Shown here: one piece after another, positions 1 through 60,552 of the stretch
Position numbering within the stretch: position 1 is the stretch's first letter
Layout of the letters: each line of letters opens with the position of its first letter
Assembly (NCBI GenBank): GCA_903952145.1
Contig: CAJBES010000222.1
Location: 1-60,552 of the forward strand
From: an uncultured Opitutaceae bacterium
Lineage (GTDB): Bacteria > Verrucomicrobiota > Verrucomicrobiia > Opitutales > Opitutaceae
Length of the DNA stretch: 60,552 nucleotides
Reading direction: 5' to 3'
Program-made: the position numbers and the translations under genes
The notes under the pieces: model-generated
What the model saw: only the letters and a program-made list of their open reading frames with translations
What the model was told of the DNA's origin: nothing
The model's database searches: none

Positions 1-1
1 C

Positions 2-826
2 CTGCGCAATTTTGACTACCGCAGCGAAGTGAAACTCTGGAGCGATTTGCTTGCCCACCAACCGGCCAACGCGCGGGTCCATGCCAGCCTCGGCTACGCT
101 CTCGCACGTGAAGGCCGATGGGAAAACGCCGCCGCACAGTATGCCGGGGCCGTGCGCCTGCTGCCTGGCTATGCGGATGCACACAATGACTTGGGCAACG
201 TGCTGACGCAGCTCAACCAGCCCGCCGCGGCTTTGATCCACTTCAGGGAAGCCCACCGGCTGAAACCAGATGATCCCGCGATAAATTTCAACCTCGGCAA
301 GGCACTCACCGCGGCTGGCCAACCTGCCCAGGCAGTTCCGCTCCTCGCACAGGCCCTGCGCCTGGACCCGGGCCTGACTGACGCCCGCGTGGCGCTGGGC
401 CGGGCTCTCGTCGCACTGGACCGGCTGCCTGATGCCGTAGCCCAATACCGCAAAGGTCTGAAGCACAATCCTGACAGTGTCGCCTTACGCACGAATCTGG
501 CCGACAGCCTGCTCGATCTGGGCCGGCTGGCGGAAGCCGCGGCCGCATATGAGCGCGTGCTTGAACTGCAGCCCGAATTGGCGGCCGTGCGTCACAATCT
601 TGCCCTGGCATTGGTGCGATTGGGGCGACCGACGGAGGCTATCCCCCTTTATGAGCAAGTGCTGAGGCAGCAGCCCGACTCAGCGCCGGCGCGTCTTAAC
701 TATGCCATTGCCCTAGAGCAATGCGGCAGGACCGCCGAGGCCATCAGGCAGGATGAGGCAGCCCTGCAACTGGACCCGCAATTCACCGCAGCAAGCCAGC
801 ATCTGGAGAACCTGCGGGGTAAGTGA
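2..826 (+). CDS. TPR-repeat protein, C-terminal part (5' end outside window)
   Basis: The reading frame is open to the left edge of the window, so this is the last ~274 residues of a longer protein; the GTG at 29 is internal, not a real start. The visible part is made almost entirely of degenerate 34-residue tetratricopeptide repeats, about seven, with the usual small residues at positions 8, 20 and 27 and P at 32 (for example ...AAAAYERVLELQPELAA...). TPR arrays are protein-interaction scaffolds. The sequence just before the repeats, with a SEVKLW motif, resembles TMTC-type proteins, where a membrane glycosyltransferase-like region precedes TPRs; that identity is inference because the N-terminal half is missing. 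It converges on the TonB receptor gene. Confidence 0.85.
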   Translation: MRNFDYRSEVKLWSDLLAHQPANARVHASLGYALAREGRWENAAAQYAGAVRLLPGYADAHNDLGNVLTQLNQPAAALIHFREAHRLKPDDPAINFNLGKALTAAGQPAQAVPLLAQALRLDPGLTDARVALGRALVALDRLPDAVAQYRKGLKHNPDSVALRTNLADSLLDLGRLAEAAAAYERVLELQPELAAVRHNLALALVRLGRPTEAIPLYEQVLRQQPDSAPARLNYAIALEQCGRTAEAIRQDEAALQLDPQFTAASQHLENLRGK

Positions 827-852
827 CACAAGCTTGGTCAAGTCGGGTGCGC

Positions 853-884
853 AAAAAAGGCGGCTGCGTTTCCGCAGCCGCCTT
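853..884 (-). terminator. Rho-independent terminator of the TonB receptor gene
   Basis: A GC-rich inverted repeat (GGCGGCTGCG, four-base loop, CGCAGCCGCC) is followed, on the minus strand, by a run of six T. It lies 24 bases beyond the stop codon of the receptor gene. The plus-strand TPR gene also ends just before it, so the stem may help end both transcripts. Confidence 0.85.
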
Positions 885-907
885 GGTGAAGTAGATAATT
901 CCCGGGA

Positions 908-3900
908 TCAGAACCGCACGCGGACACCCACCTGGGCCTGCCAACGGGAAACAGGATATTCGTTCACAACCAGCGGAACGGTATTTAGCGTATTGCTGGT
1001 GAACGTGTAGTTCCACTGGCCCAGACCACCGTTGCCCGCAGCATTATAGCTGGCGGCGGCTACCGCACGGCGGTAGGAGAACGGCACTTCCTCCAGCAAA
1101 CCCCAGCTGTCATCAATGAGGTTCCAGAAATTCAGGACGTTGATGTAGAGCTCGCCCCTCAGCCGGTTCCAAATCGGGATCTGCTGGACGATCTTAAGAT
1201 CAATGGTCTGGGTCCACGGCGAGTTCTCACTGTTGCGCGGTGCGTGGCTGCCCATGTATTTTGCGAGACTGGTGGAGTTGACGAAGGCGAAGAACGCATC
1301 GCGTTCCGTCGTGCTGGCCCAAGCCACCTTTGGATCGCTTGGTCCGGCAGGCACATAGAGCAAGTCGTTGAACGTCCAGCCGTCGCCATTGGCGTCACCG
1401 TAAAACACCCACGAATAGGGGCGACCCGTGCGGCCCTGATAGACGCCGGCAATCGTGGTCTTGAAATTCTTGATGAATTCAAACTCACGCGCCACCGAAA
1501 CGACAATGCGATCCTTGATCGCGTAGTTGGAGGTCGAAGCAACATCCTCATTGGGATTGAAGACCGCACGATTTTGGTAGTTGGACCCCGCGGTGGAGGA
1601 GGTTATCGGGCTGACCTCGGTCGCATCGCTGAGGGTGTAGGAAGCCCCCCAACTCCAGTGGTTCCTCATCGGTCGGTTGACCTGAAGTGTGTAGCCGTAG
1701 CCATCGCCGTTCTTCGTGTTCGTCAGGTAGAAGACGTCGGAGAAGGCGGCGACACGGCGCTTGCCCTGGGTGGCCCCGCTGGTGCCACTCGTCGGATTGC
1801 CGGCATAGCGAATACGGCCGTCAGGCAACGTGGTCGGACCCGAGCTGGCGAGGGCGTAATTGAGGAACTGGTATTGCACAGCCCGGTTGATCTTGAGGTA
1901 ATATGCATCGGCCGTCAGGGTCAGGCCGCCAAACGGCAGCTGGTGATCAATCGCGATGTTACCCTTCCATGTGACCGGCTGCTTGAAGCCAGGATCGGTG
2001 ATGTTGATGTTGGGCGCGGGCGGATTGCCGGCCGGGGGAACCTGGGTCGCCGTGTTCCCATTGAATGTGAAGCCAGCGATGCCACCCGAAGAGAAAACAC
2101 CAACGGCACCCGTGGCACCGGCATTCGAGTAGGCATTGGAGATCCAGACCGCCGGGTTCTTGCCTTGGAAAAGGCCGAGACCGCCGTGAATCTGGGTCTT
2201 GCGCTCGGTTTTAAAATCGTAGGTGAACCCGAAGCGCGGAGCAAGGGTGGAGTTGCCGTCGTTGGTCGTGTTATTCTGCGTAACAGCACGGCCGTCTTCC
2301 GTGACAAATCCGGCCGTGGAAAATCCAGGGGCGACCGGGGGCGCCTCCGGCACCGTGGGGTCGTCGTAACGCAGACCAGCCAGAAGGGTCAGCTGCTGGT
2401 TGGGCTTCCAACTGTCCTGGATGTAGAATGCGTCGGCGTCATACGTCCAACGGGCCACGGCATCGTTGATCGTATATCCGGGGCTGGCCTTTTGCAGAGT
2501 GTAGCCGGAGACGGGAGTGCCCGCCTGCCACGCCGCCAAGGTCGGCATAACGTAGTAGCCGTTGGTGTATTGCACGAAGGCGTTGAGATATTTCGTCGAG
2601 GTCTTTTCGGCACCGGCGGTGAGAGTGTGGTCGCCCACGGAATATTCTGCGGAGAACTTGGCTTGCTTCTCCTTTGTGTCGATCGCGTTCAGCTGGCGGG
2701 ACGACTCGGTGCCAAGGTAGATATTGCCATTGGTCACCGCCGCACCAGTATCGAGCCGGGTGCCGCTGATGCCTTGGATCAGGACCTGGGGGAAGGGTTT
2801 GCCAGCGTTGGCGGGTGAACCGGTGTAGGTGGTCTCGGCATAGGTCACTTCCGTGCGGAAGTCAGGGGTCCACTGGCTGTTGAACTGGCCGGCATAGCTT
2901 TCTGAGATGCGGGGCTGGGCATACCAGAAATTGCTCAACGACGTGGTGGTGGAGCCGGTGTAATTGCCGAAAATATAGTTCTGGCCATCATTCTTGCGGT
3001 AGGTGACCGACGCACGGTGTTTGTCCGAGACGTTCCAGTCGAGCTTGGCAATTTTCGTTTTCTGCTTCTCGATATTTTCACCCGCCGTCAGGTTGCCCGC
3101 GTCGTAGCCGAGGGCTGTGGACCGCGCGATAACGGCGGCGAAATCGGCGCTGTTCGGAATGAAATTGGCCTGCGGGGCAACCGTCTTGCGTTGGAAATCA
3201 TCATAGCTGATGAAGAAAAACAGCTTGTTGCGGATGATCGGACCACCGACCACGAAGCCATAGGTCCGCTCGTCGAACGGCTCTTTGATGCCGGTGATGG
3301 GATTTTTAGCCCGGAGATTCTCGTTGGTCTTTTCGTAGTAGATAATGCCATGGAACTCATTGGTGCCGGATTTGGTGACGGCATTCAAGTAGGCGCCCGT
3401 GGCACCGGCATAGCGGACCGAGTAGGGTGCAAGTTCCACGTTCAGGGTTTGGAGGGCCTCAAGGGGAATGGGGCTGCGCTGGGAGGAAAAGCCGTTGCCG
3501 TTCAAGCCGAAGGTATCGATTGCCTCCACGCCATCCACTCTGAAGGAGTTGAAGCGCATGTTCTGGCCTTGGGCACTCAGGTTGCCACCTTGGTCGAGCG
3601 ACATCAGTGAGAGGCGCGTGTCGAGCACCGCGACATCCTGAATGTTGCGGCGGACGGTGGAGACATTTTCAATTTCCCGGTCGGTGAAGCTGGTGCCAGT
3701 GCCCATTTTGCCCATGCCGAAAATGGTGTCGCGGCTGGCGGTGACACTCATGGCCTCGAGTTTGACGACTTCGGTGGACAAGGTGGCGTTCACGACGGCC
3801 GCGGCACCCAGATCAATGAAAACATCACTGGTTGTTTCGGGAGCATATGTGCCCATGGCCACCGTGACGGTGTAGGGACCGCCTGCGCGCAGGCCGGAAA

Positions 3901-4123
3901 CGTTATACTGGCCGTTGTCACGGGTGGTCGTCGTGGCACGTGTGCCCGACGGTTCATGCACCACCGTCACGCTCGCACCCGACACAGGTTTGCCATCTTT
4001 GGTGATGACGAAGCCGTTGAGTGCTGCCGTGGTGATACCTTGGGCAAAAGCCGAAGGCAATGACGCCACAAGCGCCGCTGCCGCAACCGCGATAATCAGG
4101 AATCTAACGAACGTTTTTTGCAT
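908..4123 (-). CDS. Oar-like TonB-dependent outer-membrane receptor
   Basis: A 1071-residue protein that starts with a signal peptide (about residues 1-27, ending SAFAQ). A carboxypeptidase-regulatory-like beta-sandwich follows (about 30-115; DGKPVSGASVTV). Next come a plug-like region and a very long beta-barrel ending in the aromatic QVGVRVRF, the usual terminal phenylalanine of outer-membrane barrels. This layout is that of Oar/SusC-like TonB-dependent transporters, which take up large substrates using proton motive force through TonB-ExbBD. No SusD-like partner is adjacent and the substrate cannot be told from the sequence. The gene is monocistronic with its own terminator. The ATG at 4123 is directly followed by a good signal peptide, which supports the start. 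Confidence 0.92.
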   Translation of the reverse strand: MQKTFVRFLIIAVAAAALVASLPSAFAQGITTAALNGFVITKDGKPVSGASVTVVHEPSGTRATTTTRDNGQYNVSGLRAGGPYTVTVAMGTYAPETTSDVFIDLGAAAVVNATLSTEVVKLEAMSVTASRDTIFGMGKMGTGTSFTDREIENVSTVRRNIQDVAVLDTRLSLMSLDQGGNLSAQGQNMRFNSFRVDGVEAIDTFGLNGNGFSSQRSPIPLEALQTLNVELAPYSVRYAGATGAYLNAVTKSGTNEFHGIIYYEKTNENLRAKNPITGIKEPFDERTYGFVVGGPIIRNKLFFFISYDDFQRKTVAPQANFIPNSADFAAVIARSTALGYDAGNLTAGENIEKQKTKIAKLDWNVSDKHRASVTYRKNDGQNYIFGNYTGSTTTSLSNFWYAQPRISESYAGQFNSQWTPDFRTEVTYAETTYTGSPANAGKPFPQVLIQGISGTRLDTGAAVTNGNIYLGTESSRQLNAIDTKEKQAKFSAEYSVGDHTLTAGAEKTSTKYLNAFVQYTNGYYVMPTLAAWQAGTPVSGYTLQKASPGYTINDAVARWTYDADAFYIQDSWKPNQQLTLLAGLRYDDPTVPEAPPVAPGFSTAGFVTEDGRAVTQNNTTNDGNSTLAPRFGFTYDFKTERKTQIHGGLGLFQGKNPAVWISNAYSNAGATGAVGVFSSGGIAGFTFNGNTATQVPPAGNPPAPNINITDPGFKQPVTWKGNIAIDHQLPFGGLTLTADAYYLKINRAVQYQFLNYALASSGPTTLPDGRIRYAGNPTSGTSGATQGKRRVAAFSDVFYLTNTKNGDGYGYTLQVNRPMRNHWSWGASYTLSDATEVSPITSSTAGSNYQNRAVFNPNEDVASTSNYAIKDRIVVSVAREFEFIKNFKTTIAGVYQGRTGRPYSWVFYGDANGDGWTFNDLLYVPAGPSDPKVAWASTTERDAFFAFVNSTSLAKYMGSHAPRNSENSPWTQTIDLKIVQQIPIWNRLRGELYINVLNFWNLIDDSWGLLEEVPFSYRRAVAAASYNAAGNGGLGQWNYTFTSNTLNTVPLVVNEYPVSRWQAQVGVRVRF

Positions 4124-4721
4124 GGTTTGTAGGTTTTCGAGCGATCAAGTCGGGTGGCTTAAATCTGAGACAAGCCTTGTTAAGTTGCGGAATCGAAGCT
4201 GATAGCGGAATGCAGTCAAGCATCGACCCTCAAAACTCAGCAGGTTTGCCGATTTGTGACCGCTCCGTTGCAAGAGCGTGGCCTTGATTGAGCATTGTGG
4301 TGAGAAGAATTCAACCTCCCCTGCCCATGCCACGGACGGGATGCTCGGAAGAGCCGATGCGCTTTGCGCTCCATTTTGTTGAAGCGCGCACGATGGGCCG
4401 CCTGCTTATATCCTTGTGGATCATGTGAGCCGCCAAATTACCATTCATCGAATACTACTGGGGTCGCCCGACGGAAATACACTGCCATGGCGAGGAGTCC
4501 CGCTCCGCGGGGCGACAACCTGCTGCTGTTGCCTCGGCGAAGGCGGAGAGGCTACCTAGCTGGACCGCCACGGTCCGCTTTGCGCACGTGGTAATATGCC
4601 CTACTTTCAAAATGCCTTCTTGGATCCGCCAAGATAGCACTGGATCACCTCACACCCTCTGATCCGCTTTAACCCGCCGGCCTCTTCCGAGCCGAAAGCT
4701 GAGGTAGTCTGGTCAAGAACA
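4124..4721. other. Intergenic region with no recognised gene
   Basis: About 600 bases between the receptor gene start and the accC end. The right-hand part would hold the receptor promoter, but no convincing -35/-10 pair was found. Around 4531-4556 the minus strand reads as GGTAGCCTCTCCGCCTTCGC followed by CGAGGC, a short dyad-containing stretch. It reminds me of dispersed 'AFAEATA'-coding intergenic repeats seen in related genomes; this rests on memory only. The short open frames here have no protein-like character that I recognise. Confidence 0.4.
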
Positions 4722-6086
4722 TTAGGAAAAAAGATCCGTAGGGGTGCGGCTCATAAAGTCCTCCATATAAGCTGTAGTTGCCTTGCCTTCAATAAAGACC
4801 GGATCTGACATTATTGCTTTATGCAGAGGGATAGTGGTCTTGATGCCTCGCACAAGATATTCGCTTAGAGCACGATAAGTACGCTCAAGGGCAGTTTTAC
4901 GATCACGCCCATAACAAATCAGCTTGCCGATCATGGAGTCGTAGTAGGGCGGGATGGAGTATCCAGAGTAAGCATGTGAATCAACGCGCACTCCATGCCC
5001 ACCTGGGGCATAATAGAGCGTGATTGTACCTGGAGAGGGTATAAAATTACGAGCGGGATCCTCAGCATTTATACGGCACTCGATGGCGTGCTTGGTAAAT
5101 GTGATGTCTCCTTGGTCAAAATCGAGTTTTTGTCCATCAGCCACCAATATCTGCTGCTTGATCAAGTCTATGCCAGTAACCTCTTCTGTAACAGGATGTT
5201 CTACCTGTATACGCGTGTTCATTTCAATGAAGTAGAAATTGCCTTTGGCATCAACGAGAAACTCAATCGTGCCGGCATTTTCATATTCAGCAGCTTCCGC
5301 AGCGCGAATCGCAGCCTTGCCCATTTTTTTGCGCAGGCTCGCAGTCAGAAACGGAGAGGGAGACTCTTCAATCAGCTTTTGGTGACGGCGTTGGACGGAG
5401 CAGTCTCGTTCACCCAAGTGCAAAACCTTGCCGTGCGAATCGGCCAGGATCTGAAATTCGATATGCCTTGGCTTTTCAATGTAACGCTCGATGTAAACTG
5501 CCCCGTTGCCGAAGACTTTTTCAGCTTCGCCGCGCGCCACGAGGTATTCTTTGGCAAATGAGACGTCGTTGTGGGCGATTCGCATACCGCGACCACCTCC
5601 ACCAGCCACCGCCTTAATAATAACTGGATAGCCAATCTTTCTGGCGATCTTGACCGCTTCGCCCTCATTTTCCACCGGGCCATCAGAACCAGGCACTGTA
5701 GGAACTCCCGCTTTACGAACGGTGTCCTTTGCAACGGATTTATCACCCATCATTTTGATGGATTTAGATTTAGGACCAATAAACTTGATATTGCAGGATT
5801 CGCACTGTTCAGCAAATTTGGCGTTTTCGGAAAGAAAACCATAGCCAGGGTGAATTGCATCTACATCTGCGATCTCGGCCGCACTGATGATACGGTCTGC
5901 GCGAAGATAACTGTCCGCACTTCGGGCTCCACCGATACAAATTGCTTCATCTGCAAGTTGCACATGGAGGGATTGAACATCCGCCTCAGAATAGACGGCC
6001 AGAGTCTTGATGCCCAATTCGCGACATGCACGAATAATTCGCAGGGCGATTTCACCGCGATTTGCGATGAGAATTTTTTGAATCAT
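4722..6086 (-). CDS. accC: Biotin carboxylase subunit of acetyl-CoA carboxylase
   Basis: ATP-dependent carboxylation of the biotin on BCCP, the first half-reaction of acetyl-CoA carboxylase and the committed step of fatty-acid synthesis; cytosolic. The protein has the AccC order: N-terminal domain ([15 protein letters not shown]), ATP-grasp with the glycine-rich loop GGGGRGMR, the conserved [14 protein letters not shown], and a C-terminal carboxylase domain. From the ATG at 6086 it is 454 residues, close to the usual ~450. A GTG 18 bases upstream (6104) would add MYLSLS, but family N-termini begin near [11 protein letters not shown], so ATG is preferred. It lies 77 bases downstream of accB in the same operon. 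Base composition is clearly lower in GC than most of the window. Confidence 0.95.
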
Positions 6087-6163
6087 AGATAGGCTTAAAT
6101 ACACTAACCATTATATGATAATGGCTAGCAGCTCTCAGGGTATTTACTGGTTCCGAGGCTGTT

Positions 6164-6646
6164 TCAGCCCTGTTTTACCTTGAATAGACGTTGGCCGTAT
6201 TCGACCGGTTGACCGCTCTCAATAAGCACTTCAATAATGGTGCCATTCACCTCCGCTTGAATCTCATTCATAATTTTCATCGCCTCGATAATACACACTA
6301 CTGACGTCGCGCTGACTTTTATTCCACTATCGACGAATGGCTTACTTTCGGGAGATGGCGCCCGATAAAATGTGCCGACCATTGGTGACTTGATGAATGT
6401 GATGTCAGCTTCCTCCTTTCCTAGCGCAACAGGAACGGAGCTTGGAAGCGTCAACTGACTGTTAACCGGAGTTGCATCGACTGCAGGCACGACAGGTAGA
6501 CTTGATGACTGTGAGGATGTTACGATTGGCAATCCATTCCCGCCACGGCGGATTTTCAATTTAAAACCTTCCTCTTCCACCGCAAATTCGGAGAGTTCAG
6601 AACGCTTCATCAATTCAATGATCTGCTTTATTTGTTTTAGGTCCAA
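6164..6646 (-). CDS. accB: Biotin carboxyl carrier protein (BCCP)
   Basis: 160 residues, the usual BCCP size. The N-terminal helix ([13 protein letters not shown]), a serine/proline-rich linker (about 40-75) and a C-terminal biotinyl domain are visible. The biotinylation motif EAMKIMNEI places the modified lysine at residue 124. It carries the carboxylated biotin between AccC (next gene) and the carboxyltransferase. The start is TTG: there is no ATG between it and the upstream in-frame stop, and the N-terminus matches family members from this point. Like accC it is AT-richer than its surroundings. Confidence 0.95.
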
Positions 6647-7071
6647 ATTGTGCCTTGGTTTGAGTTAAATCTTTGCTTGATTGTTAATGCCTGAAGCGAA
6701 CAGAACGTTCAAAGAAAATCAGCCAAAAGGCAATCGGAGGATTTCCAGAACTACGCAAGATATCTCAATAATAGTCTATTATTTGCACAATAACCCATGA
6801 TTTAGTGCTATTTCGGCATTTTTCTATGCTATAAACTAGCATCCTTGGATTAATACCAGTGGATTATTTAAGGGTTCTCGCAGGCACTAAATTGTCATTT
6901 TTAACGTATAAATGCTAAAAATAGGCGCTTTTACCTTAAAAAAAAGGTTTTTACCGAAAAATCCACAGAAACAGTGTATTCATACTATTGGCCGGCAAGT
7001 CGCACAACCGAGGACAGAACGGCATATCTCAGAAGTGACCTAAACACCAGTTCAGCACATGTTAGGGCAGG
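6647..7071. promoter_or_regulatory. AT-rich intergenic region, presumed accBC promoter
   Basis: About 425 bases without a gene. The part from about 6660 to 6960 is strongly AT-rich (20 of 60 bases are G/C in 6781-6840), unlike the rest of the window. It lies upstream of accB, so the promoter of the accBC operon should be here, but I cannot fix a -35/-10 pair. Small A/T-rich dyads occur around 6936-6946. Confidence 0.4.
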
Positions 7072-7689
7072 TTATCGGTGTTCTCGGCCAAGCAATCTAT
7101 CCCGTGCTGAGCTTGTGCAGGCATTACTCAACTGCGCTACCACGGCTGGCAGCAGCGTATGTTCAGCTGCATGCACTTTGCCTTGGAGTGTCTCCAAAGT
7201 GTCACCTGCCTCTACTCGCACGGTCGCCTGATCAATTATTGGGCCGCCATCCACCTCGGGCGTTACGTAATGCACCGTGCAACCGGTCACTTTCACCCCG
7301 CAGCGCCATGCCTGCCCAATACCATCCAAACCCGGGAAATTGGGAAGCAAGCTCGGATGCAGGTTTATGATCCTGCCCGCAAAGGCGTTGAGAAACACCG
7401 GTTTTAGCACCCGCATGAACCCAGCCAGCACCACCAGATCGGGGGCGCACGCACCGATCGCAGCGATGTAGCGTTGCTCGCCTTCGCCCGCGAGCTTGGT
7501 CTTGAATGGTGCTGGATCAAGATAAGCCGCCGGCACACCATACTTTGGCCCCAGGGCAAGAATCCCAGCAGTGGGATTGTCCGAAAAAATCTGCCTGACC
7601 TGCGCACGCCCCAACCGCCCCTCCCGCTGCGCGCGCAGGAGTGCCTCGGCGTTCGAACCGCGACCGGAACCAAGAATAACTACACGCAT
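7072..7689 (-). CDS. purN: Phosphoribosylglycinamide formyltransferase (GART)
   Basis: Transfers a formyl group from 10-formyl-THF to GAR in de novo purine synthesis; cytosolic. The N-terminal MRVVILGSGRGSNAEAL matches PurN. The catalytic Asn-His pair lies in INLHPSLLPNFPG, and the conserved Asp lies in TPEVDGGPIIDQA. The 205-residue length from ATG 7689 fits the family. A longer upstream reading (to 7926) overlaps the next gene and is not PurN-like, so 7689 is chosen. It begins 5 bases after the stop of the heptose nucleotidyltransferase gene, so the two are co-transcribed. The last ~15 residues (CTSSARDRLLGREHR) are a non-conserved tail. Confidence 0.95.
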   Translation of the reverse strand: MRVVILGSGRGSNAEALLRAQREGRLGRAQVRQIFSDNPTAGILALGPKYGVPAAYLDPAPFKTKLAGEGEQRYIAAIGACAPDLVVLAGFMRVLKPVFLNAFAGRIINLHPSLLPNFPGLDGIGQAWRCGVKVTGCTVHYVTPEVDGGPIIDQATVRVEAGDTLETLQGKVHAAEHTLLPAVVAQLSNACTSSARDRLLGREHR

Positions 7690-7694
7690 AACGC

Positions 7695-8192
7695 TCAGCC
7701 TTCCCCGGCCAACCGGAGTTTGGCGATGAGATTTGTTGTGCTGAAACCAGGTAGAAACGGCAGTAATTCGATTTTTGCCCCCACCTTTTCCAACTCCGCG
7801 CGCTCCTCGGGGTTCAGTGTCTCCAAGGTATAATCTCCCGCCTTGCAGTAGACATCCGGACGCAGTGCACGGATCTCCGCCACGAGCCGTTGCTCCCGGA
7901 AAATTACAATGCCGTCGACAAACCATAGCGCCCCGAGGGCATAGGCTCGCTGTTCCTCGCTCATCACCGGACGCGAGGGCCCCTTCAATGCGCGCACACT
8001 CTGGTCGCTGTTGATGGCGACATACAAGGCGTCACCCAGCCGGCGGGCCTGCTGCAGATAGAAAAGGTGCCCGGTGTGCAGGAGATCAAAGACCCCGTTG
8101 GTCAGAACCAGTTTTCTGCCCGCCGCCCCCAGTTTGGCGCGACCGGCCACGGCCATTTCCAAGGTCAAGAGTTTGGGATTCTCGAGTCTCAT
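7695..8192 (-). CDS. rfaE2: D-glycero-beta-D-manno-heptose-1-phosphate nucleotidyltransferase (HldE domain II type)
   Basis: Adds a nucleotide to heptose-1-phosphate in ADP-L-glycero-D-manno-heptose synthesis, which feeds the LPS inner core. The cytidylyltransferase-like fold is shown by LTNGVFDLLHTGH (HxGH motif). The RfaE-type C-terminus is shown by KAGDYTLETLNPEE, with FSTTNLI near the end. At 165 residues it is the stand-alone second domain; the kinase domain (HldE-I) is not in the window. A TTG at 8204 could add four residues, but the ATG at 8192 is the better start. Its presence supports an LPS-bearing outer membrane. It is first in a two-gene run with purN. Confidence 0.9.
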   Translation of the reverse strand: MRLENPKLLTLEMAVAGRAKLGAAGRKLVLTNGVFDLLHTGHLFYLQQARRLGDALYVAINSDQSVRALKGPSRPVMSEEQRAYALGALWFVDGIVIFREQRLVAEIRALRPDVYCKAGDYTLETLNPEERAELEKVGAKIELLPFLPGFSTTNLIAKLRLAGEG

Positions 8193-8315
8193 CGTTGCTG
8201 CCAAGCTCGCATGGTGGTCCGCCGTTGTAAATTACCATTCCCCGGCTTTGCTGCCAGCACCCCTCTTGAAAGCTCATATCTCCCTGTTCGGCCTCTCGCT
8301 CATTCACTGTGAATT

Positions 8316-8797
8316 GGCCTTACCCTGCACCAAGGCACCGACGGAGCCATTAGTGAAGGGGCCGCATCGAACCTGATTGGCGGGGTGGCGGCAGTGCGCA
8401 TCATCAAGCACGATTGGGCGGCGTTGCCGGCCTTTCTGTTTACTCTCACCCTCGCATTGCTCATAGGTTCGCGCAAGGCACACTCTTCATGCGGCAGCGC
8501 ATCCCGGCGTTTATCGTCGCCAACACAGGTCTGATCCAAACCGCCTATTCCGGCGCATTGACCACCACGGTCGGCGACCTGATGGAACTTGACGCCATCG
8601 CTGCGTGCGTGATCGGCGATCCCAGTCTGCGGGGTGGCCGTGGGACCGTGCTGGGCGTGATTTTCGGCGCCCTTATCATGACGAGCCAGCCGAACGGCAT
8701 GACGTTGTTCACCGTCTCCCAGGAGCTGAAACTCATCGCCCGGGGCGCCGTGTTGACGGTCGCCGTATGGATGGATGTTCAACTATCGAAAATGTAG
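8316..8797 (+). pseudogene. Remnant of a sugar ABC-transporter permease (XylH-like)
   Basis: The frame from 8414 to 8797 ends with a clear XylH/RbsC-type C-terminus: GDLMELDAIAACVIG, then SLRGGRGTVLGVIFGALIM, and AVWMDVQLSKM at the end. In intact permeases this is preceded by about 280 residues of membrane helices. Here only a short hydrophobic piece is present, in a different frame (about 8316-8470: SNLIGGVAAVRIIK, ALPAFLFTLTLALLIG). The gene has therefore lost its start, suffered a frameshift near 8460-8480, and lost an internal segment. The usual GGTSL loop has become GDPSL. No partner ATPase or binding protein is nearby. It is almost certainly non-functional. Confidence 0.75.
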
Positions 8798-8820
8798 AAC
8801 AATCCCCGGCACGTTGGGAC

Positions 8821-9957
8821 TCAGAAGAATTTTTTGGCTTTCTCGAAAAAGTTTTTCGACGTCGGCTCATTGGCATCGCCGCTCACGCGGGCGAATTCAT
8901 CGAGCAGCTTGCGCTGCTCCGCGGACAGCGCAGTGGGCACCTCGACATGCATCCGCACCAGCTGGTCACCCTGCCGGCCGCCGCGGAGCGAGGGGACACC
9001 CTTCTCCCGCAGGCGGAAGGTGGTGCCGCTCTGCGTGCCGGCGGGAATCTTGAGTGAGGCTTTGCCAAACAACGTGGGCACCTCGATGGTGCCGCCGAGG
9101 GTCGCCAAAGTAAATTTAATCGGAATCTCGCAGAACAGGTTGTCGTCCTGTCGCTCGAAGAGTTCGTGCTCCTTGACACTGAGCACAATGTATAGATCGC
9201 CGGCCTGTCCGCCAGCGAGGCCGGCCTCGCCGTTGCCGGCAGAGCGCAGGCGAGACCCGTTGTCCACTCCGGGCGGGATGCGAACGTTGAGTTTGGTCGT
9301 CTTCGGAAGCCGGGCTTCGCCCCGGCAGGCGGCGCAGGGTTTTTCCACCTTGGTACCCGCCCCGCTGCAGGTCGGGCAGGTTTGCGTGAAGGTGATAATA
9401 CCGCCAGAGCGCCGGATCTGCCCCGCGCCACGGCAGGTCGGACAGGTGATGCGCTTCGAGCCGGGTTCCGCACCGGTCCCGTCGCAGCGTTCACAAGAGA
9501 CGTTTTTCCGGAAGGAAATTTCCTTCTCCGCCCCGCGCGCCGCTTCTTCCAGCGTTATCTCCAAATCGTAACGCAGATCGGAACCGTCCCGGCTGCCATC
9601 GCGGCCACCGCCAAACATCTCGTCAAAAATCCCCCCGCCCCCCCCACCTTGGCCGAAAACTTCGCGGAAGATGTCGAAGGGATCGTGGAACCCGCCACCG
9701 CCGCCGCGCGGCCCCGCGCCGCCCATGCCACTTTGGAAGGCCGCATGGCCGTAGCGGTCGTAGGCTGCCCGTTTATCCGTGTCGTTGAGCACGTCGTAGG
9801 CTTCGGAGACTTTCTTAAACATCTCCTCCGCTTCCTTGTTACCCGGATTCTTGTCCGGGTGGAATTGCACGGCCTTCTTGCGATAGGCCTTTTTCAGTTC
9901 TTCAGTTGTGGCGGTTTTCGAGACGCCCAGCAGCTCGTAATAATCTTCTTTGGCCAT
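8821..9957 (-). CDS. dnaJ: Chaperone protein DnaJ (Hsp40)
   Basis: Co-chaperone that delivers unfolded clients to DnaK and stimulates its ATPase. The 378 residues contain a J domain (about 1-70, with HPD in FHPDKN), a Gly/Phe-rich linker (about 78-130) and four zinc-binding repeats ([32 protein letters not shown]). The C-terminal substrate-binding beta domains include [12 protein letters not shown]. The fourth zinc motif ends in A instead of G, but all eight cysteines are kept. It is the last gene of the leftward run manA, AsmA-like, grpE, dnaJ, 11 bases after grpE. dnaK is not in the window and no CIRCE or other heat-shock operator was seen. Confidence 0.97.
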
Positions 9958-9968
9958 GGTAGGTCAGT

Positions 9969-10544
9969 TCAGGCTTTGGCCGGACCGCTGGAAACGATCA
10001 CCGAGGCCGGTCGCAGCAGTCGGCCGTTCAAGGAGTATCCGGTGCGCACCACGGTCATAACGCTGCCTTCGGGCACCTCTGCACTGGGTTGCTGGGCAAT
10101 CGCCTCGTGCTGGTGTGCATCGAACGGCTGTCCGGCAGGATTGATCTCGGTGAGACCGTGGTTCGCCAGCGCGGCCTTCAGCTGGGACAGAACCATTACA
10201 ACTCCACCCGTCAGCGTCTTGAGTTCCGTCGCCGGCTGGTTGGCCGCCGCGAGGCTGAGCCCGAGAGTATCGAGCACCGGCAGCAAGTCCTCCAGGACGC
10301 GCGAGGCGGCATATTGCCGCAACTCGTCTTTTTCGCGGGCGATACGCTTGCGAAAATTGTCATGGTCCGCCATGGCGCGCATGTAGCGCTCATAGTGAGC
10401 GGCGGACTCGGCTTTGGCCGCAGCCAGCTGGTCCTCCAGGCTCGGCTTCGCTGGCGGCGTTGCCGCGGCAGGGGATGCGGGAGCATCCGGCGCGGGCTGG
10501 GCCGGGGTGGCGTTGTCGGTTGTGGCGGATTCGGGACTGGTCAT
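9969..10544 (-). CDS. grpE: Nucleotide exchange factor GrpE
   Basis: Releases ADP from DnaK, working with DnaJ encoded just downstream. The 191-residue protein has an Ala/Pro-rich disordered N-terminus (1-55). A long coiled-coil helix follows (YERYMRAMADHDNFRKRIAREKD, split here as two halves of the typical GrpE helix). The C-terminal beta domain has GQPFDAHQHEAI and VMTVVRTGYSLNGRLLRPA, the GrpE signature. The spacing of 11 bases to dnaJ and 17 bases from the upstream AsmA-like gene supports one transcript. Confidence 0.95.
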   Translation of the reverse strand: MTSPESATTDNATPAQPAPDAPASPAAATPPAKPSLEDQLAAAKAESAAHYERYMRAMADHDNFRKRIAREKDELRQYAASRVLEDLLPVLDTLGLSLAAANQPATELKTLTGGVVMVLSQLKAALANHGLTEINPAGQPFDAHQHEAIAQQPSAEVPEGSVMTVVRTGYSLNGRLLRPASVIVSSGPAKA

Positions 10545-10561
10545 GGGAAACGGTCACTTAA

Positions 10562-11338
10562 CTACGGCTTTTTGCTTTCTTCAAGTGTGTCGGTGAATCC
10601 GCCAGCAATCGTTGGATTGCCGCGCGCCAGTTCCCGCATCACATCGGTGCCGGATCGAACGGCCCGGTCGATCGCCCCAGCCACATCCGCAGGCAGGAGG
10701 GTGCCCACCGCGCCACCGAGGGCGAAAAGCTGGTCAACGGAGCTTGGCAACAGGAGCTGTTGCGTATCGGTCACGTTGACGAAGCTGCGGTCAAATTGCA
10801 GCGCATACTCGCGCACGGCGGGTTCACGATGGGAGTGGTCGATGACCATGAACTGGTCTAGTTTGACCTCAAGCTTACGAATGAGGAAGGGGCGTCCCTT
10901 GGCGGGCTGTGCCGGGGCCCGCCCTCCGGCCAAGTAGTTTTGAAAAGCTTGGACGTTTGTGGGTCCGTCTTCCCGCTTCACAATGGCGAGCAAAACAACG
11001 TCAAACCGCACGCTCCGGAAGACCAGCTTGTCCGAAAACAGGGTCGTGAGCTCCACCTCGGCCTCAAACTCCCGCATTTGTAGGAATTCCTTGCGCGGAT
11101 ATGCAGGAGGATTACCCAGCATAAAACCACGTGCCACCACCCGCCCAGTCAAGGGGTTGACCATCAGACTTTGCAGGCTGGTCTCGAAACCCGTGCGCTG
11201 CCGCAACCGTGTGGTTACCACCACTGGAAGCAGCAGCATCCAGGCGAGCGCCGCCAAGGCCGCGACAGCCGCGCTCAAGGTCAAAATCCCGGGCATGATG
11301 CCGCCTCGCACGGAGACGGTGCGGACATCGGCAAGCAT
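10562..11338 (-). CDS. AsmA-like membrane-anchored protein, function unknown
   Basis: 258 residues: a single N-terminal membrane anchor (about residues 15-42, LTLSAAVAALAALAWMLLLPVV in part) followed by a periplasmic region. That region starts like AsmA/DUF748 proteins (TGFETSLQSLMVNPLTGRVVARGFMLGNP, a pattern of amphipathic beta strands) and has no catalytic motif that I recognise. Family members sit at the inner membrane facing the periplasm and are linked to lipid transport or outer-membrane homeostasis; the role here is inference. The ATG at 11338 is 3 bases past the manA stop, so translation is probably coupled. An internal ATG at 11296 is the alternative start. It is an unusual neighbour for grpE-dnaJ. 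Confidence 0.6.
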   Translation of the reverse strand: MLADVRTVSVRGGIMPGILTLSAAVAALAALAWMLLLPVVVTTRLRQRTGFETSLQSLMVNPLTGRVVARGFMLGNPPAYPRKEFLQMREFEAEVELTTLFSDKLVFRSVRFDVVLLAIVKREDGPTNVQAFQNYLAGGRAPAQPAKGRPFLIRKLEVKLDQFMVIDHSHREPAVREYALQFDRSFVNVTDTQQLLLPSSVDQLFALGGAVGTLLPADVAGAIDRAVRSGTDVMRELARGNPTIAGGFTDTLEESKKP

Positions 11339-11341
11339 GGC

Positions 11342-12286
11342 TTAGGCAAAGTTTTCCGTAATGAGCAATATCCCCGGCTCCCTAGCCACGCCGGTGAATT
11401 CCCCTGCATATGGCACCAGTGCGTTGTCACCCCGTCCAAGTGTGATCCCGCCAAAATGCAAGCTGCCGCTCGCCACGCTGAGCAGCCGCGGTTGTTCAGC
11501 CGCGGCAAAGACCAGTTTCTCGCCCGGACTCAGCACCACGCGACGGATCCGGAATTCGTCACATTCTGCGATGACCGCAGAGGTTGGCGCCCCGCGCACC
11601 GGGGCCGGCTCGAAATCGTCCCACTGGATGCATTGCAGCGATTCTGCGACATGGAGCTGCCGCGGTTTCCCATCGAGGCCCGTGCGGGCCCAGTCGTAGA
11701 CGCGGTAGGTGGTATCAGAGTTCTGCTGGATCTCGAGGATGAGATTGCCGGCATCGATCGCGTGCAATTGGCCGCTTTGGACGAGAATTGAGTCACCCTC
11801 GGCTACCCGGAAATTGTGCACGCAGCTTTCCACGGTCTGGTCGATGATAGCGCGCTCAAATGCAGCGCGGGTGACCCCTTTTTTCAGACCTACAATCAGC
11901 TGCGCCCCCGGGGCGGTGTCGGCGATATACCACATTTCTGTCTTCGGCTCGCCCCCGAGTTGTGCGGCGACGGCCGCCGGAGGATGCACCTGCAGGCTGA
12001 GGCGTTCCCGGCAGTCCAGCCATTTCACCAAGATCGGAAAAGGCTTCATCGCCGGCCATTGCGGCCCCATGATCTCGGCTGCATGCCTGTCCAGCAGGGC
12101 GTGCAGCGTCATCCCGTCGTAGTTGCCGCCGCGCACCAGAGACTGGGCCTCGGCTCGGTCCACGATTTCCCAGCTTTCCCCAATCGGCCGGCCGGAGGGC
12201 AGGTCACGGCCAAGGGCAGTTGCGATGGCTTGTCCGCCCCAGACTCGCTCCTGATAGATGGGCTCAAAACGTAGGATTTCTCGCAT
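11342..12286 (-). CDS. manA: Mannose-6-phosphate isomerase, class I (short form)
   Basis: Zn-dependent interconversion of fructose-6-P and mannose-6-P, which supplies GDP-mannose for polysaccharides or lets mannose enter glycolysis. Zinc ligands are visible: Gln and His in LSLQVHPP, Glu in PKTEMWYI, and His in SGQLHAIDAGN. The N-terminal YQERVWGG and the NSDTTYRVYDW motif are typical of the ~315-residue type I enzyme; the length here is 314. It is the first gene of the leftward operon ending in dnaJ and is divergent from ftsK (104 bases between starts). Confidence 0.93.
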   Translation of the reverse strand: MREILRFEPIYQERVWGGQAIATALGRDLPSGRPIGESWEIVDRAEAQSLVRGGNYDGMTLHALLDRHAAEIMGPQWPAMKPFPILVKWLDCRERLSLQVHPPAAVAAQLGGEPKTEMWYIADTAPGAQLIVGLKKGVTRAAFERAIIDQTVESCVHNFRVAEGDSILVQSGQLHAIDAGNLILEIQQNSDTTYRVYDWARTGLDGKPRQLHVAESLQCIQWDDFEPAPVRGAPTSAVIAECDEFRIRRVVLSPGEKLVFAAAEQPRLLSVASGSLHFGGITLGRGDNALVPYAGEFTGVAREPGILLITENFA

Positions 12287-12390
12287 GGATGGAATATGAG
12301 TTTTGTGTGAAACGGCCGCAGGGGTGTTTACATTTGACCACCCGGACGATTAGCGTGGGAATCGCAAGACTTCCGAGGGTCCACACACAA

Positions 12391-14868
12391 ATGCCCAAGA
12401 CTGAGACTTCAAACCCAAATAACGGCCCGGCCTACCAATCCCCGCGTTACCGCCCAAATTGGGGCGCGGCTGTCGGTTGCTTCATTCTCGGCACCCTGTT
12501 GCTTGTTGCCCTGGCCGATTATTCCTCGAACCAGAGCAGCTTGGCCACCACGCACCCCACAAGCACCAACTTGGTCGGTCTTTGGGGGGCAAATTCCGTC
12601 TGGGTGTTACTCTACACCATCGGCCTGAGCACCTGGTTGGTCCCCGTTTTTGTCCTTTGGCTCCTCTACGTATCAGTGCGCAATGCGCGTCGGCTCGCCA
12701 GCACCCGTCTCATTGCCATGCTGGTATGTATTACGGCCTTGGCCGGGCTGGTGGCGATGTTTGAGAGCTTTGGCAGCAGCGACTATTTCCCTCAAGGCCC
12801 TGGTGGATGGCTTGGCGGCATTGTCTATAAAAATGGACTCCGCGACACCTTGGGTGTTTTCGGATCCGGGCTGTTGCTTGGCACCTTTTACCTGTTTGGC
12901 CTCATGTTCATATTCACCAAGGACATTGGCGCCGAATTCGAACGCTATATTGCGCTCTTTCACGCCTGGCGTGAGGAAAGGGTCACGCGCAAAGCCGCGC
13001 TCGCAGAAGCCAGCGCCAAAGAGATGGAACTGCGTGCAAAGCAGAAACCAGTAGAGATCAAAAGTCCGGCCGCCGCCGCCCCACTCCCTGCCACCCCCAT
13101 CGGTCCTGCCGCCGGCAGGAAACTTATTGTCCCTCCCACGAAAGACGATCCGTTCGCCAAAGCTCCCGCCCCCCAGCCCCCTGTCCCCGAATATTCTGCC
13201 GCACCAGCACAGGTTAAGCCCGCTCCATCAGCCGACACCAAGCCCACGGTTCCCGCCGGCGGAACCGTGGAACTCAACATCGTCAAACCTGCTGAGACCA
13301 AAAAGGCCAAATTCACCCTCCCGCAAAGCAGTGACTCAAATTATGAGTTTCCCCCGTTGAAACTGCTGAAAGAACAGGTCAAGCCCTCTTCGGCTGACAG
13401 TGACGAGGAGCACCGCCAGAATGCGGAAAATCTCTTGCGCATCCTGGGCGAATTTGGCGTTGAGGTCTCGCTCGGCGAAATCCATGTCGGTCCCGTTATC
13501 ACCCGCTACGAGGTCGTGCCGGCACCCGGCGTGCGGGTCGAGAAGATCGCCGGTTTGGACAAAAATATCGCCCTCGGTATGCGCGCCCAGTCGGTCCGCA
13601 TTCTTGCCCCGATTCCCGGCAAGGCGGCGGTGGGGGTCGAGGTTCCAAACCAGAAACCCACCCCGGTCGGCATGCGCGAAATCCTTGAAAGTGAAGACTG
13701 GGCCTCCGGTAAGGCCGAACTACCCATCGCCCTCGGCAAGGACGTCTCGGGCAAACCGCTCATCTCTGATCTGACCAAGATGCCCCATCTGCTCATCGCC
13801 GGCGCCACCGGCTCGGGTAAATCCGTGTGCATCAACTCCATCGTCACCTCCATTCTCTACGCCAAAAGCCCGAAGGATGTGCGCCTCCTCATGGTGGATC
13901 CAAAAGTGGTCGAGCTGAAGGTCTTCAACCCGCTCCCGCACATGCTCATCCCGGTGGTCACCGAACCGAAGAAAGTGCCCGCCGCCCTCAAGTGGCTGCT
14001 CGGAGAGATGGAACAACGCTACCAGATGTTTGCGCAGGTCAATGTCCGCAACATCCTCGGTTTTAACACCCGAAAGAAAGGGGCCAAGCTTGATCCGACC
14101 GAAGAGGCGCAAGCCAGACTCATCGGAGTTGATCCCGCAACGTCGGCGGACATGGAGATCCCTGACCACCTGCCTTACATCATCGTGATCATCGACGAAC
14201 TCGCCGACCTCATGATGTGTGCACCAGCCGAGATCGAGAACTCCATCGCCCGCCTCGCGCATCTCGCCCGCGCCGCCGGCATCCACATCATTATCGCAAC
14301 GCAGCGCCCCTCGGTGAACGTCATCACCGGCGTCATCAAGGCCAATCTGCCTTCGCGCATCGCCTTCCAAGTCGCCTCGCAAGTGGACTCCCGCACCATT
14401 CTCGACACCAAGGGTGCCGACACCCTCATCGGTCGCGGTGATATGCTCTTCTCGCCACCCGGCTCGTCCCGCCTTGTGCGCGCCCAAGGCGCTTTCGTCG
14501 CCGACGACGAAGTCATGGAGATTGTCGAGTTTCTCAAGCGCAACGGCCCGCCCCAATACGCGCAGTCCGTGCAGCAGCAAATCGACCGCGCGGCGGCCGA
14601 GGACGACGAGGATGGCGAAGGTGGCGACGCTGCCGAGGGCGACCTTGGTAATGACGAGGAACTGTTCCAGCGCGCGCTTGAAGTGCTCAAGACCACCCGC
14701 CGTGCCAGCACCTCGATGATTCAGCGCCGCCTGCGCATCGGCTACAACCGCGCCGCCCGCATCATGGACCTGATGGAGGACAAGGGCATTGTCGGGCCGG
14801 AAAATGGCTCGTCTCCCCGCGATATCCTGGTGGACCTTGACACCTATAGCACCGGCAGCGGCTCCTGA
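12391..14868 (+). CDS. ftsK: DNA translocase FtsK/SpoIIIE
   Basis: Septum-located, ATP-driven double-stranded-DNA pump that clears the chromosome and terminus from the closing division site. The 825-residue protein has four N-terminal membrane segments (about 27-190), then a Lys/Pro/Ala-rich linker (about 200-320). The alpha/beta motor follows, with Walker A GATGSGKSVCIN (about residue 470) and Walker B VIIDELADLMM (about 600), then THPS-like ATQRPSVNVITG. A winged-helix gamma domain at the end reads ...STSMIQRRLRIGYNRAARIMD, which recognises KOPS-type sequences. The start at ATG 12391 gives a normal N-terminus; a longer open frame to 12220 runs into manA and is not conserved. Confidence 0.97.
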   Translation: MPKTETSNPNNGPAYQSPRYRPNWGAAVGCFILGTLLLVALADYSSNQSSLATTHPTSTNLVGLWGANSVWVLLYTIGLSTWLVPVFVLWLLYVSVRNARRLASTRLIAMLVCITALAGLVAMFESFGSSDYFPQGPGGWLGGIVYKNGLRDTLGVFGSGLLLGTFYLFGLMFIFTKDIGAEFERYIALFHAWREERVTRKAALAEASAKEMELRAKQKPVEIKSPAAAAPLPATPIGPAAGRKLIVPPTKDDPFAKAPAPQPPVPEYSAAPAQVKPAPSADTKPTVPAGGTVELNIVKPAETKKAKFTLPQSSDSNYEFPPLKLLKEQVKPSSADSDEEHRQNAENLLRILGEFGVEVSLGEIHVGPVITRYEVVPAPGVRVEKIAGLDKNIALGMRAQSVRILAPIPGKAAVGVEVPNQKPTPVGMREILESEDWASGKAELPIALGKDVSGKPLISDLTKMPHLLIAGATGSGKSVCINSIVTSILYAKSPKDVRLLMVDPKVVELKVFNPLPHMLIPVVTEPKKVPAALKWLLGEMEQRYQMFAQVNVRNILGFNTRKKGAKLDPTEEAQARLIGVDPATSADMEIPDHLPYIIVIIDELADLMMCAPAEIENSIARLAHLARAAGIHIIIATQRPSVNVITGVIKANLPSRIAFQVASQVDSRTILDTKGADTLIGRGDMLFSPPGSSRLVRAQGAFVADDEVMEIVEFLKRNGPPQYAQSVQQQIDRAAAEDDEDGEGGDAAEGDLGNDEELFQRALEVLKTTRRASTSMIQRRLRIGYNRAARIMDLMEDKGIVGPENGSSPRDILVDLDTYSTGSGS

Positions 14869-14944
14869 ACCCTCCGTAGTTTTCATTTTTCCCCGGCATT
14901 TCACTCTTTCACTGTCCCCGCAAACCCCCTAACTGACTCTCTCC

Positions 14945-15754
14945 ATGCAGAACATCGGCGAACGGCTTGAGGAAGCACGCAAACGTAAGGGTATCTCCAT
15001 CCGCGAGGCGGCTGAAACTACCAAGATCCGCAGCGACTACCTCCATAAATTCGAAAGCAACCAATTCGACCTCAACCTCGCCGAGATCTACGTGCGGGGG
15101 TTTCTGCGCAACTACGCCACCTTCCTGAAACTGCCGGCGGATAAGATCCTCAACGACTATGTTGCGCTCGGGCGCGGCGATGCCAAGCCCCGACAGCCCA
15201 GTCGCGAAATCTACGGCCGCATGGACGTCTCCATCGCCTCCGCCGATGAGCGCACCGTGGAAAAATCCGTTCCTGCGGAAGCACCGGCCGGCGAGGCCGA
15301 CACCGGCCGGCGCTCCAGCGGTCTCGCCCGTAGCGGCAGCAGTTTGCCGGAGGGACCCGCCATTTCACCGCAACTGGTATTCCGGGGTGGCATCGCCCTC
15401 ATCGCTATTGTGGGCCTGCTGCTCGTCGTTTGGGTGGTCAAAGCGATCATCAGCGACCCTGTGCCCGCGACTGAACGCTCCCGCTCCTCACCGGTCACTG
15501 CAAGCCCGGTCCAGGCCGTGGCCGAGCCCACCGTCACCCTCATCGCGCTCGACACTGTCCGGGTGAAAGTCGTGCAGGATGCGGACAACCGCGAACTCTT
15601 CCAGGGCACGTTGGTCCGCGGCCAGACCCAAACCGTATCAAAACGTGGTGCGCTCTATATCACAGCCAGTGCCGGCAAAAACCTTGAGATTGAAATCAAC
15701 GGCAAGCGCTATCCGATGCCATTCGAGGGCTACGACCGCGCCAAAATTAATTAG
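14945..15754 (+). CDS. rodZ: RodZ-like helix-turn-helix membrane protein
   Basis: 269 residues. An N-terminal HTH_25/Xre-type domain (about 5-75: GERLEEARKRKGISIREAAE..., then IYVRGFLRNYATFL) is followed by a basic, disordered stretch and one transmembrane helix (about 137-163). A periplasmic beta domain of the RodZ/DUF4115 type comes last (TLIALDTVRVKVVQDADNRELFQGTLVRG cut into the typical strand pattern). RodZ ties MreB filaments to the elongasome and sets rod shape. It lies 76 bases after ftsK on the same strand and is followed by a strong terminator. Confidence 0.88.
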   Translation: MQNIGERLEEARKRKGISIREAAETTKIRSDYLHKFESNQFDLNLAEIYVRGFLRNYATFLKLPADKILNDYVALGRGDAKPRQPSREIYGRMDVSIASADERTVEKSVPAEAPAGEADTGRRSSGLARSGSSLPEGPAISPQLVFRGGIALIAIVGLLLVVWVVKAIISDPVPATERSRSSPVTASPVQAVAEPTVTLIALDTVRVKVVQDADNRELFQGTLVRGQTQTVSKRGALYITASAGKNLEIEINGKRYPMPFEGYDRAKIN

Positions 15755-15776
15755 CTGTCTCGGCAGTGAAGCCAAG

Positions 15777-15811
15777 GGGCCGCTTTCCGGAAGGAAGCGG
15801 CTCTTTGTTTT
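15777..15811 (+). terminator. Rho-independent terminator after rodZ
   Basis: A 7-9 bp stem (GCCGCTT / AAGCGGC, with flanking pairs) is followed by TCTTTGTTTT, 22 bases past the rodZ stop codon. It sits between convergent transcripts; the minus-strand side has no T run, so it serves rodZ. Confidence 0.85.
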
Positions 15812-15817
15812 GTCAAC

Positions 15818-16432
15818 TCACCGCAATGCCACCGGCGGACCCAGCACTTCACGCAGCACCATGGCCCGGCGCAGATTCCGGACGCCCCGGAGTTCTGCCA
15901 TGAGCTCGCCCCGTGCCGGCGAGGGGGCCTGTTTCGCCGCCTGTGCAACCACGGCCGCCGCCTTGCGCGACGCGATACGACGCGCCGCCTCCAGCGCTTG
16001 CATCTGCTCCGCCAGTTCAAGCTGCCGTTCAAGGACTGCGGCGGCTGTGGCTTGGAATGTGGGCGGCGCCATTACTGGCGACGGCACAGCTTCACGGGTG
16101 AATTCGCGCTGAGGCAGCGGAGTTGCGACCGGCCGAGGAGCCGATGATTCGGTGCGGAAAAGCGGGGGTGGCTCGGCCGCCGGCGGCGGGATGGTGATCG
16201 GCCCACCGGCGGCACGCTCGGCGATCTTGCGGCGGATTTCCTCCTGGATCCGGCGGGTGCGTTCGGCCTCCTCCGGATCGGATTGCATATCCCGGCGCGA
16301 GACCTCCGGACGCTCATCGCCCTCGCCCTCCGCACTATCGCCCGTCTGCCCCTGCCTGCGCTGGTTCAGCCAGTAGGCTATCGCGGCGGCGACCGCGATG
16401 ATGATCTGCAGATGGTCGAGGACCCATTCCAT
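15818..16432 (-). CDS. Small single-pass membrane protein, function unknown
   Basis: 204 residues. One N-terminal membrane helix (about 7-21, IIIAVAAAIAYWL) is followed by a charged region (GEGDERPEVSRRDM, EEAERTRRIQEEIRRKIAERA) that looks like a coiled coil. A Pro-rich stretch and a second Ala/Glu-rich helix (LERQLELAEQMQALEAARR) follow. I recognise no catalytic or binding motif. It is the last gene of the NfeD-NfeD-FloA run, 15 bases after floA, so it may be an accessory part of that membrane-microdomain system; this is inference from position only. Confidence 0.55.
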   Translation of the reverse strand: MEWVLDHLQIIIAVAAAIAYWLNQRRQGQTGDSAEGEGDERPEVSRRDMQSDPEEAERTRRIQEEIRRKIAERAAGGPITIPPPAAEPPPLFRTESSAPRPVATPLPQREFTREAVPSPVMAPPTFQATAAAVLERQLELAEQMQALEAARRIASRKAAAVVAQAAKQAPSPARGELMAELRGVRNLRRAMVLREVLGPPVALR

Positions 16433-16447
16433 GGAAGTGCGTCTCGT

Positions 16448-17449
16448 TTACTTCTTCGCGTCAGGATCGGCGATGGACTTGCGCATGCCGGTGTCGGACT
16501 GGATGTTTTCCATCTTGAAATAATCCATGACGCCCAACCGGCCCGAGCGGAACGCCTCGGCCATGGCCAGCGGCACCTCGGCCTGCGCCTCGACCACCTT
16601 GGCCTGCATTTCCTGCACGCGCGCCTTCATCTCCTGTTCGAGGGCGACGGCGGCCGCACGGCGGATTTCCGCCTGCGCCTGCGCAATGCTCTTGTTTGCC
16701 TCGGCCTGTGCCTCCTGCAGTTTGGCCCCGACGTTCTCGCCCACATCCACGTCGGCGATATCGATCGAAAGGATTTCAAACGCCGTCCCCACATCGAGGC
16801 CGCGCTTGAGCACAACTTTCGAGATGGAATCGGGAGACTCCAAAACCACCTTGTAGGTTGCCGCCGAACCGATGGTCGTCACGATGCCCTCGCCGACGCG
16901 GGCGATGATCGTCTCCTCCTTCGCGCCACCGACAAAACGGTCGAGATTGGTGCGCACGGTGACCCGGGCTTTGACCTTCACTTGAATGCCGTCCTTTGCC
17001 ACGCCATCGATCGTGGTGCGACCGCCTTGGGGATTGGGACAGTCGATGACCTTCGGGTCCACGGAAGTGCGCACGGCCTCCTCGACGGATTTGCCTGAGC
17101 CTTTGGTCGCCAGATCGATCGCGCACGTGCGTTGCCAGTTGAGGACAATGCCAGCTTTCTGTGCAGCGATAAGCGCATGCACACAGGCGATGACGTTGCC
17201 GCCGGCAAGATACTGGGCCTCGACTTCGTCCATCGTGAGCGTGATGCCGGCCTTGGTGGCCTTGATGCGGGTGTCAACCATCACACTGTAGGGCACCTGG
17301 CGCAGCCGCATGGCCACCAGGTTGAGCAGGCTGACCGGCGCCCCGGCGAGCAAGGCGCGCAGCCACACGCTGAAAAAGGAGATGACAATCCCGGCCACAA
17401 TCAGACCGATGATGCCAAGAGCGACGAAGAGAATAAGGGTCAGGTTCAT
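16448..17449 (-). CDS. floA: Flotillin-like SPFH protein FloA (UPF0365)
   Basis: Integral membrane scaffold of functional membrane microdomains. The 333-residue protein has an N-terminal hairpin membrane segment (about 5-33), the family-typical [19 protein letters not shown], and an SPFH domain up to about residue 240. An Ala/Glu-rich helical part ([20 protein letters not shown]...) promotes oligomerisation. Length and motifs match UPF0365/FloA. It is 5 bases downstream of the short NfeD gene; SPFH/NfeD pairing is a long-recognised conserved arrangement. Confidence 0.95.
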
Positions 17450-17454
17450 AAATG

Positions 17455-17925
17455 TTATTGGGCTTTGGTTACTATAAGACGAAAATTATCCACGCCTATG
17501 ACGCGGAGCGCCTCACCCTGCTCGACTAAGCCGGATTGGGAGAAGGCCTCGTAGCGTTTGCCATTGAGGGAGACATAGCCGCTGGGTGCAAGCGTTGTCA
17601 GCGCCTCACAACTCTGGCCCACCACCTCGTCAGCCGATGCGAGCGGGGGCTGGCTCGGCCCCTCCATCGTGCGCTGCAGAAACATCTTCTTTCCCAGCCG
17701 GGTCTTCGGCAGCACGACAAATTCGAAGAACAGCGCCACTCCGAGAATGCCCAGGGCCGTCGCGGTTGCGATCAACCCGCCCGCCACCCCGAATTCGCTG
17801 AACGCCAGCAGGCAGCCGCCCAGCATCGCCAGACCACCGAGCACACCGAGGACAGCCCCGGGCGTGATGACCTCAAAAACGAGCAGGATGATGCCCGCGA
17901 TAAAGAGCAGGATGACGGCGTTCAT
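17455..17925 (-). CDS. NfeD-family membrane protein (short form)
   Basis: 156 residues with about three membrane helices (4-25, 28-48, 50-75), then a small C-terminal OB-fold NfeD domain (about 90-150). The domain shows the typical [25 protein letters not shown] pattern, where the 'G..G.a.t.L.P.G.v...G..y.A' spacing is the family signature. NfeD proteins partner flotillins (SPFH) in membrane quality control. It lies 2 bases after the long NfeD protease gene and 5 bases before floA. Confidence 0.9.
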
Positions 17926-17927
17926 GA

Positions 17928-19352
17928 TTAAATTTTCTCCACAACAAGCCCGAAGTCATTTTGCCCGGTCACCACCACCGGTGCGCCGGGGTCGGCCGAC
18001 CCGACATCCAGCCGTGCCTCATACCGCCGCCCATCAATCTCGATCTGACCCGCGGGCCGCAACACCGTCGCCGCCACCGCGCGGCGTCCGATGAGCGAAT
18101 CGGTCGTCAATCCACTGGCGCTCCCGCCTGCGTTTTGCGCCGCCTCCGCAATCGCCGATCCGAGGATCATGCGGTCCCACACCCACCCGCGGGGCATGAA
18201 TCGCAGCAGCAACCCCATGCACACGACAGCCAAGAACACACCTGATCCGACCTTGATCAACGGTTCGAAATACAAATCCCCGGAAAAAGTGATCGGTTCG
18301 TTCGGCCAGATATCGGCCATCGACCAGACCAACGAACCCAGCATCATCAACAAACCCGGTAGCGCGATCAGGACCACCCCAGGGAAAAAGATAAGCTCCA
18401 CCAGCACGAGGATAAAACCCAGTGCAAACAGGAGCACGGGCTCGTGCCCTGAGAACCCGGCGACGTAACTGCTCATGAACACGGTCCCGAGCAGCACAAT
18501 TCCGACTACCCCGAAGATGCCAAAACCGGGCGTCTTGAATTCTATAAACAGAGCGAGCAAACCTAAACCGAGAAGGACCGGCGAGATGGCGTTCAACCAT
18601 ACGGCGAGATGCTCTGACCAGGTAACCACAAATTTTTGGGCCGTCCAGCCCTGCTGGCCGAACTTTTGGTTGAGCAATTCGTCCACGTCTTTCGCGATGC
18701 CCGCGGCGAGCAGCGGCCGGGGCGGGTCGCCATAGGTCTTGCTCGCTTCAGTTGCCGTGAGCGAGAGCAACTCACCCTTCTCCTTCAGCACCTGATCGCC
18801 AATCTTCAGTTCGTAATTCACATCAATCATCGCTGAAATCACCTGCCCGCGGTAGCCATGGCCCTCGCTGATCGCGCGGACGCGCGCCTTCAGATAGCTG
18901 ACGATCTTCGCGTTCATCGTCTTGTCCACGTCCTGGCCGGTCATGGTGACGGGCGCAGCGGCCCCGATGATGCCATCAGGCGTGAAATAGATCTCATCCG
19001 CCATTGCAGAGATGAACGCCCCCGCGGAAATCGCCTCGCTATTGACGAAAGCCAGGGTTTTGCCGGGAAACTTATCGAGCGCCTCCATGATTTCAAAGGT
19101 CACATCCAAGGCCCCGCCGGGCGTCTTGATATCCAGAACGACAATGTCAGCCTTGCGTTCGATGGCCTCCTTCAACCCGCGCCGGAGAATATAAAGCACC
19201 GGAGTGGCGATCTGCTCGCGCACCGGTATCACCACCACCTGTTGGCGGGCGGCGGGTGCAGACGCGACCGCGGGCGTTGGCACGGTTTCGCCGGCATGAA
19301 GCATACCGGCGGTGATTAATGCCAGCATCAGAGCGACTACGGTGTGTGCCAT
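17928..19352 (-). CDS. Long NfeD membrane protease (ClpP-class serine protease fused to NfeD domain)
   Basis: 474 residues from ATG 19352. A signal peptide (about 1-22) precedes a ClpP/SppA-like serine-protease domain (about 40-230). The nucleophile region is SEAISAGAFISAMADEIYF and the candidate general-base Lys lies in the following MNAKIVSYLKARVRAI stretch. Four to five membrane helices (about 260-390) and a C-terminal NfeD OB domain (LRPAGQIEIDGRRYEARLD) complete the protein. Family members cleave hydrophobic segments of membrane proteins such as stomatins. It heads the operon with short NfeD, FloA and a small membrane protein. The longer open frame to 19436 was rejected because the signal peptide starts at 19352. 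Confidence 0.92.
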   Translation of the reverse strand: MAHTVVALMLALITAGMLHAGETVPTPAVASAPAARQQVVVIPVREQIATPVLYILRRGLKEAIERKADIVVLDIKTPGGALDVTFEIMEALDKFPGKTLAFVNSEAISAGAFISAMADEIYFTPDGIIGAAAPVTMTGQDVDKTMNAKIVSYLKARVRAISEGHGYRGQVISAMIDVNYELKIGDQVLKEKGELLSLTATEASKTYGDPPRPLLAAGIAKDVDELLNQKFGQQGWTAQKFVVTWSEHLAVWLNAISPVLLGLGLLALFIEFKTPGFGIFGVVGIVLLGTVFMSSYVAGFSGHEPVLLFALGFILVLVELIFFPGVVLIALPGLLMMLGSLVWSMADIWPNEPITFSGDLYFEPLIKVGSGVFLAVVCMGLLLRFMPRGWVWDRMILGSAIAEAAQNAGGSASGLTTDSLIGRRAVAATVLRPAGQIEIDGRRYEARLDVGSADPGAPVVVTGQNDFGLVVEKI

Positions 19353-19466
19353 GGTGCGTAACTTAGCGGCCGGTCTGCGACGTGCAAGCGTCACCGCAAT
19401 GGAAATCAACGGTATCTTTCCAGAAACCCGTTGCACCCCACGGGTGCGGCTGATTACACGACCTGT

Positions 19467-20387
19467 ATGGACAAGGTATCATATCTCGGCACATCCCTCA
19501 CACGGTGGCGGGTCGGTCAATCCACCTTTCTCGCGTGGCCGGAAAAGGGCGCGCGCCTCATGAACTGGAATCTCACGCTAGGCGACGGCTCTGTGCGCGA
19601 CGTCCTTTACTGGCCCGAACTTTCGCATCTCGACGACTTTCACAAGGTGCGCGGAGGCAATCCTGTGCTGTTTCCCTTTAATGCGCGGGTCTTCGACCAG
19701 GGCGAGATTCACTTTTGGCGCGCCCCAGACGGCGTGCGGCGTGTCATGCCCATGCACGGATTGGCCCGACAGGGAGATTTTCGCGTGATGCATTGCGACG
19801 CCGCCGGTTTCACCGCGCTTTTTTTGCCGGGTGAAGAGGCCCGCGCCTGCTACCCCTATGACTACGAGTTCACCGTGCGCTACCGCTTCGAACCGTTGGG
19901 ACTCGTGTGCGAGTTTGGCCTGCACAATCTCGGCTTTGTGCCGCTGCCGTGGAGCGCCGGACATCATTTTTATTTTACCCTGCCTTGGAGTGACGGCCTG
20001 AATCGCAGCCACTATGCCATCCGTATTCCCGCCACCCGGCGTGTCCGGCAGGATGCACAGGGACTACTGGTGCCCGGGCCCGGGCTCAGGGAAATTGAGA
20101 ATCTTGACAACCCCGATCTCCTCGACGCAGTCCACCTCGGTCTGAAGGACAACACGGTTGTTTTTGGCGAACGCGGCCACGCCGGCGATGTCATTATCAG
20201 GATCGGCGCCGACAAAATCCCCGCGGCCGACGCCACCTTTGTGACTTGGAGCGAATCAGCGAATGCGCCCTACTACTGTGTTGAGCCTTGGATGGGCCCG
20301 CCGAATGCCCCGGAAAATAAGGTGGGATTGCACTTCGTTGCGCCCGGCATGACCCAGACCTTCACCGTGGCAATCACCATCAAGTAA
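19467..20387 (+). CDS. Aldose-1-epimerase-like (galactose mutarotase superfamily) enzyme
   Basis: 306 residues with the all-beta mutarotase fold pattern: an N-terminal segment that fixes the reference coordinate (ARLMNWNLTLGDGS), GGNPVLFPFNAR, a catalytic-type His in MPMHGLARQGDF, and a second in PWSAGHHFYFTLP. C-terminal strands end in CVEPWMGPPNAPEN, where the Glu in VEPWMG aligns with the catalytic Glu of YeaD/GalM-type enzymes. It probably interconverts anomers of a hexose or hexose-6-phosphate; the substrate is not clear. The ATG at 19467 is preferred over the in-frame ATG at 19431. It is divergent from the NfeD operon, with 114 bases between starts. Confidence 0.85.
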   Translation: MDKVSYLGTSLTRWRVGQSTFLAWPEKGARLMNWNLTLGDGSVRDVLYWPELSHLDDFHKVRGGNPVLFPFNARVFDQGEIHFWRAPDGVRRVMPMHGLARQGDFRVMHCDAAGFTALFLPGEEARACYPYDYEFTVRYRFEPLGLVCEFGLHNLGFVPLPWSAGHHFYFTLPWSDGLNRSHYAIRIPATRRVRQDAQGLLVPGPGLREIENLDNPDLLDAVHLGLKDNTVVFGERGHAGDVIIRIGADKIPAADATFVTWSESANAPYYCVEPWMGPPNAPENKVGLHFVAPGMTQTFTVAITIK

Positions 20388-20569
20388 ACGCCCTGGCTTC
20401 ATTATCCTTTCCCGCCAGCGCACTGCCCGATCCGGCGCACCCTGTGCACACGTGGATCCTCCGCTGGGAGCCAAGTTCATATTGGTGGTCGGACCGCGGT
20501 TTTCCCGCAGGATTTGGATCCCGGGCGGTTTTCCTGATTTTCCTCAACGCGCATAGGTCGAGGTGGAGC

Positions 20570-20596
20570 AAAAAACTGCCGACGGGATAGCCGTCG
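20570..20596 (-). terminator. Rho-independent terminator after the PhyH gene
   Basis: On the minus strand the stem CGACGG / CCGTCG (5-base loop) is followed by GCAG and six T, 35 bases beyond the PhyH stop. The stem is short, so this is a moderate prediction. Confidence 0.6.
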
Positions 20597-20630
20597 ACGT
20601 GGGAGCACAATACCGTTCGAGGCCCGTGGT

Positions 20631-21461
20631 TTAGTGCAACGAACCCTGCCAGCCTTCGCCGCAGGGGCCGCCCGAGGTTTGTGGGGTTACCTCGTAGGTT
20701 GTCCCATCCATCCGCGTGAGCGGATGATAGCTCCCGGAGATTTTGCGGACGTCACCACCCGCATAATGGCAGATGAACGCACGCCGGAAACGCGTCTTGG
20801 AACGGTTCGGCCCGGACCCATGGATCAGACTGCCGTTAAAAAAAAGTGTGTCGCCCGCCTTCATCTCAACCAACTGCGCCTTCAGGCCCTTCGGGACCGG
20901 CACAAAATGCGTCGTGTAGCTTTCGCTTTTGTCGGCCTGATCGGGACACATCACCGGGCCATCGTTGGTTTTGGGCACAATATACATGGCGCCGTTTTCG
21001 GCGTCGCAGTCATCAATCGCCGTCCAAGCCGCGATGCATGTGCCCGGCTCGACCAGGAGATAGAACTGGTCCTGGTGCAGGGCTTGGCCGCGGGCGCCGG
21101 GCGGTTTGAAATAAAACATGCTCTGTGTGGCCACGGGCTCCAGGCCGAAGAAAGCGCGCAAGTGCGCCACTGCACCCCGATGCAGCATGTAATGCTTCGC
21201 CCGTTCACTGAATCGGTGCGGCATCATGACCCGCGGATACTTGTAGAGCGGATCGTCGGGGTTCACGACACCGTCATTGGGTTTACCCGGCTCATAGTGT
21301 CCGGGCACGCCCTCGGCGTGCATCCGGGCAAAAAGTGCACGCATTTCCTCCACCTCCGCCGGGGCGAAGAGCCCGCGGGCGAGGGCATAGCCATCACGGG
21401 CGAATTGTTCGGCAAGCATTGCAACGTTGGCATCAGTGCTGGGGACGTGATCGATAACCAT
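20631..21461 (-). CDS. Phytanoyl-CoA dioxygenase (PhyH) family protein
   Basis: 276-residue Fe(II)/2-oxoglutarate-dependent oxygenase. The iron-binding HxD is in ALHQDQFYLL, and the distal His is in LIHGSGPNRS, followed by the 2-oxoglutarate-contacting Arg region (TRFRRAFICHYAG). PhyH proteins hydroxylate small molecules; the substrate is not inferable. The gene is divergent from an AraC regulator only 73 bases away. PhyH/AraC pairs recur in heterotroph genomes and suggest substrate-induced expression, possibly linked to breakdown of a plant or algal compound (inference). Confidence 0.88.
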   Translation of the reverse strand: MVIDHVPSTDANVAMLAEQFARDGYALARGLFAPAEVEEMRALFARMHAEGVPGHYEPGKPNDGVVNPDDPLYKYPRVMMPHRFSERAKHYMLHRGAVAHLRAFFGLEPVATQSMFYFKPPGARGQALHQDQFYLLVEPGTCIAAWTAIDDCDAENGAMYIVPKTNDGPVMCPDQADKSESYTTHFVPVPKGLKAQLVEMKAGDTLFFNGSLIHGSGPNRSKTRFRRAFICHYAGGDVRKISGSYHPLTRMDGTTYEVTPQTSGGPCGEGWQGSLH

Positions 21462-21493
21462 GGGAATAGCCTAGCATCAGTCGTCCTTTTAGG

Positions 21494-21515
21494 CCATATA
21501 AGCCACCTCCATATA
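21494..21515. promoter_or_regulatory. Direct repeat in the PhyH/AraC divergent promoter, possible AraC operator
   Basis: CCATATA occurs twice, at 21494-21500 and 21509-21515, a 15-base period, in the 73-base gap between the divergent genes. A TATAAT hexamer follows at 21518-21523, 12 bases before the AraC start codon. AraC-family regulators bind direct repeats near divergent promoters. No good -35 was found at the right spacing for the TATAAT, so assignment to either promoter is uncertain. Confidence 0.35.
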
Positions 21516-21534
21516 CCTATAATATCCTCCTGCC

Positions 21535-22365
21535 ATGAGCCAATACCCCGACACGCCGGCCCCCCTCGCCGGTCCGCCCGTCACCGGACATTTTCACAAG
21601 GGGCACCGCTATGGGACTTACCGGGCGGAGGGAACCCACGATTGGCTGCTCATCCACAGTGCCAGTGGCCATGGGCGGTTCGGCCATGGCGGGGGTGAAT
21701 TCCTGGCCAGCCCGGGGGACATGATCCTGCTAAAACCCCAGACCCTGCACGACTACGGCACCGCCTGCGGTCACCAGCACTGGGAACTGTTCTGGACGCA
21801 TTTTATTCCCCGGCCCGCCTGGCTGGACCTGCTGGATTGGCCCGAAATTGCGCCCGGCCTGATGCACTTGCCTCTGGCCGGGCACGAGGTCCGGCTTCGC
21901 ATTGTCCGCCGCTTTCGCGAACTGGTGCAGCTTAACACCGGTGCCGGCCGATTGCGCGAACCACTCGCCATGAATGCGCTCGAGGAAATCCTGCTCTGGT
22001 GCGAACAGGCGAACCCGCGTGGCATCGCCGCCACCCTCGACAGCCGCATCCGTCGGGCCTTGGCCTTCATCGGCGAACACTTTGCCGCGCCGCTGACGGT
22101 CGCCAAAATTGCCGCCCATTGCGGGCTGTCGCCTTCGCGTTTCGCCCATCTCTTTCGCACCGAGACCGGCGAGACGCCGCAGCGCTATCTGGAACTCCAG
22201 CGCCTGAATCGCGCCCGCCAGTTGCTTGAATTTACACAGGAGCCCGTCGCCGCCATCGCCCGCCAGGTGGGTTTTGAGAATCCTTTTTATTTTACCCTGC
22301 GTTTCCGGCGCCACAGCGGTGCCAGCCCACGCGCCTGGCGGAACCGGCAAGGATCCCGCCGCTGA
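21535..22365 (+). CDS. AraC-family transcriptional regulator
   Basis: 276 residues: an N-terminal cupin-like ligand-binding half (about 15-150: GDMILLKPQTLHDYG, HQHWELFWTHF) and a C-terminal double HTH (about 170-270). The first HTH is TVAKIAAHCGLSPSRFAHLF; the second is PVAAIARQVGFENPFYFTLRF, ending in the family signature RHSGASPRAWR. It probably activates the divergent PhyH gene in response to a small sugar-like or aromatic ligand (inference from the pairing). The start is fixed by the short intergenic gap. Confidence 0.93.
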   Translation: MSQYPDTPAPLAGPPVTGHFHKGHRYGTYRAEGTHDWLLIHSASGHGRFGHGGGEFLASPGDMILLKPQTLHDYGTACGHQHWELFWTHFIPRPAWLDLLDWPEIAPGLMHLPLAGHEVRLRIVRRFRELVQLNTGAGRLREPLAMNALEEILLWCEQANPRGIAATLDSRIRRALAFIGEHFAAPLTVAKIAAHCGLSPSRFAHLFRTETGETPQRYLELQRLNRARQLLEFTQEPVAAIARQVGFENPFYFTLRFRRHSGASPRAWRNRQGSRR

Positions 22366-22416
22366 ACCTGGCTTTTCTCCGTTACATTTCCCCGCAGACC
22401 CCGTCAGATTCCCTGC

Positions 22417-22704
22417 ATGAGCACCTGTTTTCCAACCATCGCCTTCATCGAGGGTATCGGTGGTCCCGAGTTGATGATGATCATGTTCGTGGTGCTGCTT
22501 TTGTTCGGCGGAAAAAAACTGCCCGAGTTGGCCAAAGGCCTTGGCAAGTCCGTGCGCGAATTCAAAAAAGCGGCGCGTGGCGTTGAAGAGGAATTCAAGC
22601 GCGCACTTGAGGAAACCCCTGACCCAAAGACAAAGCTTCCCGCCAAGACACACACCGATCCCAAGCCGGCCCCGGCCGACGGGCAGGAGCCAACGTCTAC
22701 GTGA
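22417..22704 (+). CDS. tatA: Sec-independent translocase subunit TatA/E
   Basis: 95 residues: a short N-terminus ([19 protein letters not shown] forms the membrane helix), the [23 protein letters not shown] amphipathic helix split at the conserved FG hinge, and a charged, Pro/Lys-rich tail. TatA forms the pore that exports folded, twin-arginine proteins. tatC is not in the window. The stop codon overlaps the GTG of the next gene (GTGA), so translation of smr is coupled. Confidence 0.93.
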
Positions 22705-22988
22705 ACGAGCTACCCAAAGATTTCACGTCCGTGATCCTGCCCATCACCGGCGAACTGGATTTGCACACTTTTCGCCCGCAGGATCTGGGCGAACTCATTC
22801 CCGCCTATCTGGGCGCATGTGCGGCACGCGGTCTGCGTGAAGTGCGCATCGTGCACGGCAAGGGCACGGGCGCGCTGCGCACCACGGTGCACAACCTGCT
22901 GCAACGCTCACCACTCGTCCGCAGCTACCGGCTCGGCGATGAGCGCTCCGGAGGCTGGGGTGCGACCCTCGTCACTCTTCTTTCATGA
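22701..22988 (+). CDS. Smr-domain protein (stand-alone)
   Basis: 95 residues that form one Smr domain: [16 protein letters not shown] (the DLHG-like motif read as DLHTF), [21 protein letters not shown] (the conserved HGKGxG) and a C-terminal GATLVTLL strand. Smr domains are nucleases or nucleic-acid-binding modules related to the MutS2 C-terminus, linked to mRNA quality control at stalled ribosomes. The start is GTG at 22701, overlapping the tatA stop. Its own stop overlaps the ATG of the downstream phosphodiesterase, so the three genes are translationally coupled. Confidence 0.9.
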
Positions 22989-24232
22989 CAAAATCATTCC
23001 TTTTCCACCGTGCAGCATTGTTCCTGCTGCTGTGCTTTACCCTGCTGGCCGGTCCCGCGCGGGCCAATCCGTCCGCGCACACAACTCCGCCTCCGCTTGT
23101 CCTGATTTCTCTCGATGGCTTTCGGTGGGATTACTGCCTGAAGCATCCCGACGAAACTCCCAATCTGCGAAAACTGATCAGAGCCGGGGTCACGGCCCAG
23201 CGGCTGATCCCGGTCTTTCCTTCCAACACCTTTCCCAATCATTACTCCATCGTCACCGGTCTCTATCCAACGCACCACGGCATCATCAATAATTACATGA
23301 CAGATGCCTCCACCGGCGATGTCTTCTTTTACAAAAGCGCCCGCTCGGTGCACGACTCCCAATGGTGGGGCGGCGAACCAATCTGGATCACTGCCGTGCG
23401 GCAGGCTCGCAAAAGTGCGTGCTATTTTTGGGTGGGTTCCGAAGCCATGAACCACGGCCTGCGCCCCACTTTCTGGTCTCCCTACGATTACAGCATCCCT
23501 TTTGCAAAACGCCTCGAGACTTTGGTGGGTTGGCTCCGCCTCCCCGAGGCAGAACGACCCGCCATCATCACCTTTTACTTCGAGGAAACGAACAGTGCTG
23601 GCCACACCTACGGACCTGATTCACCCGAACTCGTGGCCACCGTGAAACTCCTCGATGGCCACATCGGCGCCATGGTTGACCGTCTCCGGACTGAAAACCT
23701 CCCGGTCAACTATGTCATCGTCTCGGATCACGGCATGACGGACACCAGTGTGCAGCGGGTGATGATTCTGGAAGACTACATCGACCTCACCTCCGTGCAG
23801 GTGGATTTTACCGGTTCCGTTGCGGGCCTCCGCCCTCTTGATTGCGACACGGCCGCCCTCCTGGCGAAACTCACCCTCCTGCCGCATGCGCGTGTTTATC
23901 GCACGGAGGAATTGCCCGCCGGCTTGCACATGGCCACGACCTCGCGCACGCCGACCGTCTGGATCCTGCCCCAGGAAGGCTGGCACCTGCTGCGGCGCGC
24001 CGAGTTCGAGAAAATGCGCAACCGCTACCTGAAGGGCGACCACGGCTACGATCCGTCGCTGCCCTCGATGGGGGCACTCTTCATCGCTCAAGGCCCGTCA
24101 TTCAAGGAGGGCGTCACAATCGAGGCCGTGGAAAACATCCACATCTACAATCTGCTGTGCGCCGCCCTCGGACTTACCCCCGCGCCCAATGACGGCGACG
24201 ACCGTCTTGTGCGCGCCACGCTACGCGAGTGA
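22985..24232 (+). CDS. Secreted alkaline-phosphatase-superfamily nucleotide pyrophosphatase/phosphodiesterase
   Basis: 415 residues with a signal peptide (about 1-27, ending GPARA). NPP-type metal-site motifs are visible: LISLDGFRWDY (Asp ligand), PSNTFPNHYSIVTGLYPTHHG (the nucleophilic Thr in the NTFPNH segment) and VIVSDHGMTD. These zinc enzymes hydrolyse nucleotide pyrophosphates or phosphodiesters, and bacterial homologues act in the periplasm. It starts with ATG overlapping the smr stop (ATGA) and ends 28 bases before a strong terminator. Neighbouring tatA is interesting because the leader here looks like a standard Sec signal without an RR motif. Confidence 0.92.
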   Translation: MTKSFLFHRAALFLLLCFTLLAGPARANPSAHTTPPPLVLISLDGFRWDYCLKHPDETPNLRKLIRAGVTAQRLIPVFPSNTFPNHYSIVTGLYPTHHGIINNYMTDASTGDVFFYKSARSVHDSQWWGGEPIWITAVRQARKSACYFWVGSEAMNHGLRPTFWSPYDYSIPFAKRLETLVGWLRLPEAERPAIITFYFEETNSAGHTYGPDSPELVATVKLLDGHIGAMVDRLRTENLPVNYVIVSDHGMTDTSVQRVMILEDYIDLTSVQVDFTGSVAGLRPLDCDTAALLAKLTLLPHARVYRTEELPAGLHMATTSRTPTVWILPQEGWHLLRRAEFEKMRNRYLKGDHGYDPSLPSMGALFIAQGPSFKEGVTIEAVENIHIYNLLCAALGLTPAPNDGDDRLVRATLRE

Positions 24233-24260
24233 GTTCGCCGCACCGTTCATCATGTCCTGC

Positions 24261-24288
24261 AACCGCTCCTCAACCGGAGCGGTTTTTT
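24261..24288 (+). terminator. Rho-independent terminator of the tatA-smr-NPP operon
   Basis: A perfect 9-bp stem AACCGCTCC / GGAGCGGTT with a 6-base loop runs straight into TTTTTT. It starts 28 bases past the NPP stop codon. Confidence 0.93.
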
Positions 24289-24336
24289 GTAACTTTCTCC
24301 GGCTGCCGGCGTTTTAAGAACATCTATTCAATCACC

Positions 24337-24612
24337 ATGAAACACTCTGTATCCGCCATGAAACTCATCAACTATACCATCGCCGCCGCCTTATTGGGTT
24401 TGGTCATTTTCATCCTCAGCATCTCACTCGGTTTCGAGTCCATTGGTGCCTACGCCGCGTTGATTGGCACGCTCTTCGTCGCCAGTGCCATCAACGATTA
24501 CGCGCCCCGTCGGCCCCGCTGGGAACCAAGCCGGCGCACAGCTTGCGCGCACTTCCCTACACGCGCCCATGTCATCCGTCATCGTGCAGCGACATTTAAG
24601 CTCGCCTCCTGA
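24337..24612 (+). CDS. Small two-helix membrane protein, function unknown
   Basis: 91 residues. Two membrane helices are clear (about 8-27, KLINYTIAAALLGLVIFIL; and about 34-50, GAYAALIGTLFVASA), then NDYAPRRPRW and a basic tail. The tail after residue 64 looks less protein-like and could be read-through after a frameshift. I do not recognise a named family. The start could also be the ATG at 24358 (MKLINY). It follows the NPP terminator and precedes an AIM24 remnant. Confidence 0.55.
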   Translation: MKHSVSAMKLINYTIAAALLGLVIFILSISLGFESIGAYAALIGTLFVASAINDYAPRRPRWEPSRRTACAHFPTRAHVIRHRAATFKLAS

Positions 24613-24639
24613 TTCCCGCACTCGGGCTTGCCGCCACGT

Positions 24640-24879
24640 ATGAGCCAGCCCGCGTCCCTGCAACCGCCGCTGCTGTCAGCTAACTCCCCGCACGAGATTG
24701 ATTATCGGGTCCACGGCGACGACAGACAGATTATCACAATCGATTTCGCCCCCTGCAGAAAGCTCCGCGCCCACACCGGCTGTATCGTGGCCGCAGTTCC
24801 ACCAACCGGCTGGGCCGGTCGCGAGGAAGGCTGGGTGCTGGGCGGCCTCGGGCGATTGATTGACGGTGATAATTCCTGA
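24640..24879 (+). pseudogene. Truncated remnant of an AIM24/TIGR00266-family gene
   Basis: The frame begins like an AIM24 family protein: HEIDYRVHGDDRQIITIDF, then RKLRAHTGCIV where intact members have a 'GE.v.AeaGaMv' turn. After about 55 residues it stops instead of continuing for the usual ~230; GGLGRLIDGD near the end recalls an internal family segment, so a large deletion is likely. Key glycines and the 'aGam' turn are altered. It fills most of the ~370-base gap before the DUF4199 gene; the rest of that gap (24880-24982) shows nothing else. Confidence 0.5.
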
Positions 24880-24982
24880 TCATCCACGCCTCCGGCACCG
24901 GGGCATGAGCCGTTGCACTCACCCGGAAGTCACCGGTCACTGTGGGATTGTTTTTTATGACGACCTATCCAAGCTCGTTGTC

Positions 24983-25531
24983 ATGAAAACCTCCCTGACT
25001 TACGGTTTCATTATGACCCTCTGCGGCGCGTTCATCAGCCTGGCACTTTTTTTCTCCGACTTTCACGCCGATCCAGACAAATTGAAGCTTGCCCAGAATA
25101 TCGGCTTGGTCACTGGCATCATCATTAGTGTGGGCTGCGTTCTGCTCGGTATGCGGGAAAAGCGCGCTGACACACCCGCCGACAAACCTTGGGGCTACGG
25201 CTCGGCTCTGGGAACCGGCGTGATGATCGGTCTTTTCGGCGCTCTCTTCGGCGCCGTCTACAATTATGTTTATTTTGCTTTTATTGATCCGAATTTCCGC
25301 GAAGTGATCTTGCAGGCCCAGATTGCCGCGCTCGAGGCCAGGAACCTCTCTTCCGCCCAGATTGAGAAGGCAGAGCCTATGATCCGCAAAATGCTGCACC
25401 CGGCGATCATGACAGGTATCGGTGCCATCACGGCCTTTCTCTGGAATCTCGTCGTTTCCTTGATTGTGGCCGCATTCGTTAAAAGCCGGGTTGCTTCCGC
25501 CCCTGCGGCGCCAACTGCGCCGGCGGCCTGA
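24983..25531 (+). CDS. DUF4199-like four-helix membrane protein
   Basis: 182 residues with four membrane segments (about 7-25, 35-55, 72-100, 140-165). Between helices 3 and 4 is a soluble stretch (YFAFIDPNFREVILQAQIAALEARN) of the kind found in DUF4199 proteins of Bacteroidota and Verrucomicrobiota. The family function is unknown. The start at ATG 24983 gives a clean first helix (MKTSLTYGFIMTLCGAF); the upstream open frame to 24860 is not membrane-like. A strong hairpin follows the stop. Confidence 0.75.
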   Translation: MKTSLTYGFIMTLCGAFISLALFFSDFHADPDKLKLAQNIGLVTGIIISVGCVLLGMREKRADTPADKPWGYGSALGTGVMIGLFGALFGAVYNYVYFAFIDPNFREVILQAQIAALEARNLSSAQIEKAEPMIRKMLHPAIMTGIGAITAFLWNLVVSLIVAAFVKSRVASAPAAPTAPAA

Positions 25532-25556
25532 TCACATCTGCCGCAAACCGATGTAA

Positions 25557-25587
25557 AACGCGGAGCCTTTGTCGGCTCCGCGTTTTT
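25557..25587 (+). terminator. Terminator between convergent DUF4199 and PDZ genes
   Basis: An 11-bp stem AACGCGGAGCC / GGCTCCGCGTT with a 6-base loop is followed by a T run on the plus strand. On the minus strand the stem is followed by TTTT, so it may act in both directions. Confidence 0.88.
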
Positions 25588-25618
25588 CTTGTCTAACCCA
25601 ACAGTTCGTTCTCGTTGC

Positions 25619-26647
25619 TCAGAGCACTTGCTGCGGGTGAACCGCCGGCGCTGGCAGCGGCAGGGAGATACCGTGGCCCAGTGGGCGCACGACCTTCGTC
25701 TCGCCGCCCTCGAACTCTTCACCGGTTTTGAATGAAAAACCGTGCATGGTTTCAATTTTCCCGAGCCGCTCCGCGATCTCGGAGGGAATGCCTTTGCGTT
25801 CCTCGGGCGTGTTGATCGGCCCGGAAAACATCGTTTCCCCCTTGGCGTTCTTCGCGAGCAGTTCCTTCCTGCCATCCTTGATTTTCAATTCGAGCGAAAC
25901 CTTCTCATCGCTGAAGTTCATGCTACTGTCACCCGTATCCACCGTGACGGTGATCCGACGGTCGCCTGCCTCCTGATTATGGCGCACGATATGCGGCGCG
26001 CCGTTTTCTCCCAAGGCCAAGAGTCCAAGCAGGTGATCCACATCGTCACGCCCGGTCATTCGTGTGCCTTCGGTCACCCATCGCATGGACGGGCCTTCCG
26101 CGCCGGGTATCCGCAGGTTGAACATCGCCATCTTCGGCACTTCATGCTTTCCTAACTTCACTTTGGCGGAGGTCTGCTTGCCCGCGCGGATGAAGGTGAG
26201 TGTGACCTCGTCGCCTTCCTTCTGGTTGCGCACCAGCACGCTGAGCTGCACCTGATGGATCAAAACTTGGTCATTGAGCTTGAGCAGCACGTCGTGGGAC
26301 TTGAGCACTGACGCCGCGGGGCTGTCAGGAACCACCTCGACCACAACCAGGCCGGTGTCCTTCTGTAAGCCGAGTTGCTCGGCCAATGTCCCGTCAACCG
26401 GGGCAGATTGCACGCCGAGAAAAGTGACTGTCTCCATTTCACGGTGACCAACCCCTTCGTGAATGAATTTCATGCGGCGTTCGATCTTGGGCTCGGCACC
26501 GGGCGCATCGTCCGTAGTGGCGATGACGCGGATTTCTTTTTTAATTTCCTGTTTCGGGGCTGTTCCCACCCGAGTTTGACCTTGCAGGACTGGCATCGCC
26601 AGGATGAATCCGGCGATTGGGATGATGTAACTGAGGGTTGTTTTCAT
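25619..26647 (-). CDS. Secreted PDZ-domain protein
   Basis: 342 residues from ATG 26647. A signal peptide (about 1-24, ending VLQGQ) is followed by a PDZ domain (about 75-165: VTFLGVQSAPV, GLVVVEVVPDSPAASVLKSHDVLLKLNDQ, here broken by the carboxylate-binding loop). A long C-terminal part without a recognised fold comes last. No protease triad is present, so it is not HtrA/DegS itself. It is third in the sigma/anti-sigma/PDZ run, 22 bases after the anti-sigma-like gene, and may sense C-termini of misfolded envelope proteins and act on that pair (inference). Confidence 0.8.
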   Translation of the reverse strand: MKTTLSYIIPIAGFILAMPVLQGQTRVGTAPKQEIKKEIRVIATTDDAPGAEPKIERRMKFIHEGVGHREMETVTFLGVQSAPVDGTLAEQLGLQKDTGLVVVEVVPDSPAASVLKSHDVLLKLNDQVLIHQVQLSVLVRNQKEGDEVTLTFIRAGKQTSAKVKLGKHEVPKMAMFNLRIPGAEGPSMRWVTEGTRMTGRDDVDHLLGLLALGENGAPHIVRHNQEAGDRRITVTVDTGDSSMNFSDEKVSLELKIKDGRKELLAKNAKGETMFSGPINTPEERKGIPSEIAERLGKIETMHGFSFKTGEEFEGGETKVVRPLGHGISLPLPAPAVHPQQVL

Positions 26648-26669
26648 GGGATGATTTTGGGGTTGATTT

Positions 26670-27122
26670 TCACTGGAAATAGACGGGGACGACGCGCACC
26701 TCGTCACGCGGCACAGACCAGCGCAACGAGGCGTTGGTCCGCGGATTGAGCCAAGTGATGGTGTCCACATACGAATTGCGCACGCGGCGCGCCTTGGCGC
26801 CGTTGTTTAGTGTTATCACCCCATCGTCCTGCGAGGCATAGAGCAGATTTTCGGCGGCAACCGGCTGGAATTCCTCGGTCGCAACAGCCGGGACCGGTGC
26901 TTGCTGGGCCAGCGTCACGGCCGGTGCCGCAAACTGGGTTGATCGGAACCAAGGGGCGAAAGCCAGGGCTAGGGCGGCAGCCGCAGGCAATGCGACCCAC
27001 GCCCAGACTGCACGGCGACGCGGTGCCAGTTTGGCAGCGAGGTGGGCCTGCAACTCCGGCGACGGAGCGCGCGGACGCAGGCGCTTCAATTCGTTTTCGA
27101 GTTGGTGTAGTTCGTCATCCAT
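26670..27122 (-). CDS. Anti-sigma-factor-like single-pass membrane protein
   Basis: 150 residues: a charged cytoplasmic N-terminus (MDDELHQLENELKRLRPRAPSPELQ), one membrane helix (about 38-57, WAWVALPAAAALALAFAPW) and a periplasmic tail. It overlaps the sigma-factor gene by 8 bases, the usual arrangement for a cognate anti-sigma. No zinc-binding HxxxCxxC motif is present. The periplasmic tail has VRNSYVDTITWLNPRTNASLRWSVP, which recurs in related proteins of this type as a 'verdict' region of unknown role (weak memory). The anti-sigma role is inferred from position and topology. Confidence 0.65.
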   Translation of the reverse strand: MDDELHQLENELKRLRPRAPSPELQAHLAAKLAPRRRAVWAWVALPAAAALALAFAPWFRSTQFAAPAVTLAQQAPVPAVATEEFQPVAAENLLYASQDDGVITLNNGAKARRVRNSYVDTITWLNPRTNASLRWSVPRDEVRVVPVYFQ

Positions 27123-27666
27123 GGCAGTCGGCGTGGGTCAGTTCCTTGCGCAGGCTCGCCAGTGCATAGCGGTAACGCGATGCGGCTGTATTGAGCGGAA
27201 TGTCCAGTTGGCGGGCGATTTCCTCAAATGTGAGTTCTCCCCAGATTTTGAGCAGGAGTACTTCGCGCTGCTCAGCGGACAAACGGCGGAGGGCGGCCTC
27301 GATGGCGACGCGCCGGTCGTCGACCTCAGCCAGCGGTTCGAAGATGGTCTCGGTTTCCGCCAGCCCGCCGTTTGCCAGTTTTTCTCTGCCGACCCGGCGC
27401 TGGTCGCGGCGGGCAAGATCAAAGGCGGCGCGTCGCACGGATGTAAGCAGCAGCGCCTGGGGATCGCCTCCGAGCGCGCGTTGGTGCCGCCAATAACGGA
27501 CGAAAGCTTCCTGCACCACGTCCTCGGCGTCGGCCAGCGAACGGGTCCAATGCCGTGCGCAGAGCAGCAGTTTTGGTCCGTAGAGCTGAAACCAATTCTT
27601 CCAAGATTCATCGTTGGCAATTGCCTCCATGCAGTCGGTTCGGGTGGGTTGCCTAAAAAGCGTCAT
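27115..27666 (-). CDS. ECF-type RNA polymerase sigma factor
   Basis: 183 residues from ATG 27666 (ATG 27630 is possible). The region-2 segment is DAEDVVQEAFVRYWRH, binding core RNA polymerase and the -10 element. The region-4 HTH is LSAEQREVLLLKIWGELTFEEIARQLDIPLNTAASRY, recognising the -35 element and shown here as the typical LPxxxR...LKxxxGLs layout. It directs transcription of an envelope-related regulon, with activity probably held by the overlapping anti-sigma-like protein. It is first in a three-gene leftward run that ends with a PDZ protein. Confidence 0.9.
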   Translation of the reverse strand: MTLFRQPTRTDCMEAIANDESWKNWFQLYGPKLLLCARHWTRSLADAEDVVQEAFVRYWRHQRALGGDPQALLLTSVRRAAFDLARRDQRRVGREKLANGGLAETETIFEPLAEVDDRRVAIEAALRRLSAEQREVLLLKIWGELTFEEIARQLDIPLNTAASRYRYALASLRKELTHADCHG

Positions 27667-27735
27667 CGGACCGGCATTTTGTCTACCCCAGCTGCAATTT
27701 GTTTCCCAGCCTGCATTGATTCCTTGTCCAAACAC

Positions 27736-27766
27736 AAAAAAGCCCGGAGTCGGCAGACTCCAGGCT
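27736..27766 (-). terminator. Rho-independent terminator of the small membrane-protein gene
   Basis: On the minus strand AGCCTGGAGTC / GACTCCGGGCT (one mismatch, 4-base loop) is followed by six T. It lies 31 bases after the stop of the 62-residue gene, which supports that gene being real. Confidence 0.8.
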
Positions 27767-27796
27767 GAGATGGGTTGGCGGCAATATGGCCGTGGA

Positions 27797-27985
27797 TTAC
27801 CTTCTGCTCAGCGACCGCTTGCCGTGAAGACGATATTCGAGGGCGGTCACCGCCGCTACCGCAAGCACAGCCACGTAACCAATCAGGCTGTCAGCGGCAA
27901 TGGGGTGGCGTGCATTGTAAAGGAAGAGACCGATCGCCGTGGTGCTAACCGTGATGACCGATATCAGAATGAGTTTCTTGTTCAT
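27797..27985 (-). CDS. Small two-helix membrane protein, function unknown
   Basis: 62 residues. Two membrane helices (about 4-22, LILISVITVSTTAIGLFLY; and about 36-50, GYVAVLAVAAVTALEY) are followed by a basic end (RLHGKRSLSRR). No family was recognised. It is read divergently from the LysR gene (95 bases between starts) and has its own terminator, both of which support a genuine gene. It may be a target of that regulator (inference). Confidence 0.65.
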   Translation of the reverse strand: MNKKLILISVITVSTTAIGLFLYNARHPIAADSLIGYVAVLAVAAVTALEYRLHGKRSLSRR

Positions 27986-28041
27986 AGTTTTTGGCCGTCA
28001 ATTTCGACGGTGCTCAGAGTATAGCTTAGCTTTACAATAAT

Positions 28042-28057
28042 AATAATAGTCATTATT
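28042..28057. promoter_or_regulatory. Inverted repeat in the LysR divergent promoter
   Basis: AATAAT-AGTC-ATTATT is a perfect 6-bp dyad lying 23 bases before the LysR start, in a very AT-rich 95-base gap between divergent genes. LysR regulators bind AT-rich dyads of the T-N11-A type in their own divergent promoters, so this is a candidate operator. Confidence 0.45.
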
Positions 28058-28080
28058 TATTTTTATCATCGTATTATCTT

Positions 28081-28974
28081 ATGGAATTATATCAACTTCG
28101 TTATCTCGTAGCTGTCGCTGAAGCTGGCAATTTTACCCGCGCGGCCGAAAAATTATTCGTAACTCAACCTACTTTAAGTCAACAGATTATCAATCTTGAA
28201 CGCGAACTTGGACATAAGTTTTTCCACCGTTTAGGTCGCAAGGCAGTGCTCACCGAAGCCGGCACCATTTTCATGGACCGCGCCCGCCGCATTTTATTTG
28301 AGGCCGACAATGCCGCCAAAGAACTCCAGGATGATCCTGGGTTGGAGCGTCGCATCCATGTAGGTGCTATTCCGACTGTTGCGCCCTATTTACTGCCACC
28401 ATTGATCGCTCTGTGCCGCAAAAAACATCCTAACCTGCAAATCAGCATCCGTGAGGATTTTAGACCTCAATTGGTGCGCGGTGTCCTCGAGGGCGAACTG
28501 GACTTGGCCATCACAGCTCAGCCAGTTACCAATAAGCAAGTAGCGGTTGAGTTGCTCATGACTGAGCCACTTACTCTGGTGGTCAACCGTGGGCACCCGC
28601 TTACTTTATGTAATCGCGTTGTATCCAACGACCTAGCAGGCGAAACATTTGTGCTCTTGGGTAACGCCAGTTCCTTGACCGAGCAAGTTCAGAGTTTTTG
28701 CGGCGACCACAATATTGAACCCCGCGTTGGGTTCAGGTGCGCTCAGGTTTCAACCGTCAAATCACTTGTCGCCATTGGCGCGGGGATTTCGATCCTGCCC
28801 CGCGTCACCCGTGCCCGTGAGGATGTGGATTCGCTGGTCTACATCGAATTGGCGGATGCTTCGCCTACCCGCGAGCTTGTGACCATCCGCCACCTGCAGC
28901 GCTATCAAAGCCGCGGGGTCAGCCAATTCCTGAAATTGCTGCGCGAAAGCGTGCAGGAGCATCTGCTGCCCTGA
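28081..28974 (+). CDS. LysR-family transcriptional regulator, OxyR-like
   Basis: 297 residues: N-terminal winged HTH (1-60: MELYQLRYLVAVAEAGNFTR, then AAEKLFVTQPTLSQQI) and a periplasmic-binding-protein-like effector domain (about 90-295). It resembles OxyR over its whole length, including LAGETFVLL and VAIGAGISILPRV. Aligning to E. coli OxyR, the peroxidatic Cys199 position is Ser198 here (NASSLTEQ), while the resolving Cys208 is kept as Cys207 (QSFC). It therefore should not form the OxyR disulfide, and may sense something else. The first third of the gene is AT-richer than the neighbours. It may control the small divergent membrane gene or the following MFS gene. Confidence 0.88.
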   Translation: MELYQLRYLVAVAEAGNFTRAAEKLFVTQPTLSQQIINLERELGHKFFHRLGRKAVLTEAGTIFMDRARRILFEADNAAKELQDDPGLERRIHVGAIPTVAPYLLPPLIALCRKKHPNLQISIREDFRPQLVRGVLEGELDLAITAQPVTNKQVAVELLMTEPLTLVVNRGHPLTLCNRVVSNDLAGETFVLLGNASSLTEQVQSFCGDHNIEPRVGFRCAQVSTVKSLVAIGAGISILPRVTRAREDVDSLVYIELADASPTRELVTIRHLQRYQSRGVSQFLKLLRESVQEHLLP

Positions 28975-29025
28975 TTCTTGGGGCGGAGTTGCCCTTTGGC
29001 GGCTGAAGGTGAACCATGGCGGTTC

Positions 29026-30282
29026 ATGTCTCAAACCGCCGCCACCGGCCGTCCAGCGTTGAATGAGCGCACCCTGTTGATGACCCTCGCGGCCATCCAG
29101 TTCACCCACATCCTGGACTTCATGATCATGATGCCGCTGGGAGCCGGCCTCATGCGGGTGTTCAACATTACACCGGGTCAGTTCAGCCTGCTGGTTGCCT
29201 CCTATGGATTCGCCGCGGCCGTGACCGGCTTTCTGGGAGGATTTGTGCTCGATCGTTTTGACCGGAAAAACGCCCTGCTCACGCTCTACATCGGCTTCGG
29301 TTGTTCCACCCTCGCCTGTGCGCTGGCCCCAACCTACGGGTTTCTGATGGCGGCGCGGCTCGCGGCAGGCGCCTTTGGCGGCGTCGCGGGTTCGTTGGTC
29401 ACTGCAACCGTGGGCGATGCCATTCCGCCTGAGCGCAGAGGCCGGGCGATGGGCATGGTGATGACAGCTTTCCCCCTCGCCTCAGTCATGGGGGTGCCGG
29501 TCGGTCTCACGCTTGCCACTTGGTTTGAATGGCATGCCCCGTTTTTCCTGCTCGCAGGGTTGAGCGCCATCGTCTTCGTCATCGCGTTGCGTGTCCTGCC
29601 CCATGTCGCCAGTCATCGCAGCGATGTCCACCCCCTGCGACAGATGTTTGAGATTCTCACCCACCGGGTCCATGTGCGCGGTTTTCTGCTCAGCGCCCTG
29701 CTGGTGTTTGCCGGCGCCAGCATCATTCCTTTCATGGCACCCTCGATGGTGGCCAATGTGGGCCTGCGCGAATCCCAGCTGCCGCTCATCTATTTCTTCG
29801 GCGGGGCCTGCACTTTTTTCACCACTCCTTGGATCGGCCGCCTGACCGACCGGCACGACAAGTTTCATGTCCTCGCTTGGATCACCTCGGTTGCCGTGAT
29901 CGCAGGACTAATTGTAACGCAATTGAAAATTACCCCGCTGCCATTGACCCTGGTCGTCACCACGCTGTTTTTCATCGCCATGTCCGGCCGCTTTGCCCCA
30001 GCGATGGCGATGGTCACCAATGCGGTCGAAGCCCGCTATCGCGGCGGCTTCATGAGTGTGAATTCGGCCTTGCAACAGGCCTCCGGTGGTCTGGCCAATG
30101 TCGTGGCGGGCCTGCTCATCCACCGCGATGCCGCGGGTCATCTGCTCGGCTATCCGCTGGCCGGCTATGTCGCGACTGCGGCCTTTGGGCTGACGGTCGC
30201 CCTAGCTGCATGGTTGCGGGCCGCCGCCCCGCATGCCGCGCGAAATCCCCGGCCGGCGCCCCCGGCCGAACCGGCGATGTAA
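29026..30282 (+). CDS. Major facilitator superfamily transporter
   Basis: 418 residues from ATG 29026, with about 12 membrane helices. Motif A between helices 2 and 3 is GGFVLDRFDRKNALL, and helices 4-5 carry the drug-efflux-type GMVMTAFPLASVMGVPVG. These point to the DHA1 type (sugar or drug exporters). The substrate is not clear. It lies 51 bases after the OxyR-like gene on the same strand, so co-expression is possible. The start at 28978 would add a non-conserved tail and was not used. Confidence 0.85.
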   Translation: MSQTAATGRPALNERTLLMTLAAIQFTHILDFMIMMPLGAGLMRVFNITPGQFSLLVASYGFAAAVTGFLGGFVLDRFDRKNALLTLYIGFGCSTLACALAPTYGFLMAARLAAGAFGGVAGSLVTATVGDAIPPERRGRAMGMVMTAFPLASVMGVPVGLTLATWFEWHAPFFLLAGLSAIVFVIALRVLPHVASHRSDVHPLRQMFEILTHRVHVRGFLLSALLVFAGASIIPFMAPSMVANVGLRESQLPLIYFFGGACTFFTTPWIGRLTDRHDKFHVLAWITSVAVIAGLIVTQLKITPLPLTLVVTTLFFIAMSGRFAPAMAMVTNAVEARYRGGFMSVNSALQQASGGLANVVAGLLIHRDAAGHLLGYPLAGYVATAAFGLTVALAAWLRAAAPHAARNPRPAPPAEPAM

Positions 30283-30321
30283 GAGCGTTGCGCGCCCGTG
30301 CGCCGTCCCTATTCTCCTCTC

Positions 30322-32871
30322 ATGTCCGCTCCCGCCAGTGCCATCGCCGCGACCCCGGCCACAGCCCGCCAGCTCTGCCGGCCGGAACTGCTGGCACCGG
30401 CTGGCGATTGGGATTGCGTGCGTGCAGCCGTCGAAAACGGCGCCGACGCGATCTATTTCGGCCTCGATCGCTTCAACGCCCGCATGCGTGCGAAGAATTT
30501 CACCCAAGCCGATCTGCCGGCGTTGATGGCATTTCTGCACCGGCGCGGATTGCGCGGTTATGTGACTTTCAACACCCTCGTCTTCACCAATGAACTCGCG
30601 GACGCGACGGATTTCTTGCGCTCCCTCATCAGGTCCGGGGTGGACGCCGCCATCGTGCAGGACGTCGGGATCTGCCGCATCATCCGCGCCCTCTCACCGG
30701 ATTTTCCCATCCACTGCTCCACGCAGATGACCATCACCAGTGAGGCGGGAGTGGATTTTGCCCGCGACCTCGGCACCCAGCTTGTCGTGCTCGCGCGGGA
30801 AAATTCGCTCGCTGACATCACCAGGATCAACGACGCCCAAGCATCTGCCGCCGTCCGGCTGCCGCTGGAGGTCTTTGTCCACGGCGCGCTTTGCGTCGCC
30901 TTCTCCGGCCAGTGCCTCACCAGTGAAGCCCTCGGCGGGCGCTCCGCCAACCGGGGCGAATGCGCCCAGGCCTGCCGTCTGCCCTACGACCTCATTTGCG
31001 ATGGCCAGTTGGTTCCGCTCGGCGACAAACGCTATCTTTTGAGCCCACAGGACCTCTCCGGGCTGGAGGTGTTGCCTGAACTCGTGCGTGCCGGCATCGC
31101 CTCCCTCAAGATCGAGGGCCGCCTCAAGAGTCCGGAATATGTGGCGAGCATTACGCGGGTCTACCGGCAGGCACTCGACCAAGTGATGGCCGACTTCGGC
31201 GGCGCCACGGCGCCCAAGTTTGCTCCCGATTCCTCCCGCTACGAATTGGAAATGTCGTTTTCCAGGGGCCTGTTCACCGGCTGGTTGCGCGGCACCGACA
31301 ACCAAGCGCTGGTCCACGCCCGCTTCGGCACCAAACGGGGCGTTTTTATTGGCCCGGTCTCACGGGTGGACGGAGAAAGTGTCACCCTCCGGCTGGCGAC
31401 CCCGCTCAAGCCCGGTGATGGCGTGGTCTTTGACGATGGCAAACCAGCCGAACGCGAGGAGGGTGGTCGTATTTATCAGGTCGAAACGCAAGGCGGAGAA
31501 ACGACGCTCCGCTTCGGTCACGGCGACATCAACTGGCACCGTGTGCGCAGTGGACAGTTGCTCTGGAAAACGAATGACCCCGCGCTTGACCGCGAGCTGC
31601 GCGCCACCTTCGCGGGCGAAAAAATCCGCTTTCAGCGCCCCATTGATCTCGAGGTGCACGGCCGGGCTGGCACCGCGCTGACCCTCATCGCCAACGATCG
31701 TCACGGGCATGTTGTCCGGCTCGACTCTGCCGTGCCCCTCGCCGCCGCTGAAAAGCAACCCCTGTCATCTGAGCGCTTGCGCGAACAGCTTGGCCGGCTC
31801 GGCGGCACACCCTTCAAGCTTGGCGAATGCAAATCCCTACTGGAGGGCGACATCATTCTACCCGTGAGCGAACTCAACCGCCTGCGGCGTGACGCCGCGG
31901 TCGAGCTTGAGCGCTTGCGCGCGCTGCCCCAACGATGGACCTTGCGCGATCTCAGCCCAAGGACGGACTACCGCCACAACTCAGCCGCGCCAGCCACGCC
32001 CGAGCTCATTGCGGTCATCCGCGGCCTCGATCAGCTCGACGCCGCCTGGTCGGCAGGCGCCCGCACGATTTACTGCGAGTTCGAAAACCCCAAGCACTAC
32101 CGCGACGCCGTCGCCTGTTTCCGCGAACTGCAGGCACAAGACCCTGACTCCACTATCTGGGTCGCACCGCCACGCATCTTCAAGCCCGGCGAGAAATGGA
32201 TTCTCGATCAAGTGCGTTCCTCCGCCGCCGACGGTTACCTCGTCCGCAACCACGACCATCTCGTTTATTTCGCCGGAGACCGCAAACGCGGCGATTTCTC
32301 CCTCAACGTGGCCAATCCCTGGACCGCTGAATACTTTCTGCACCGTTACGGGCTGGAGCGGGTCACGGCCAGCTATGATCTCAACATCACGCAGCTCGAG
32401 GCCTTGCTACAAGCCGCCCCCGGAGCGTGGTTCGACATCACCATTCATCAGCACATGCCGATGTTTCATCAGGATCATTGCGTGTTCTGCGCTTTTCTTT
32501 CCGACGGCAAGGACTACCGCGATTGCGGCCGCCCCTGCGACACCCGCCGGGTGGCCCTCCGCGACCGCGTCGGGGCGGAACTGCCGCTTCGCGCCGATGC
32601 CGGTTGCCGCAACACTGTTTTCAACAGCCGGGCCCAGACCGGTGCCGAATTTGTCGCCCGCCTGCTCGAACTTGGCGCCCGCACTTTCCGCATCGAGTTT
32701 CTCAACGAGGACGCAGCAGCAGTGGCGGCGACGGTGACGCGTTACACCCAGCTGCTGAACGGCAAAATTTCGGGCGCAAATCTTTGGCGCGAACTCAAGC
32801 TCATCAACCAACTCGGCGTCACTCGCGGCCAGATGGACACCCCCGCACAGATGATCCACCGCAAGGGCTGA
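30322..32871 (+). CDS. Peptidase U32-family protein (RlhA/TrhP-type RNA hydroxylation factor), long form
   Basis: 849 residues. The N-terminal U32 core (about 15-330) begins RPELLAPAGDWDCVRAAVENGADAIYFGL. Its cysteine cluster (ALCVAFSGQCLTSE, GECAQACRLPY) supplies four Cys that ligate an Fe-S cluster in U32 proteins. A DUF3656-like middle part and a second, degenerate U32-like half (about 560-840; HQDHCVFCAFLSDGKDYRDCG adds more Cys) follow. U32 proteins such as RlhA, TrhP and UbiU are oxygen-independent or prephenate-dependent hydroxylases of RNA or ubiquinone, not classical proteases. E. coli RlhA is shorter (about 650). The exact target is not resolvable. It lies 39 bases after the MFS gene. 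Confidence 0.8.
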   Translation: MSAPASAIAATPATARQLCRPELLAPAGDWDCVRAAVENGADAIYFGLDRFNARMRAKNFTQADLPALMAFLHRRGLRGYVTFNTLVFTNELADATDFLRSLIRSGVDAAIVQDVGICRIIRALSPDFPIHCSTQMTITSEAGVDFARDLGTQLVVLARENSLADITRINDAQASAAVRLPLEVFVHGALCVAFSGQCLTSEALGGRSANRGECAQACRLPYDLICDGQLVPLGDKRYLLSPQDLSGLEVLPELVRAGIASLKIEGRLKSPEYVASITRVYRQALDQVMADFGGATAPKFAPDSSRYELEMSFSRGLFTGWLRGTDNQALVHARFGTKRGVFIGPVSRVDGESVTLRLATPLKPGDGVVFDDGKPAEREEGGRIYQVETQGGETTLRFGHGDINWHRVRSGQLLWKTNDPALDRELRATFAGEKIRFQRPIDLEVHGRAGTALTLIANDRHGHVVRLDSAVPLAAAEKQPLSSERLREQLGRLGGTPFKLGECKSLLEGDIILPVSELNRLRRDAAVELERLRALPQRWTLRDLSPRTDYRHNSAAPATPELIAVIRGLDQLDAAWSAGARTIYCEFENPKHYRDAVACFRELQAQDPDSTIWVAPPRIFKPGEKWILDQVRSSAADGYLVRNHDHLVYFAGDRKRGDFSLNVANPWTAEYFLHRYGLERVTASYDLNITQLEALLQAAPGAWFDITIHQHMPMFHQDHCVFCAFLSDGKDYRDCGRPCDTRRVALRDRVGAELPLRADAGCRNTVFNSRAQTGAEFVARLLELGARTFRIEFLNEDAAAVAATVTRYTQLLNGKISGANLWRELKLINQLGVTRGQMDTPAQMIHRKG

Positions 32872-32905
32872 GCGGGCCGCTGGAAGATTCTTCTCCGGGG
32901 TGGGC

Positions 32906-34705
32906 TCAGACCTCCGTCCCGTGACTAGCGCTTGCCGGCAGCATAAAGTGGAAGTCACAGCCCTCACCTGGCATGCTGTGGCACGCGATGCTGCCACCGT
33001 GCGCCACGACGATCTCACGGCAAATCGCGAGACCGAGCCCGGCGCCCTTTTTAGCCTGACTGGGCACCCGGTAGAATTTTTCAAACACCCGCTGTTGGTG
33101 CTCCTCCGCGAGGCCCGGTCCGTGGTCCCGCACCCCGAAGCGTACAAATCCGTGATCTGCCGGCTCCGTGTAGAGTTCGATTTCGCCGCCCATCGGGGAA
33201 TACTTGGAGGCGTTCGTCAGCAGGTTGATGAAGACATGCCGGATACTGTCACGATCCATCGGCACCGCGTCGCACCCCGGGGCTGCGTGCACCGTGAGGT
33301 TCTGGCCGGCCGCGGTGAGAAGCGGAAGAATTTCCCGCGCCAAGTTTTCAAACAACCCATCGATGCCCACCTTTTCTAGATGCGGCCGGGCCACACCGCT
33401 CTCAATCCGGCTGAGGTCGAGCAAGTCGTCCAGAATCCGCAACAAGCGGTCGGTATCGTCGCGAGCGGTCTCGGCGAGTTCGCGTTGGCCCGCAGTTAGG
33501 CTCCCCAGTTGCTGTTCGAGCAGGAGGTAAACCGACAGGCGCAGGCTCGTGAGCGGTGTCTTCAACTCGTGACTGACAGTGGCCACCAGATTGCTCTTCG
33601 CGTCGTCGAGCAACCGGAACTTAGTGACATCCTGCAGCACCACTGCCGCACCGCGGAAATCCGTCAGCGTGTCACCGATGGCGAGAATGCGCGGCAGATA
33701 GTGCCGGTCGCGCACCGTCACGACCCGGTTGTAATCGGTCGGCAGGTAATGGGTGCCCGTCGCCAACACCGCCTGGAGCGGGTGGGCCAGTGCCTCCGGA
33801 AATCCGCGTGCGAACTCTGGCGTCGCGGCCAGGGTCTCGGCCGCAGGATTGCGCACCTCCAGCGCACCGGTGCACGAAACCACAAACAGCGGGTCGGGGG
33901 TGGACGTGAGCGTCGCCTCCATCGTGCGCTGCGCCCGGCGGGCTTTCTCCGTCATCGCGTCGCGGTAGATGCGCAATTTCGCCGCCATGGTGTTGAAGGT
34001 GCGGGCCAAGGCGCCGATTTCGTCGTTTGAAGTCACGGGCACATCGTGGTCGAGGTTGCCTTCGCCCAGAGCTGCGGCAGAGATCGTGAGCCGCTGGATC
34101 GGCTGCAACAGCCCCCGCCCCAACGCCCAGGCAAAAAGAAACGCCAGTAGCACCGCGATGGTCACGCCGACGCCGAAGACCGTGGTGGTCCGCGTCGTCA
34201 GCTGGCGGGCCATGTCCTCTGCGCGTTGCAGGTTGCCCGCATCATGCTCGGTCAGCCGGTCGATTGTGCGCAGCACGGAATAGAGCGCCGCCTCGTCGGC
34301 CTTCATGAGGGCAAGCGGTCGCAGCGAGGCGGCTGTGGCGGAGGTGCCGCGGCCGGCCAGCCGCTGCAGGGCCACCTCCACGTCCTGCAGCTGGGCCGTG
34401 CGTTCTGCCCCGCCTCCAGGCGAACCAAGCTGGTGCTGAAGCAGGGTCTGGCAGGCGCCACGCACGGACTCGAATTCCGCCCGGTTGCCGGATGTATCGG
34501 CCGCGCGCAACTGGCGCAGCGCGCTTCCAAGCCGGTTGGCCTCGTCCTTGAGTTGCTGCGCCACAATGAGCCCGCGGGCGTTCGCCACAACCACTGCCGC
34601 GACAGATTTACCCAGCGCTTGCGTCGTCCATACCGCGTAGGCACCTACGGCTGAGAGCAGAATCAGCAGCAGCATGAACCCCAGAAGCAGGCGGGTGCGC
34701 AACAT
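32906..34705 (-). CDS. Membrane sensor histidine kinase, KinB-like
   Basis: 599 residues. Two membrane helices (about 5-25 and 173-195) enclose a periplasmic helical sensor. A HAMP linker (about 197-250), a PAS domain (about 262-360, DPLFVVSCTGALEVRNPAAE) and the dimerisation domain with the phospho-accepting His379 in VATVSHELKTPLTSLRL follow. The ATPase has the N box (FINLLTNASKYS) and G boxes (DHGPGL, GAGLGLAIC). The HAMP-PAS-HisKA layout and the NtrC-type partner 11 bases upstream are those of KinB/AlgB, which controls exopolysaccharide or envelope genes. It is second in the operon after the regulator. Confidence 0.92.
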   Translation of the reverse strand: MLRTRLLLGFMLLLILLSAVGAYAVWTTQALGKSVAAVVVANARGLIVAQQLKDEANRLGSALRQLRAADTSGNRAEFESVRGACQTLLQHQLGSPGGGAERTAQLQDVEVALQRLAGRGTSATAASLRPLALMKADEAALYSVLRTIDRLTEHDAGNLQRAEDMARQLTTRTTTVFGVGVTIAVLLAFLFAWALGRGLLQPIQRLTISAAALGEGNLDHDVPVTSNDEIGALARTFNTMAAKLRIYRDAMTEKARRAQRTMEATLTSTPDPLFVVSCTGALEVRNPAAETLAATPEFARGFPEALAHPLQAVLATGTHYLPTDYNRVVTVRDRHYLPRILAIGDTLTDFRGAAVVLQDVTKFRLLDDAKSNLVATVSHELKTPLTSLRLSVYLLLEQQLGSLTAGQRELAETARDDTDRLLRILDDLLDLSRIESGVARPHLEKVGIDGLFENLAREILPLLTAAGQNLTVHAAPGCDAVPMDRDSIRHVFINLLTNASKYSPMGGEIELYTEPADHGFVRFGVRDHGPGLAEEHQQRVFEKFYRVPSQAKKGAGLGLAICREIVVAHGGSIACHSMPGEGCDFHFMLPASASHGTEV

Positions 34706-34716
34706 GGCGGGAATCC

Positions 34717-36051
34717 TCAGACGAGGCCGAGTTTCTGACGTTTGCGGTAAAGGGTGGCGGGGTCGATACCGAGGGTTTTCGCCGCTTCATCGAGGTTGCG
34801 CGAGAAGGCGAGCACGCGGTGCAGGTGCTCGGCCTCCAGGGCCTCAAGGGTCACCCGCGCCCCCACGGCGATGCCGGGGTCGGGCACCGCGGCGAATCCC
34901 TCCGGCAGATCGCACAACTCGATGGCTTCGCCTGAACAAAGGATGACGGCACGCTCGACCACGTTGCGCAACTCCCGCAGATTACCGGGCCAGGCATAGC
35001 CAGCCAAGGCCATGTGCACCGCGGGCGAGAACGAGCGCACGGGTTTGCCCATGCGACTAGCGAAAAATTTTCGATAGCCCTCTGCCAGTCGTGACAGGTC
35101 AGCTGGCCGCTCCCGCAAGCCTGGCAATATGACACTGATGACATTGAGCTGGCAAAACAGATCCTCGCGCAAGCGGCCGGCCATGATCTCATCGGCCGGG
35201 TTGCGATTGGTCGCAGCCATCACGCGCACCCTGGCGCGGCGGGGGAGCGGCTCGCCGACCCGTTCGTATTCTCCCTCCTGCAACAGGCGCAGCAGCTTGG
35301 GCTGAATGAGGGTTGGCAACTCGCCGATTTCGTCGAGAAACAGCGTCCCACCCTCGGCGGCGGCGACCAGGCCCTTCGTATCAGCAATGGCACCGGGGAA
35401 AGCGCCCTGAACGTGACCGAAAAGTTCGCTCTCCGGCCAATCTCGCGACAGGCTCGGGCAGTTCACGGTGACAAAAGCGGCATCACGTTGCGGGCTGCGC
35501 CGGTGCACCTCGCGCGCCAACGTGCTTTTGCCTATGCCGCTCGGTCCGAGCAGGAGGATGGTGGCAGGGGTCGCCGCCGCCTTGAACAACACCGCCTGCG
35601 CGCGCTGCACCGCCAGTTCGGGCGACTCAAGGTCCAAGGCCGGCGATTCGTCAGCCAGCTGGTTCTCCAGCGATCGGAGGTGATGTTGCATCGCGCTGGT
35701 CCGCTCGATCTTCGCCAACACTGTCCGTACCTGGTCGGGCGTGAAGGGCTTCGGAATAAAATCACATGCCCCGCGACGCATAGCCTCCACGGTACTGGTG
35801 ATGGTAGCGTAAGCGGTGAACATCACAACCGCGAGTGAAGGCTGCAACTTGAGTAGCTTTTCTAGCTCCGCGAGACCATCCTCCTGTCCAAGTTTGAGGT
35901 CGAGAAAGCAGGCATCAAAGGCCTCCGCCCCCAGCAGGGCGAGGGCCCGCGCCCCGTTCGGCGCCTCGACGCCGGTGTGGCCGGCGGTTTCAACGGCAAT
36001 GCGGGTGGTTTTGCGAATGCGGGCTTCGTCATCAACGATCAGGACGCGCAT
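34717..36051 (-). CDS. Sigma-54-dependent response regulator, AlgB/NtrC-like, with GAFPGA variant
   Basis: 444 residues from ATG 36051: receiver domain (1-115; phospho-acceptor Asp51 in ACFLDLKLG, Lys101 in FIPKPF), AAA+ domain (about 145-375; Walker [11 protein letters not shown], Walker [13 protein letters not shown], sensor [13 protein letters not shown]) and a Fis-type HTH ([22 protein letters not shown]). The loop that contacts sigma-54 reads GAFPGA (216-221) instead of GAFTGA. The Thr is close to invariant in activators that melt sigma-54 promoters, so this protein may work differently. It precedes the KinB-like kinase gene by 11 bases. Confidence 0.92.
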
Positions 36052-36205
36052 GGTGGGTGTTTTAGTGGGGATAGCCCGTGGCCGGGCGCAGGTGCCAGAC
36101 TGTCTCGTCGTCTTCGACCCTGAAGCCGCGGCCCAGTTCCGCAGCGATTTGTTTTGCCCGCGGTGCATTCTGCTGTGGAATCCGGCGACTCGGACCGCCC
36201 TCGCC

Positions 36206-37432
36206 ATGTCTCCCGTCAACTCCCCCCAGCCTCAGGCCGCCCCGCCTCTCGGCACCCCGGTCAAGCTCACCGATCTTGAAATCAAGGACGCCCAACTGAT
36301 TTTCAATTTGGCGTGGGAGGACCTACTGGCGGACTTCGGCCGCGACAACCTGAGATTCCCAAAGGAGATCATATTGCTCGGCGGCGCACCGGGCGCCGGC
36401 AAGGGCACCAACACCGGTTTCATCGCCAAAACACGCGGCCTCACCTGCCCGCCCATCGTAATCAGTGCTCTGCTCGACTCTCCTGATGCCAAACGCCTGA
36501 AGGATGCTGGCAATATGGTCGGCGACCGCGAGGTTGTCAGCTTGCTCCTGCGCGAACTGATGAAACCCGCCTACCGCGACGGCGTCGTCCTTGACGGTTT
36601 CCCGCGCACCCAAGTGCAGGTCGAATGTCTCAAACTCCTGGTGGATTGCATGCATCAGCTACGCCGTGAATTTTACGGCACGCCCCTCAGCGTCCATTTC
36701 CGCCAGCCCACGATTCACATCATGGTGCTCTTTGTGGACGAAAAAGAGTCAGTCGCCCGCCAGCTCAAGCGCGGTCGTGAAACCATCGCCCACAACAACG
36801 AGGTCCGGCGCACCGGGGTCGGGATTGTCTGGGAGGATCGCACCACGGACCATGACGAGAGCCTCGCCCGCCGCCGTTACCGCGTGTTTAAGGAGCAGAC
36901 GTGGGATGCCCTCCAGTCACTGAAGGAACTCTTTCACTACCACTTTATCGACGCACAGGGCCCGATCGAGGAAGTGGAGCAGAACATCCTCAAGGAACTC
37001 CAATACCAGAGCACGCTTGAGCTCGACCCCCGCACACACGATCGGCTGCGCAGCATCCCCGTCGCGAGCGATATCATCGTCCATGCCCGCCAGGAACTGG
37101 TGAAGCGGCTCGACAGTTACGAATTCGAGCACACTGGCATCTTCGCCAAAGTCACCGCCTTCATCGAGACCAAGATCATGCCCATCGTGCTGAAGCACGC
37201 CATCTCCGGCGTCGCACTCATCAACACTGAGCACGTACTGCTGGATGATCCGCTCGCCCTGGCCATGCTGATCGATGTGTTTTCCGAACGCGGCTACCAT
37301 GCGGTGGTGGATATCCACCGCATCGATGTGCCGGAAAAATTCGACCCCGCCACCAGCGCCATCACGTGCCGGGTCAAAAAGGTCTTCCGCATCCAGATCC
37401 GGTTCCGGGGTTCGGAAATCCGCCGCGGGTAA
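36206..37432 (+). CDS. Adenylate-kinase-like nucleoside monophosphate kinase with extra C-terminal domain
   Basis: 408 residues from ATG 36206. The N-terminal ~230 residues resemble adenylate kinase: P-loop ILLGGAPGAGKGTNTGF, the VLDGFPRTQVQVECL segment with the conserved DGFPRT, and a LID-like part with two Arg. Residues ~270-408 form an added domain (VASDIIVHARQELVKRLDSYEFE, ALINTEHVLLDDPLALAML, VDIHRIDVPEKFDP) that I do not recognise in ordinary kinases. Canonical AK is about 215 residues. It may be a specialised nucleotide kinase or a regulatory variant. It is divergent from the response regulator (154 bases) and is followed by a hairpin with a T run. Confidence 0.8.
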   Translation: MSPVNSPQPQAAPPLGTPVKLTDLEIKDAQLIFNLAWEDLLADFGRDNLRFPKEIILLGGAPGAGKGTNTGFIAKTRGLTCPPIVISALLDSPDAKRLKDAGNMVGDREVVSLLLRELMKPAYRDGVVLDGFPRTQVQVECLKLLVDCMHQLRREFYGTPLSVHFRQPTIHIMVLFVDEKESVARQLKRGRETIAHNNEVRRTGVGIVWEDRTTDHDESLARRRYRVFKEQTWDALQSLKELFHYHFIDAQGPIEEVEQNILKELQYQSTLELDPRTHDRLRSIPVASDIIVHARQELVKRLDSYEFEHTGIFAKVTAFIETKIMPIVLKHAISGVALINTEHVLLDDPLALAMLIDVFSERGYHAVVDIHRIDVPEKFDPATSAITCRVKKVFRIQIRFRGSEIRRG

Positions 37433-37520
37433 CCAGGCCGCGCCCAAGGGGACGGCAAAGGCCTGCTGGCCGCCACCAGCATCGCCCCGGTCCGGACCTG
37501 ACGCGAATAAAGTTTGTCAG

Positions 37521-37552
37521 CCGCGCGGTGTCTTTGGCCCACGCGGTTTTTT
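37521..37552 (+). terminator. Probable terminator after the adenylate-kinase-like gene
   Basis: CCGCG / CGCGG with a 16-base, partly structured loop is followed by TTTTTT at 37547-37552. The short stem makes this a moderate call. It overlaps the very end of the convergent permease gene. Confidence 0.5.
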
Positions 37553-38792
37553 ATTCGTAGCGCAAGGCCTCGATGGGATCGAGCGACGCGGCCTTCCACG
37601 CGGGATAAAACCCGAAGCCGACCCCGATACCGGAGCAAACCACCAGGCCGATGACCGCCCAGTTCCACGGAAAAACCACACTGGCCTTGAGCATCAGGGC
37701 CACCCCATTGCCGCCGGCCACGCCGAGCAGGATGCCCATCACCCCGCCGGCGAGTGAAATGGCGACCGCCTCGACGAGAAATTGCACCAGAATGCTGTGC
37801 TTGCGCGCGCCGATGGATTTGCGAATGCCGATTTCCTTCGTCCGTTCGGTCACACTGACCAGCATGATGTTCATGATGCCGACCCCGGCGGCGAGGAGGG
37901 CGATGCCGCTGATGACAAATGATCCGGCTGCGATCACGTCGGCGACCTTGGCGAAGGCACCGATGAGCGAGTCGTTGGAGTAGAGTTCAAAATCGTTTTC
38001 ATCCTCGGGCTTCAGATTGCGCACAATGCGCATGGCGGTGATCGCCTTGTCGATGGTCTCGTTGTAGACGAGCTGGCTGGCGGCCTGGGTGGCGATGTTG
38101 ATGGACACCTGCTCGCTGCCGTAATCGTTGAGATAGCGGGTAAGCGGGACCATGCCGATATCGTCCTGGCTATTGCCAAACTGACTGCCTTTTTCTGCGA
38201 AGGTGCCGATGACGGTGTAAGTGCGCTCCTTGATCTTGATCATCTTGCCGAGCGGATTCTCGGCGGGAAAAAGTCTTTTCACGATGCCCTGTCCGATAAG
38301 GATGACGGGGCGGGCCAGTTCGATGTCGTCGGGCGTAAAGTTCCGGCCTTGGTCGATGGTAAACTGGTTGGCGGCCAGAAAGTTCTCGTTGGTGCCGCCA
38401 AAGGTGAGGCCGGGCGTGGTTTTGCGGCCGTTATACACCGCCTGCCCGCCGCCAGTCTGATCGAAGGTCTTGAGACAGATCACATCCGAAGTTTCAGCAA
38501 TCAGCTGCTGGTAACGCATGGCCTGGGTCAGGGTGATGTCCCGCCGCAATTGGTAACGCCGGCGCTGGGAGCCATCGCCGCCCCCCATGGCCGGATATTT
38601 GGCAAACTGAAACATATTGGTGCCGAGAAAACTGAGGCCTGTCTCGATGGAATTGCGCAATGCCGCCACTGCCGTCATGACGCCGATGACGGAAAACACG
38701 CCGATGGTGATACCCAGCATGGTGAGAATCGACCGGAGCTTGTTCACGCCGAGCGAGCTGAGCGCCATCTTGAGAATCTCGAAGAGTTTCAT
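37551..38792 (-). CDS. ABC transporter permease, MacB type (second of two)
   Basis: 413 residues with the MacB layout: membrane helix 1 (about 18-40, ITIGVFSVIGVMTAVAAL), a large periplasmic MacB_PCD domain (about 45-270) and three C-terminal helices with the FtsX motif (about 285-405; ERTKEIGIRKSIGARKHSIL). It forms the membrane part of a lipoprotein- or drug-extruding transporter together with the ATPase and adaptor upstream. It is the last gene in a four-gene leftward operon, 19 bases after a paralogous permease. Confidence 0.93.
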   Translation of the reverse strand: MKLFEILKMALSSLGVNKLRSILTMLGITIGVFSVIGVMTAVAALRNSIETGLSFLGTNMFQFAKYPAMGGGDGSQRRRYQLRRDITLTQAMRYQQLIAETSDVICLKTFDQTGGGQAVYNGRKTTPGLTFGGTNENFLAANQFTIDQGRNFTPDDIELARPVILIGQGIVKRLFPAENPLGKMIKIKERTYTVIGTFAEKGSQFGNSQDDIGMVPLTRYLNDYGSEQVSINIATQAASQLVYNETIDKAITAMRIVRNLKPEDENDFELYSNDSLIGAFAKVADVIAAGSFVISGIALLAAGVGIMNIMLVSVTERTKEIGIRKSIGARKHSILVQFLVEAVAISLAGGVMGILLGVAGGNGVALMLKASVVFPWNWAVIGLVVCSGIGVGFGFYPAWKAASLDPIEALRYE

Positions 38793-38811
38793 GGGCCGAA
38801 CGGAGAAGATT

Positions 38812-40062
38812 TCATTCGTAACGCAGGGCCACGACCGGATCGAGCCGCGACGCCCCGTAGGCCGGGGTAAAGCCGGAAATGATGCCAGTGATCACGGACA
38901 CCAGCATGCTGACCAGCACCAGGTCGGGTGAAAATTCCACGGGAAAGTTGGGTGCCTGGATCCTAATGCCGATGAACATGAGGTAGGACACCACCATGCC
39001 AACCACCCCGCCGATAAGACAGATGGAGACGGCCTCGATGAGGAATTGCATGAGGATGCTGCGGCGGCGGGCCCCGAGGGCTTTGCGGGTGCCGATCTCC
39101 TTGGTGCGCTCCTTCACGCTGACAAAGGTGATGTTCATGATGCCGATGGCTCCGACGAAAAGTGCCAGGCCCGTGATAAAGAGACCCGCCATGGCGATGC
39201 CCGACTTTACGGGATCGAGTTGAGCCTTGAACGCCTGCTGCTCGTTGATGGAAAAATTGTCGCGTTCACCGGGCAGTTGGCCGCGCACGCGGCGCATGGC
39301 CCCGGTGAGCTCCTCCTTGGCCGCGATGAGCATGGTCTTGTCCCTGACCTTGACCCGGAGCTGTCCGCCGCGGCGGGTGCCGAAATATTTCTGGTAGGCG
39401 TTCAGTGGCATGACCACCTGATTGTCGAAGCTGAAGAGGCCGAGGAACTCGCCCTGCTTGGCAAACACGCCGACGACCATGAAGGGATGTCCCCCGATGA
39501 TGACTGTCTCGTCGAGGGGTGAGCGGCCGGGAAAGAGCGCCTCGGCCACGTCATAACCCAGCACGCAAACTTCGCGGCCGGCGCCGGCCTCGGTGTCGTT
39601 GAACAAGCGGCCCTCCTGATACTCGACACTGTTGATGCGCACGTAATCTGCCGTGGTGCCAAGATTAAACACATTGCTGACCTTGGCATCCCCGTATTTC
39701 ACCGAGGATCCCCGGCCCACCACCGGCACCGCAATCTCCAGCAGGCTGTTGGGCGTGGCGGTGATGATGCGGTTCAACGCCTCGGCGTCTCGGGGTCGGA
39801 TGTTGGGGCGGTTGTTGTAATTCCACCAGTCCTCGACGGGGCCCCAGGGCCATTTTTCCACGTAGAGCACGTCCTCCCCCAGCATGGCGAGGCTGTTTTG
39901 AAATCCCGTATCGATGCCGCGAATGGCTGTGCCCATGAGCGTGACCGCCACGATACCGATGATGACACCCAGCGCGGTAAGGATGGAACGCATCTTGTTC
40001 GCCCGGATTTGGGCGAACGCAATGCGGAAGGACTCGATGAACTCGTAGAGGAAGCGGGCCAT
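38812..40062 (-). CDS. ABC transporter permease, MacB type (first of two)
   Basis: 416 residues, same architecture as the next gene: helix 1 (about 24-46, LGVIIGIVAVTLMGTAIRG), MacB_PCD periplasmic domain, then three helices with ERTKEIGTRKALGARRRSIL. In MacB the permease and ATPase are fused and act as a homodimer. Here they are separate, and two non-identical permeases are encoded, which suggests a heterodimer. It lies 44 bases after the ATPase gene. Confidence 0.93.
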   Translation of the reverse strand: MARFLYEFIESFRIAFAQIRANKMRSILTALGVIIGIVAVTLMGTAIRGIDTGFQNSLAMLGEDVLYVEKWPWGPVEDWWNYNNRPNIRPRDAEALNRIITATPNSLLEIAVPVVGRGSSVKYGDAKVSNVFNLGTTADYVRINSVEYQEGRLFNDTEAGAGREVCVLGYDVAEALFPGRSPLDETVIIGGHPFMVVGVFAKQGEFLGLFSFDNQVVMPLNAYQKYFGTRRGGQLRVKVRDKTMLIAAKEELTGAMRRVRGQLPGERDNFSINEQQAFKAQLDPVKSGIAMAGLFITGLALFVGAIGIMNITFVSVKERTKEIGTRKALGARRRSILMQFLIEAVSICLIGGVVGMVVSYLMFIGIRIQAPNFPVEFSPDLVLVSMLVSVITGIISGFTPAYGASRLDPVVALRYE

Positions 40063-40106
40063 TTAGTTGCGGTTTCGCGTTTTGCTGGTCGCGCGCAGCG
40101 TTTAGA

Positions 40107-40841
40107 TCAGATTTTTCGTTCGTCCGATTCGATCAGACCGTCGCGCAAACGGACAATGCGCCGGGCATGCTTGGCAATATCCTCCTCGTGCGTGACGACA
40201 AAGATGGTGTGGCCCTGTTCGTAGAGTTCCTCAAGGAGCTGCATGATTTCCTCACCGGTGCGGGAGTCGAGGTTGCCGGTCGGCTCGTCGGCGAGGATGA
40301 TGGAGGGATTATTGACCAGCGCGCGGGCAATGGCGACACGCTGGCGCTGGCCACCGGAAAGTTCGTTGGGTTTGTGTCCCATGCGATCGCCCAAACCGAC
40401 ATTTTGCATCGCCCGGATCGCCCTTTTGTGGCGCTCCTCCGGGCCGACTCCCGCGTAAATGAGCGGAAGCTCGACGTTGGCCAACGAGGTGGAGCGCGGC
40501 AGGAGGTTGAAGGTCTGAAAGACAAAACCAATCTCCCGGTTGCGAATATCGGCCAGCTCGTCGTCGGTCATGGCGGAAACGTCTCTGCCGGCGAACTGGT
40601 AGTGCCCGCTGGTCGGCGTATCGAGACAGCCGAGCATGTTCATGAGCGTCGACTTGCCTGAGCCGGAGGGACCCATGATGGCGAGGTATTCGTTGCGATG
40701 AACCTTGAGCGCGACGCCGCAGAGCGCGTGCACGGTTTCTTCGCCCATTTTGTAGAGCTTGGTGACGCCCTGAATGTCAATGACGAGGGCGCCGGGCTGC
40801 CGGTAATTGCGCCCGGGCGCAGTAGTAGTGGCTGAAATCAT
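40107..40841 (-). CDS. ABC transporter ATP-binding protein, MacB/LolD type
   Basis: 244 residues. Walker A is [12 protein letters not shown], the Q-loop is [10 protein letters not shown], the signature is [15 protein letters not shown], Walker B is [13 protein letters not shown], and the switch His is in VVTHEEDIA. LolD/MacB-type ATPases carry the [11 protein letters not shown] pattern seen here. It energises the two downstream permeases. It is 71 bases downstream of the adaptor gene. Confidence 0.95.
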
Positions 40842-40912
40842 GGGAATGTGGGGGTGACCTGGCTTGACCTCAGGCCGCTCGGGGTGGGTCGGAAGGAACC
40901 CGCCCCTCCCGC

Positions 40913-42280
40913 TTACTTGTTTTCGTCTTTTTTGGGCTTATCGAGTTTGACCTTGGCACCGTCCTTGAGCTTGCGGCTGATGGCGGCATAACTGCCGGAG
41001 ACAACCTCATCGCCAGCAATGACGCCGCTCTTGACCTCGATGTGGCTGTTGTCGGCGATGCCAGTCTCGACGGAGCGCATCACGACCTTGTCGCCCTGCT
41101 TGATGAAAGCCACGCGTTGCAACTGGCCACGGTTACGCCGGGCTTCCTCCCGCTCACTGGTGAGTTCAAGATCGTTGCCGGAACGTTCCTTGGCCTCCTT
41201 GGCTTTGGCCTGCTGGATTTCCTCGGTGGTCTTGCCGCCAGCGGCACGGACGGTGACGCTCTGAATCGGGACCGCGATGACATTCTCAACTGTCTGGGTC
41301 TCGATGTCCACGGTCGCGCTCATGCCGGGGCGCAACTGGACCTCGCGGTCCTTGATGCTGATCTTGACCAGGAAATTTGTGACTTCATCCGAGGCGGATT
41401 GGGCGGCGGATTGCACGCCCGCCGTGATGGCCGAACTGCTGATTTCATTCACCGTGCCGGCAAACTTGCGCCCGGTGAACGCATCCACGGTCACGATGGC
41501 GGTGTCGCCCGTCTTGACGTTGATGATGTCGTTTTCATTCACCTTCACGCGCACCTCCATGTTGTCGAGATTGGCGAGGCGCATGATCTCGGTGCCGGCG
41601 AACGCGCCGGTGCCGACCACCCGCTCGCCCACTTCGCTCGTCAGGGAACTGATGCTGGCGTCCATCGGCGAGTAGATGGTGGTCTTGGCCAGCGAATCGC
41701 GGGCCTGGCTGAGCGAGCCCTCGGTGCGCCGGATTTGCGCGAGGGAGGAATCGAACTCGGCGGCCGCGACGTCAAAATTGGTCTTGATCGCAATATAATC
41801 GGCATCGGAAACGAGTTTTTTCCCATAGAGCTCCTGGGCTTGCTTGAAGTCCTGCTCGGCCTTGGTGAGCCGGGCCTGACTCAGGACACTGGCCGCCTTG
41901 GTGGAAGCGAGCGCGGCCTCCTGTTGCTCCAACTGCGCCTCGTAAAAGTCCGGCTTGATGCGGACGAGCAGGTCGCCCTTCTTCACGCTCTGGCCTTCCA
42001 CCACGGGAATTTCGATCAGTTCGCCCGCCACTTCGGGGGAGATCTTAACCTCGACCTCCGGTTGAATCTTCCCCGTGGCAGTAACGAGGTGGGTGATGGT
42101 TTTGACCATCGCCTTCTCGATGGTGACCACCGTGCCGGCGTCCTTGTTGCGGCTGGTGAGAATGCCGGCAGTGATGAGGCCGGCCAGCAGCACGGTGCCG
42201 CCGATGACAAGCCATTTTTTTCTGGACTTGCGGCGAGGGGCGGCAGCTGGAATGGAAGCGGTGGAGGGAACTTGGTTCAT
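40913..42280 (-). CDS. Periplasmic adaptor (MacA/HlyD-type membrane fusion protein)
   Basis: 455 residues. A basic N-terminus and one membrane anchor (about 22-43, [17 protein letters not shown]) precede the split barrel/lipoyl region ([23 protein letters not shown], broken here, with [11 protein letters not shown]). A coiled-coil hairpin (about 95-190) and a beta-barrel domain ([20 protein letters not shown]) follow. A long Lys/Glu-rich insertion ([18 protein letters not shown]) lies near residue 355. It links the MacB-type permeases to an outer-membrane channel; no TolC-like gene is in the window. First gene of the operon. Confidence 0.92.
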
Positions 42281-42711
42281 GGGACTCGGTTTGCGAAGTT
42301 GAAAGGCTTGGCGACGGATGCCGTGGTCAGTGTGGTCGGCAGTCCATTCCAGCAGAAGCTAAAAAAAGTGGAGGGGCCCACAACGACCCCTCCACCACAC
42401 ACAACTGACACTATGAGCTAAGCAGTAGACTGTCGATGCCAGCGAAATGGCAGTCCTGTCCGCAACCGATTCCACGTCGGCCACGCAGGAGCGCAGCACG
42501 ACGAAGCAAGGATGGCATGCAGGGGAACAACTCGCTGACATGTCCCGACAACACGCTCTCCTGGGAAAAGTTACACGAAACTTTGATGAACGGGCCGGAC
42601 GACGGATGGACGGGTTAGAGTTGCCCGACCTGCGGCTGCGCGAACCACGACACATTGAGCGCACTTCTGGCCGGCGATGAAGCTGGCGCGCGTGCGGGGG
42701 GCGGCAGACAG
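42281..42711. other. Intergenic region: 3' leader-like stretch with a distant terminator
   Basis: About 430 bases. No open frame looks protein-like. The left end upstream of the adaptor gene should carry that operon's promoter. The terminator at 42361-42395 is read leftward and belongs to a transcript coming from the ppgK side, leaving about 316 bases of untranslated RNA beyond ppgK. Confidence 0.45.
42361..42395 (-). terminator. Rho-independent terminator read from the ppgK side
   Basis: A perfect 9-bp stem GTGGAGGGG / CCCCTCCAC (10-base loop) is followed on the minus strand by seven T. It is the strongest hairpin in the region but lies about 316 bases beyond the ppgK stop codon. Confidence 0.88.
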
Positions 42712-43446
42712 CTACCGCGAGTGCACGGCCCATAGCGCCGCACCGACGATGCCGGCCCTGTTGAGCAGTTTGGCGGGCACCAGCTTCGCGCGGGTCTCCA
42801 CATGGGGGAAAAACTTGTGGTGCTTTGCGCTCACACCACCGCCGATGATGATGCGTTCGGGCCAGAGCAGGGCCTCTAGGTCGCGGATGTATTTGCCCAG
42901 CCGGCGCCCCCACACTTCCCACGACAGCTCCTCCCGGTCACGCGCGGACACCGCGACAAATTTTTCTGCCGATTTGCCCTTCCAGACGAGATGGCCGAGT
43001 TCGCAGGGTGTGACGACGCCCCCGTGCGCCAGCGCAGTGCCCACGCCGGTGCCAAGCGTGAGCAGCAACGTCTTGCCCTTAAAACCGCGGCCGGCGCCAA
43101 ATCTCATCTCGGCGAGCGCGGCGGCGGCGGCGTCGTTGATCAGTGCAACTCGACAGCCGGTCGACTTGCCAAAGAGCTTCACCGCATCGCAGCCAATGAA
43201 CCCCGGGTGAAGGTTTGCTGAAGTCATGATGTGCGGGCCTTGAATCACGCCGGGAAACCCCATGCCAATCAAACCGCGCCATTGGAAATGCTGTGCAATT
43301 TCCGCCACGACGCGCGCCATCATTACTGGGGAAAGATGCCGCGGGGTCGCGATGCGGTGGCGCTCGGCGAGGAGTTTTCCGGTCTTGGTGTTGACCGGGG
43401 CGCCCTTGACCGATGAGCCGCCGATGTCGATGCCAAGTGCATTCAT
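42712..43446 (-). CDS. ppgK: Polyphosphate glucokinase (ROK family)
   Basis: 244 residues from ATG 43446. ATP-site phosphate motif [13 protein letters not shown], then the glucose-binding and catalytic region ...[14 protein letters not shown] (catalytic Asp) and the second phosphate motif [30 protein letters not shown] replaces the Cys-rich zinc site of other ROK kinases, as is usual in polyphosphate glucokinases, and ends [16 protein letters not shown] as they do. It phosphorylates glucose using polyphosphate (and often ATP). An extension to 43518 was rejected because it is not conserved. It is the last gene of the ybbA-ybbP-slyD-ppgK run, 28 bases after slyD. Confidence 0.9.
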
Positions 43447-43474
43447 GCGGTTGGCAGCCTCACCTTCCCCGTAG

Positions 43475-43954
43475 CTATTGGCAATGCCCGTGTCCGTCCG
43501 CTCCGTGGGCGTGGCCATGGCTCATCTCCTCGCTGGTCGCCGCCCGGGCCGCGACGATCTCAATGTCAAAGGAGAGATCCACCCCGGCCAGTGGGTGGTT
43601 TGCATCAAGCGTGACGTGGTCGCCGTCGATGGCCACGACTGTGACCACTGGCGCAAACCGGTCCGAGCCGGCTTGAAACTGGTCGCCAACCTTGAGTTTT
43701 CCCTCGACAGGCAACTGCGCCCGTCTGACCGACTGCACTTGGCCGGGGTCGCGGGCACCGTAGGCGCGGGTCGCGGGCACCTGCACGCGGGTTTTGGTCC
43801 CGACCGGCAAACCGCGCAACTGCTCGTCCAGTCCTTCAATGATCTGACCCGCGCCCTCCAGATAGACGACGGGGGCGCCACCTGCCGAGGTGTCGAGCAC
43901 GCAGCCTGCAGGGTCACGCAGGGTGTAGTGGAAAGAGACGACGTTTCTGTTCAT
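43475..43954 (-). CDS. slyD: FKBP-type peptidyl-prolyl isomerase, SlyD-like
   Basis: 159 residues. The FKBP domain ([35 protein letters not shown], then [11 protein letters not shown]) is interrupted by the insert-in-flap chaperone domain (about 75-125, GKLKVGDQF...[19 protein letters not shown]). The C-terminus is His-rich ([15 protein letters not shown]), the metal-binding tail of SlyD. It assists folding and nickel handling. The ATG overlaps the stop of the upstream permease gene (ATGA), so translation is coupled. Confidence 0.93.
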
Positions 43955-46482
43955 GTTTCCTGGCGGAGAATCACCAGGGGCGGATGGTCGGTCACCCCGC
44001 GGTTCGAAAGCAAGCCCGTGAGCAGCGTGACCACCGCGACCGCCAGCACCGCCAGTGCCAGGGTGCCAACCGGCATGGCCGCAGAGGTCTTAAAGACAAA
44101 CTTCGCCAGCAGCAGGTTGGCCGAGACGGCAAGCAGGCAGCCGACCAGCGCCGCCAACACGCCGAGGATCGCGTATTCCACCAATTGGATCTGCGTCAGC
44201 TGGCGGCGCGTGGCACCCAAGGTCCTGAGCAGCACGGTCTCCCGGATACGCTGGTAGCGGCCGGTCAGCACTGCGCCCGCGAGCACGATGACCCCGGTCG
44301 CGACCGTGAAAAGCGTCATGAATTGCACCACCAGGGCCACCTTGGAAAAAACCGCGTCAAAGGTCTGCAGCAGGAGCGTCAGATCGATGGCCGAGACGTT
44401 CGGAAACTCCCGCACGACCGCCTGTTGCAGCCGGGCTGAGTCCGCCGGCGTGACCGCGCGCAGTGCCACGACAAAGAATTTTGGTGCGGCCTCCAGCACG
44501 CCCTCGGGGAAGACTATGAAAAAGTTGGGTTGCATCCGCTGCCAGTCCACCTTGCGCACGCTGCCGACCCGGGTCATGAGCGGCACGCCCTGCACATCAA
44601 ACTCCATCACGTCGCCCACCTTCAGGCGCATATCGCGGGCCAGCCTCTCTTCGATCGAGATGGGGATCACCGCCGCACCCTCCCGGACGCGGCCCGTGAA
44701 CTTGCCATCAATGAGCGTCTCGGTGTCAGCGAGTCCGTTGCGGTAGGTGGAGCGGTATTCACGGCGCAGTGTCCAGCCCGGGGTGCGCATCGATTTGTCC
44801 TTCAGCAGTTCCTCGACACTGCGGCCGTTCAGTGAGCGGATACGCATGGTGATAATGGGCGCCTGCTGCCGCGCCGTGACGCCCGCGCCATTCAGCAGCC
44901 GATTCAGCGGCTCGATCTGATCGTCCTGAATGTCAAAAAACAGGAGGTTCGGTCGTCCGTTGCCGCCGGTGCCCTGGATTTGGTCAAGCAGTGTCGTGCG
45001 CGTGAGGTAGAGCGTCAGGATGAGAAACGTGCCCAGCCCCAGCGCGAGCAGGAGCAGGACCGTGCGGTTGTTCGGCCGGTAAAGATTGGCGACGCCCTGC
45101 CGCACCACGTAGGGCAACCGGCGCGGAAACCACCGGCGCGCCGCCCAGGCCACGAACTGCGCCAGCCCGGCCAAGACTCCGAACCCCACGCCCAGCGCAC
45201 CGGCAAAGCCCAACCCCAGTGACAGGCTGCGCGTTTGCCAGACTGCGAAGCCGACAATGGCACCCACGATCAGCACCCCGAGCGTCACGCGCCACGGGTC
45301 CGTCCCCGCCGGCCGCTCCGCAAACGCCGACCGCAGCGCCACCAGCGGAGAAACCCGCCGCACGGCCAGCAGCGGCAGCATGGTAAAGAGCAGACAGATG
45401 ACGAGGCCCGCGCCCATGCCGCGGGCCACCGCAGACCACGCCACAAAAAAATTCACCTCGAACGGCAGGAGCCCCGCGAGCAGGTGCGGCAGCGTCAGCT
45501 GCACCGCCACGCCGAGCGCGGCCCCGAGCATCGTGCCGAAGAGGCCCAGCCCGAGCCCCTGCACGAGATAGACCGCGAAGCTTTGCCGCGCACTCGCCCC
45601 CAGGCAGCGCAGCACCGCCACAGTGGTGATCTTCTGCCGGACATACACGTGGATGGCACTCGCGACCCCGATGGCGCCAAGGAACAGCGCCACAAAACCA
45701 ACCAGGCTCAGGAACGCATGCACGTTGTCCAAAATGCGCCCGAGGTCCTGCTTGCGCTCCGCCACCGTATCGTAGCCCAGCCGCTCGGTGGCGAATTTCT
45801 CCCGCATTGCGCGCTCGACCGCCGCCGGGTCCGTGGCCGGGGGCAGTTTGAGCGAAATCCGGTGGCGCACGAGGCTGCCCGGTCCCGCCAGCTCTGTGGC
45901 CGGCAACTGGGCCAGCGGAATGAACGCCCGGGGTGCAAGCTGCGTGATCGCGGTGGATTCGCCCGGAACCTTGAGCACCGCGCCCAGCACGGTGAACGAG
46001 ACCTTGCCCAGCCGCACCGTGTCGCCAACTTTCACGCCATACTGGTTGAGAAGTGTTTCCTCAAGAACGACCACCGGACCGCCGGACGCGAGCCGGGCGG
46101 ATGCATCCGCTGGTCGCGTGAGAAACTCCCCGTAGAACGGAAATTTGCCGTCAACCGCCCGCACCTGCACCAGTCGCGTGCGGCTCCCGCCGCCGGCGGG
46201 GAAAACGATCATCGAGGAAAAGGTCACTTCCCGCGCCTGTTCACCCGTGAGACCATTGACATGGGCCTGCACCGCGGGCGCAATCGCCTGCCGCGAAGTG
46301 ATGACCAGATCCGCCCCCAGCAACGCTTTGGCCTGGTCGTTGATCGCCTCGCGTAGATTGGCGCTGAAGGAGCCGATCGCCACCAGGGCGGCGATGCCGA
46401 GCACTACAGATAACGAAAACAGCGCCAGCCGGCGACGCGAGGCCCGCGAGTCCCGCCAAGCCATCTTTAGGATGAAATTCAT
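43951..46482 (-). CDS. ybbP: Large FtsX-type ABC permease, YbbP-like
   Basis: 843 residues, the size of YbbP rather than LolE/MacB. Helix 1 (about 20-42) is followed by a large periplasmic domain, three helices (about 265-370, FtsX 1), a linker with further helices (about 400-480), a second periplasmic domain, and three C-terminal helices (about 720-835, FtsX 2; ETVLLRTLGATRRQLTQIQ). With the ATPase upstream and divergent tesA, this is the same gene set as E. coli tesA/ybbA/ybbP, thought to export or extract a hydrophobic compound. Start and stop overlap its neighbours by 4 bases. Confidence 0.92.
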   Translation of the reverse strand: MNFILKMAWRDSRASRRRLALFSLSVVLGIAALVAIGSFSANLREAINDQAKALLGADLVITSRQAIAPAVQAHVNGLTGEQAREVTFSSMIVFPAGGGSRTRLVQVRAVDGKFPFYGEFLTRPADASARLASGGPVVVLEETLLNQYGVKVGDTVRLGKVSFTVLGAVLKVPGESTAITQLAPRAFIPLAQLPATELAGPGSLVRHRISLKLPPATDPAAVERAMREKFATERLGYDTVAERKQDLGRILDNVHAFLSLVGFVALFLGAIGVASAIHVYVRQKITTVAVLRCLGASARQSFAVYLVQGLGLGLFGTMLGAALGVAVQLTLPHLLAGLLPFEVNFFVAWSAVARGMGAGLVICLLFTMLPLLAVRRVSPLVALRSAFAERPAGTDPWRVTLGVLIVGAIVGFAVWQTRSLSLGLGFAGALGVGFGVLAGLAQFVAWAARRWFPRRLPYVVRQGVANLYRPNNRTVLLLLALGLGTFLILTLYLTRTTLLDQIQGTGGNGRPNLLFFDIQDDQIEPLNRLLNGAGVTARQQAPIITMRIRSLNGRSVEELLKDKSMRTPGWTLRREYRSTYRNGLADTETLIDGKFTGRVREGAAVIPISIEERLARDMRLKVGDVMEFDVQGVPLMTRVGSVRKVDWQRMQPNFFIVFPEGVLEAAPKFFVVALRAVTPADSARLQQAVVREFPNVSAIDLTLLLQTFDAVFSKVALVVQFMTLFTVATGVIVLAGAVLTGRYQRIRETVLLRTLGATRRQLTQIQLVEYAILGVLAALVGCLLAVSANLLLAKFVFKTSAAMPVGTLALAVLAVAVVTLLTGLLSNRGVTDHPPLVILRQET

Positions 46483-47171
46483 GACACGGCATCACTCACC
46501 ACCGCGCCGCCCCGCAGGCGGATGATGCGCTGGCAGCGATTTGCCAACTCGAGGTTGTGGGTGACGAGCACGAGCGTCGTGCCGTGCTCCCGGTTCAGGC
46601 CGAAGACCAGCTCGGCCATCGCCGCCGCCGTGTCGCCGTCGAGATTGCCGGTCGGTTCGTCACAAAAGAGCACCTTCGGTCCGTTCATGAACGCCCGCGC
46701 CAGCGCCACGCGCTGCTGCTCGCCCCCGGAAAGTTGCACAGGATAGTGGTCGCACCGCTCACCCAGCCCCACCCGCACCAGTAATTCGCGCGCATCGGCC
46801 TCGCGCCCCCCCTCCCCGCGCAACTCGACTGGTACCAGCACGTTTTCCAACGCAGTGAGTGTCGGGATCAGTTGAAAATTTTGGAACACGAAGCCGACAT
46901 GTGCATTGCGCACCCGGGCGCGGGCGTCCTCGTTCAGTGCGCCGAGATCCTCCCCCGCCAGTCTCACACTCCCGCTCGTCGCCGTATCCAGTCCGGCACA
47001 CAGGCCGAGCAGCGTCGTCTTGCCACTGCCACTGGGGCCGACAATGGCCAGGCTCGCCCCCGCCGGCAGGGTGAAACTTACCTCGTGCAACACGGTCAAT
47101 GCACCTACCCCGGAGGTTGACGCGTATATCTTGGTGAGCCGCTCGACTTTCAGCATTATGTCCTCAGTCAT
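46479..47171 (-). CDS. ybbA: ABC transporter ATP-binding protein, YbbA-like
   Basis: 230 residues. Walker A is VGPSGSGKTTLLG, the Q-loop is VFQNFQLIPTL, the signature is LSGGEQQRVALARAF, Walker B is [12 protein letters not shown], and the switch His is in LVLVTHNLEL. It powers the YbbP-like permease, whose ATG overlaps its stop codon by 4 bases. It is the first gene of the leftward operon and lies 65 bases from the divergent tesA start. ATG 47156 (MLKVERLT) is a possible alternative start. Confidence 0.94.
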   Translation of the reverse strand: MTEDIMLKVERLTKIYASTSGVGALTVLHEVSFTLPAGASLAIVGPSGSGKTTLLGLCAGLDTATSGSVRLAGEDLGALNEDARARVRNAHVGFVFQNFQLIPTLTALENVLVPVELRGEGGREADARELLVRVGLGERCDHYPVQLSGGEQQRVALARAFMNGPKVLFCDEPTGNLDGDTAAAMAELVFGLNREHGTTLVLVTHNLELANRCQRIIRLRGGAVVSDAVS

Positions 47172-47236
47172 GTTGCGAAGTGCTTACACAAATCACGAAA
47201 TTGCACGAACGCTAGTTTAAGCGGTCGATTTTCCCC

Positions 47237-47863
47237 ATGGGTGTCCGTCTGCTCCTTATATCCTGGGCTATTTCCCTCGGCCTCTCCGGCCTGCGGGCCG
47301 CCGAGCCGCGCACGGTCGTGTTTCTCGGCGACAGCATCACTGCCGGCTACGGCCTCGAAAACCCCGCAGCCGAGGCTTACCCGGCGCTGATTCAGGCAAA
47401 GATTAGCGCCACCGGCCTGCCTTACCGCGTGGTCAATGCCGGTGTCAGTGGCGACACCACCGCGGGAGGCCTGCGCCGGCTCGACTGGATTTTCCGTCAA
47501 CGTGTGGATGTCATTGTCATCGCACTCGGCGGCAACGACGGCCTGCGCGGCGTCAATCCCGGTGTCACACGCGACAACCTGCAGGCGATCATTGACCATG
47601 CCCGCCAGAAACAACCGGCCATCCGCATCGTGCTCGCGGGCATGCAGATGCCTGCCAATATGAGCGGAGAATTCATGCAAAATTTTCGGGATATTTTCCC
47701 GGAACTCGCAGCCAGGAACAGCGTGAGCCTCGTGCCATTCCTGCTTGAGGGCGTCGGCGCCGTGCCAGAGCTCAACCAGGCCGATCTCATCCATCCCACC
47801 GCGCGGGGGCAGTCAGTGATTGCCGCGACGGTCTGGAAATATCTGCAACCAGCGCTGCAATGA
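47237..47863 (+). CDS. tesA: SGNH-hydrolase, TesA-like thioesterase/lysophospholipase
   Basis: 208 residues with a signal peptide (about 1-21). Block I FLGDSITAGYG carries the nucleophilic Ser, with Gly in the VSGDTT block. Block III is LGGNDGLRG (oxyanion Asn), and the C-terminal Asp-His dyad is DLIHPTARGQ. It is a periplasmic esterase, arylesterase or acyl-CoA thioesterase. It is divergent from ybbA, as in Proteobacteria, which strengthens the assignment of the whole cluster. Confidence 0.93.
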   Translation: MGVRLLLISWAISLGLSGLRAAEPRTVVFLGDSITAGYGLENPAAEAYPALIQAKISATGLPYRVVNAGVSGDTTAGGLRRLDWIFRQRVDVIVIALGGNDGLRGVNPGVTRDNLQAIIDHARQKQPAIRIVLAGMQMPANMSGEFMQNFRDIFPELAARNSVSLVPFLLEGVGAVPELNQADLIHPTARGQSVIAATVWKYLQPALQ

Positions 47864-48057
47864 TCCCCATCATCTGCTGACGCCTGGCCGCTCCTTGGTC
47901 TGCACCCTCTGCCCGGCGCACCGCACCGGTCTGTTGGATAATGCTTCTTTGCAAGTCTCTGCGCTCTGGGGGCCGAGAACCTCAGCCGCGCCTCGCTGAT
48001 TGCCATTTGCTTACATTAAAGGCTTGTGACCCATTGGTCGCCCATTAGATTTCAAGT

Positions 48058-51000
48058 ATGAACCAGCGCATTCCCCTTATGGCGGTTTGGATCAGTTTAC
48101 TCCTGCTGGCCGGAACACCCCTTCGTTCGGTTTCGACCGAGGGCAATACAGTCTACACTTGGACCGGCAAAGGTGCCGACAACAACTGGTTTAACGACGC
48201 GAATTGGGACGTCACTCCCGCCCCGAATAATTACACTACCGCCAACGTGGTTTTTGGCGACTCGTTCAAGAACTACATCCGTTTGTATGATAACACCCAC
48301 TGGTCAGGGGTCGCTGTCTATGGCCTGAACATTGCCGGCAATAACCGCCCGTATTATTTTGACGCGAACGGTGACGGTTACCTGACGATGAGCATCGGCG
48401 CAGGCGGCATCAACTACAGTCCGGCTCAGCAGGTGCGCTCCGTCATCGCGGCCGATTTCGAATTCACGGACGACCAGACGTGGGACATCGCCAGCGGCAT
48501 CTTGGTTCTCAAAGGTGAAATATATGATGGTGACGGCGGTTACACCTTCACCAAAACCGGCGCCGGCACTCTGGTCTTTGGCGACTCTGACAATGAATTC
48601 GACTACGCCGATATTCACCTCAACAATGGTCGGCTGGTCCTAAGCTCCTCTACATACAATTACTATGGGCCGCTGGGATCTGCCTCCTTGACCATCGGAC
48701 CCGCCACCGAGGGCAATAATCCCATCCTCGTCGCGAGCGACAGCAACTACGGCGGCACGGTGACGCTCGACAATGATCTCACCCTCAACGGTGCCCTCAC
48801 AACCGAGAACCAAACAGAACTGCTTCTAGCCGGTCCGGTCACCCTCAATGAGGACACGGTAGTGCAGATCAAGGGCCGTCCACTTTTCATCGAAGGCAGC
48901 ATCACTGAGGCGACGGTCAGCAAAAAACTAACCATCAATTCCGCCGGCGCGGTCGTTCTGTCCGGCTCCAACGGTTACACCGGCGGCACCAATGTAGCCA
49001 AGGGCGTCCTGGTCTTTGTTAATGCTGCTTCGGTGCCGGGCACCGGCTCGCTCAGCGCCGCCAGCTTAGGCTATATCGGTCGTATGTTTGATCCCAGCGG
49101 CGCCACCATGCCCCTTGCCACCTACCTCGACAAATTCGACAAACCCAACACCAGCGGCACCGTCGGCTTTGATACCGATCCTGAGCCGCTGCTCCCCGCC
49201 AACGCGTTCAACAATTTCTCCGAAGCTATTATCCTCACCGGGTTTGCCTCAGACGCCCGGCTCGGCTCCGCCACCCAGGCCATCCTGACCGGCACCATCA
49301 CCCCACAGGGCACCGACTACCGCTTCGGCGGCGGCGGCGGGCTGCTGATCGTTTCGAGCCAGTTGACCGGCTCGCGTGCTGTCATCGCCGATTCTCCGGT
49401 CGAAGCCCCGCTCACCGTCGGGCTCGGTTCCCTGCAATGGAACAGTGGCACCTCCGCCTTTGACCCGGTCAGTCACCTGGGCAACAACTTTACGGGCGGC
49501 GTGGTAGCCCTTTATTCGGCCGTTATCTTTGGCCCTGGCGCCATGCCCGCCACCGGCGATTTCACCCTGCAGACCGGCGGCTACATCGGCAACGGACAGA
49601 CTGATCTGCTCAATGTGGTTCCATCAAACCGTGACATCCTCACTGGGGTGAGCAGTTTCCTCACGAAGTTTCCCACCACCACTGACCGCGGCATGATCGG
49701 CTTCGATTATTTCGGCGACGGCACGGCTAGGGTCACGAGCGACATCGACCTCACGCGATTCACGAACGGCAGCGTCTATCTCGGCACCGCCACAGAGGCC
49801 ATTCTCAGCGGGACGATCACGCCCCAGGGCAGCACCTACCGCTTCGGGGCTTACAAGGGCGGGTCCTTGGAAGTGGCCAGCACTCTCAGCGGCGCCCGCA
49901 ACGTCATCATCGGCGACCCCACCAGCCCCGCCACCTTCGGCGACTACTCCCAGCAGGAATACTCCAAAGTCGCGCTCACCGGCAACAACAGCACCCTGAC
50001 CGGCCCCATCATGCTCTACGGCGGCCAGCTCCTGGTCGGGCAGCATGCTACCGATGGCACCGTCGGCACCACCCCCACCACGGCCTTGGGTTGGAACACC
50101 ACTACCGGCACTGGCGGCACCCTCGTGGTCGCGGGCATGACACTCCCGGCCGAATGGCAGGGCACCGAGGACGAACCGCCGGCCCCGCGGCTCGGCGCCA
50201 CCGCCAGCGGCCTGATCATTCCCAACAACATTACCCTTAACACCGAGCTGAATGTCGGCGGCGACAACAGCTTCGCCTTCACCGGCATCATCTCCGGCAC
50301 CGGCGAACTCTACGTCGGGGAGGACAGCGTCGGCGGTTTCACCCTCGGTCTCAACGGCAACAACACCTTCAGCGGCGGCGTGTATGTCGCCCAAGGCGCC
50401 ATCATCAACGCCGGCAGCAACACCGCCTTGGGCACCGGCCCGGTCGGATTCGGTTATTCCGGCGGCCGGGTCAATTTCCTGACGGCCGCCCCGATCATCG
50501 GCAGCCTCATGACCAAGGACGATGACGACTATGCCGACCTTTATGCCACACAAAACAACACCGTTCTGACGATCAACCAATCAATTGACGGCACATTCCA
50601 AGGTGCGTTTCGATCGAGCGCTACTTTTCCCTACGATAATCTCCGTGTGATCAAGAACGGCACCGGCACCCTGCGGCTCGACAATGGCAGCCTTGCCTTT
50701 GAGAACGGCACGACCGAAATCTTGCTCGATGGTTCCAAAGTCGCCCTAGAGGTCAAACAGGGCACGCTGATAATCGGATCCGATTTCTCTACCGATAATA
50801 CCTTGCCCGCGATTTTCTGGGTCAACGGCGGCACGCTCGCCGTCGATGGTGGCAATAACATCAACAATCCGATCGTTCTCGGCGCCAACGCCCGGCTCGC
50901 CGGCACGGGCTCCTTTACTTCGGATGTCTCCATCGGTTCCGGCGCCGTCCTGTCACCCGGTCTGGCCGGCCAAGGAGAGATTGGTACCCTGCAATTTAGC

Positions 51001-51483
51001 CATCTCGAGCTGAACGGCGGCGGCACTTTGGAATGGCAAGTCCAGAACCCCGCCCCGGATGGCCAGGCTGGCCGTGATCTGGTCAGAATTTACAGCGAAG
51101 AGTCCTATACTCTCGTCATCAATGCCACGGCCGAAAGCCCCTTCACGGTGAAGATCATTTCCCTCAGTCTCGCGGGCGTTGCCGGGGAACTAAGCGGTTT
51201 TGATCCGAGCCAGCCCTACACTTGGACACTCTTTGACTATGATTATATGTCAGGCGGTTTCGACCCCGCCAAATTTTCCATCGATGCCTCGGGCTTTGCC
51301 AACAGTCTGGCTTTCGATGAGCGCGGCAATGGTTTCTTCAGCCTGAGCCTCTACAGTTCGAGTGAATACAACAACCAGGTGTTGCTGAACTTCACGCCGG
51401 TCCCCGAACCTTCCACCTACGCCTTGCTGGCGCTTGGCCTGGGTCTGATCGGCTGGTCCGTCTGGCGCCGCCGCCAGCAGTAA
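48058..51483 (+). CDS. PEP-CTERM protein with autotransporter-type beta-strand repeats
   Basis: 1141 residues: signal peptide (about 1-26), a long beta-helix-like body rich in Gly/Thr/Asn with autotransporter-associated repeats (TKTGAGTLVFGDSDN; LSGSNGYTGGTNVAKGVLVF; LGLNGNNTFSGGVYVAQGAI), and a C-terminal sorting signal (VPEPSTYALLALGLGLIGW, then RRRQQ). The PEP-CTERM signal routes proteins to exosortase for surface attachment; no exosortase gene is in the window. Two related blocks (about residues 304-450 and 475-630) share the GTITPQGxxYRFG pattern. It is probably a surface or matrix protein; its biological role is unknown. It appears monocistronic. Confidence 0.88.
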   Translation: MNQRIPLMAVWISLLLLAGTPLRSVSTEGNTVYTWTGKGADNNWFNDANWDVTPAPNNYTTANVVFGDSFKNYIRLYDNTHWSGVAVYGLNIAGNNRPYYFDANGDGYLTMSIGAGGINYSPAQQVRSVIAADFEFTDDQTWDIASGILVLKGEIYDGDGGYTFTKTGAGTLVFGDSDNEFDYADIHLNNGRLVLSSSTYNYYGPLGSASLTIGPATEGNNPILVASDSNYGGTVTLDNDLTLNGALTTENQTELLLAGPVTLNEDTVVQIKGRPLFIEGSITEATVSKKLTINSAGAVVLSGSNGYTGGTNVAKGVLVFVNAASVPGTGSLSAASLGYIGRMFDPSGATMPLATYLDKFDKPNTSGTVGFDTDPEPLLPANAFNNFSEAIILTGFASDARLGSATQAILTGTITPQGTDYRFGGGGGLLIVSSQLTGSRAVIADSPVEAPLTVGLGSLQWNSGTSAFDPVSHLGNNFTGGVVALYSAVIFGPGAMPATGDFTLQTGGYIGNGQTDLLNVVPSNRDILTGVSSFLTKFPTTTDRGMIGFDYFGDGTARVTSDIDLTRFTNGSVYLGTATEAILSGTITPQGSTYRFGAYKGGSLEVASTLSGARNVIIGDPTSPATFGDYSQQEYSKVALTGNNSTLTGPIMLYGGQLLVGQHATDGTVGTTPTTALGWNTTTGTGGTLVVAGMTLPAEWQGTEDEPPAPRLGATASGLIIPNNITLNTELNVGGDNSFAFTGIISGTGELYVGEDSVGGFTLGLNGNNTFSGGVYVAQGAIINAGSNTALGTGPVGFGYSGGRVNFLTAAPIIGSLMTKDDDDYADLYATQNNTVLTINQSIDGTFQGAFRSSATFPYDNLRVIKNGTGTLRLDNGSLAFENGTTEILLDGSKVALEVKQGTLIIGSDFSTDNTLPAIFWVNGGTLAVDGGNNINNPIVLGANARLAGTGSFTSDVSIGSGAVLSPGLAGQGEIGTLQFSHLELNGGGTLEWQVQNPAPDGQAGRDLVRIYSEESYTLVINATAESPFTVKIISLSLAGVAGELSGFDPSQPYTWTLFDYDYMSGGFDPAKFSIDASGFANSLAFDERGNGFFSLSLYSSSEYNNQVLLNFTPVPEPSTYALLALGLGLIGWSVWRRRQQ

Positions 51484-51509
51484 TCAATCTCCGCCTTGCC
51501 GGTGTGGCT

Positions 51510-53855
51510 CTAGCGAAGCCGGGCCGCTTGGTCGACCAAGGTGAGAAACTCGCTGCGGTAGCCGCCGGCATCGTCCTCCAACCCGGCCAGGGCCCAGGCG
51601 GTCACGTCACCGCAGGTCGTCGTGCCCTTGTACTCAGAGTCGCGCAACAGCATCCCAAAGCCGGCCACGGCGGCGGCGAACTTAAAGTCCGCGCTCGCCC
51701 CGGCAAAGCTCGCGCCGCGGTCCTTGAGCGGAAACTCCTGTTTCCGGCTCAACTCGCCCGCGGGGTCCTTGTAGCGCACTTTAACCGTCAGCATCTCGCC
51801 CCGGCCGGCTCCCTGCTCCCGGCTCCCCGCTGCCTGCTCAGTCCGCTGATACTTGAGTGCATCCACACTGCCGGCCGATTCCGGGCACGTCACTCCCATC
51901 GGCACAATTTCATAGATCGCCGTGACGGTGTGCCCCGCGCCGATCTCGCCCGCATCGATGGCATCATTGTTGAAATCCTCTTTCTTCAGCATCCGGTTCT
52001 CGTAGCCGATGAGCCGGTAGGCCTGCACTTCGGCCGGGTTGAACTCAACCTGGATCTTCACGTCCTTGGCGATGGTCACAAGCGTGCCGTTCACCTGCTC
52101 GACGAGCAGTTTCTCCGCCTCGCGCCGCGAATCGATGTAGCCGTAGTGGCCGTTGCCCTTGTCGGCGAGTTGCTCGAGCGTTGCGTCCTTGTAGTTGCCC
52201 ATGCCAAAGCCGAGCACCGTGAGGAATACCCCCGACTTCGCCTTCTCACCGATGAGTCGCGTGAGCTCACCCTCGCTGGTTGTGCCGACATTGAAGTCGC
52301 CGTCCGTGCAAAGGATCACGCGGTTGACGCCGCCCGTCACAAAATTCGCCTTCGTAATATCGTAGGCGAGCTGGATGCCCACCGCGCCGTTGGTCGAACC
52401 GCCCGGCCTCAGTTCATCCAGCACCGCCATGATTTCAGCCGACCGCCGCACCGGCGTCGAAGGCAGTGCCAAGCCTGAATGGCCGGCATAGGTGACGATC
52501 GCCACGCGGTCATCCGCGCGCAGCTTGCCGATGAGCAACCGCAGCGACTCCTTCACCAACGGCAGCTTGTTCGGCTGGTTCATGGAGCCGGACACATCGA
52601 GCAGGAACACGAGGTTGGCGGCCGGTCGCGCCGCGACCGAAACTTCCCGTCCCTTGAGCCCGATCCGCACCAGCCGGTGCCCCGGGGCCCACGGCGCCTC
52701 CGCCACTTCCAGCGCAGCAGCAAAGGGCGCCCCGCCCGTCGGCGCCGCGTAGTGATAGGGGAAATAATTAACCAGTTCCTCGATCCGCACCGCATCCACT
52801 GGCGGCCGCTGACCCTGGTTGAGGAAACGCCGCACGTTCGCATAACTCGCCGTGTCCACATCGATGGAAAACGTGGAGAGCGGGTTTTGGGTCACGTCCA
52901 GAAAGCCATTTTCCCGCTGATAGGCATAAGCTTCCGTGCGCATCTCCGGCTCCGCCGCGAACGCCAATTGCCTCGCCGCGGCTTCGCCATTTGCACGTGC
53001 AGCATCCCAGATTCCCTTGGCCATTTTCATTTTCCCAGCTTGGACCTCGGCCGGTTGTGAGGACTGCCCAAGCACTGCAACTTGCCCTATCTCCATACCT
53101 ATTTTCGTGGCGGTTGCGGAGTTGGCTTTCAGGTAGCTAAAGTCTTTTTCCCCCCGGACCGCAAAAGGAGCAAGTGCTACCACGCCTTCTTCGGTCATGG
53201 CACCACCAAGGGGGGCAGCAGCCGCACTTTCCTTGGTGGGCACCGCAGCACCCAAGGGAACCTGCTGCACGGCCATCCGCCCGGCAACCCGGTGCTCCGC
53301 CACGGCATCCGCCGCAGAAATCTGCATCTGGCCGGCCACGCTCACCATCGCGGGCGCAACCTGGGCCGGCGCCCCTGCCCGCATGAGCCCGGCACTGCCG
53401 TTTGCGTCCCTTGCCTGCATCGGTTCTGCAGCTGCGACTGGCGAAGGGGCCTGCACCATGGCTTTCTGGTCGGTCGACGCTCCCGCGGATAATATTCCCT
53501 CTGCATGCTTCTTCAGCTTTGCCTGCTCGGTTACCTTCGGCTCGTGTAACACCACCAGCACCGTGAGGCACGCGGCCGCCAGTGTCCCCACCGCGTAGTA
53601 AAATTTCGGAAAATGCAGCAGGCGGCCAAGACTCCGCCGCCGGGGCCGGGCCGGCAGGGCAACCTCTGGCATTGTCTCTCCGGCCAACGCCTGTTCAATC
53701 TGCGTCCCCATGGTGCGAATCGCCTCCACCATGGTGCGCGCCGCGGGGTCGTCGCGCAGCCGGGCCTCGACCTCGGCCCGCTCAACTGCGTCGAGTTCAC
53801 CCAGTGCGTAGGCGGTGAGTTTCGGATCATCGGGGGTGAAATGCGGTGCGTTCAT
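51510..53855 (-). CDS. VWA-domain protein with anti-sigma-like N-terminus (YfbK/DUF3520 family)
   Basis: 781 residues. The first ~60 (KLTAYALGELDAVERAEVEARLRDD) look like the cytoplasmic part of anti-sigma factors, and one membrane helix follows (about 84-103). An Ala-rich periplasmic linker precedes a von Willebrand N-terminal domain (about 310-390) and the VWA domain (about 405-590; metal-site NLVFLLDVSGSMN and the second site DGDFNVG). DUF3520 closes the protein. It lies directly downstream of an ECF sigma gene, 8 bases away, so it is likely both the anti-sigma factor and a metal-dependent adhesion-type sensor (inference). Confidence 0.88.
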   Translation of the reverse strand: MNAPHFTPDDPKLTAYALGELDAVERAEVEARLRDDPAARTMVEAIRTMGTQIEQALAGETMPEVALPARPRRRSLGRLLHFPKFYYAVGTLAAACLTVLVVLHEPKVTEQAKLKKHAEGILSAGASTDQKAMVQAPSPVAAAEPMQARDANGSAGLMRAGAPAQVAPAMVSVAGQMQISAADAVAEHRVAGRMAVQQVPLGAAVPTKESAAAAPLGGAMTEEGVVALAPFAVRGEKDFSYLKANSATATKIGMEIGQVAVLGQSSQPAEVQAGKMKMAKGIWDAARANGEAAARQLAFAAEPEMRTEAYAYQRENGFLDVTQNPLSTFSIDVDTASYANVRRFLNQGQRPPVDAVRIEELVNYFPYHYAAPTGGAPFAAALEVAEAPWAPGHRLVRIGLKGREVSVAARPAANLVFLLDVSGSMNQPNKLPLVKESLRLLIGKLRADDRVAIVTYAGHSGLALPSTPVRRSAEIMAVLDELRPGGSTNGAVGIQLAYDITKANFVTGGVNRVILCTDGDFNVGTTSEGELTRLIGEKAKSGVFLTVLGFGMGNYKDATLEQLADKGNGHYGYIDSRREAEKLLVEQVNGTLVTIAKDVKIQVEFNPAEVQAYRLIGYENRMLKKEDFNNDAIDAGEIGAGHTVTAIYEIVPMGVTCPESAGSVDALKYQRTEQAAGSREQGAGRGEMLTVKVRYKDPAGELSRKQEFPLKDRGASFAGASADFKFAAAVAGFGMLLRDSEYKGTTTCGDVTAWALAGLEDDAGGYRSEFLTLVDQAARLR

Positions 53856-53863
53856 GGGTGTCC

Positions 53864-54403
53864 TTACGGCCGCTGGGCGGCGAATTCCGTGCGCAGTCGC
53901 GCCACGGCGGTGTGAATGATGAAACCGACATTGCTCACCGACAGTGCGGTGATGCGGCTGATTTCCTTGTAGCTGAAACCGTTTTGAAACTTGAGCCGCA
54001 CGACCTCCTGTTGATTGGGCGGCAATTGCCCGATGAGCTGCAACAGGGCGGCCTGGATTTCGGCCGCTTCGACGGCGTGGCCCGGCCTCGGCTCGTGCGC
54101 GGTTACCCGCTCCGCTTCACCATCCTCAAACCGCTTCATGCGGCCCTCCTTGCGCAGCACATCCAGCGCGCGGTGCCGGCAGACGGTGTAGAGCCATTCC
54201 GCAAGGTGCCCCTCCACCGCCGCCCGGGGCTGCGCCAGGAGTTTGACAAAAGTGTCCTGCACCATGTCGCGCGCCCGGTCGGGGTCCCCGAGCAGCTTCG
54301 CAGCGTAGCGGGTGAGCGGAGCCTGGTGCTCCGCGAAGGTGCGTTCCAAGAAAATGGCGTCTTCATCCTGTGTGTCCCGTCCTGTCGGGTGCTCGGTGGG
54401 CAT
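53864..54403 (-). CDS. ECF-type RNA polymerase sigma factor
   Basis: 179 residues from ATG 54403. Region 2 is DRARDMVQDTFVKLL, with LYTVCRHRALDVLRKEGR; region 4 HTH is LPPNQQEVVRLKFQNGFSYKEISRITALSVSNVGFII. It belongs to the group of sigma factors paired with VWA/YfbK-type proteins in Planctomycetes and Verrucomicrobia. The frame is open upstream to 54592, but that part is not conserved and carries the 54433 hairpin, so the ATG is chosen. The VWA gene follows in the same operon. Confidence 0.9.
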   Translation of the reverse strand: MPTEHPTGRDTQDEDAIFLERTFAEHQAPLTRYAAKLLGDPDRARDMVQDTFVKLLAQPRAAVEGHLAEWLYTVCRHRALDVLRKEGRMKRFEDGEAERVTAHEPRPGHAVEAAEIQAALLQLIGQLPPNQQEVVRLKFQNGFSYKEISRITALSVSNVGFIIHTAVARLRTEFAAQRP

Positions 54404-54432
54404 ATGGTTCTGCAGGGTTAGACGGACATCCG

Positions 54433-54458
54433 GGCGATTTCTTAGAAAAGAAATCGCC
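54433..54458. promoter_or_regulatory. Perfect 11-bp inverted repeat before the ECF sigma gene
   Basis: GGCGATTTCTT-AGAA-AAGAAATCGCC is a perfect dyad with a 4-base loop, 29 bases upstream of the sigma start codon. There is no T run, so it is not a terminator. It could be an operator or a structured 5' leader element of the sigma-VWA operon. Confidence 0.6.
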
Positions 54459-54655
54459 GACAATGGTCGCTCAGGCAACGCCGGCCTTTTCTGCCCCGGA
54501 TTTCCCAAATCCCCGCTTGCCAGCTTCACTGCCACCGCTTTTTGTTCCGCTCGAACCCAGCCCGCCCTATGCTGCACCGCGACTCCTCCCATTTCATCCT
54601 CGTCGCCACCACGGGCTGCCCGAACCTCTGAACGAAGTTCCAGCCCGCGCCAACC

Positions 54656-54725
54656 GAGCGGGCCCCACGGTTAAACACGCTGTTTTCCCCCGACCCGCTC
54701 ACCACCGAGCGGGTTTTCTCTTTTT
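54656..54725 (+). promoter_or_regulatory. Attenuator-like leader before the ABC exporter genes
   Basis: Three complementary segments lie in the leader: GAGCGGG (54656-54662), CCCGCTC (54694-54700), and GAGCGGG again (54707-54713). The middle one can pair with either neighbour. Pairing with the third gives an 8-bp stem followed by TTTTCTCTTTTT, a Rho-independent terminator ending 21 bases before the ATG of the exporter; pairing with the first would prevent it. A 20-codon open frame (54569-54631) precedes it and could be a leader peptide, but has no clear ribosome-binding site. The ~340-base gap holds nothing else that I recognise. Confidence 0.5.
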
Positions 54726-54745
54726 CAGACCCCATTCCCTTTTTC

Positions 54746-56590
54746 ATGTTTTCCCAAGTCCAAGTCATCTGGTTCCTCATGCGCGGCCACCGTCTGCGTT
54801 ACGGGTCCGCGCTGGGCTGCCTGGTGCTGGCCACGATCATTAACTTCGGCATTCCACTCATCGGTAGTGCCACCATTGACTACGCCGTCGCGGGTAAGAC
54901 TCTCGCCCCGGACACCCCGGTGCTCCTCACCCTCATCCTGCACCTGTTTGGCGGCGCCGATCACCTGCGCGCCCACCTCTGGCTCGCGCCGGTGGCCATG
55001 GTCCTGCTCGCCGCGTTCAGCGGCCTTTTCAGCTACCTCAAGGGCTGGCAGGCCGCGCTCGCCAGCGACGGCATCGCCCGCCGCCTCAAGGATGAGCTCT
55101 ATGACCACCTCAACCACCTGCCCGCGCGTTACCACGACCGCACCGACACCGGCGATCTCGTCCAACGCTGCACCAGCGACGTCGAGACCACCCGCCAATT
55201 TCTCGCCACGCAGGTGATGGAAATCGGCAACGCCATCTTCCTCGCGGGCGCCGCGCTGCCGCTGCTCCTCTCGCTCAGCGTGCCCATGACCCTCGTGTCC
55301 TTCGCCCTCATCGGCCCCATCGCCATCTACGCCTACTTTTACTTCCGCAGCGTGAAACACGTCTTCAAGGAGGTGGACGAAGCCGAGGGCGCACTCACCG
55401 CCGTGATCCAGGAGAATCTCACCGGCATCCGGGTCGTGCGCGCTTTTGCGCGACAGGATTTCGAGCGCGCCAAATTCGCCGTCCCCAACGCCCGCTACCG
55501 CGACCGCAGCCTGCGCATGCTCCGACTCATGTCCTGGTATTGGTCAATCAGTGACTTCGTGGCGCTCACCCAGATCGGCCTGACCCTGCTCGTCGGCGCC
55601 TGGTGGATCACCCAGGGCACTTTCTCCGTCGGCCTGCTCTTCGCCTTCATCTCCTATCTTGGCATCATGCTCTGGCCGGTGCGCCAGATGGGGCGCATCC
55701 TCACCGATCTCGGCAAGACCACCGTCGCGCTCACCCGCATCCGCGAAATCCTCGCTGTCGCCCGCGACTCCGAACCGGCGGTTACGCCCCACCTTCCGGG
55801 GTCATCGTTCACCGGCCGCATTGCCGTGCGTGACCTGCATTTTCATCACGCCAGCGCCACGCTCCCCACAGACGGACGCGGCGCCCTGAATGGCCTCTCC
55901 TTCGACGTCCATTCCGGCGAAACACTCGCCCTGCTTGGTCCCTCGGGCGCGGGCAAAAGCACCCTGATGCACCTGCTGTTGCGGCTCTACGACTACACGC
56001 AGGGTTCGATCCAGTTCGACGGCCACGAACTCTCCTCGCTGCCGCGCCAGTGGGTCCGGGCCCGGATCGGCGTCGTCATGCAGGAACCGTTTCTCTTTTC
56101 CAAGACCCTCCGCGACAATCTCCGCCTCGGCGGTGGCGATGCGCCCGACCCCGAGATCGAGGCCGCCGCCCGCGCCGCCTGCATCCACGATACCATTCTC
56201 ACCTTCAAACACGGCTACAACACCCTCATCGGCGAACGCGGCATCACTCTTTCCGGGGGCCAGCGCCAGCGCGTCGCCATCGCCCGCGCCATCCTCAAGC
56301 GCCCGCCGCTCCTCATCCTCGACGATGCCATGAGCGCGATTGATGCCGAGACCGAGACCCTCATCCTGAACGCGCTCAAGGAACGTCGCGGTCGCGCCAC
56401 CACCCTGGTCATCGCCCACCGGCTCTCGACCCTCGTCCACGCCGACCGCGTGCTCGTGCTCGACCACGGCCGCATCATCCAAACCGGCACCCACGCCGAG
56501 CTCTCGGCCCAGGCAGGCCTCTACCGTCGCCTCTGGCAGATCCAGACCAGTCTGGAGACGGACCTGCAATCGGAACTCAAAGCTACCTGA
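54746..56590 (+). CDS. ABC exporter half-transporter with degenerate catalytic site
   Basis: 614 residues: six membrane helices (about 10-320) and an ATPase domain (about 345-610). Walker A is LGPSGAGKSTLMHLL, the Q-loop VMQEPFLFSKT, the signature [14 protein letters not shown], Walker B LLILDDAMSAID, the switch His in IAHRLSTLV. The catalytic Glu after Walker B is Asp (LDDAMS), as in the degenerate site of heterodimeric exporters such as BmrC or TM287. Its partner is the next gene, 54 bases downstream. The likely cargo is a drug, lipid or peptide. Confidence 0.92.
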   Translation: MFSQVQVIWFLMRGHRLRYGSALGCLVLATIINFGIPLIGSATIDYAVAGKTLAPDTPVLLTLILHLFGGADHLRAHLWLAPVAMVLLAAFSGLFSYLKGWQAALASDGIARRLKDELYDHLNHLPARYHDRTDTGDLVQRCTSDVETTRQFLATQVMEIGNAIFLAGAALPLLLSLSVPMTLVSFALIGPIAIYAYFYFRSVKHVFKEVDEAEGALTAVIQENLTGIRVVRAFARQDFERAKFAVPNARYRDRSLRMLRLMSWYWSISDFVALTQIGLTLLVGAWWITQGTFSVGLLFAFISYLGIMLWPVRQMGRILTDLGKTTVALTRIREILAVARDSEPAVTPHLPGSSFTGRIAVRDLHFHHASATLPTDGRGALNGLSFDVHSGETLALLGPSGAGKSTLMHLLLRLYDYTQGSIQFDGHELSSLPRQWVRARIGVVMQEPFLFSKTLRDNLRLGGGDAPDPEIEAAARAACIHDTILTFKHGYNTLIGERGITLSGGQRQRVAIARAILKRPPLLILDDAMSAIDAETETLILNALKERRGRATTLVIAHRLSTLVHADRVLVLDHGRIIQTGTHAELSAQAGLYRRLWQIQTSLETDLQSELKAT

Positions 56591-56644
56591 GCCAGCACCC
56601 GCCCCGGTTTTAACCTTAAGCACCAGTCCTTGGCGCCTTTTCCC

Positions 56645-58507
56645 ATGCCCGCCCAATTTCTGCAGGAAGACGACTTCAAGGCCCGCCTCGACGCCGGGCT
56701 GTGGTGGAGAATTTTCCTCCGCGCCCTGCACCTGAAGCGCTACCTCATTCCTCTTGCCATCGCCGCCGTGATCATCGCCGTTTGCGACGCCGCCTTCGCC
56801 CTCGTCACGCGCTGGGTCATCGACGGCGTAATACTCCAAGGCTCCGCCGCCCCCTTCGACCGCTACATCGCGGTTTATCTCACCCTCACCGTCCTGCTGT
56901 GCGCCGGCATCTGGCTGTTCATCGACATGGCGGGCAACATCTCCAACCGTCTCGCCCACGACATCCGACGCGACTGCTTCGACCGCCTGCAGCAGCTTGA
57001 ATTCGCCTTCTTCGACACCCGCCCGGTGGGCTGGCTCATCACACGCCTCACCAGCGACTGCGACCGTCTGGCCCGCATCATTTCCTGGGGGTTCCTCGAT
57101 ATCGTCTGGGGCCTGACCTTTCTTTTCATGATCGCCGTGTGCCTGCTGATCATGAACTGGAAGCTCGGGCTCATCGTCATCGCCATCGTGCCGCCGCTCG
57201 CGGTCATCTCGAGGTTTTTTCAAAAAAGGATGCTGCTCAGCGCACGCGAAATTCGGAAATTCAATTCCCAGATCACCGCCGGTTACAACGAGTCCATCTC
57301 GGGTGTCCGCACGACCAAGACCCTCGTCCGCGAGGCCGAAAATCTCGCCGAGTTCCGGCAGCTTTCCGCGCATATGTTTGGCGCCTCGGTGCTCAACGCC
57401 CGCCAGAACGCCCTCTACTACCCCATCGTCACCACCCTCGGCAGCCTCGCCGCCGGCCTCGCGCTCTGGCGCGGCGGCTGGCTCACCCTCAACGACGGCC
57501 TCACCCTTGGCACACTCGTCGCCTTCGTGAATTTCGCCGGCATGTTTTTCAATCCCATCAACTCGCTGGCGCAAAAGCTCACCGAAATGCAGGGGGCCCA
57601 GGCCGCCGGCGAGCGCGTCATGGGCCTGCTGGCCACCGAACCCGCCATCAAGGATACCCCCACGGTGATGGCCCGCCTCGCCCATGACCACTCGGCCGAT
57701 CCGTCCCTGGGGCAGGACGGCTTCCCCCGGAAAATCGACACCATCGAGTTTCGCCATGTAGCCTTCCACTACGAGAGTGGCCCGGTCGTGTTGCACGACC
57801 TCAATCTCACCGTCAACGCCGGCGAGACCATCGCCCTCGTCGGCCCTTCCGGCGGCGGCAAGAGCACCATCGTCTCCCTCGTCTGCCGCTTCTACGAACC
57901 CGTTTCCGGTCAGATCCTCATCAACGGCACGGACTACCGTGAACGTTCGCTCGCCTGGCTGCAATCGCAGCTCGGGATTGTCCTGCAGACGCCGCACCTC
58001 TTCAAGGGCACCATCCGCGAAAACATCCGCTATGGCCGGCTCGACGCCACCGATGCCGAGGTCGAGACCGCCGCCCGATTGGTCAACGCCCACGAGTTCA
58101 TCACGCAGCTGGAGGCCGGCTACGACTCGCCGGTCGGTGAGGGCGGCAACCGCCTCTCCACCGGCCAGCGCCAGTTGCTCTCCTTCGCCCGCGCCCTGCT
58201 GGCGAACCCGCAGCTCTTCGTCATGGACGAGGCCACCTCGTCCATCGACACCGAAACCGAACAGCTCATCCAGCGCGGACTTGAAACCATCTTCTCGGGC
58301 CGCATCAGCTTTGTCATCGCCCACCGGCTCAGCACCATCCGCCGCGCCGACCGCATTCTCGTCATCACCCAGGGCCGCATTGAGGAATCCGGCACGCACG
58401 AGGAACTGCTCCTCCGCCGCGGCCACTACTACGAACTCTACACAAGCCAGTTCCGCCGCGAGCGCGAGGAAGCCGTGCTCGAAGCCAGTGCCGGTGAAAC
58501 CCGTTAG
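56645..58507 (+). CDS. ABC exporter half-transporter with consensus catalytic Glu
   Basis: 620 residues from ATG 56645 (a TTG at 56630 is less likely). Six membrane helices (about 25-345), an ATPase with Walker A VGPSGGGKSTIVSLV, and Q-loop VLQTPHLFKGT. The signature is LSTGQRQLLSFARAL, where the second Gly of LSGGQ is absent, and Walker B is LFVMDEATSSID with the catalytic Glu present. The changed signature faces the degenerate Walker site of the partner, exactly as expected for an asymmetric heterodimer. Confidence 0.93.
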   Translation: MPAQFLQEDDFKARLDAGLWWRIFLRALHLKRYLIPLAIAAVIIAVCDAAFALVTRWVIDGVILQGSAAPFDRYIAVYLTLTVLLCAGIWLFIDMAGNISNRLAHDIRRDCFDRLQQLEFAFFDTRPVGWLITRLTSDCDRLARIISWGFLDIVWGLTFLFMIAVCLLIMNWKLGLIVIAIVPPLAVISRFFQKRMLLSAREIRKFNSQITAGYNESISGVRTTKTLVREAENLAEFRQLSAHMFGASVLNARQNALYYPIVTTLGSLAAGLALWRGGWLTLNDGLTLGTLVAFVNFAGMFFNPINSLAQKLTEMQGAQAAGERVMGLLATEPAIKDTPTVMARLAHDHSADPSLGQDGFPRKIDTIEFRHVAFHYESGPVVLHDLNLTVNAGETIALVGPSGGGKSTIVSLVCRFYEPVSGQILINGTDYRERSLAWLQSQLGIVLQTPHLFKGTIRENIRYGRLDATDAEVETAARLVNAHEFITQLEAGYDSPVGEGGNRLSTGQRQLLSFARALLANPQLFVMDEATSSIDTETEQLIQRGLETIFSGRISFVIAHRLSTIRRADRILVITQGRIEESGTHEELLLRRGHYYELYTSQFRREREEAVLEASAGETR

Positions 58508-58568
58508 GACCTTGCCCGCCCGGCACCCGCGCCTTGGCATCACCGGCCGGCCGTGTTTGTCTATCACC

Positions 58569-60173
58569 ATGCGCAGACTCCTGCTGATCGTTCCAGTTCT
58601 CTTGTTCATCGGTGGCTGCGCCCGTCGCGAATCGCCCGTAGCCGCCGGCATTCGCACGCAGACCCTGCTTCTGGGCAACGGCGCCGAACCGCAGTCGCTC
58701 GATCCGCACCTCGTCACCGCCTACACCGACCAGAATATCCTGCTCGCGCTCTTCGAGGGGCTTTGCGCGCTCGACGAGCGCACCTCGCAACCCGTGCCGG
58801 CCGCCGCCGAAAGCTGGGAGGTTTCGTCTGGCGGGCTCGTCTACACCTTCCATCTCCGCGCCGGATTAAAATGGGCCAACGGGGAAAAACTCACTGCCAC
58901 CGACTTTGTGTTCGCCTGGCGCCGGGCTCTCGCCCCCACCCTCGGCTCGGAATACTCCTACCTGTTGTACCCGCTGAAAAATGCCGCCGCTTTCAACGCC
59001 GGCACTCTCACCGACCCCGCTGCGCTCGGCTGCGAGGCGCCCGACGCGCACACCCTGCGCCTCACCCTCGAACGCCCCACCCCCTATCTGCCCGCACTGA
59101 CGGCCAACCCGATCTGGTTTCCGCTCAACCCGCGGGTCCTCGCCGCATCGGGACCGGTCGCTGATCGCACCAACGGTTGGGCCAGCCCCGGCACCTTGGT
59201 CGGCAACGGCCCGTTTATCCTGCAGGAGTGGCGGTCCAACGCCCATGTGAAAGTGGTGCGCAATCCGCATTACTGGGACGCCGCCACGGTCCGGCTCAAC
59301 GCCATCGTGTTCTACCCGACCGAGAGTCCTGACACCGAGGAGCGCAACTTCCGTGCCGGCCAGGTGCATGTCACCCACGCCCTGCCTCCCACCAAGCTGG
59401 CAACCTATCGCACCCAGACCCCCACCGCCCTGCGCTTGGATCCGTTCCTCCAAACCGTTTTTTTGCGCTTCAACACCACGCGACCGCCCTTTGACCAACC
59501 CGCCGTCCGCCGCGCCCTGGCCCTTGCCATCGACCGTGCGGCCATCACGCGCAGCGTGCTGCGCGACGCCAATCTGCCCGCCCCGCACTTCACCCCACCC
59601 AACTGCGCCGGTTACACCACCCGGGCCACGGTGGACACCGACTTTGCCGCCGCCCGCGCCCTGCTGGCCACCGCCGGCTATCCGGAGGGCCGCGGCCTGC
59701 CCATCCTCACGCTCCAAATTCGCAATGACGCCCAGCAACCCGGCCTGGCCGAGATCCTGCAGGCGCTCTGGCAGCGGGAACTCGGCGTCCGCCTGGAAAT
59801 CCGCTCCCTCGAACAGAAAACCTGGGTGCAAAACCAGCAGACCCTCGACTACATGATCTCCGGTGCCGGCTGGATCGGAGACTTTGCCGACCCGGTCACG
59901 TTCCTCGACCTCTTCATCAGCACAAGCGGCAATAACTGGACCGGCTGGCACAACGCGGACTATGACCGTCTCATCGCCCAGGCCGCCGCCACCGCCGCCC
60001 CCGCCGCCCGGCTTGAACTCTTCCAGCAGGCCGAAGCGCTTCTGCTCGAATCCGCTCCCATCACCCCGGTGTTTTTCGGGTCCCAAGCCTACCTGCTCCA
60101 CCCCTCCGTCCGCGGCTGGGAGCCCGCCCTGCTCGGCTTCCACCAATACAAAAAGATTTACCTCAAGCAGTAG
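58569..60173 (+). CDS. Oligopeptide-binding lipoprotein (OppA/SBP family 5)
   Basis: 534 residues. A lipoprotein signal peptide ends in a lipobox-like LFIGGCARRE, with Cys at about residue 17. The SBP-5 fold starts NGAEPQSLDPHLV, with GLKWANGEKLTATDFVFAWRRAL and the hinge/peptide-site segments NGPFILQEW and KVVRNPHYWDA. It binds extracellular peptides for an Opp/Dpp-type ABC importer; no importer permease or ATPase is adjacent, so it works with components elsewhere. A tail near FGSQAYLLHPSVRGW is typical. It follows the exporter pair on the same strand, 61 bases away. Confidence 0.93.
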   Translation: MRRLLLIVPVLLFIGGCARRESPVAAGIRTQTLLLGNGAEPQSLDPHLVTAYTDQNILLALFEGLCALDERTSQPVPAAAESWEVSSGGLVYTFHLRAGLKWANGEKLTATDFVFAWRRALAPTLGSEYSYLLYPLKNAAAFNAGTLTDPAALGCEAPDAHTLRLTLERPTPYLPALTANPIWFPLNPRVLAASGPVADRTNGWASPGTLVGNGPFILQEWRSNAHVKVVRNPHYWDAATVRLNAIVFYPTESPDTEERNFRAGQVHVTHALPPTKLATYRTQTPTALRLDPFLQTVFLRFNTTRPPFDQPAVRRALALAIDRAAITRSVLRDANLPAPHFTPPNCAGYTTRATVDTDFAAARALLATAGYPEGRGLPILTLQIRNDAQQPGLAEILQALWQRELGVRLEIRSLEQKTWVQNQQTLDYMISGAGWIGDFADPVTFLDLFISTSGNNWTGWHNADYDRLIAQAAATAAPAARLELFQQAEALLLESAPITPVFFGSQAYLLHPSVRGWEPALLGFHQYKKIYLKQ

Positions 60174-60222
60174 GCCCCGCAGTCCGCCCTTGCCTGCCCC
60201 GTCCCGTCCGCCAAAGACTCCT

Positions 60223-60247
60223 TCCGTGCTTATCCGTGCAATCCGTG
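60223..60247. repeat. Short 'TCCGTG' tandem motif, possible dispersed intergenic repeat
   Basis: TCCGTG occurs three times with 10- and 9-base spacing (60223, 60233, 60242). Similar 'tatccgtgcaatccgtgg' strings are common between genes in many Bacteroidota/Verrucomicrobiota genomes, from memory. It overlaps the proposed start of the last gene. Confidence 0.5.
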
Positions 60248-60552
60248 GTGGTTTGATAGGTATTTTGCTTGGCGCTGCCTGCCCTGCGCTCAACGCCGCC
60301 GAGATCGAATTCGTCCGCATCTGGCCGGCTTGGCGCGAGGCGCAATCGTTCGTGCGCATCTCGGAATACTTTGGTGGCGGGGAAAACAACGGCCGGCAAA
60401 CCGTGCTCCGCACCCAGGCCGGCCGGCGCAGCGGCTTTTATTTCCTGGTCCGCACCCAGAATCCCGGGGCGGCGCTGCCGGACGCGCGGTTCGAGCTCAA
60501 AATCATCCAACCCGATTCGCCCTTTGCCAAAACTTTCACCTTCCCGGCGGCA
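60226..60552 (+). CDS. Secreted protein, N-terminal part (3' end outside window)
   Basis: Starting with GTG at 60226, the frame stays open to the window end (109 codons). It has a basic N-terminus, a hydrophobic core and a cleavage-like ALNA-A site (MLIRAIRGGLIGILLGAACP, then ALNAAEIEF), so a signal peptide is likely. The mature part (EFVRIWPAWREAQSF, EYFGGGENN, RSGFYFLVRTQNPGAAL, ARFELKII) is a beta-rich sequence with no family that I recognise. The start lies inside a short repeat, and no strong ribosome-binding site precedes it, so the start is uncertain. It follows the SBP gene on the same strand. Confidence 0.6.
   Translation, partial: MLIRAIRGGLIGILLGAACPALNAAEIEFVRIWPAWREAQSFVRISEYFGGGENNGRQTVLRTQAGRRSGFYFLVRTQNPGAALPDARFELKIIQPDSPFAKTFTFPAA

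Follow-up and report, generated by a model that had tools for sequence, protein, structure and literature searches.

The window, that is the whole 60,552 nucleotide stretch of DNA from an uncultured Opitutaceae bacterium that was analysed, contains a pair of ABC exporter genes and, divergent from these, a gene for an ECF sigma factor. The genes in this part of the window are as follows.

51510 to 53855, minus strand: VWA/YfbK-like gene, after the sigma factor gene
53864 to 54403, minus strand: ECF sigma factor gene, divergent from the exporter operon
54746 to 56590, plus strand: ABC exporter subunit 1, 614 amino acids (Pfam ABC_membrane and ABC_tran; signature LSGGQ; Walker B LILDDAMS)
56630 to 58507, plus strand: ABC exporter subunit 2 (identified through Pfam; signature LSTGQ; Walker B MDEATS)

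A gene for a family 5 solute-binding protein (SBP_bac_5, 58575 to 60173) is found on the same strand, 3' of the exporter pair.

Motif reading of the Walker B of subunit 1 identified an Asp where the catalytic Glu is expected. The exporter is thus of the heterodimeric type with one degenerate ATP site, LSGGQ/DD in subunit 1 and LSTGQ/DE in subunit 2, which agrees with the initial annotation of an asymmetric pair; the asymmetry is of the bmrCD kind. The same motif asymmetry is present in every family orthologue for which both subunits were read, one LSSGQ being found among them. The start codon of subunit 2 is uncertain, with another ATG 15 nt in. The PDB relatives of subunit 1 include YheI (BmrC), and those of subunit 2 include TmrA, TM288, and YheH (BmrD). 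The heterodimeric asymmetric architecture and the relatives BmrC/BmrD, TmrAB, and TM288 suggest that the substrates may be drugs; many relatives of this exporter fold carry substrates other than drugs.

The region between the sigma factor gene and the exporter contains the following elements.

54517 to 54545, plus strand: promoter-like sequence, with -35 TTGCCA (54517 to 54522), a 17 nt spacer, and -10 TTTTGT (54540 to 54545)
54569 to 54631, plus strand: leader ORF of 20 codons and a TGA, MLHRDSSHFILVATTGCPNL, with the ATG at 54569 and the TGA at 54629 to 54631
54612 to 54618, plus strand: S0, CGGGCTG, within the leader ORF, pairing with S1 (91.9% of S0:S1 cells paired in 31 leaders)
54622 to 54640, plus strand: H0, a hairpin round the leader stop codon, nested in S0:S1 (GAAC at 54622 to 54625 with GTTC at 54637 to 54640)
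54641 to 54648, plus strand: S1, CAGCCCGC, partner of S0 or S2, with a GCCCGC core at 54643 to 54648
54656 to 54663, plus strand: S2, GAGCGGGC, partner of S1 (anti-antiterminator) or S3 (antiterminator), its core almost invariant in 31 sequences
54692 to 54700, plus strand: S3, GACCCGCTC, 5' arm of the terminator and 3' arm of the antiterminator, its CCCGCTC core invariant in 31 sequences
54707 to 54725, plus strand: S4, GAGCGGGTT, with a T run, 3' arm of the intrinsic terminator

Direct reading of the sequence recovers the 20 codon open frame that had been noted ahead of the switch and, between this and the exporter, GAGCGGG (54656 to 54662), CCCGCTC (54694 to 54700), and GAGCGGG (54707 to 54713) followed by the T run (54714 to 54725). 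The ATG of the exporter at 54746 is 20 nt beyond the T run. The middle segment does have two possible partners, S3 being common to the S2:S3 antiterminator and the S3:S4 terminator. Of the three-segment switch described in the initial annotation the three segments stand, but not the total; S1, a possible partner of the first GAGCGGG, and S0, which lies in the leader ORF and pairs with S1, had been missed. The five segments S0, S1, S2, S3, and S4 alternate in complementarity, and the switch has at least this many. The predicted intrinsic terminator S3:S4, located between the promoter and the first gene, has a 9 bp stem (54692 to 54700 with 54707 to 54715) of -16.0 kcal/mol. The antiterminator S2:S3 has -10.3 kcal/mol as a bare 7 bp helix and -15.7 kcal/mol with its inner hairpin, S1:S2 has -11.7 kcal/mol, and S0:S1 including the stop-codon hairpin has -13.3 kcal/mol. 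In the window sequence itself the H0 helix is displaced by a few nt.

The ordered triple of 7-mers occurs once in the window and in none of 100 dinucleotide shuffles, and the region 54632 to 54727 folds 3.7 standard deviations better than its shuffles. A looser triple of 5-mers is not rarer in the whole genome than its control, with 68 matches and 98 for the reversed control, therefore the case is carried by comparative evidence rather than by this sequence alone. Rho-independent terminators with AGCGGG arms are also common in these genomes. Together with the loose three-segment pattern, which is not rare, this would fit ordinary or tandem terminators that shield the exporter from upstream transcription and do no switching. 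Such a role is very improbable: the ECF sigma factor gene of the window is divergent, leaving no gene to terminate, S1:S2 does not have a T run, and the leader ORF, the stop-codon hairpin, and the promoter are conserved together, while shuffled leaders lose the logic of the switch.

Transcription is predicted to start at about 54552. The promoter-like sequence corresponds to a motif, CTTGCC[TA]-N17-TTTTCT-CCG, that about 33 orthologous leaders have approximately 50 to 65 nt 5' of their leader ATG; in these CTTGC is invariant, the spacer is N17, and TTTTCT is the majority sequence. A scan for the sigma-70 consensus found no promoter, because the conserved -10 is TTTTCT-like. Lack of a transcription start between about 54460 and 54640 had been named as evidence against a switch, and it is here that the conserved putative promoter lies.

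Orthologues of the exporter membrane half are present in 63 of 252 genomes of the family, and orthologues at 42 to 59% identity are found in other Verrucomicrobiota, Cloacimonadota, Fermentibacteria, Bacillota, and Uabimicrobium. The named orthologous records are Opitutaceae, Cephaloticoccus, and Rariglobus. Approximately 48 distinct orthologous loci from the Opitutaceae and relatives within the Verrucomicrobiota have a leader ORF of 18 to 26 codons and then a terminator. The leader ORFs start and stop at a near-constant distance from the GC-rich terminator, and the stop codon is retained while its identity shifts between TGA, TAG, and TAA. These loci have the switch in common, its sequences often differing among them, and within the main clade the promoter is common too. 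A few leaders, L009, L060, and L053 among them, fit this geometry less well or require a different start codon. No leader was recognisable for about 10 orthologous exporters (L010, L012, L013, L055, L080, L083, L103, L110, L111, and L123). Neither leader nor terminator is recognisable in L010, L103, L110, and L123, where the regulation has apparently been lost or replaced. A GDSL/SGNH-hydrolase-like gene seems to end directly 5' of the exporter in L010, L110, and L123.

Poor conservation of the complementary segments in close relatives, which the initial annotation would have counted against the switch, was not seen; across 31 sequences the segments vary little or not at all. Covariation of the three segments, which it had also proposed as a check, is a different matter, since the count for S2:S3 is no better than in shuffles. 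The S1 to S4 cores hardly vary in the main clade and clear covariation is found only in the flanking pairs of S3:S4. The alternative pairings therefore rest on invariance and on the other clades, not on covariation. For S0:S1/H0 in the 31 leaders, 27 cells are changed on both sides, where shuffled controls have 13.0 (sd 3.4) and slid controls no more than 13, although these are not independent events, the compared sequences sharing ancestry. The covariation score is 0.218, against at most 0.085 in slid controls, and 5 of the 6 aligned pairs of H0 have changes on both sides in the 31 sequences. In L035, S0 and S1 are altered together (GCGGACC with GGTCCGC). The S0:S1 duplex has a mean of -14.4 kcal/mol, compared with -10.45 (sd 0.43) for leaders with synonymous codons, a difference of about 9 standard deviations of the group mean, and the pairing is therefore stronger than the peptide alone predicts. 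A further segment at the beginning of the leader, S-1 (ACCCGC, 'MTR'), was considered as a partner that would sequester S0 and was rejected; this pairing beats shuffles and is no better than synonymous-codon controls, with mixed results in the marine clade.

The leader peptide could itself be the sensor, either of an amino acid or, as a specific arrest peptide, of one metabolite or drug that stalls the ribosome at fixed codons. The sequence LVAxAG recurs in many leaders of one clade, the main clade, and the hydrophobic ILV/FLV stretches of the leaders presumably resemble known arrest peptides. The AG codons are accounted for by S0 pairing, and L042 retains the S0 word, there in a different frame. 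The RNA architecture is also the same in other clades, where the peptides (MKLTVxxNPLLSMRNERF, YSIGRVFRDT) are unrelated. The pN/pS of the leaders is 1.02 (0.86 for codons 2 to 11 and 1.31 for the remaining codons), hence no purifying selection on the leader peptide was detected. A run of a single amino acid, the codon run for a regulated amino acid that marks trp/his/ilv-type attenuators, is absent from the approximately 48 leader peptides. The pN/pS near 1 and the lack of such a run speak against a sensor of amino acids and do not support an arrest peptide under strict conservation, and peptide-specific stalling is considered unlikely.

A covariance model built from the 31 leaders, the window sequence included, matches 54593 to 54723 on the plus strand (E 4.1e-19), and this is the single match in the genome of the window. 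All strong matches in the family (E below 1e-8) are at this exporter. The next-best matches inspected are, besides the exporter leader L150, plain terminators behind ribosomal-protein and other genes. Neither a second genomic copy nor a wider regulon was found in this way. No Rfam family reached the gathering score in the window or in 20 related loci, relaxed thresholds giving weak matches at chance level only. An attenuator of the riboswitch or protein-binding kind, sharing this terminator and with the leader ORF incidental, is very unlikely in light of this, and there is also no conserved aptamer-like core; the conserved upstream elements are the leader ORF, its stop codon, and the stop-codon hairpin. 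In its favour, TTTCCCTCCCATCCC, nearly invariant and unpaired 5' of S3 in the marine clade, could bind a factor.

The ribosome-controlled reading was modelled by folding the leaders with a ribosome at each codon, the first free base being 16 nt past the first base of the P-site codon. The folded transcript ended just after S2, and the calculation is one of equilibrium on partial transcripts. With no ribosome S2 is predicted to be trapped, with a mean probability of 0.98 in the main clade and 0.93 in the other clade. This is reduced to 0.76 to 0.83 and 0.55 to 0.75, respectively, with the P site at codons 1 to 9, and from codon 12 onward is about 1.0 and 0.92 to 1.0. From early to late positions this probability rises by 0.21 and 0.36 in the two clades and by 0.01 for shuffled-codon leaders, so that the predicted dependence on ribosome position is lost on shuffling. 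Equilibrium folding of S2 against S3 alone gives an unclear pattern; whether S2 is trapped before S3 is made is the more informative question. For the complete leader at equilibrium the terminator is moderately favoured (probability 0.4 to 0.7), and as the predicted swing is partial the outcome hinges on kinetics.

The conserved leader ORF and segments, the S0:S1/H0 covariation, and the ribosome-position folding support the bmrCD-like ribosome-mediated switch that had been suggested. The analysis shows the sequences, their conservation and covariation, and the thermodynamic logic of the pairings; promoter activity, leader translation, termination, the direction of the response, the inducer, and the substrate are inferred. 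The element is likely to attenuate transcription of the ABC exporter operon downstream of it under ribosome control, and it probably turns the exporter on upon early ribosome stalling, for example under ribosome-blocking drugs. RNA polymerase would start near 54552 and make the leader ORF, then S1, S2, S3, and S4 in order. If the leader were completed promptly, the ribosome would cover S0, S1 would trap S2, and S3:S4 would form, with termination near 54725. If the ribosome were halted in approximately the first 9 to 11 codons, S0:S1 would form round the stop codon and S2 would be freed to take S3 before S4 is made, giving read-through into the exporter. In an untranslated leader S2 would mostly be trapped by upstream RNA, which would make off the default. 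The sensed quantity would be the progress of the ribosome, the peptide sequence being of little weight, and the best fit is a sensor of early ribosome stalling in general. Whatever halts ribosomes early may be the natural signal; antibiotics that target the ribosome, and in whose removal the exporter would assist directly or indirectly, are the most likely candidates.

Leaders of the divergent marine clade use different words, CGAGC..GCTTC with GAAGGCTCG and GGCTCG with CGGGCC. For most members, pairing of the post-stop segment to both the end of the leader and S2 exceeds that in shuffles, while formal covariation is weak in an alignment of only eight sequences. The near-invariant unpaired TTTCCCTCCCATCCC is just 5' of S3 in leaders L112, L115-L122, L015, L016, L124, and L125 (alignment A2), where it could be a pause signal, a protein site, or a pairing partner. 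Two reduced leaders, L011 and L058, have three segments, and S1:S2 itself bears the T run, approximately 70 to 150 nt 5' of the exporter match. These have the same predicted direction, with the change around codons 8 to 11.

Leader ORFs with a competing antiterminator and terminator are also found at orthologues of 43 to 47% identity in the Cloacimonadota, Fermentibacteria, and Bacillota. These ORFs have about 24 to 47 codons (L085, L087, L090, L093, L086, L091, L092, L096, L099, and L094), and in several the end of the leader, for example at RPV or RPRFI codons, complements the Shine-Dalgarno region of the leader (AGGAGGTCGTG or CGGATGGAGG). They have a single antiterminator segment at the ORF end and the same predicted direction: the upstream RNA takes the terminator arm with the ribosome early and loses it with the ribosome near the stop. 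Their no-ribosome state is mixed, and L096 and L099 lose the terminator arm only partly. The independent origin proposed in the initial annotation is not established, because these distant orthologues also carry leader attenuators; the leader switches may have arisen by common descent or by repeated evolution. Tentatively, they could form a class of attenuator in which the number of segments may vary (three or five) but stays odd, which would keep the logic: an early halt gives read-through and a ribosome near the stop gives termination. In such a class the peptide would be nearly free to drift and early stalling in general would be sensed, and its members would accompany a single ancient line of heterodimeric ABC exporters in several phyla.

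In B. subtilis, chloramphenicol, erythromycin, and lincomycin induce bmrCD by way of the translated leader bmrB (PMC4191407). The Opitutaceae locus shares with bmrB-bmrCD a heterodimeric multidrug-type ABC exporter, a leader peptide, and a terminator, antiterminator, and anti-antiterminator, here predicted, as well as read-through upon slower leader translation, here predicted by folding. By analogy, ribosome-blocking compounds may induce the Opitutaceae exporter. The bmrCD terminator is inside the leader coding region (bmrB, 162 nt), whereas that of the Opitutaceae locus is outside the 20 codon leader, S3 lying about 60 nt past the leader stop codon and beginning 65 nt beyond the first base of that codon. 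The S0:S1 hairpin round the stop codon is an addition relative to bmrCD, and the phylum is different. A terminator, antiterminator, and anti-antiterminator are likewise predicted before the patAB ABC exporter operon of Streptococcus pneumoniae, where terminator mutations raise expression (PMC4319486); this is again a different phylum and, unlike here, no leader peptide was reported. As in trp-type attenuators (PMC1183508), the segments alternate, the first is in the leader ORF, and the last pair is the intrinsic terminator. Unlike these, the Opitutaceae leader does not have regulatory codons for one amino acid, and it has one more segment, with early stalling predicted to free S2 through S0:S1. 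The toiL uORF of E. coli topAI senses several drug classes, with stalls at different codons including the start codon (PMC12121999). Induction by stalls at several places in a short ORF is predicted for the Opitutaceae leader too, however toiL controls ribosome-binding-site access and Rho termination rather than an intrinsic terminator. Predicted 'ABC-leaders' are also attenuators before ABC transporter operons, among them that of a multidrug exporter of lactobacilli (PMC2965389); neither Verrucomicrobia nor Opitutus appears in that general attenuator survey. No description of a leader-peptide attenuator in the Verrucomicrobiota came up in the literature searches, which is not proof of absence.

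Within the literature searched, experiments in Bacillus subtilis document the attenuation of a multidrug ABC exporter through a leader peptide (PMC4191407). If the reading given here is true, the poorly studied Verrucomicrobiota would have a drug-responsive RNA regulator, and the element would be a marker of exporters that face ribosome-blocking compounds. The leaders, with varied sequences, three or five segments, and the same predicted direction, would then also be a natural series for testing the design rules of attenuators.
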